Shown: positions 1-21,684 of the stretch, in pieces
Layout of the letters: every line of letters starts with the position of its first letter
Numbering within the stretch: the stretch's first letter is position 1
Origin: a virus
Reading direction: 5' to 3' (one strand)
Virus record (IMG/VR): IMGVR_UViG_3300040751_001035
Coordinates: 1 to 21,684 of that record
Length of the DNA stretch: 21,684 nt
Position numbers and translations under genes: made by a program
Notes under the pieces: generated by a model
The model's input: only the letters and a program-made list of their open reading frames with translations
Databases searched by the model: none
What the model was told of the DNA's origin: nothing

Positions 1-1
1 G

Positions 2-118
2 CTGAAGGGCAGGGTCTACCGCCTAGAGAATGACCAATCGGAACTCAAGACGATGCTCAAGGAGTGCGTGGAAGGTATCCACGAGCTCAAGATTCTTCTG
101 GCTAAGAAAGGACTGTGA
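2..118 (+). CDS. C-terminal fragment of a small coiled-coil protein (5' end outside window)
   Basis: The frame is open from the window edge to TGA at 116-118, giving 38 residues with no start in view. The visible part is helical and charged, with leucine and isoleucine spacing typical of a coiled coil, and it ends in LLAKKGL. Only one base separates it from the peptidase gene at 120, so the two are probably co-transcribed. Small coiled-coil proteins directly upstream of the endolysin are common in lysis cassettes of Bacteroidota phages, and some carry a membrane segment, but none is visible in this fragment. The function is unknown; a lysis-associated role is inferred from position only. Confidence 0.55.
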   Translation: MKGRVYRLENDQSELKTMLKECVEGIHELKILLAKKGL

Positions 119-119
119 G

Positions 120-491
120 ATGTACAAGTACTTCAAGCTATCAGAGTTCGACAGCCCCGACCGCCCAGGCTCCGGGGAGCTCATGGAACACGAGGTCATC
201 CAAGCCCTCGACATCGCAAGAGACATATATGGGTATCCGATGGTGGTGACGAGTGGCTTTCGGACTATCGAGCACAATCGAAGCCTCATCGAGCGGGGCT
301 ACGCGGCGTCGCCTAATAGCTCCCACCTCTTGGGCTGGGCGGTAGACATCGCCGTACCCAACTCACAGCGTAGGTTCCTCATGGTCGAGGCTCTCCTCGA
401 CGCCGGGTTCCATCGCATTGGCTTGGGAAAGACCTTTATCCACGTCGATATGGATCCCAACAAAACACCCAACTGCATATGGACTTATTGA
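120..491 (+). CDS. Peptidase M15-family endolysin (D,D-/L,D-peptidase)
   Basis: This 123-residue protein matches the zinc peptidase M15 family (Peptidase_M15_3 / VanY-like). Such enzymes cut peptide cross-links in peptidoglycan, and in phages they act as endolysins. The family signature is visible: SGFR near residues 45-48, the SxHxxGxAxD motif with H69 and D76, and a third zinc ligand H108 in IHVD. It is short and has no separate wall-binding domain or obvious signal peptide. I start it at ATG 120 rather than the in-frame ATG at 30, because the domain begins with YKYFKLSEF and the earlier start would overlap nearly all of the upstream gene. Its stop overlaps the phosphoesterase start by 13 nt. 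It would act in the periplasm and needs a holin or similar for access. Confidence 0.85.
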   Translation: MYKYFKLSEFDSPDRPGSGELMEHEVIQALDIARDIYGYPMVVTSGFRTIEHNRSLIERGYAASPNSSHLLGWAVDIAVPNSQRRFLMVEALLDAGFHRIGLGKTFIHVDMDPNKTPNCIWTY

Positions 492-1324
492 GAAAGTCGC
501 GCACCGTCCACCAAGTGGACACCCAGTTCGAGAAGAGAGGCGACAAGCGACACTTCCTCTTCATCTCGGACATCCACTACGACGCGATGAAGTGCGACCG
601 CGAACTCCTGCACCGCCACCTCGAAGAAGCTCGGGAGCTGGGTGCGGGGGTCTTCATTTTTGGCGACTTGTTCGACCTTATGCAGGGACGCTTCGACCCA
701 CGGGGCAACTACTCCGAGCTCCGGCCAGAGTACAAGTCGTGCGTCTACGTCGACGAGGTTATCCAAGACGTAGGCGAGAAGCTCGCCAAGTACGCGGACG
801 TCATCAAGTTCATCTCCAAGGGCAACCACGAGACGAACATCGAGAAGCGCATGATGGTATCTCCCATCGACCGCGTGGCTCAAATCATCAACTCGCACGG
901 CGGACACGTCGAGGTAGGAGGCTATGCGGGGTGGCTCTGCGTCACGGCTAGCAGGAACGGCTCAAGTAGCCAACGCTTCAACGTCCACTACCATCACGGG
1001 TATGGAGGAGGGGCGAAGCGTTCCAAGGGAATCCTTGGGGCGGACATCGACCAGAAAGATTTTCCAGACGCCGACCTCATCCTTCGCGGACACGACCACC
1101 AGAAGTGGCACCTCCCCGTGACCATCGACCGAATCAACCAGAAGATGAACCTCGAGCAGAAGACCGTCCACCACCTACGGCTAGGAAGCTACAAGAAGCT
1201 CGGGGACAGGTACGCGGGGTGGGCTACCGAAAAGAACTTCGCCACCCCTCGACTGGGGGGATGGTGGGCTACCCTACAAGAGAGAAGCGACAAGTACCTA
1301 TGGAGCGTAAGAGAAGCCGTATAG
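479..1324 (+). CDS. Calcineurin-like metallophosphoesterase
   Basis: This 281-residue protein carries the complete metallophosphoesterase motif set in order: D31-x-H33 (SDIHYD), G62-D-x-x-D66, G115-N-H-E118, the histidines of HYHHG at 170-174, and G204-H-D-H207. These residues build the two-metal active site of the calcineurin-like superfamily, which hydrolyses phosphomonoesters or diesters, including nucleic acids in the Mre11/SbcD branch. No extra domain identifies the substrate, and no signal peptide is seen. It overlaps the endolysin by 13 nt and the next gene by 25 nt, so it is read with the late or lysis genes. That position is odd if it works on phage DNA during replication. Substrate and role are unknown; the fold assignment is firm. 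Confidence 0.85.
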   Translation: MDLLRKSRTVHQVDTQFEKRGDKRHFLFISDIHYDAMKCDRELLHRHLEEARELGAGVFIFGDLFDLMQGRFDPRGNYSELRPEYKSCVYVDEVIQDVGEKLAKYADVIKFISKGNHETNIEKRMMVSPIDRVAQIINSHGGHVEVGGYAGWLCVTASRNGSSSQRFNVHYHHGYGGGAKRSKGILGADIDQKDFPDADLILRGHDHQKWHLPVTIDRINQKMNLEQKTVHHLRLGSYKKLGDRYAGWATEKNFATPRLGGWWATLQERSDKYLWSVREAV

Positions 1325-1566
1325 AGAACGAACAGGTGGACAAGAAGGTGAACCCATGGCTCGCCATGGCTATGGCCCTAGACGTCTCTCAAATCTTCAA
1401 GGAGAAGGGAGACCTCCGTAGGTGGTCAGCGAAGCGAACGATAGGCGGGGCGATTATCCTTGAGGCTCTTTGGCAGATACACGAGAACGGGTTATCTTGG
1501 CCGGGGATTGTGCTCTGTCTGGTAGGTATCACTCCCCTGTGTGTGTCCTTTTTCGAAAGGAAGTAG
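1300..1566 (+). CDS. Small membrane protein, possible holin
   Basis: This 88-residue protein has a basic, charged first third, then two hydrophobic stretches separated by a short polar turn (roughly TIGGAIILEALWQI and LSWPGIVLCLVGITPL), ending in a basic FFERK tail. This suggests two membrane passes, although the first is weak. I chose ATG 1300, which overlaps the phosphoesterase by 25 nt like other junctions here; a later in-frame ATG in the MAMAMA-like stretch near 1366 is possible. It is the last gene before a strong terminator and lies three genes after the endolysin, so a holin or other lysis function is a reasonable inference, not a demonstrated one. No family was recognised. Confidence 0.6.
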   Translation: MERKRSRIENEQVDKKVNPWLAMAMALDVSQIFKEKGDLRRWSAKRTIGGAIILEALWQIHENGLSWPGIVLCLVGITPLCVSFFERK

Positions 1567-1584
1567 ATTTTTGTTTGATCGCTG

Positions 1585-1619
1585 GAAGCCCTCTGAAACG
1601 TCAGGGGGTTTCTTTTTTT
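1585..1619 (+). terminator. Rho-independent terminator closing the lysis block
   Basis: A 12-bp stem (1585-1596 with 1601-1612, two G-T pairs) encloses the loop AACG and is followed directly by seven T residues (1613-1619). It lies 19 nt after the stop of the membrane protein gene and ends the transcript that carries the lysis genes. Confidence 0.9.
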
Positions 1620-1628
1620 GCAAAAAAA

Positions 1629-1661
1629 TTTGGTTTTAAATAGAACTTTGTTTTACCTTGC
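1629..1661 (+). promoter_or_regulatory. Bacteroidota-type promoter for the early block
   Basis: TTTG at 1629-1632 is followed after 21 nt by TACCTTGC (1654-1661). This fits the Bacteroidota -33/-7 consensus (TTTG, 19-21 nt, TAnnTTTG) with a weaker last part of the -7 box. It sits just after a terminator and about 30 nt before the first early gene. The leader is A/C-rich with no Shine-Dalgarno sequence, as is usual in that phylum. Confidence 0.6.
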
Positions 1662-1689
1662 CCCCAAGTTCAAACATCAAACACACACC

Positions 1690-1827
1690 ATGGACAAGAA
1701 AAGAATCCAACGACTTTGTGAGGAGTTCCTCCGCGACGAGGACAAGCTCACCCCCGCCTTCGCCGTTGGCGTGGCTCGCGCCTCCTTCCGTCTCATCCTT
1801 GAAGAATTGCAAAATGCTGAAGCCTAA
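1690..1827 (+). CDS. Small early protein, unknown function
   Basis: This 45-residue protein starts at ATG 1690, directly after an A/C-rich leader (ACACACACC) downstream of the promoter at 1629-1661. It reads as an amphipathic, mostly helical and charged peptide (RIQRLCEEFLRDEDK, then ASFRLILEELQNAEA) with one cysteine. No signal peptide or membrane segment is visible. It is the first gene of the early transcript and overlaps the next by 14 nt. First-position small proteins in phage early operons are often host-takeover factors, but nothing in the sequence identifies a target. The function is unknown. Confidence 0.6.
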   Translation: MDKKRIQRLCEEFLRDEDKLTPAFAVGVARASFRLILEELQNAEA

Positions 1828-1987
1828 CGGAGTCTCCCACACGGTCTACCCTGACCAGCCCGCCGAGTCGTTCAACGACTGGACGGCCAACTTCACCCGC
1901 CAAGAGGTAGCCCGCGACGCGGACAACTTCAAGCGTAAGTTCGACGCCCTCTGGGACGCCTTCAAGAAATCAATCCAGAACCAATGA
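1814..1987 (+). CDS. Small early protein, unknown function
   Basis: This 57-residue protein is hydrophilic and helical in its second half (DADNFKRKFDALWDAFKKSIQNQ). Its first part includes the aromatic-containing SHTVYPDQPAESFNDW. The start ATG 1814 lies in an AAAA context inside the end of the preceding gene, and its TGA overlaps the next ATG (ATGA at 1984-1987), so translation of the three genes is probably coupled. It has no recognised family, cysteine pattern or membrane segment. The function is unknown; membership of the early block is inferred from the upstream promoter. Confidence 0.6.
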   Translation: MLKPNGVSHTVYPDQPAESFNDWTANFTRQEVARDADNFKRKFDALWDAFKKSIQNQ

Positions 1988-2313
1988 ACGACGATATGCT
2001 CCACGTCAGTTGGTCTCCAACCAACGAAGACAACGAAGCCGACGAGTCACGCTACCTCGCAGCTCGCTATCCCGACGAGCTCTACAACGGCCAGCTCTCA
2101 CAAAAGATAGAGGACTTGGTAGAGTCTGCCCTATGGGATGAACAGACCAAGCACGAGTTCCACTGCGCCCTTCCCGTTGACATGAGTAACGGAGAGATGC
2201 TTGACGTCATCGAGTACCTGTGGGACTACCAACCGAAGACCCCGTTCTCGGAAGTCAAGAACCCCTCACAGAAACAAATCAGCGCCTTCATTCAGAAGGT
2301 GTGCAACCTTTGA
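1984..2313 (+). CDS. Acidic early protein, unknown function
   Basis: This 109-residue, clearly acidic protein (NEDNEADESRY near the N-terminus) has two cysteines and several tryptophans. It starts in an ATGA overlap with the previous stop. The middle (LSQKIEDLVESALWDEQTKHEFHCALP) is likely helical. Small acidic early proteins in phages can be DNA mimics or inhibitors of host enzymes, but the sequence gives no direct sign of this and I do not recognise the family. The next gene follows after 5 nt. Confidence 0.6.
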   Translation: MNDDMLHVSWSPTNEDNEADESRYLAARYPDELYNGQLSQKIEDLVESALWDEQTKHEFHCALPVDMSNGEMLDVIEYLWDYQPKTPFSEVKNPSQKQISAFIQKVCNL

Positions 2314-2318
2314 GAAAG

Positions 2319-2831
2319 ATGAAACAAGAACACCTTTGCCAAGACGCCGTCGACCCCTTCGGAATGCGCGACGCATTCGACACCCTTTGCATAGAAGCAG
2401 ATAACCTAATCCAAAAACATAAAACCATGGAACAGACCAAAATCCAAAACCTGACCCCGCAGGGTTCTTTCGAGAGCAACGGGAAGACCTTCTACAAGTT
2501 CGACTGCATCCTTGAGAACGGACAGATCGGCGAGGTCAACGCCCTCTCTCCTGACAAGTGGAGCGTAGGCGACGAGGTAGTAGTCAAGGAACACCAGGCA
2601 ACCAAGTGGGGGCCACGCCTCAAGCTGGACAAGCCCGGCTTCTCCGGGGGGTTTACAGGCAAGAGTGGAGGCAATGACGACACGACGAAGGGCATCATCG
2701 CTTCGTGGGCTGTCGGTTGTGCCATGGCTTCGGCTGGGGCTTATGACGATAGCTACGACCAGCGCGTACTTCACCTGGCACGCATCGCCCTCCAAGCTCG
2801 TGACCTCATCAAAAAAGAGGTGCAGCCATGA
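2319..2831 (+). CDS. OB-fold-like ssDNA-binding candidate
   Basis: The 170-residue frame contains, from about residue 40, a beta-rich segment (TPQGSFESNGKTFYKFDCIL, then a GEVNALS and GDEVVVKEH pattern). It resembles the small OB-fold single-strand-binding-like proteins I know from flavobacterial phages. A Gly-rich linker (GFSGGFTGKSGG) and a helical C-terminal part follow. The start is uncertain: ATG 2319 keeps the dense gene packing, whereas ATG 2427 has the better A-rich leader (CCAAAAACATAAAACC) and gives a 134-residue protein beginning exactly at the OB-like part. The first 36 residues faintly recall the N-terminal helix of MazG-like proteins, which is only an impression. Its role in coating ssDNA during replication is inferred. 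Confidence 0.5.
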   Translation: MKQEHLCQDAVDPFGMRDAFDTLCIEADNLIQKHKTMEQTKIQNLTPQGSFESNGKTFYKFDCILENGQIGEVNALSPDKWSVGDEVVVKEHQATKWGPRLKLDKPGFSGGFTGKSGGNDDTTKGIIASWAVGCAMASAGAYDDSYDQRVLHLARIALQARDLIKKEVQP

Positions 2832-3124
2832 ACCCCTTCTACTGGTACGAAGGTATCCCCCTCAAGGAGGGGTGGTACCTATGCGCTTGGCAGATGGGCT
2901 CCAAGTACATCTACGACGTAGGCAATTGGGACGGGAAGGAGTGGTTCACCCACATGACAGCCGAGCCCCAACTGTTCCACAAAATCTTCGACCCTAATGA
3001 ATTCTTTGCCCAACTGGATGCAGAGGCTCAAGCCTTCGAACGTGCTCAAGCTGAGAATAACGTTCGACAAGAGAAACAAGAAACACACGACCCTCTCTCT
3101 CTTCTGGGGGCTTATAAAAATTGA
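2828..3124 (+). CDS. Small early protein, unknown function
   Basis: This 98-residue protein starts in an ATGA overlap with the preceding stop. Its N-terminal half is rich in aromatic residues (FYWYEGIPLKEGWYLCAW, then GNWDGKEWF), with a WxDG-like pattern seen in many small phage proteins of unknown role. The C-terminal third is a charged helix (AEAQAFERAQAENNVRQEKQE). No membrane segment or metal-binding pattern is seen. Its place in the early operon suggests an accessory function. I cannot name the family. Confidence 0.6.
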   Translation: MNPFYWYEGIPLKEGWYLCAWQMGSKYIYDVGNWDGKEWFTHMTAEPQLFHKIFDPNEFFAQLDAEAQAFERAQAENNVRQEKQETHDPLSLLGAYKN

Positions 3125-3127
3125 ACG

Positions 3128-3361
3128 ATGAAATCATATTTGAAAACCCTGTACGGCTCACAGAAAGCGTGCGCCGAAGAGCTGGGGGTGACTACGGCCA
3201 CCGTTCAGAACTGGATCAAGAAGAACCCGAGAGGCATCCTTCGCCACGCTCCCGAGATTATCCGATACAAGGACACGACCTTCACCCAGCTCATGGGTGA
3301 GGTCATGTTCCGGGAGTACGAGCTCACGGAGTTGGAACCAATTAGACGGGGGGAGGTTTAA
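3128..3361 (+). CDS. Small helix-turn-helix DNA-binding protein
   Basis: This 77-residue protein has a helix-turn-helix of the Cro/YdaS type: YGSQKACAEELGVTTATVQNWI, about residues 9-30, where QKACAEELG is the first helix and TTATVQNWI the recognition helix. The rest is short and includes a basic RHAPEIIRYK segment. It is the last gene of the early block, and its stop codon lies inside the loop of the following terminator. It probably regulates one of the two nearby promoters (1629 or 3377). Which one, and whether it acts as repressor or activator, cannot be read from the sequence. Confidence 0.7.
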   Translation: MKSYLKTLYGSQKACAEELGVTTATVQNWIKKNPRGILRHAPEIIRYKDTTFTQLMGEVMFREYELTELEPIRRGEV

Positions 3362-3379
3362 TCCCCTCCCCTTTTTTTT
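3350..3379 (+). terminator. Rho-independent terminator closing the early block
   Basis: GGGGAGG (3350-3356) pairs with CCTCCCC (3365-3371) around an 8-nt loop that contains the TAA stop of the HTH gene. Eight T residues follow (3372-3379). The T-run also provides the TTTG box of the next promoter, so the terminator and promoter are fused. Confidence 0.85.
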
Positions 3380-3408
3380 GTTTATCCGTTTTCTTTTGAT
3401 TACATTAG
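3377..3408 (+). promoter_or_regulatory. Bacteroidota-type promoter for the replication block
   Basis: TTTG (3377-3380) is followed after 20 nt by TACATTAG (3401-3408), matching the Bacteroidota TTTG / TAnnTTTG pattern with one mismatch. The first ATG is only 5 nt downstream (3413), so the transcript would be leaderless or nearly so, or translation would begin mainly at the second gene. It is the only recognisable promoter before the replication block. Confidence 0.6.
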
Positions 3409-3412
3409 ACCT

Positions 3413-3565
3413 ATGAAACATCCAAGAACTCGTTTGACCGAGGTGATGACCATACGCCTCTCACCAGAGGAGCGTCACTTCGTTCGAGAGCAAGCCCGTG
3501 AATATCGGAGCGACGCCGAATTTGTCCGTGAGCTCATCCAATGGTACGAGAAATCAAGGAGCTAA
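3413..3565 (+). CDS. Ribbon-helix-helix-like DNA-binding protein
   Basis: This small gene encodes 50 residues. A short basic start is followed by a beta-strand-like TIRLSPEE and two helices (ERHFVREQAREYR and DAEFVRELIQWYEKSRS). This is the order expected for an Arc/CopG/MobC-type ribbon-helix-helix repressor, which binds operators as a dimer of dimers. Its stop overlaps the ATG of the replication initiator gene by one base (TAATG, 3563-3567), a strong sign of translational coupling. Control of the replication operon or its own promoter 5 nt upstream is the natural inference. Confidence 0.65.
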   Translation: MKHPRTRLTEVMTIRLSPEERHFVREQAREYRSDAEFVRELIQWYEKSRS

Positions 3566-4254
3566 TGTGCATCTACATTCCTGACGAGGTGTGGAACGAC
3601 ACCAGCCTATCCCTATTCGAACGCTGCTTCATGGGTAAGATCATGGCACTGGCCAAGAAGGATGGGGTATGCTGGGCAGGGGACAACCGTCTGGCCGAAT
3701 ACATGACCGTTACCCCTTCGTACATCCGGAAGGCCATCCGAAAATTGAAGGAGACCGGACACCTCACGGTGAAGGGCTACGGACAGTCCCGAAAACTTGT
3801 GCCAAATGGAACAAGTTCCAATAGGAACAAGTTCCAAATGGAACAAAACTTGGGACAGATGGAACATCTAGTTGGGACAATTGGAACAAAAGTTGGGACA
3901 AATGGACCGCATACTATAGAACATACTATAGAGGATACCATAGAACCTACTATAGAGAAGAAGCGAACGAAAAATAAGCCGAAGGATTTGGATGAAGTCT
4001 TGGAAGCATTCAAGGAGGTGGGAGCCGACGAAGCGGAGGGAATGGCTTTCTTTGACTACTACGAAGCCAACGGATGGACACAAGGCAGAAACAAACCTAT
4101 CAAAGACTGGAAGGCCGCCGCGCGTGGCTGGATAAGACGATCACAACAATTCAAACGAAATGAAAAATCTACAAACCGTGGAGTCGCAGATGGCTCTCTC
4201 ATTGAAGCGCATCTCCGAAAGCTCGCCAATGACTCCGGCGAGAGCTTGGGCTGA
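3565..4254 (+). CDS. Winged-helix replication initiation / replisome organizer-like protein
   Basis: This 229-residue protein has an N-terminal winged helix (about residues 15-75: SLSLFERCFMGKIMALAKK, GDNRLAEYMTVTPSYIRKAI, then KLKETGHLTVKG), as in phage and plasmid replication initiators and DnaD-like replisome organizers. Next comes a low-complexity linker of about 50 residues encoded by DNA repeats (TIEHTIEDTIEPTIEK at its end). A helical C-terminal domain follows (EVLEAFKEVGADEAEGMAFF, then NGWTQGRNKPIKDWKAAARGW), typical of these proteins. I use ATG 3565 (TAATG overlap); an in-frame ATG at 3541 would add eight residues. By analogy with lambda O it may bind the repeats inside its own gene and recruit the host helicase. 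That role is inferred. Confidence 0.75.
   Translation: MCIYIPDEVWNDTSLSLFERCFMGKIMALAKKDGVCWAGDNRLAEYMTVTPSYIRKAIRKLKETGHLTVKGYGQSRKLVPNGTSSNRNKFQMEQNLGQMEHLVGTIGTKVGTNGPHTIEHTIEDTIEPTIEKKRTKNKPKDLDEVLEAFKEVGADEAEGMAFFDYYEANGWTQGRNKPIKDWKAAARGWIRRSQQFKRNEKSTNRGVADGSLIEAHLRKLANDSGESLG
3807..3908 (+). repeat. Iteron-like GGAACA direct repeats (candidate origin, left part)
   Basis: Six copies of a TGGAACA-like unit begin at 3807, 3823, 3839, 3860, 3882 and 3903 (the last diverged to TGGACC). Spacings are 16, 16, 21, 22 and 21 nt. The first two are followed by GTTCC, making GGAAC-AA-GTTCC inverted repeats. Three copies of TTGGGACA (3850, 3872, 3893) alternate with the right-hand units. The spacings are not all multiples of three, so the repeats are translated in different frames and the conservation is at DNA level. 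Spacing of about two helical turns suits protein binding on one face. Function as an origin is inferred. Confidence 0.7.
3911..3956 (+). repeat. Four tandem 12-bp AT-rich repeats (candidate unwinding region)
   Basis: ATACTATAGA occurs at 3911 and 3923, ATACCATAGA at 3935 and CTACTATAGA at 3947, an exact 12-bp period giving four TIE-x units in the protein. The unit contains the palindrome CTATAG (except in the third copy) and is more AT-rich than its surroundings. Directly after the GGAACA iterons, it resembles the AT-rich part of iteron-type origins. Because the period is a multiple of three, protein-level repetition cannot be excluded for this part. Confidence 0.65.
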
Positions 4255-4825
4255 AGGCACCAACGTCCTCGCCTCCTTTCGCCTCAACCCAGCCCGCACC
4301 GAGGCCACCCTCCTGATCCTGCTCAAGGACACCCTCAACTACCTTGAGTGTTCCAAGACTATCAAAGCTGACCGCGACCTCCTCGACGCTGTACACTACC
4401 TCCGCGACGAGTTCCCCGCCATGAAGCTCGAGGAGTGGCACATCATTTGCCACCGCCTGAAGACAGGCGAGTACCCCGTCCAGTATGAGCGCCTCAAACT
4501 TCCCGAGCTCGTGGCTATCTTTCGACAGTACGAAGGGGAGCGAGCCGAGGTACGAGAGTCCAATTGGAAGCAACTCAAGAAGGCCACGCCCGACACCCTC
4601 TCCGACGACCAACTCCAAGCACTCTACGCCAAATATGAACAGCAACGACAAGCCAAGAAGGAAGAACTCCAGAAAGCCAAAGCCATCAAAAGCGTCCCCA
4701 CCGACGAGAGGGGGAGGTGGAAAGCGATCCCGTACACCGAACCGCAGCGCGATGGTGAAGAAGGTGGACACGATGTTCTCTCAATTCGTGAGGCTCCGAG
4801 CGACCGACCACCGGGGGATGGGTGA
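4160..4825 (+). CDS. Replication-region protein, unknown function
   Basis: This 221-residue protein is mostly helical. The central segment (DAVHYLRDEFPAMKLEEWHI, then RLKTGEYPVQYERLKLPELV and IFRQYEGERAEVRESN) resembles a Bacteroidota phage family with a conserved helical core found beside replication genes (DUF6633-like, from memory). The C-terminal 60 residues are charged and low in complexity. I use ATG 4160, which has an A-rich leader and overlaps the initiator gene by 95 nt; ATG 4190 or 4229 would reduce the overlap. Its 3' part overlaps the NinG-like gene. Position suggests a helper of replication such as a helicase loader or primosome factor, but no ATPase motif is present. Confidence 0.6.
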   Translation: MKNLQTVESQMALSLKRISESSPMTPARAWAEGTNVLASFRLNPARTEATLLILLKDTLNYLECSKTIKADRDLLDAVHYLRDEFPAMKLEEWHIICHRLKTGEYPVQYERLKLPELVAIFRQYEGERAEVRESNWKQLKKATPDTLSDDQLQALYAKYEQQRQAKKEELQKAKAIKSVPTDERGRWKAIPYTEPQRDGEEGGHDVLSIREAPSDRPPGDG

Positions 4826-5135
4826 GTGCTACACCTGTGGAGCCGTGAGGCACTGGTCGGAAGTTGATGCCGGCCACTTCATGAGCCGGGCTTGCATGAG
4901 CACACGGTGGGACGAGAAGAACGTCCAGTTCCAGTGCAAACGCTGCAACGGCTTCCGGTCGGGAGAGCAGTACCTCTTCGCCCAGCACCTCGACCAAGAA
5001 CACGGGGAGGGGACGGCGGAGGCTCTCCATATAGCCTCGAAGCAAACGCGCAAGTTCACCCACGCCGAACTCGAGCAGATGTACTACCACTACAAGAGAC
5101 TCGTCGATGAGCTCCGAAGCACGAAGGGACTTTGA
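4635..5135 (+). CDS. NinG-like (Rap) recombination / nuclease protein
   Basis: The protein carries the NinG/Rap pattern: CYTCG, then HW, a VDAGHFMSRA segment, N and QCKRCN, with the two CxxC pairs and the central AGH histidine probably binding metal, as in HNH-like structure-specific nucleases. Lambda NinG (Rap) promotes RecBCD/Red-linked recombination by cutting branched DNA. The start is uncertain. ATG 4635 gives 166 residues with a very basic N-terminus (KPRRKNSRKPKPSK), as in related proteins, but overlaps the upstream gene by 191 nt. ATG 4752 gives 127 residues and still holds the whole domain. It overlaps the sigma-like gene by 29 nt. Confidence 0.7.
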   Translation: MNSNDKPRRKNSRKPKPSKASPPTRGGGGKRSRTPNRSAMVKKVDTMFSQFVRLRATDHRGMGECYTCGAVRHWSEVDAGHFMSRACMSTRWDEKNVQFQCKRCNGFRSGEQYLFAQHLDQEHGEGTAEALHIASKQTRKFTHAELEQMYYHYKRLVDELRSTKGL

Positions 5136-5595
5136 CCTCTGGTTCACGGAGCACTACGACGAGCTCCTACGGACAGCGAAAGCCCTCCACCCTGACGCCT
5201 ACGACCTCATCCACGAGACCTACCTCTCCGTCCACCGAGCCCTGCAACGCAACCAAAGGATAGCGGACAACTTCGGAGGATATATTCACACCGCCCTGTG
5301 GAAACTCGCACAAGGGGACTTCCGTAAACTCTACGCCCGAGGCGACGCACCCGAAAAAACTTTGGTTTCCGATTACGACATACGCGAAGCCATACGCAAA
5401 GAGGAGGCACTTATCATGGCCAACCACCTGCGTTGGTTTGATAGAACGGTGCTCGAGTTGTACCTTGAGGGCTGGAGCATGACCGAACTCTCGCGGGAGT
5501 CAGGTATCAACCGCTCCGTCCTATACGAGTCCATCAGTCAGTCCAAGAAAAAGCTACGTCATGTTATTCGTCTCCGCGCAAAAGAGAGCAGATAG
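5107..5595 (+). CDS. Sigma-70-family-like (ECF type) transcription factor
   Basis: This 162-residue protein has the two-domain layout of a minimal ECF-type sigma factor. A region 2-like helical domain covers about residues 10-75 (LWFTEHYDELLRTAKAL, DAYDLIHETYLSVHRAL, FGGYIHTALWKLAQGDFRKL). A region 4-like helix-turn-helix covers about 108-160 (LRWFDRTVLELYLEGWSMTE, then LSRESGINRSVLYESI). Similar sigma-like proteins occur in Bacteroidota phages. It would bind host core RNA polymerase and recognise phage promoters, possibly of the late genes, all of which lie downstream. The region 2 aromatic pattern for promoter melting is not well preserved to my eye, so an anti-host or co-regulatory role remains possible. 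Confidence 0.7.
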   Translation: MSSEARRDFDLWFTEHYDELLRTAKALHPDAYDLIHETYLSVHRALQRNQRIADNFGGYIHTALWKLAQGDFRKLYARGDAPEKTLVSDYDIREAIRKEEALIMANHLRWFDRTVLELYLEGWSMTELSRESGINRSVLYESISQSKKKLRHVIRLRAKESR

Positions 5596-5947
5596 GCTGG
5601 CCGTCTGCCAGGGTTGCGAGCACTACGTCAACCAGACCAAGAGCTGTGGCGACCTCGTGAAGGAAGCGTTCACCGACTCCCCCCTGTGTGGATGCCACAT
5701 GCCCACCAAGACCAGACTCAAGACTGCCTCCTGCCCAATTGGGAAGTGGGAGGCATACATCAAGCCCGAGGACGTGCAACGGATCAAGGAGTTCCTCGAC
5801 AGGGACAACGCCCACCGCACCGCCTCGGAGCTGACCTACCTCACCCAGAAGTACTTGAGCCCCACCAAGAAGGCGGGCGGGTGTGCACCGTGCAACCGCA
5901 ACCTCCTGAAGGAGCTCCAAAAAATCGTCGACAATGCCGATACCTAA
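5561..5947 (+). CDS. Cysteine-rich zinc-binding-like protein
   Basis: This 128-residue protein has eight cysteines: C16 and C19 (CQGC), C29, C43 and C45 (CGCHM), C58 in the CPIGKW motif, and C108/C111 (CAPC). The CxxC-C-CxC-CPxGKW order is one I know from small proteins of Bacteroidota phages and marine phages. It suggests one or two zinc ribbons. No catalytic motif is visible. It overlaps the sigma-like gene by 35 nt and the next gene by 14 nt. It lies between regulators and the DnaA-like gene, so a nucleic-acid or polymerase-binding role is plausible but not shown. Confidence 0.6.
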   Translation: MLFVSAQKRADRLAVCQGCEHYVNQTKSCGDLVKEAFTDSPLCGCHMPTKTRLKTASCPIGKWEAYIKPEDVQRIKEFLDRDNAHRTASELTYLTQKYLSPTKKAGGCAPCNRNLLKELQKIVDNADT

Positions 5948-6077
5948 ACCGAACCCAGAGGAGAACATGGCGGGGTTCCTCTCCCGCTGCATGGCCGACG
6001 AGACCATGGCCCAAGAATACCCCAACGAAAGACAAAGAATAGCCGTATGCGCAAGACAGTGGAAAGAGAAGGAGTAA
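5934..6077 (+). CDS. Short protein with RQ-x-AVC-x-QW motif
   Basis: This 47-residue protein begins MPIPKPNPEENMAGF and ends with RQRIAVCARQWKEKE. Short sequences of this type (FxxRCMxDxxMxxEYPxxxQRxAVCxxQW) are familiar from phages, either free-standing or as tails on capsid-assembly or portal proteins. No function is established to my knowledge. Both ends overlap neighbours (14 nt upstream, 31 nt downstream), so it is certainly inside the operon. The match to a recurring motif, with both cysteines and the tryptophan in place, makes it a real gene despite its length. Confidence 0.7.
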   Translation: MPIPKPNPEENMAGFLSRCMADETMAQEYPNERQRIAVCARQWKEKE

Positions 6078-6406
6078 GCCAGAACCTCTGGCTCATGGTA
6101 GGGGCTATCGACAGACCCCGCACCTTCGGACGGGAGGCAGCCATCAGGAAGTGCCACCGGGCAGCGGAGAGGTGGGGCTACCAGTGGAGCAAGGTCGTAA
6201 GCAAAGACCGCCACCGCGACGTCGTAGAGGCTCGTCAGATTATGATGAAGCACCTCCGCGATAGCAAGTGGACGTACTCCGAGATAGGTCAGTTCCTCGG
6301 TGGACGCGATCACGCCACCGCCCTCTACGGCTCCCGCCAAGCCGAACACCTCATCGACTACGACAGGTCGTTCCGTGCCAGATACTACGAATTCCAAAAC
6401 GCATGA
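6047..6406 (+). CDS. Stand-alone DnaA domain IV-like DNA-binding protein
   Basis: This 119-residue protein ends with a domain like the C-terminal DNA-binding domain of DnaA (domain IV, Bac_DnaA_C). A helix RDVVEARQIMMKHLR is followed by the helix-turn-helix WTYSEIGQFLGGRDHATALYG. G85-G-R-D-H-A-T91 matches the DnaA signature GGRDHTT, whose residues contact DnaA boxes. The AAA+ ATPase domain of full DnaA is absent; only about 55 N-terminal residues precede the domain. It could bind the phage origin, compete with host DnaA, or act as a regulator. Its start at 6047 overlaps the previous gene, and its stop forms ATGA with the next. Confidence 0.8.
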   Translation: MRKTVEREGVSQNLWLMVGAIDRPRTFGREAAIRKCHRAAERWGYQWSKVVSKDRHRDVVEARQIMMKHLRDSKWTYSEIGQFLGGRDHATALYGSRQAEHLIDYDRSFRARYYEFQNA

Positions 6407-6636
6407 CCCTCCGCAAAGTCAAACGAATGCTCAACGAGTCCGACGACTTCCTCGTGTTCACCATGAAGCACCACGGGGAGACGGCAGACTTCGGAGCCTT
6501 CTACCAACGTACCGAGAGCTGGGAGATACTCCTCAACCTCGCCGTATCAGATTATCACATCCGAGAAACCCTCCGCAATGTCCTCACCGCAGCCGACGCG
6601 TATCGCGACCAACAGACTGAAGACGAGTCCGAGTAA
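6403..6636 (+). CDS. Small protein, unknown function
   Basis: This 77-residue protein starts in an ATGA overlap with the DnaA-like gene and overlaps the ParB-like gene by 59 nt. It looks alpha-helical and acidic (MLNESDDFLVFTMKHHGETA, then WEILLNLAVSDYHIRETLRN). No cysteine pattern, membrane segment or known motif is visible. Tight packing on both sides and the absence of an alternative frame support a real gene. The function is unknown. Confidence 0.6.
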   Translation: MTLRKVKRMLNESDDFLVFTMKHHGETADFGAFYQRTESWEILLNLAVSDYHIRETLRNVLTAADAYRDQQTEDESE

Positions 6637-7015
6637 CCCCCGCGCCATTCGGACGGGTAAGATGGCCGAGCTTTTACGCTCCATCCAAGAAGACCCAGAG
6701 CTCATGCAGGCACGCCCCCTCATCGTGAACCAGCAACTCGAAGTCATCGCAGGGAACCAACGCCTACGAGCCGTCAAGAGGCTAGGATGGAGCCACGTCC
6801 ACGTTATCATGGTTGACTGGCCGGAGGAGAAGCAGAAGAGGGTCATGATAAAAGACAACCTGAACGCAGGGGAGTGGGACTGGGATATGCTCGCCAACGA
6901 ATGGGAAGCCGAAGAACTCCAGAGCTGGGGTCTAGACATCCCCTTCAGCTCGGAACCAGAAGACGAACCCAAAGAACCAAAGCAATGCAAGCACTGCGAC
7001 AAGATGATCCCTTGA
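6578..7015 (+). CDS. ParB-like nuclease domain protein
   Basis: This 145-residue protein carries a ParB/Srx N-terminal-like domain: RIATNRLKTSPSNPR at the start (the usual xxLxxNPR box), RPLIVNQQLEVIAGNQRLRA with the GNxRLxA motif at 59-65, and a conserved KxLGWxxVxVI strand. In other ParB-like proteins this fold binds and hydrolyses CTP or cuts DNA. The following WDWDMLANEW and EELQSWGLDIPF are usual in phage copies. It lacks the ParB HTH and any methyltransferase domain. It ends with a CKHCDK pair (C137, C140) suggesting half of a zinc site. Lying directly before terminase, it may act on DNA processing at packaging, which is inference. Confidence 0.75.
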   Translation: MSSPQPTRIATNRLKTSPSNPRAIRTGKMAELLRSIQEDPELMQARPLIVNQQLEVIAGNQRLRAVKRLGWSHVHVIMVDWPEEKQKRVMIKDNLNAGEWDWDMLANEWEAEELQSWGLDIPFSSEPEDEPKEPKQCKHCDKMIP

Positions 7016-7368
7016 CAGAGTTGGACATCAAAGACCCAAAAAAGCTGGCAATGATTGAAGCCCTCACCAAAGCCTTGGGCGTGGTGAAGATGGCATGTGA
7101 GTCCGTGGGTATCTCAAGGCAGACCCACTACAACTGGCTCAAGGACGACCCATCCTACAAGGAGGCGTGCGACAACCTCCCCGAGGTAGTCCTCGACTTC
7201 GCCGAACACCACCTCCACAAGCTCATCGCCCAGGGCAACCCCGCCGCCACCATCTTCCTCCTGAAGACCAAAGGCAAGGGCAGGGGGTACGTCGAGCGTC
7301 AAGAGATTGAGGTTGCCGAGAAGAAGCCTTTGAGCTGGTTCGTATCTGACGACTCGACCGTGAGTTGA
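7012..7368 (+). CDS. Terminase small subunit-like protein
   Basis: This protein of about 118 residues has an N-terminal helix-turn-helix (IEALTKALGVVKMACESVG, then ISRQTHYNWLKDDPSY) and a helical dimerisation part (LDFAEHHLHKLIAQGNPAAT, then IFLLKTKGKGRGYVERQE). This is the layout of Bacteroidota phage small terminases, which recognise the packaging site. I choose TTG 7012 because it overlaps the ParB-like stop as TTGA, exactly as the large subunit overlaps this gene. ATG 6985 (+9 residues) and ATG 7051 (which cuts into the helix) are the alternatives. It lies directly before the large subunit, as expected. Confidence 0.75.
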   Translation: MTELDIKDPKKLAMIEALTKALGVVKMACESVGISRQTHYNWLKDDPSYKEACDNLPEVVLDFAEHHLHKLIAQGNPAATIFLLKTKGKGRGYVERQEIEVAEKKPLSWFVSDDSTVS

Positions 7369-8519
7369 GACAGCCCGCCACATACTACCACGTCAAGAAC
7401 AGCCCGGCCAAGGTACAGGTACACCAAGGCGGGACGCGCTCGGGGAAGACCTACTCTATCCTCACCGCCCTCGTCGAGCTGTGCCACCGCAACGAGAACA
7501 GCGGGGCAGTGATAACCATCGCCCGCAAGACCTTCCCCGCCATCCGTGCCTCGGTCATGAGGGACTTCTTTGAGATACTTGAAAGGGAGGACATCTACAA
7601 CGTCGACCTCCACAACAAGAGCGAGGCGACCTACATCCTCTTCGGCAACCTCGTGGAGTTCATCTCCGTTGACCAGCCACAGAAGGTGAGGGGTAGGAAA
7701 CGCGACATCCTCTTCGTGAACGAGGCCAACGAGATAAGCCTCGAGGATTGGCGTCAGCTCATGCTCCGCACCACCGGCAAGGCCATCATCGACTACAACC
7801 CTTCCGACGAGTTCCATTGGATATATGACCACGTCCTAACACGCGATGACCATGAGTTCTTCCAAACAACCTACCGAGACAACCCCTTCCTCTCCGCGTC
7901 CACCGTTCAAGAGATTGAGCGACTACAAGAAGCCGACCCCGACTACTGGAGGGTCTACGGCCTCGGGGAGCGTGGCGTCTCCCGCTCCACTATTCTCACG
8001 CATTGGAAAGCAGTACCCCAAGTTCCCGACGGGTGGAAGCTCATGAACCTCGGACTCGACTTCGGATATACCAACGACCCCACCGCCATCGTCAAGGTGT
8101 ACACCGACGGCCACGGCTTCTGTCTTGACGAGGTGTGCTACGCCACCGGGCTCACCAACGCAGCCATAGCCCAGACCCTCCGAGACGCAGAGATAGGGAA
8201 GGCCATGATTGTGGCCGACTCTGCCGAGCCCAAGTCCATCGACGAGATACACGGCCACGGCCTGAACATACACCCCGCCCGGAAGGGTCAGGACTCTGTG
8301 AGGAGTGGTATCGACTTCCTACGCTCGCGCCCCCTGCTCATCACAGAGCGGAGCGTGAACGGCATCAAAGAGCTCCGCAACTACAAGTACAAGGAGGACA
8401 AGAACGGACGGCAACTGAACGAGCCCGTCGATGCCTTCAACCACTTCGTGGACGCCTCGCGCTATGCCATCACTTGGAACCAGACCAACCCCAACTACGG
8501 AAGGTACACCCTCGGCTGA
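7365..8519 (+). CDS. terL: Terminase large subunit (packaging ATPase/nuclease)
   Basis: This 384-residue protein is the motor that packages DNA into the prohead. The ATPase part shows Walker A GGTRSGKT (22-29), Walker B ILFVNEAN (115-122) with the catalytic glutamate, and the coupling segment DYNPSDEFHW (143-152). The nuclease part shows LDFGYTNDPTA (D232), VADSAEP (D285) and VDAFNHFVDASRYA (D356, D363). The start is TTG 7365, overlapping the small subunit stop (TTGA): an in-frame stop lies at 7347-7349, and the first ATG (7557) is beyond Walker A, so a non-ATG start is required. At 384 residues it is somewhat compact for the family (often 400-550). Confidence 0.95.
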   Translation: MRQPATYYHVKNSPAKVQVHQGGTRSGKTYSILTALVELCHRNENSGAVITIARKTFPAIRASVMRDFFEILEREDIYNVDLHNKSEATYILFGNLVEFISVDQPQKVRGRKRDILFVNEANEISLEDWRQLMLRTTGKAIIDYNPSDEFHWIYDHVLTRDDHEFFQTTYRDNPFLSASTVQEIERLQEADPDYWRVYGLGERGVSRSTILTHWKAVPQVPDGWKLMNLGLDFGYTNDPTAIVKVYTDGHGFCLDEVCYATGLTNAAIAQTLRDAEIGKAMIVADSAEPKSIDEIHGHGLNIHPARKGQDSVRSGIDFLRSRPLLITERSVNGIKELRNYKYKEDKNGRQLNEPVDAFNHFVDASRYAITWNQTNPNYGRYTLG

Positions 8520-8520
8520 C

Positions 8521-8550
8521 TTGAGATATTCACCCCTTCAACCTTATATA
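8521..8550 (+). promoter_or_regulatory. Shared TTGAGA...CTTATATA element, copy 1
   Basis: TTGAGA (8521-8526) and TTATATA (8544-8550) flank a CACCCC core. The same arrangement occurs before the scaffold gene (18717-18747). It resembles a -35/-10 pair with 17-18 nt spacing, but the ATG at 8554 is only 4 nt from the TATATA box, so a promoter here would start transcription at or after the start codon. It may instead be a leader or processing signal. Confidence 0.4.
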
Positions 8551-8553
8551 GAT

Positions 8554-9240
8554 ATGGAGCTCCGCTTGCCCGCCAAATTTTCAGACCTCAAGCTACGGCA
8601 CCTCCAAGCCCTAGAGACGGAGACCGACCCCATCAGGCGTATCGACGCCGTGACGGGTCTCGGTGTGTCCAAGCTCCGCGAGATGCCCCAGCCTCTCATC
8701 ATGAAAGCCGACGAGCACCTCACCGAGCTACTCAAGAAGGAGGTCACCAACTTCAAAGAGACGTTCGACCTCAAGGGCACGACGTACGGCTTCATCCCCA
8801 ACTGGGAGGAGTTCACCGCCGGGGAGTGGATTGATATGGAGGTGTACACCCAAGACTTCTGGAAGACGGCACACAAGGCCATGAGCGTACTGTACCGACC
8901 CGTCGACAGGAAGTGGGGCGACAGATACTCGATTGAGAAGTACACCGCCAAGGAGGACGCCGACGTCTTCAAGGATATGCCTGCCCCCCTCGTGGCAGGT
9001 GCCCTGCTTTTTTTTTGGACTACCGAACGCAAACTGCTGAGCACTATGCGCAAATCTTTGGCGAGTCAGGCGGTGGCACTTCTGAACTTGGGGAGAAGTG
9101 GGGGTGGTACGTCGCGCTCTATACCCTGGCTAACGAGGACGTACTTCAGATGGAAGCAGTCACAGCCCTGCCGGTGGGTTCGGTCTTTACTCACCTCTCC
9201 TTTCTCCAAGACCTCAACTACCACCGTGAGAAACAAATGA
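8554..9240 (+). CDS. Tail assembly chaperone, zero-frame product
   Basis: From ATG 8554 the protein reads as a tail assembly chaperone of Bacteroidota phages for about 154 residues: MELRLPAKFSDLKLRHLQAL, then TYGFIPNWEEFTAGEWIDME, TAHKAMSVLYRPVDRKWGDR, YSIEKYT, KDMPAPLVAGALLFF. At LLFF the gene runs through nine T residues (9008-9016). In frame it continues to TGA 9238-9240 (228 residues in all) with a basic, Ser/Thr-rich tail that looks unlike a folded domain. The expected C-terminal half lies in the -1 frame (9015-9257). Such chaperones cover the tape measure protein before tube polymerisation, and their two forms are normally made by frameshifting. Confidence 0.75.
   Translation: MELRLPAKFSDLKLRHLQALETETDPIRRIDAVTGLGVSKLREMPQPLIMKADEHLTELLKKEVTNFKETFDLKGTTYGFIPNWEEFTAGEWIDMEVYTQDFWKTAHKAMSVLYRPVDRKWGDRYSIEKYTAKEDADVFKDMPAPLVAGALLFFWTTERKLLSTMRKSLASQAVALLNLGRSGGGTSRSIPWLTRTYFRWKQSQPCRWVRSLLTSPFSKTSTTTVRNK
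9008..9016 (+). other. T9 slippery run: candidate -1 frameshift or transcript slippage site
   Basis: In frame the site reads CTT TTT TTT TGG, a U-UUU-UUU heptamer at 9009-9015 followed by G. A -1 slip changes LLFF-W into LLFF-L-D-Y and joins the N-terminal chaperone part to the 80-residue downstream frame, for a 234-residue fusion. A single-base homopolymer error in the sequence would produce the same picture (ten T would be in frame). Confidence 0.65.
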
Positions 9241-9257
9241 AGCAAGCCCGAGCATGA
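9015..9257 (+). CDS. Tail assembly chaperone C-terminal part, read by -1 frameshift
   Basis: This 80-residue frame (LDYRTQTAEHYAQIFGESGG, then ELGEKWGWYVALYTLANEDV and MEAVTALPVGSVFTHLSFLQ) has the composition of a real protein and the KWGWYxxxYxLAxxD pattern of the second chaperone part in Bacteroidota phages. It has no ATG until about 9149, so independent translation is unlikely; TTG 9015 is the only early option. Its stop overlaps the next start as ATGA (9254-9257), which supports translation in this frame. It is best read as the C-terminal half of a fusion with the 8554 gene. Confidence 0.75.
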   Translation: MDYRTQTAEHYAQIFGESGGGTSELGEKWGWYVALYTLANEDVLQMEAVTALPVGSVFTHLSFLQDLNYHREKQMKQARA

Positions 9258-10927
9258 TTACGTTCAACAACATCGTCACGAAGTTTCAGGAGTTCTGCGA
9301 CAACCACTTCTTCATCCAGACGTTCAGCTACGGCTCGCCCGCTGACGTCGACCTTGAGAAGTTCGAGCAGTACCCCCTGCTCCACCTCGTGTACACCGGA
9401 GGCGACTACAACAGCCCCAAGGCCAAGACGTACAACCTCGAAGTCTATATCCTGTCCGTCCCCCCTTCGGAGGCCGACAAGACCCAATACCAGAAGGAGA
9501 GCATCTCGAATGCCGAACAGGTAGCCGAGGACATCCTAGCCGACATCCAGAACGGAGGTAACATCTTCCAGTTCGGGTACGACTACGAGCTCACCAGCGC
9601 GTCAGTTACCCCCCTCGAAGAGGAGAAGAGCAACGCCCTTGCTGGGTGTCTGCTCGACTTGTCTATCGTCGTCCCCTACACCTACGACTCGTGCAACGCT
9701 CCCCTGACGGGAGTGGAGCCCGAAGGCAGTGGGTACCCTTCGTTCAAGGCTCGTGGGCTCTTGAGGGTGCGTGAGCTTGACGGCTCGCCTGACGTCCTCT
9801 CGGTGGCTACCATCAACGTACCCAACGGCTCCCTCACCGACGACGGAGAGGGGGAGATAACCCTAACCTTCGGAGGCGACGCAGATGCAGCCGAGAAGAT
9901 TACCTTCCCCGTGAGGAACGACGAGGGGGCAACCATCGCAGCGGGAACGCCCCTATACTCGCGTGGTGAGATTGGAGGAAGCGAGCGCATCCTCGTGGGC
10001 ATCGCCGACGCTAGCGACCCCGACAAGATGCCAGCTATCGGCATCGCCGAGACCCAGCTCACCGCCACGGGCAATGGCAAGGACGGCGACGCCATCATGG
10101 TTGGAACGTACAACACGAACCTTTCAGGCTTCACAGGACTGCAAGAGAATGACGTCCTCTACGTCGCAAGCGGTGGAGGGCTAACGAAAACAAAGCCCAC
10201 AGGTATCGACCTCATCCAGAACGTGGGTATCGTACTCAAGACCAACGGCACCCTCTGCCAAGGCTTGAAGGTTTCCTGTATTGGACGGACGAACGACGTC
10301 CCCAACATCAAGCCCGGGAGTGTCTTCCAGGGCACGGCCACGAACACCCGGGCGAGCGACTTCGCCCTTCCACTCAACCCAAGCGTGGATGGAGCTACCC
10401 TCGTCTACGACGCAGCAGGGGAAGAGTACCGAGAAGGCTACCCCACAAGCGAGGGGCAGGTATCGACATGGACGACGAACTCAACGAACTCCGTAGCCAT
10501 CGGCTCGACGGGTATCTTCTACCCCACTTGGGGGAACATCCTCGCCGGGACGCTGACCATCGACCAAGACCTTCGGGCTGGATGGAACATGGGATGGAAC
10601 AGCGGGGCGACGCAGATACTCGGGGCTCCCCTCTCGCTAGATAGCACCATCTCCGTAAGCGTGACGATGGACATCACAGCCCCCGCCGGGGCGGTAGGAC
10701 AGATGGCTATCGCGAGCACGGTGGGATACTACACCGCTCCCACCTACACCCCCGCCACCATCGTAGGCGACGGCACGACGCAGACCTACACCGTAACGAG
10801 TACGGCGGGCGCAGTGAGCTTCTGGCAACTAGCCAACTCCGCACAAGTGCAACTGCTCATCGTAGCCAACCCCGGCACGATCACCGTAGAACCCCAGAGC
10901 CTAACCATCACCGTGAACCATGCGTAA
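9254..10927 (+). CDS. Virion protein: neck/tail-completion-like domain fused to fiber-like beta modules
   Basis: This 557-residue protein has two parts. Residues 1 to about 150 (MITFNNIVTKFQEFCDNHFF, YPLLHLVYTGGDYN, YNLEVYILSVPPSEADK, AEQVAEDILADIQ, LDLSIVVPYTYDSCNAPL) match a Bacteroidota phage family of about 140-150 residues near the head-tail genes. The rest is Gly/Ser/Thr-rich and beta-strand-like. It opens with VPNGSLTDDGEGEITLTFGG and contains FPVRNDEGATIAAGTPLY, MPAIGIAET, LQENDVLYVASGGGLTKT and IQNVGIVL, a module seen in phage fibers and collar or whisker proteins. The C-terminal 140 residues look like further beta repeats. It may be a decorated connector or a fiber anchored at the neck. 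It begins in an ATGA overlap. Confidence 0.65.
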   Translation: MITFNNIVTKFQEFCDNHFFIQTFSYGSPADVDLEKFEQYPLLHLVYTGGDYNSPKAKTYNLEVYILSVPPSEADKTQYQKESISNAEQVAEDILADIQNGGNIFQFGYDYELTSASVTPLEEEKSNALAGCLLDLSIVVPYTYDSCNAPLTGVEPEGSGYPSFKARGLLRVRELDGSPDVLSVATINVPNGSLTDDGEGEITLTFGGDADAAEKITFPVRNDEGATIAAGTPLYSRGEIGGSERILVGIADASDPDKMPAIGIAETQLTATGNGKDGDAIMVGTYNTNLSGFTGLQENDVLYVASGGGLTKTKPTGIDLIQNVGIVLKTNGTLCQGLKVSCIGRTNDVPNIKPGSVFQGTATNTRASDFALPLNPSVDGATLVYDAAGEEYREGYPTSEGQVSTWTTNSTNSVAIGSTGIFYPTWGNILAGTLTIDQDLRAGWNMGWNSGATQILGAPLSLDSTISVSVTMDITAPAGAVGQMAIASTVGYYTAPTYTPATIVGDGTTQTYTVTSTAGAVSFWQLANSAQVQLLIVANPGTITVEPQSLTITVNHA

Positions 10928-11078
10928 CCCATTCGAACTGACCGACGAGGAGAAGGCTTGCACCGTAGGCGAGGAACAGCTAGCTATGTTCCAGCGCCTC
11001 GTGGACTTCGTGAACGACAGGCTCTCCGAGATTGAGACCCTACAGGACAAAGTGAACCAACTAGAAAACCCCAAATAA
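10920..11078 (+). CDS. Small coiled-coil protein
   Basis: This 52-residue protein overlaps the previous stop by 8 nt. It is helical, with heptad-like spacing in the second half (FQRLVDFVNDRLSEIETLQD, then KVNQLENPK), and has one cysteine. Small proteins of this type between neck genes and holin-like peptides are common in Bacteroidota phages. The function is unknown; a structural or chaperone role is possible from context. The following gene starts one base after its stop. Confidence 0.6.
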   Translation: MRNPFELTDEEKACTVGEEQLAMFQRLVDFVNDRLSEIETLQDKVNQLENPK

Positions 11079-11079
11079 A

Positions 11080-11247
11080 ATGGACTTTATTCAAGACAAC
11101 TGGCCGGAGCTCCTGCTCGCCGTCATCACCCTCCTTGGTACTATCTCCGCTCTCACCGAAAGCGAGGAAGACGACAACTGGGTAGACCTCTTGAGTCGCA
11201 TCGTGCAGGCTATCCTCATCGGACGTAGCAAGCCACCAAAGAAGTAA
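11080..11247 (+). CDS. Small holin-like membrane protein
   Basis: This 55-residue protein has one clear hydrophobic helix after a short aromatic/acidic start (DNWPELLLAVITLLGTISAL). An acidic loop (TESEEDDNWVD), a second amphipathic segment (LLSRIVQAILIG) and a basic tail RSKPPKK follow. Short proteins of the form NW-x-E-LLLAV...LT are widespread in Bacteroidota phages and are often annotated as holins. It is placed in the head-tail block, far from the endolysin at 120-491, unless the genome circle brings late genes together. Holin function is inferred. Confidence 0.65.
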   Translation: MDFIQDNWPELLLAVITLLGTISALTESEEDDNWVDLLSRIVQAILIGRSKPPKK

Positions 11248-11796
11248 ATGGAGCTGAAGGAATTTCAGAAGGTACTCGACCGCTTCGCCGACGACGTTAA
11301 CAACGCGGCCAAGCGCGAGCTGGGCTCCCGTAGGATAGGCAAGAACACCTCCTATGGCGTGGCCTCGCGTTCCCTTCAGAAGTCCCTGACGTACTCCATC
11401 TCCAAGGGGCAGGTGCTCTTCGGCTCTCCCAACCCGTCCGCCCCTTTCATCCATTGGGGCGTCAACGGCACGAGGAAGAAGCGCGGGGCACCGTTCTCGT
11501 ACACGACCAAACAGCCGCCCGTGGATGCGGTGCTGAAGTGGATGAAGGTCAAGCCCGTGAGGCTACGCAACGAGGGCGGGCAGTTCATCAAACAGACGCC
11601 CAGCCGTCTACGCTCCGCTGCCTTCCTCATCGCCCGCTCCATCAAAGAGAAAGGTATCGAGGGACTCCGCTACTACATCGTAGCTCTGGAGACCATCGTA
11701 CCGAAGTACAACGAGGAGTTCGGCGAGGCCGTGGTCTCCGACATCCTCAAGAGCCTGACCTTCGACACAGGGAATATCAAAATCAAATTCAAGTAA
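11248..11796 (+). CDS. HK97 gp10-like head-tail joining protein
   Basis: This 182-residue protein resembles the HK97 gp10-like family of neck/tail-completion proteins in its Bacteroidota form. It has an N-terminal helix (LKEFQKVLDRFADDVNNAAK), the loop FIHWGVNGTRKKRGAPFSY typical of this family, and the helix SRLRSAAFLIARSIKEKGIE. The C-terminal part is helical and then beta. Such proteins sit at the head-tail interface or end the tail tube. Its start follows the previous stop directly, and it is separated from the next gene by one base. Confidence 0.7.
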   Translation: MELKEFQKVLDRFADDVNNAAKRELGSRRIGKNTSYGVASRSLQKSLTYSISKGQVLFGSPNPSAPFIHWGVNGTRKKRGAPFSYTTKQPPVDAVLKWMKVKPVRLRNEGGQFIKQTPSRLRSAAFLIARSIKEKGIEGLRYYIVALETIVPKYNEEFGEAVVSDILKSLTFDTGNIKIKFK

Positions 11797-11797
11797 C

Positions 11798-13060
11798 ATG
11801 GCCGGAGTCTTTAGCCATACGCCTACCACCACCAACGACGCGACGAAGTTCGCGGGTCAGCCCCTCATCTTCACTTGTTCGGACAGCTCGTCGACTCCCG
11901 ACAGGTACGTCATCCAAGTGTATGAGCGCGTCACGGCGGGTAGCTCTACGGGTCAGGTCGACTTGGGGCAGTTCTACCTCACACCCAACGCGGATGGGGT
12001 GGCTCACTTCGACTTGTCCAACGTCATCGACGGGAGGCTCAACGCGCCGAATACGTCCTTATACCGTGAGAACATCCACGAGACCAGCTACCTGTTGACT
12101 TTTGCTCTCCCCAGCGACGACAGAGTGATGCGGGAGTACTACGTCACCCTGTCAACGTACAGGGGTGGGACGCTGTCTCTCGACACCAACGCGACGGTGG
12201 CTGTATGGGCTGGGGCTGTACAAATCGCTCAAGGCTACGAGCCGGACGCCGAGGCTCCCTACCACTTCACCACGTCGACGAGTAAGGGCTTCCTGACGGA
12301 CAGGTACTGGGATAGCTCCACCGACATCGAGGCGACGATGGCTTCCGAAGACCAAGGGGTCTGGTCTATCGCTATCCCCGACCTCTGGCAAACCTCCCCC
12401 TCGGATATCACGGACGCGGTATACACCCTCTACTACTCCGGAGGCTCGGCGACCAAAACCCTGAACAGCGTAGTCGACAACGCGACGGTGAATTACAACT
12501 ACACCACGGGCCCCCTCGGGCCTGTCAACGTGCAGAGCTTCTTCGGGGCTTCGTGGGTTCTCGACTGGACGAGCTACGAGATAGTATTCCGTGACAGCCT
12601 CACGAGCAACATCTCCAACAAGTACATCGTCCATCGTGACTGCCGACCGTACAAGCACGATCCCGTCCAGCTCGCGTGGGCGAACACCGTAGGCGGGTGG
12701 GACTACCTACGCTTCGACGGGCGCAACCTCAAGACGGTGAACAGCGAAACCAAAATGTACCGCAAGACCGTGGGCTCGTATGGAGCCACCGCGTTTGACT
12801 TCAACTCATGGGACAGGCAGGACACCCCCTACCACGTCACCGCCCGCGAGCAGTACGCCTTGAGGAACCAGTACTTCACCGCTTCGGAGCGCGACCTCTT
12901 GCAGTACGCCTTCCGTTCGAAGAACGTCATGTTCAGGGTTGGCGATGGTAGCTGGCTCCCCTGTAACATCCAAGGCCGGAGCTACACCATCCAGCCCGCT
13001 GCGTCGCAGCTCTTCGACGTCTCCTTCAATATCGAACTCGCACAAGAAATCAGATGTTAA
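11798..13060 (+). CDS. Minor tail / tail-tip structural protein
   Basis: This 420-residue, beta-rich protein has an N-terminal domain with repeated beta-hairpin features (AGQPLIFTCSDSSS, RYVIQVYERV, GVAHFDLSNVIDGRL) and a C-terminal half containing the WANTVGGWDYLRFDGRN segment. A second block follows (YALRNQYFTASERDLLQYAF, FRVGDGSWLPCNIQGRSYTI). I know the combination of a VGGWDYxRF segment with a late Ser/Glu-Arg-Asp-Leu block from uncharacterised tail proteins of flavobacterial phages. No signal peptide or enzyme motif is seen. It overlaps the next large tail gene by 7 nt. Assembly at the distal tail is inferred from neighbours. Confidence 0.55.
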   Translation: MAGVFSHTPTTTNDATKFAGQPLIFTCSDSSSTPDRYVIQVYERVTAGSSTGQVDLGQFYLTPNADGVAHFDLSNVIDGRLNAPNTSLYRENIHETSYLLTFALPSDDRVMREYYVTLSTYRGGTLSLDTNATVAVWAGAVQIAQGYEPDAEAPYHFTTSTSKGFLTDRYWDSSTDIEATMASEDQGVWSIAIPDLWQTSPSDITDAVYTLYYSGGSATKTLNSVVDNATVNYNYTTGPLGPVNVQSFFGASWVLDWTSYEIVFRDSLTSNISNKYIVHRDCRPYKHDPVQLAWANTVGGWDYLRFDGRNLKTVNSETKMYRKTVGSYGATAFDFNSWDRQDTPYHVTAREQYALRNQYFTASERDLLQYAFRSKNVMFRVGDGSWLPCNIQGRSYTIQPAASQLFDVSFNIELAQEIRC

Positions 13061-15408
13061 GACTCCTCCTCGACGGCAACGAGATGGACTTGTACGAGGA
13101 CGTCTCCGTCAACCTCACCCTTCAGTTCTCGGACGTACAGAACGTGAACAGCCCAGCGGGTAGCTTCTCGCAGACTTTCCGTATCCCGGCCACGGCTAAC
13201 AACCTGGACTACTTCGGAGCCATCGACGACACCACAGCCGTCGACATCGTGAACGTGAAGCAGCGCATCCCCGCCCAGATATTGAGCGACACCATCCCCA
13301 TCCTATCGGGGTTCTGTCAGGTGAAGGCCGTCTACCTCCAGAAGGAGAAGTACGCCGACATCGAGCTCGTCTTCTTTGGGGGTGCTGTAGACCTCAAGAG
13401 CTCCATCGGTGACGGCATGATAAGCGACCTCGACCTGTCAGCCCTCAACCATACGCTCAACCGCTCGAACGTCGAGAGCTCGTGGACTATCTCCACGGGG
13501 CTCGCTCCCTACGTCCGCTACGGACTCGTCGACAAGGGGTTCAACTGGAGTGCCACCAACCCACCGTGGACAACGGCTCAGGGTATCTACCAGAACCAGC
13601 TCACGCCGTTCGTGTCGGTCTACTCTATCCTCGACGCGATCATGACCGAGGCGGGGTACACTTGGGAAAGTTCATTCTTTGTCGACCCTGCCGTGAGTGC
13701 GGTGCATACGAAGAATATGTACGTCCCCTGCGTGAACGGTTCGTACTACACCTCCCCCGACAGCTTCGGCAACCATCGGTGTGCGGCCATCAATCAGACG
13801 GCCATCACAGAGACGGGTGGAGGAACGCAGTCGGGAACCCTCGCGTTCGTCGACAACATCCTCAATGCTTGGGACGTGGGCGGAAACTTCGACGCCACGA
13901 CCCACGAGTACACCGCCCCCGTCACGGGTCGCTACTCGTTTCGCGTCAAGCGCGTGGTCTTCCAAGGCCACCCCACCTACAGCGGTCGCGTGACGTTGAC
14001 AATCCAAGTCGACAGGGGTAGCGGGTTCGCCGATTATGCCACCATCTACAACGTGCTCTACGGGCCGACGACTGGCCCCGCGACATGGGACTACAACTTC
14101 TTCGGTTCGGTTGAGTTCGACGGCTACGGCAACGGCTCGCCGGGTGGCGTGTTCGGTGGTGACGGTATCGACCTCGTATCGGGCGACAAGGTTCGCGTGA
14201 CCTACTACGTCACCGGTGCGGGGAAGATTCAAGGAGGCACGACGCTCGGCATCGGTGAGGCCACCTGTCTGTTCTTCGTAACCGACACGAGCCCGAGCTT
14301 CAGCGAGTACGACGTCGACGTAGCCGCGTCCCTCCCGGAGCTCAAGCAGATGGACTTCGTCATGGGTCTACAAAAGATGTTCAACCTCGTGTTCGTCCCC
14401 GACAAGAACAAGCCCAACCACCTCATCATTGAGCCGTTCCAAGACTATGTAGCGACGGGTACGCAGAAGGACTGGACGGACAAGGTGGACTACTCGAAGG
14501 ACTTGACCTTCAAGCCTACCACCGACCTCCAGAAGAAGGAGTACCTCTGGACGTACAAGGCCGGTACGGACTTCATCTCTGACGCTGTACAGAAGTCGCT
14601 CGAGAGAACCTACGGCGAGTACAAGGTGACGGAGCCGAACAACGACTTCTCCAAGGGGGATATGAAGATAGAGTCCACGTTCGGGCAGTACATGATGAGC
14701 CTCGTCCCCGACATGGATATACCCATGCACCGGAGCCTGAACGCGGAAGGCAACCCCATCGAGAAGCCCCTGACCATGATCGCGTACTGGACAGGACTCA
14801 CCGACAGATTCGGCGAATGGTATATGGAGGACGACCTCTCGTCACCCGGCACGGTGACGTACACGACCATGCCTATCTTCTCGAACTTCTCCAGTAACTA
14901 CCCCACCATCTCCGACAAGGACTTGAACTACGGGATGGAGCAGCCCTTCGTACCCATCGAGGTCAACCCAGCCAACACCTTGTACTTCGAGTACTGGGCG
15001 CAATACGTCGCGGAGCTGTACTCTAACGAGGCGCGTATCATGACGTGCACCATGAGGCTCTCCAAGCGTGAGCTCGCCGACTTCGAGTTCTCCGACAACA
15101 TCTACCTGAAGGATTCGTACTGGAGGGTTCTCAAGATTAACTACGACACCAACGTCGAGGGTACGGCCAAGGTCGAGCTTATCAAAATCCTTTCCGACGT
15201 AGAGATATGCGCGGACATCCCCACGGGATGGGACGACCGCTTCCAGTACGTTCTCTTCAACGGCTCCACCCCTGCAAGTCCTGACATCGGCTCACAGGCG
15301 TGTTGTGAGAAGTACGGATATCAATGGGTCAACGTGGGCATCATTGTGGGCGCACCTTCGACGACTCTCTGTCAACCAAGACCCACAACCCTACCCCCTA
15401 CCTCATGA
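13054..15408 (+). CDS. Large tail-tip/baseplate hub-like protein
   Basis: This 784-residue protein begins MLRLLLDGNEMDLYEDVSVN followed by LQFSDVQNVNSPAGSFSQTF and RIPATANNLDYFG. This opening (small beta domain, then SGSFSKTI-like and PGT.NN..FG-like boxes) is typical of a Bacteroidota phage tail protein family placed next to the tape measure. The middle holds a jelly-roll-like segment around residues 270-420 (GTLAFVDNILNAWD, YSFRVKRVVFQGHPTY, VSGDKVRVTYYV). The C-terminal part has a conserved-looking TCTMRLSKRELADFEFSDNI and ends in a cysteine-containing tail (CADIP, ACCEKYGYQW). It is probably the tail hub or central baseplate protein. Receptor binding is possible but not shown. Confidence 0.65.
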   Translation: MLRLLLDGNEMDLYEDVSVNLTLQFSDVQNVNSPAGSFSQTFRIPATANNLDYFGAIDDTTAVDIVNVKQRIPAQILSDTIPILSGFCQVKAVYLQKEKYADIELVFFGGAVDLKSSIGDGMISDLDLSALNHTLNRSNVESSWTISTGLAPYVRYGLVDKGFNWSATNPPWTTAQGIYQNQLTPFVSVYSILDAIMTEAGYTWESSFFVDPAVSAVHTKNMYVPCVNGSYYTSPDSFGNHRCAAINQTAITETGGGTQSGTLAFVDNILNAWDVGGNFDATTHEYTAPVTGRYSFRVKRVVFQGHPTYSGRVTLTIQVDRGSGFADYATIYNVLYGPTTGPATWDYNFFGSVEFDGYGNGSPGGVFGGDGIDLVSGDKVRVTYYVTGAGKIQGGTTLGIGEATCLFFVTDTSPSFSEYDVDVAASLPELKQMDFVMGLQKMFNLVFVPDKNKPNHLIIEPFQDYVATGTQKDWTDKVDYSKDLTFKPTTDLQKKEYLWTYKAGTDFISDAVQKSLERTYGEYKVTEPNNDFSKGDMKIESTFGQYMMSLVPDMDIPMHRSLNAEGNPIEKPLTMIAYWTGLTDRFGEWYMEDDLSSPGTVTYTTMPIFSNFSSNYPTISDKDLNYGMEQPFVPIEVNPANTLYFEYWAQYVAELYSNEARIMTCTMRLSKRELADFEFSDNIYLKDSYWRVLKINYDTNVEGTAKVELIKILSDVEICADIPTGWDDRFQYVLFNGSTPASPDIGSQACCEKYGYQWVNVGIIVGAPSTTLCQPRPTTLPPTS

Positions 15409-15578
15409 AGCATCCCGACCACATTATGAAGGCTATCGACCTTCTCCAGAACGCCAAGGTGAAGAACCCCCTCCCGTGGTGGCTCGTGCCTCTTGACTAC
15501 TTCCTCGCTTCGGCATTATACATCAGCTTCTTTGGTGGCATCGCCTTTCTCATCTACAAACTTATCTCATGGCTGTAA
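15405..15578 (+). CDS. Small single-pass membrane protein
   Basis: This 57-residue protein starts in an ATGA overlap (15405-15408). A basic N-terminal helix of about 25 residues is followed by one or two hydrophobic stretches (WWLVPLDYFLASALYISFFG, then GIAFLIYKLISWL). The Trp/Tyr/Phe residues fit a membrane interface. Its end overlaps the tape measure start by 10 nt. Small membrane proteins at this place could assist tape measure insertion or be holin-like. No family was recognised. It is one of three small membrane protein genes in the window. Confidence 0.6.
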   Translation: MKHPDHIMKAIDLLQNAKVKNPLPWWLVPLDYFLASALYISFFGGIAFLIYKLISWL

Positions 15579-17788
15579 GCAAACAGGAGGTCATCCTCGA
15601 ATTCAACGCGGAGACTGGACAGGTCGAGACCGCTACGTCGAAGATTACCAAGAACCTCGAACAGGCATCCAAGGCGACTGAAGACCTAGGGGACAACTTC
15701 GGCAAGGTTGCCGAAGGAGCGCATGAAGCAGAGGAAGCCCTAGGGGAATTAGGAGACACCGCAAAGGAAACTGGCAAGTCTACCGAGGGAGTCGGTGACA
15801 GTGCCAAGAAGTCGGGTGGGATGTTCACCAAGATGGGCAAGCTCGGGGCCGTGGGCTTCAAAGCAATCGGGGCGGCTGTGGCTGCTACGGGTCTCGGTCT
15901 TTTAGTACAGCTCGCCGCCATGCTCATCCAGAAGTTCACCGAGAACAAGAAGGTAGCTGACGGCCTGAAGAAAGTCATGGCCGGCGTCGGTGCTGTCTTG
16001 AATGTAATTGTCGAAGCCGGGACGAAGCTCGTGGACATTTTGGTCGACGCTTTTACGAAGCCACAGGGGGGGCTCAACTGGATTACCACAAAGGTGACGG
16101 AACTCAAGGATAGGTTCTTCGAGGCGTTGAGCAGTCCGAGCGAGATGTTCGAAACGCTGAAGGAAAAAGTCCTAGGCTTTGGCGACACGCTCAAGCAGTA
16201 CGTCATCGACAAAGTGACGGCACTCATCGAAGGGTTTGGCCTCTTGGGTAAGGCCGTAGCCGCGGCGTTCTCCGGTGACTTTGGGGAGGCCGCCGACCTT
16301 GCAGCAGAGGGACTCCAGAAAATCTATATCGAAGCCAACCCCGTAGCGGATGCGGTAGGAGTTGTGGGTGACGTGATGGAGGTTGTCGGGGAGAAAGTAG
16401 TCGATGCTGCCAAGCACGTGGCGACCTTTGTCAAAGAGGCGGTTAACGCAGCAGGAGAAGCCACCGCCCTTGAGGACGCTATGCAACGCCTCGCCGAAAG
16501 GGAAGGAAACCTCGCGGTGGCTACCGCCCGCAGTGCTGCCGTCATCGAAGAACTCAAGAGACAACGCGACGACGAGAGGCTTCTTCTGGAGGACCGAATC
16601 CGCTTGGCCGAGGAGGCGGCAGTGATGGACCAAGAGATAGCAGACGCCAACGTAGCTATCCAAGAGGAGAAGGCGCGTCTACTCCGTCAGGAGCTGGAGC
16701 TACAAGGTGAGACGGAAGAGAGACTGCAAGCCGTGGCCGAGGCGGAGATAGCCGTAGCTGACGCCAAGGCAGCGAGTGCCGGGGTGCAGACGGAACTCAT
16801 GACTTCTATCTACGGACTCAACCAAGAGATCATCGCCCAGGAGCAAGAGATGGCCTCCCTCCGTAGGGGATGGAACACCGAGCTCTTGGAAGGGCTCGAC
16901 GCAGAGAGGGCAGCCATCGAGGAACAATACCAAGGGGAGCTCGTAAGTATCAATGCCCTGAAGCTCGCGGAGGAGGAGCTGGAGCAACTGCGTGAGGAGG
17001 CGAAGATGGCACGGGACGCCCGACTGCTCGCAGCGGAGGAGGTGTACAGGCAGGAACAAATCGATGGGTTGCAAGGGTACTACGACGAGGCCAACGACAT
17101 CATTGAAGAGAACGCCGTCCTCACGAGGGAGAAGGAACTGGAGAACCTACGCCTCGACCACGAGGCCCGTATAGCCCAAGCCCAAGAGCTAGACCAGGAG
17201 ACGCTCACCCTACAGGAAGCCCTCCGCCTAGCAGAGCAGGAGATAAATGACAGGTACGACGCGGAGGAGCTAGCCCGTAGGCAGGAGCTAGCCAAGAAAA
17301 GACTGGAGCTCACGGCGGGTGCGCTCGGTGCTATCCAAGCCTTGAACGACGCCTTCAGCAAGGACGACGAGAAGGGGGCGGAGAGAGCCTTCAAAAGAAA
17401 CAAAGCCCTCTCGCTAGCTACGGCCACCGTCAACACGGGACAGGCAGTAGTCAACGCCTTGACCGCCGGGGGTAACCCCGTCAAGCTCGCCACGGGTGCG
17501 CAGTTCGTTGAGGCCGGTATCGCTGCCGCCACAGGTGCTGCCCAGATTGCCACCATCGCCAAGTCCAAATACTCTCCCTCTGGAGGCGGAGGCGGAGGCG
17601 ACACGGCTCCCGTATCGGCGGGTGGGGGTGCTGACATCGGCGGAGCCCCACAAGCGCCACAGCTCGACCTCTCCTTCCTCGGTGAAGGGGCGGGACAGAC
17701 AGCACCCGTACAAGCCTACGTCATCGCTACCGACGTCTCGAACGCACAACAAGCTAACCAACAAATCCAAGACCAAGCCACATTATGA
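15569..17788 (+). CDS. Tape measure protein
   Basis: This 739-residue protein fixes tail length and occupies the tail tube. Features: a helical N-terminus (VSKQEVILEFNAETGQVETA); a long hydrophobic glycine/alanine stretch at about 92-120 (LGAVGFKAIGAAVAATGLGL, then LVQLAAMLI); a second Ala-rich hydrophobic region near 240-250; and a very long charged coiled coil from about 300 to 590 (EERLQAVAEAEIAVADAKAA, LARRQELAKKRLELTAGALG). A C-terminal alanine/glycine-rich region follows (TGAAQIATIAKSKYSPSGGG). The low-complexity SGGGGGGD linker precedes a proline-rich end. At about 0.15 nm per residue the tail would be about 110 nm. The gene overlaps the upstream membrane protein gene and forms ATGA with the protease gene. 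Confidence 0.9.
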   Translation: MAVSKQEVILEFNAETGQVETATSKITKNLEQASKATEDLGDNFGKVAEGAHEAEEALGELGDTAKETGKSTEGVGDSAKKSGGMFTKMGKLGAVGFKAIGAAVAATGLGLLVQLAAMLIQKFTENKKVADGLKKVMAGVGAVLNVIVEAGTKLVDILVDAFTKPQGGLNWITTKVTELKDRFFEALSSPSEMFETLKEKVLGFGDTLKQYVIDKVTALIEGFGLLGKAVAAAFSGDFGEAADLAAEGLQKIYIEANPVADAVGVVGDVMEVVGEKVVDAAKHVATFVKEAVNAAGEATALEDAMQRLAEREGNLAVATARSAAVIEELKRQRDDERLLLEDRIRLAEEAAVMDQEIADANVAIQEEKARLLRQELELQGETEERLQAVAEAEIAVADAKAASAGVQTELMTSIYGLNQEIIAQEQEMASLRRGWNTELLEGLDAERAAIEEQYQGELVSINALKLAEEELEQLREEAKMARDARLLAAEEVYRQEQIDGLQGYYDEANDIIEENAVLTREKELENLRLDHEARIAQAQELDQETLTLQEALRLAEQEINDRYDAEELARRQELAKKRLELTAGALGAIQALNDAFSKDDEKGAERAFKRNKALSLATATVNTGQAVVNALTAGGNPVKLATGAQFVEAGIAAATGAAQIATIAKSKYSPSGGGGGGDTAPVSAGGGADIGGAPQAPQLDLSFLGEGAGQTAPVQAYVIATDVSNAQQANQQIQDQATL

Positions 17789-18720
17789 GAATCGTAGAAT
17801 TGATAATCGACGAAGACGCGGAGCTGTACGGCATCGACGCTATCTCGCTCGTCGACCGACCAGCCATCGAGCTCGACTTCATCGCCCTGAAAGAACAACG
17901 CCTTGAGTTTGCCGAAGCCGACAAGGAGAAGCGCATCCTCATCGGCCCAGCCCTCGTACCCGACAAGCCTATCTACCGCAAGAACGGGGAGGAGGAGTTC
18001 TACGTCTACTTCTCCAAGGGTACGGTGAGGAAAGCAAGCGAGCTATACCTGAAGCACGGCAACCAAGCCAAGCACACCCTCGAACACGAGCACACCATCC
18101 ACGGGCTCACCGTGGTGGAGTCGTGGATTGTGGAGAACAAGGAGCAGGACAAGTCCGCCCTCTACGACCTCGACGTACCCGTAGGTACTTGGATGGTCGC
18201 CGTCAAGGTGGACAACGAGGCTATCTGGTCGGAGTGGGTTAAGGAGGGCAAGGTCAAGGGCTTCTCCATCGAGGGCTACTTCGTGGACAAGATGAAGAAG
18301 AACACCGAGGACGAGATGCTCGCCGAGCTAGCCAAGGCCATTGTCAAAGCAGACAAGCGGACGAAGACCGGGACGCGGGTAGTGATGGAGTCGTACGACG
18401 ACTACCCCGACGCGGTGAAGAACAACGCCAAGCGAGGCATCGAGCTCAACGAGAAGAACGGGAACAAGTGCGCCACGCAGACGGGCAAGGTCAGGGCTCA
18501 ACAGCTAGCCAACGGCGAGCCCCTTTCCCTCGAGACGGTCAAGCGCATGGCCTCCTACCTACAACGGGCGGAGGAATACTACGACGAGGGCGACATGACA
18601 TCATGTGGTACTATCTCCTATCTCTTGTGGGGTGGCAAGGCTGGCCTCCGGTGGGCTTCGTCCAAGCTGTCGCAGGAGCTCATGAAAGAATTGAAAAAAG
18701 AATTTTCCACAAAAACTTGA
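17785..18720 (+). CDS. XkdF-like prohead maturation protease with C-terminal domain
   Basis: Residues 1 to about 175 of this 311-residue protein match the XkdF-like serine protease family (Peptidase_S78_2). A short N-terminal strand-helix precedes EDAELYGIDAISLVDRPAI. The HEHTIHG box (H101/H103), VVESWIVENKEQDKSALYDL, and GFSIEGYF with S161 form the catalytic region. Such proteases trim the scaffold and capsid proteins during maturation. Residues from about 205 form a separate domain seen in many phage head proteins (YPDAVKNNAKRGIELNEKNG, NKCATQTGKVRAQQLANGE, KRMASYLQRAEEYYDEGD, SYLLWGGKAGLRWA), whose function is unknown. The C-terminus is basic (KELKKEFSTKT). The scaffold gene follows after 41 nt. 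Confidence 0.85.
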   Translation: MRIVELIIDEDAELYGIDAISLVDRPAIELDFIALKEQRLEFAEADKEKRILIGPALVPDKPIYRKNGEEEFYVYFSKGTVRKASELYLKHGNQAKHTLEHEHTIHGLTVVESWIVENKEQDKSALYDLDVPVGTWMVAVKVDNEAIWSEWVKEGKVKGFSIEGYFVDKMKKNTEDEMLAELAKAIVKADKRTKTGTRVVMESYDDYPDAVKNNAKRGIELNEKNGNKCATQTGKVRAQQLANGEPLSLETVKRMASYLQRAEEYYDEGDMTSCGTISYLLWGGKAGLRWASSKLSQELMKELKKEFSTKT

Positions 18721-18747
18721 GAATCGACCCCTCGAAAACCTTATATA
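18717..18747 (+). promoter_or_regulatory. Shared TTGAGA...CTTATATA element, copy 2 (before scaffold)
   Basis: TTGAGA (18717-18722), a GACCCC core and AACCTTATATA ending at 18747 reproduce the element at 8521-8550 with one extra base. Here the next ATG (18762) is 14 nt downstream, so a promoter with its start near 18754 would be possible. The site overlaps the last codons of the protease gene. It would serve the scaffold, capsid and tail tube genes, the most highly expressed virion genes. Confidence 0.45.
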
Positions 18748-18761
18748 AAAAACGGCACGAC

Positions 18762-19613
18762 ATGACTATTCAAGAAAGGGTGCAGGACATCTTCAACAAG
18801 TTCAACGTCAACTTGAAAGTAGAGGAGTCGCGCACCGAACTGGCAGAGGCCGCCCTCGACAACGGGACGGTTATCTACACGGACGGCGACGACTTCGTAG
18901 AAGGAGACGAAGCCTACATCATTAACGACGAAGGCGAGCGCATCCCGCTCCCTCCTGGGGACTACACCTTCAAGGACGGGGGTGTCATCTCTATTGCTGA
19001 CGGTGGCAAGATTGCAGCCGTGAACAAAGGAGGCGAAGGCAAGGAAGCGAAAGATGGCAAGGCAGCGAACCCAGCCAAGACCAAAGAGCCTGTGGCTGAA
19101 GCTCCCGCCAAGGACGCACCCGTCAAGCCCGCACCCACCGACCCCCCGGTTAAGCCACCCACGAAGCCCAAGACTCGCCAGAGCGCGGACTTCGAAGAAG
19201 AAGAAAATCCAAAAGACATGGAAGAAGTAACCATCAACTACGTCACCCGCGAGGAGGTAGAGGCCATCGTTGCCGAAGCCATCGCCGCAGCTATGGGTGA
19301 ACCAGCCGTCGAGGAAGTGGAAGAAGCCACGGAAGAGGAGAAGGAAGAAATGGCTACGGAGGCCGTAGAGCCTACCGAAGAATTTGAGGTCGAAGTCGAA
19401 ATGAGTGCAGAGACTACCGAAGCACCCAGCGACATGGACGTAATCTTGACCGAACTCTCACAGGTGAAGGAGCGTCTGTTCGAACTCCAGAAGCAAGCAG
19501 CCTCCACGGGGCTGAAGCACAAGGCACCAACCCCAAAGAAGGAGCCTTTGAATCTACAGAATTTGTCAATCGAGGAGCGCGTCCGCGCCCTCTCTAACCA
19601 CTACAACGCTTAA
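18762..19613 (+). CDS. Scaffold-like capsid assembly protein
   Basis: This 283-residue, strongly acidic, low-complexity protein lies directly before the major capsid gene, the usual scaffold position. The N-terminus (MTIQERVQDIFNKFNVNLKV, then EAALDNGTVIYTDGDDFVEG and ERIPLPPGDYTFKDGGVI) matches an N-terminal domain I know from Bacteroidota phage scaffold-like proteins. A Lys/Ala/Pro linker follows (KPAPTDPPVKPPTKPK), then a long Glu-rich helix (VEEVEEATEEEKEEMATEAV) and a helical C-terminus that can bind the capsid protein (ILTELSQVKERLFELQKQ, then LSIEERVRALSNHYNA). It is presumably cut by the upstream protease. I chose ATG 18762 after the TTATATAAAA leader. Confidence 0.7.
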   Translation: MTIQERVQDIFNKFNVNLKVEESRTELAEAALDNGTVIYTDGDDFVEGDEAYIINDEGERIPLPPGDYTFKDGGVISIADGGKIAAVNKGGEGKEAKDGKAANPAKTKEPVAEAPAKDAPVKPAPTDPPVKPPTKPKTRQSADFEEEENPKDMEEVTINYVTREEVEAIVAEAIAAAMGEPAVEEVEEATEEEKEEMATEAVEPTEEFEVEVEMSAETTEAPSDMDVILTELSQVKERLFELQKQAASTGLKHKAPTPKKEPLNLQNLSIEERVRALSNHYNA

Positions 19614-19615
19614 CT

Positions 19616-20539
19616 ATGAGCGCAACTATCTCTTCAACTTACGTTGGGCAACACGCACTGCCGTTTGTTGCCCCAGCCATCTTGAGCGCGGACACCCTCG
19701 CCAATGGCTACGTTTCAGTCTTGGACAATGTTCGTTACAAGGCTAACCTCACGAAAGTCTCTGGCCCAACTATCGGCGACCGCACTTGCGGATTCACCGC
19801 AGCGGACGGACTTTCTTTGTCTAACATCGTACTCACCACGACACAGCTTCAGGTGAACGAGGAAATCTGCAACGACGACCTCGCACAATCTTGGGCAGCC
19901 GAGCAGATGCGTGGCAACTACGCCGGCACTCCTGCCGACTACGCTAGCTACCTCGGACAAATCACTGCTGCAAAGGTGGCTGAGGACGTCGAGCGCAATA
20001 TCTGGCAGGGCGACTTCAACTCTGCTGACGGAACTTCTGTAGGCGCGACCTACGACAATTTCAACGGTTTGTGCCGTCACTTGGTTGATGGCTACAACGC
20101 TGGCACCATGCAACAGCTCACGGGTGCAACGGACGCCGCCAACATCTTGACTCGCTTGGGCGACTTGGTGGGTGAGGTTCCTTCAGCTATCGCTGGCGAC
20201 CCAGAGGCTTCTATCTTCATGTCTCGCAAGTCTGCCAACTTGTACTACCAAGCATTGGCTGCTACTTACAACTTGCCATTCTTGAACGATGGCGTGGTGG
20301 CGAAGTACGCTGGCTACTCCATCGTGACTCCTGCTGGTTTCCCTGACGACACGTTCCTCATCTCTCGCAAAGACAACTTGTTCTTCGGAACTAACTTGTT
20401 GACCGACCACGTTGAGGCTCGCTTCTTGGACTTGACCGGCACGACAGGCGACGCGGTGACCCGCATCATCATGTTGTTCGACGGTGGAACTCAAATCGTG
20501 GACGCGGCCTCTGCTGGTTTCGCGTACCGCACGAGCTAA
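19616..20539 (+). CDS. Major capsid protein
   Basis: This 307-residue protein is the shell subunit. It follows the protease and scaffold-like genes, and its composition is typical of a HK97-fold capsid protein: the early segment ILSADTLANGYVSVLDNVRY, an E-loop-like charged part with TLRVNEEICNDD-type residues (seen as QVNEEICNDDLAQSW), a spine helix region (AAKVAEDVERNIWQGDFN), and late beta segments (YAGYSIVTPAGFPDDTFLIS, then FGTNLL and VTRIIMLFDG). No maturation delta domain is evident. Codon choice differs from neighbouring late genes: Leu is mostly TTG, and Ala GCT and Ser TCT are frequent, as expected for very high expression. The gene starts 2 nt after the scaffold stop. Confidence 0.85.
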   Translation: MSATISSTYVGQHALPFVAPAILSADTLANGYVSVLDNVRYKANLTKVSGPTIGDRTCGFTAADGLSLSNIVLTTTQLQVNEEICNDDLAQSWAAEQMRGNYAGTPADYASYLGQITAAKVAEDVERNIWQGDFNSADGTSVGATYDNFNGLCRHLVDGYNAGTMQQLTGATDAANILTRLGDLVGEVPSAIAGDPEASIFMSRKSANLYYQALAATYNLPFLNDGVVAKYAGYSIVTPAGFPDDTFLISRKDNLFFGTNLLTDHVEARFLDLTGTTGDAVTRIIMLFDGGTQIVDAASAGFAYRTS

Positions 20540-20554
20540 TCATTAACCGAGGGA

Positions 20555-20574
20555 GGGGGGGCTTCGGCTCCCCC
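20555..20574 (+). terminator. GC-rich UUCG hairpin between capsid and tail tube genes
   Basis: An 8-bp stem (GGGGGGGC with GCTCCCCC, one G-T pair) closes a TTCG tetraloop. Only ACTTT follows, not a long T-run, so full termination is doubtful. It may partly end or protect the 3' end of the abundant capsid mRNA, or set the ratio of capsid to downstream transcripts. Confidence 0.55.
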
Positions 20575-20595
20575 ACTTTCACAAAACCTTAAACA

Positions 20596-21117
20596 ATGGC
20601 TTGTTCATTAACTCTTACAGGAAGAGACCTCGGTTGTAAGGACTCCCTCGGTGGCGTCAAGGAAATCTACGTCGCTCAATGGAGCGAGGCTATGTGGGAC
20701 GCTGTGGCGTCAGGTGAGATTGCCGACTCTGCTGCGGCCTTGACTATGAACGGTTACGGCTTGACAAAGGGTTCAGCTAGCTTGACCCAGACAATCACGT
20801 CGTCAATCGAGAACGGCTCCGTCTTTTTCGACCAAGCTCTCACGGCTACCTTCACGGGTCTGTCTGCTTCCGACATCACGGAAATCAGCAACCTCACGAA
20901 GGGTCGCACGGCTATCGTAGTCCAAGACCGCAACGACAACTACTTCGTCATGGGCCACCTCAACGGCGTGGAAGCGTCAGGAGGTACCGTACAGACGGGT
21001 ACTGCTGCCGGCGACCTCTACGGGTTCACGGTGGAGTTCAGCGCACAAGAATCTACCGCCGCTCCATTCTTGGACACGGCGACAATGGTCAACTGCACCC
21101 TGACTCCTTCGAGCTAA
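20596..21117 (+). CDS. Major tail tube protein-like
   Basis: This 173-residue protein begins MACSLTLTGRDLGCKDSLGG and continues VKEIYVAQWSEAMWDAVASG. It contains SASLTQTITSSIENGSVFFD, then QALTATFTGLSASDITEISN, GRTAIVVQDRNDNYFVMGHL and AAGDLYGFTVEFSAQESTAA. This sequence of boxes (GGIKEVYxA, SSxENGTxFFxQ, DxNGNYfxxG, GDxnGYtLtfxgxE) is one I know from the putative major tail tube protein of Bacteroidota phages. Codon use (TTG leucines) resembles the capsid gene, which also fits a high-copy structural protein. It is unusual that it lies downstream of the capsid gene and far from the tape measure. A strong terminator follows. Confidence 0.7.
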   Translation: MACSLTLTGRDLGCKDSLGGVKEIYVAQWSEAMWDAVASGEIADSAAALTMNGYGLTKGSASLTQTITSSIENGSVFFDQALTATFTGLSASDITEISNLTKGRTAIVVQDRNDNYFVMGHLNGVEASGGTVQTGTAAGDLYGFTVEFSAQESTAAPFLDTATMVNCTLTPSS

Positions 21118-21157
21118 GTTACACCGAGGCACGGCCTTATGACTGTTATATAAGGAG

Positions 21158-21187
21158 GGGGAGGGCGTTAAGCTCTCCCCTTTTTTT
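21158..21187 (+). terminator. Rho-independent terminator after tail tube gene
   Basis: A 9-bp stem (GGGGAGGGC 21158-21166 with GCTCTCCCC 21172-21180, one G-T pair) encloses loop GTTAA and is followed by seven T residues. Before it, an imperfect inverted repeat CCTTAT...ATAAGG lies at about 21135-21155. The next gene begins 13 nt after the T-run. Confidence 0.85.
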
Positions 21188-21199
21188 GATAGATAAAGC

Positions 21200-21604
21200 A
21201 TGGTCAACCTACTCCCCAACACAGCAGCACAGAAAATGTACTGCACGCCGTTCGAGGCTCGGAAGTTCCTCGCTTCCTTTACGGACTACCTCGTCGTACT
21301 TCGTAACGATGCGAGCGAGGAGACCTTTGCCTTCATCGCCGGCGTGATCTACGACAACGAGAGGTACTCGCAGTTCAGAATAGGAACGAACGCCGACGAC
21401 CCTACCAACGGCCAAATCCTCCTCACCGAGTCGGGGCTGTATACATACACAATCTACGGGCAGAACTCGGACATCAACCTCGACCCCGATGACGCCTCTA
21501 TCGTGGGGGTCTGCGAGGTGGGGGCTTGCCGAGTCACGGCGACCGGAACTTACTTTGACTTCGACAACCCGACAGTCCCCGACAACATCATATATTACGA
21601 GTAA
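21200..21604 (+). CDS. Structural protein, unknown role
   Basis: This 134-residue protein is predicted mainly beta (KFLASFTDYLVVLRNDASEE, FAFIAGVIYDNERYSQFRI, GLYTYTIYGQNSDINLDPDD, GVCEVGACRVTATGTYFDF). This family (LxF.N..., RYN.F, G.Y.Y.IYxQ...LD....E.G..., ending with a short acidic tail) is familiar from the structural gene block of Bacteroidota phages, usually near capsid or tail tube genes, but its role is unknown. Two cysteines (CEVGAC) are close together. It starts after a strong terminator, so it must have its own promoter, which I could not identify, or arise by read-through. Confidence 0.6.
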   Translation: MVNLLPNTAAQKMYCTPFEARKFLASFTDYLVVLRNDASEETFAFIAGVIYDNERYSQFRIGTNADDPTNGQILLTESGLYTYTIYGQNSDINLDPDDASIVGVCEVGACRVTATGTYFDFDNPTVPDNIIYYE

Positions 21605-21605
21605 T

Positions 21606-21684
21606 ATGGAACTTATCAAACTCAAAGAATACGAGGAGCGGAGCTACGCCGAAGCACCCTCAAAAGACGGGTATGTGAAGTACG
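21606..21684 (+). CDS. N-terminal fragment, possible portal protein (3' end outside window)
   Basis: The frame starts at ATG 21606, one base after the previous stop, and runs off the window. The 26 visible residues (MELIKLKEYEERSYAEAPSK, then DGYVKY) resemble the beginning of portal-like proteins in Bacteroidota phages, where a short charged N-terminus precedes a YGxDNxYPxYL-like box; only the first residues of that box would be visible here. No portal gene was found elsewhere in the window, which supports the guess. The identification is tentative. Confidence 0.4.
   Translation, partial: MELIKLKEYEERSYAEAPSKDGYVKY

Follow-up and report, generated by a model that had tools for sequence, protein, structure and literature searches.

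The origins of uncultured phages are rarely located, and the locus analyzed here raises the question of whether a set of repeats lying inside a replication initiator gene marks the place where replication of the phage begins. The DNA concerned, referred to as the window, is the entire IMG/VR record IMGVR_UViG_3300040751_001035 (21,684 nt, classed as linear). A reading made from the letters alone (the sequence-only reading) had placed an origin candidate inside this gene, and the dyads that persist among relatives, the constraint on synonymous sites and the unstable A+T-rich side described below support that placement. We consider it very probable that the repeats form an iteron-type theta origin lying within its own initiator gene, in the part that codes for the linker, a candidate that comparison alone places within about 160 bp.

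Table 1. Features of the initiator locus, in window coordinates.
Feature	Position	Strand	Description
RHH-like (ribbon-helix-helix-like) gene	3413-3565	+	50 aa; overlaps initiator start (TAATG or TGATG)
Initiator gene	3565-4254	+	winged helix, then origin-bearing linker, then C-terminal domain
Winged-helix DNA-binding domain	3571-3810	+	residues 1-80 of the modelled protein; AlphaFold2 block with pLDDT 74-92
Iteron 1, TGTGCCAAATGGAACA	3798-3813	+	16-bp dyad
Iteron 2, AGTTCCAATAGGAACA	3814-3829	+	16-bp dyad
Iteron 3, AGTTCCAAATGGAACA	3830-3845	+	16-bp dyad
Iteron 4, TGGGACAGATGGAACA	3851-3866	+	16-bp dyad
Iteron 5, TGGGACAATTGGAACA	3873-3888	+	16-bp dyad
Iteron 6, TGGGACAAATGGACCG, degenerate	3894-3909	+	16-bp dyad
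Four 12-bp A+T-rich units, CATACTATAGAA type; proposed unwinding element	3910-3957	+	directly 3' of iteron 6
C-terminal domain (FFDYYEANGW...DWKAAARGWI)	3970-4251	+	phrog_15768/28809
Next gene, helical	4160-4825	+	overlaps initiator; conserved in the family; position of helicase loader (lambda P / SPP1 gp39)
Exchanged cassette, window (type A) versus L007 (type B)	3373-4040		RHH gene, winged helix, iterons and 12-mers; blastn

The initiator gene probably starts at the ATG that overlaps the upstream stop codon (TAATG). Its product had been described as a winged-helix protein, and it is indeed HTH_36-like, with a winged helix confidently modelled by AlphaFold2, which was run on 24 sequences from the window and the related loci. 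Against HTH_36 (PF13730), the window protein scores 24.6 bits, with the Pfam gathering cut-off at 25, and several relatives score above that value (L006, 25.8; L007, 26.7; L009, 31.2; L025, 32; L026, 39.5). O-like families are matched at the family level (phrog_391, 4.9e-7; phrog_678, 2.2e-6), phrog_270, replication initiation protein, is matched more strongly (6e-11), with no match to the RepA_N sequence domain (PF06970) at E values up to 1. In the PDB, residues 1 to 83 match the plasmid initiators 4pql, 4pt7, 5kbj and 4pta at Z 9.5 to 10.4; general winged helices reach similar scores, and the fold likeness (Z about 10 to 4pql/4pt7/5kbj) does not establish RepA_N membership. Linker residues 81 to 133 (nt 3811 to 3969) have a pLDDT below 50, and the origin-carrying DNA thus coincides exactly with a low-confidence protein segment that, judged from the model, is likely disordered. 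The C-terminal domain that follows is proposed to be the part that recruits the helicase or replisome.

Within this linker-coding DNA, the repeats form one array of six 16-bp units (3798 to 3909) with the consensus TGTTCCA-AW-TGGAACA. Units 1 to 3 abut one another and are palindromic, with the left half WGTKCCA, while units 4 to 6 follow at steps of 21 to 22 bp and have the left half TGGGACA. The sequence-only reading largely matches the repeats found between 3792 and 3957, with some corrections. Of the six GGAACA units that it listed, the spacing of 16, 16, 21, 22 and 21 nt is exact, but the motif occurs in five only, the sixth (3904) reading GGACCG. The TTGGGACA boxes are present at 3850, 3872 and 3893, but what had been taken for a separate family turns out to be the left halves of units 4 to 6. 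The palindromic left half of units 1 to 3 moves the start of the array from 3807 to 3798. The dyad is confined to this site: at a match of at least 12/16, it occurs five times in the 21.7-kb window, always within the array, and a second iteron site of the kind known from SPP1 was not found elsewhere in the window at 12/16 or better. No DnaA boxes lie near the array, the single match in the window, at 18703, being at chance level.

The four tandem 12-bp A+T-rich repeats that had also been reported are present, and they lie in the least stable segment of the DNA: by nearest-neighbour energies, no other 50-bp segment of the record is as unstable as positions 3911 to 3960 (z 4.5), and in 18 of 18 loci tested the 12-mer region holds rank 1 or 2 for lowest 50-bp stability. 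These units are in frame and encode T-I-E-x, so that the periodicity alone is ambiguous and could be a property of the protein. Codon choice and duplex stability nevertheless show a component at the level of DNA. Rare codons are used for 3 of 4 threonines (ACT, 10% usage), all four isoleucines (ATA, 11%) and both histidines (CAT, 16%), the product of these probabilities being about 1e-8.

Could the linker simply be a repetitive protein, with the DNA repeats as a by-product of coding? The in-frame 12-mers would fit such an explanation, as would the outcome of the stricter codon test in the window, in which reordering codons within the linker gave p = 0.018; the same procedure gave 0/3000 in L025 and L026. 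With the protein held fixed and codons sampled according to phage usage, a repeat content as high as that observed (48, against a mean of 5.4) was not attained in any of 3000 draws. The array stretch also ranks first in repeat content among 121 control coding stretches of the window, and repeat content exceeds coding needs in 19 of 19 linkers tested, with L011 as a weak case. More directly, the six iterons lie in frames 2, 0, 1, 1, 2 and 2, using all three reading frames and encoding different peptides (of the kinds LVPNGT, SSNRNK and KFQMEQ). In L026, E-to-K changes reverse the encoded charge of the 12-mers (TIE to TKK), but the DNA is still A-rich.

Related loci bear on this point. A protein search and an alignment search yielded 20 and 41 loci, partly on the same contigs, and a scan of IMG/VR by the DNA pattern alone recovered the known relatives as well as L025/L028/L030 and L026. 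In about 35 relatives, four iteron types occupy the same slot, whereas the C-terminal domain and downstream genes are nearly constant. Type A is the window dyad; the others are type B (CCGTAAAATTTTTACGGGCAG), type C (GCATCCCCAAAATGGGGA) and type D (TCGCCAAAATGRCGA), all three with a 22-bp period, about two helical turns, and successive units therefore step through the three frames. As a separate observation, copy number in two of the loci varies only by frame-preserving amounts: L048 (6238 to 6391) exceeds its kin by three B units, and the resulting gain of 66 bp is the smallest to keep the frame at this period, and L055 (262 to 366) has two extra C units, one at a 23-bp step, with the frame kept.

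We compared the share of shared codons that differ synonymously. For type A, taking in the window, L003, L004 and L006, the winged helix stands at 40%, against 5% for the iteron linker and 13% for the 12-mers; the corresponding values are 40%, 3% and 4% for type C and 48%, 12% and 2% for type B. Relative to the winged helix, the linker thus shows 8- to 13-fold less synonymous change in two iteron types and 4-fold less in the third. As pooled counts are not mutually independent, we also report single pairs: the window and L003 show synonymous differences of 16/63 in the winged helix versus 0/33 in the linker (Fisher p = 0.0009), and L004 and L006 of 23/57 versus 1/32 (p = 0.0001). Replacements are tolerated in the same segment. 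L025 and L026, whose initiators match that of the window at 33% of winged-helix and 53% of linker residues, keep five to six copies of the window dyad in all three frames, at steps of 16, 21, 22 and 22; the L025 linker encodes LVPSGTCSIQNKRSSKRNKNLFQMEQLDVPNGT, and two of its dyads are perfect (TGTTCCAAATGGAACA). The expectation that iterons would persist while linker amino acids vary is therefore borne out, the claim that repeat groups in different codon frames reflect selection on DNA holds in view of both the frames and the suppressed synonymous change, and the pattern named as contrary, with linker amino acids kept and repeated bases lost, is absent. Synonymous sites stay frozen even as amino acids change; together with the spread over reading frames, this refutes a by-product of coding for the iterons, and we regard this explanation of the repeats as a whole as extremely unlikely.

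The relatives also link the repeats to the protein that would read them. Among loci that have the C-terminal domain of the window, the winged helix is of four kinds and so is the iteron, and the recognition-helix motif (SRPT for B, SRNT or SKNT for C, APRT for D, and TPSY or SEVQ for A) predicts the iteron type without exception among the nonredundant loci with a readable recognition helix. The winged helices of types B, C and D are 62 to 70% identical to one another. Across types, identity breaks between the domains: it is 29% in the winged helix and 79% in the C-terminal domain between the window and L007, 21% and 92% between L003 and L042, and 71%, 30% and 97% in winged helix, linker and C-terminal domain between L011 and L015. 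The window's C-terminal domain is 68 to 79% identical in L007, L009 and L040 despite their other winged-helix type; conversely, L004, L006 and L019 keep the A module with a different C-terminal domain in place. In blastn, the alignment of the window with L007 ends at 3372 and restarts at 4041. The RHH-like gene occurs only beside type A initiators in the related loci and therefore counts as part of the swapped cassette.

A tree built from three neighbouring genes requires the iteron type to have changed at least 12 times, against a shuffled mean of 14.5, so the distribution of iteron types is not far from random. The starred branches alone force fewer switches (7 for B and 4 each for A and C); multiple switches are therefore firm and their exact number is soft. 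L005 (A) and L045 (B) even have identical neighbouring genes and different iteron types. Judged by these comparisons, the winged helix and its matching site are repeatedly exchanged together among related phages, as one cassette; since both are a single stretch of DNA, one exchange would swap domain and site alike.

Such co-inheritance bears on two further explanations. The dyads might serve as operators for autorepression of the operon by the initiator or the coupled RHH protein, with the origin elsewhere. Repressors are often winged helices or RHH proteins, and the restriction of the RHH gene to type A would suit such a role; however, the array sits some 230 bp into the gene and not at a promoter, the array of every iteron type is followed by some of the least stable DNA, the other types keep arrays without an RHH gene, and the joint swap with the initiator's own recognition helix fits binding by the initiator. 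We therefore regard operators as improbable. A packaging (pac) or recombination function of the array appears very unlikely: although such sites can be intragenic and the gene for the large terminase subunit lies about 3.4 kb downstream, this subunit is 82 to 95% identical across types A to D, whereas the iterons change with the recognition helix.

We propose the following model for an origin at the array. Dimers of the initiator winged helix would bind the six 16-bp dyads and wrap or bend them, thereby straining and opening the adjacent A+T-rich 12-mers. Single strands would become exposed there, and the host DnaB helicase would be brought in by the C-terminal domain together with the flexible linker, perhaps aided by the protein encoded at 4160 to 4825, with replication starting at the array. 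As a candidate helicase loader, the 4160-4825 protein finds no Pfam, PDB or fold support, and its model is of low confidence; no helicase or certain loader was seen among the genes examined in the 21.7-kb fragment. Cumulative GC skew falls steadily to about 15.5 kb with no turning point at the array, but this check is uninformative because the record is a linear fragment, and a second or different origin may lie outside it.

Other genes of the window deserve mention in their own right. Positions 6047 to 6406 encode a stand-alone DnaA domain IV protein (Bac_DnaA_C, E 2e-12, GRDHATALYG motif) with no confident PHROG family, present in 51 of the related loci searched; as the origin has no DnaA boxes nearby, this protein may act on the host oriC or other DnaA sites. 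A small ParB_N-domain protein (6578 to 7015), just upstream of the terminase genes, resembles phage DNA methyltransferase and nuclease families in their N-terminal parts, and a small sigma-70-like protein (5107 to 5595), with region 2 and 4 matches below cut-off, directly follows a NinG-like gene. A host search by prophages in 84,980 genomes gave one weak match, to a Bacteroidales MAG.

The approach suggests a general recipe for locating origins, namely, a search for repeats in excess of codon needs in the linkers of HTH_36-type initiators. The four naturally exchanged specificities are a ready set for studying how winged-helix initiators read DNA, and they bear on why phages swap replication specificity. 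One speculative answer, which we hold only tentatively and think rather doubtful, is that the winged helix and embedded origin are a cassette under diversifying selection in coexisting phages, at least four specificities being shuffled almost randomly relative to the rest of the genome, plausibly as a way of avoiding origin titration, incompatibility, or nucleases and satellites directed at the origin. If so, it would be possible to read a specificity code from the closely related helices of types B, C and D.

Comparable arrangements are known. In ori-lambda, iterons inside gene O (four in lambda, six in Stx phages) are followed by an A+T-rich unwinding tract (PMC7466680; record J02459). The window has the same 5'-to-3' order of mid-gene iterons and A+T-rich tract and another gene directly after the initiator, in the position of P, so the proposed resemblance to lambda with repeats of their own kind stands; the iteron sequences are unrelated, with 16-bp dyads at steps of 16 and 21 to 22 bp in the window, and its next gene has no helicase-loader match by Pfam, PDB or fold. 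Our repeat test flags the iteron stretch of lambda O and, in 5 of 6 other annotated phages whose initiators are related, the linker; embedded origins therefore seem to be common in this class. In Vibrio phage 1.236.O, an annotated relative (DUF4373), the linker repeats are weak (p = 0.025). SPP1 gp38 likewise binds direct repeats in its own gene 38 (oriL), beside an A+T-rich unwinding element (PMC6316719), but SPP1 also possesses oriR as a second origin and a DnaB-type helicase of its own, and the 21.7-kb fragment shows neither.

For the HTH_36 domain and its swap, the closest system is that of the plasmids pSK41 and pPR9. In these plasmids, the N-terminal winged helix of the initiator binds boxes in the middle of its own rep gene; in pSK41 (RepA_N), the linker protein is dispensable, and in pPR9, a pfam13730 N-domain and origin were exchanged on a segment of about 500 bp in a plasmid that still replicates (PMC5703833). 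Both share with the layout proposed for the window an origin within the initiator gene, and pPR9 also the Pfam HTH_36 domain and the exchange of domain plus origin; these are plasmids and not phages, however, and the review describes only one such exchange, found in a few plasmids (PMC5703833), compared with at least 12 switches here. In PLE satellites, the DNA-binding domain of a RepA_N initiator covaries with the iterons of its ori while the C-terminal domain is conserved, modules are swapped repeatedly, and cognate pairing has been tested by experiment (PMC8263062). The covariation, the constant C-terminal domain and the repeated swaps all recur in the phages studied here, but the PLE origin is intergenic, so that protein and site are separate segments. 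The embedded-origin layout is thus known already, and what is new is the number and cleanness of natural exchanges of domain plus origin, which make recognition specificity directly testable.
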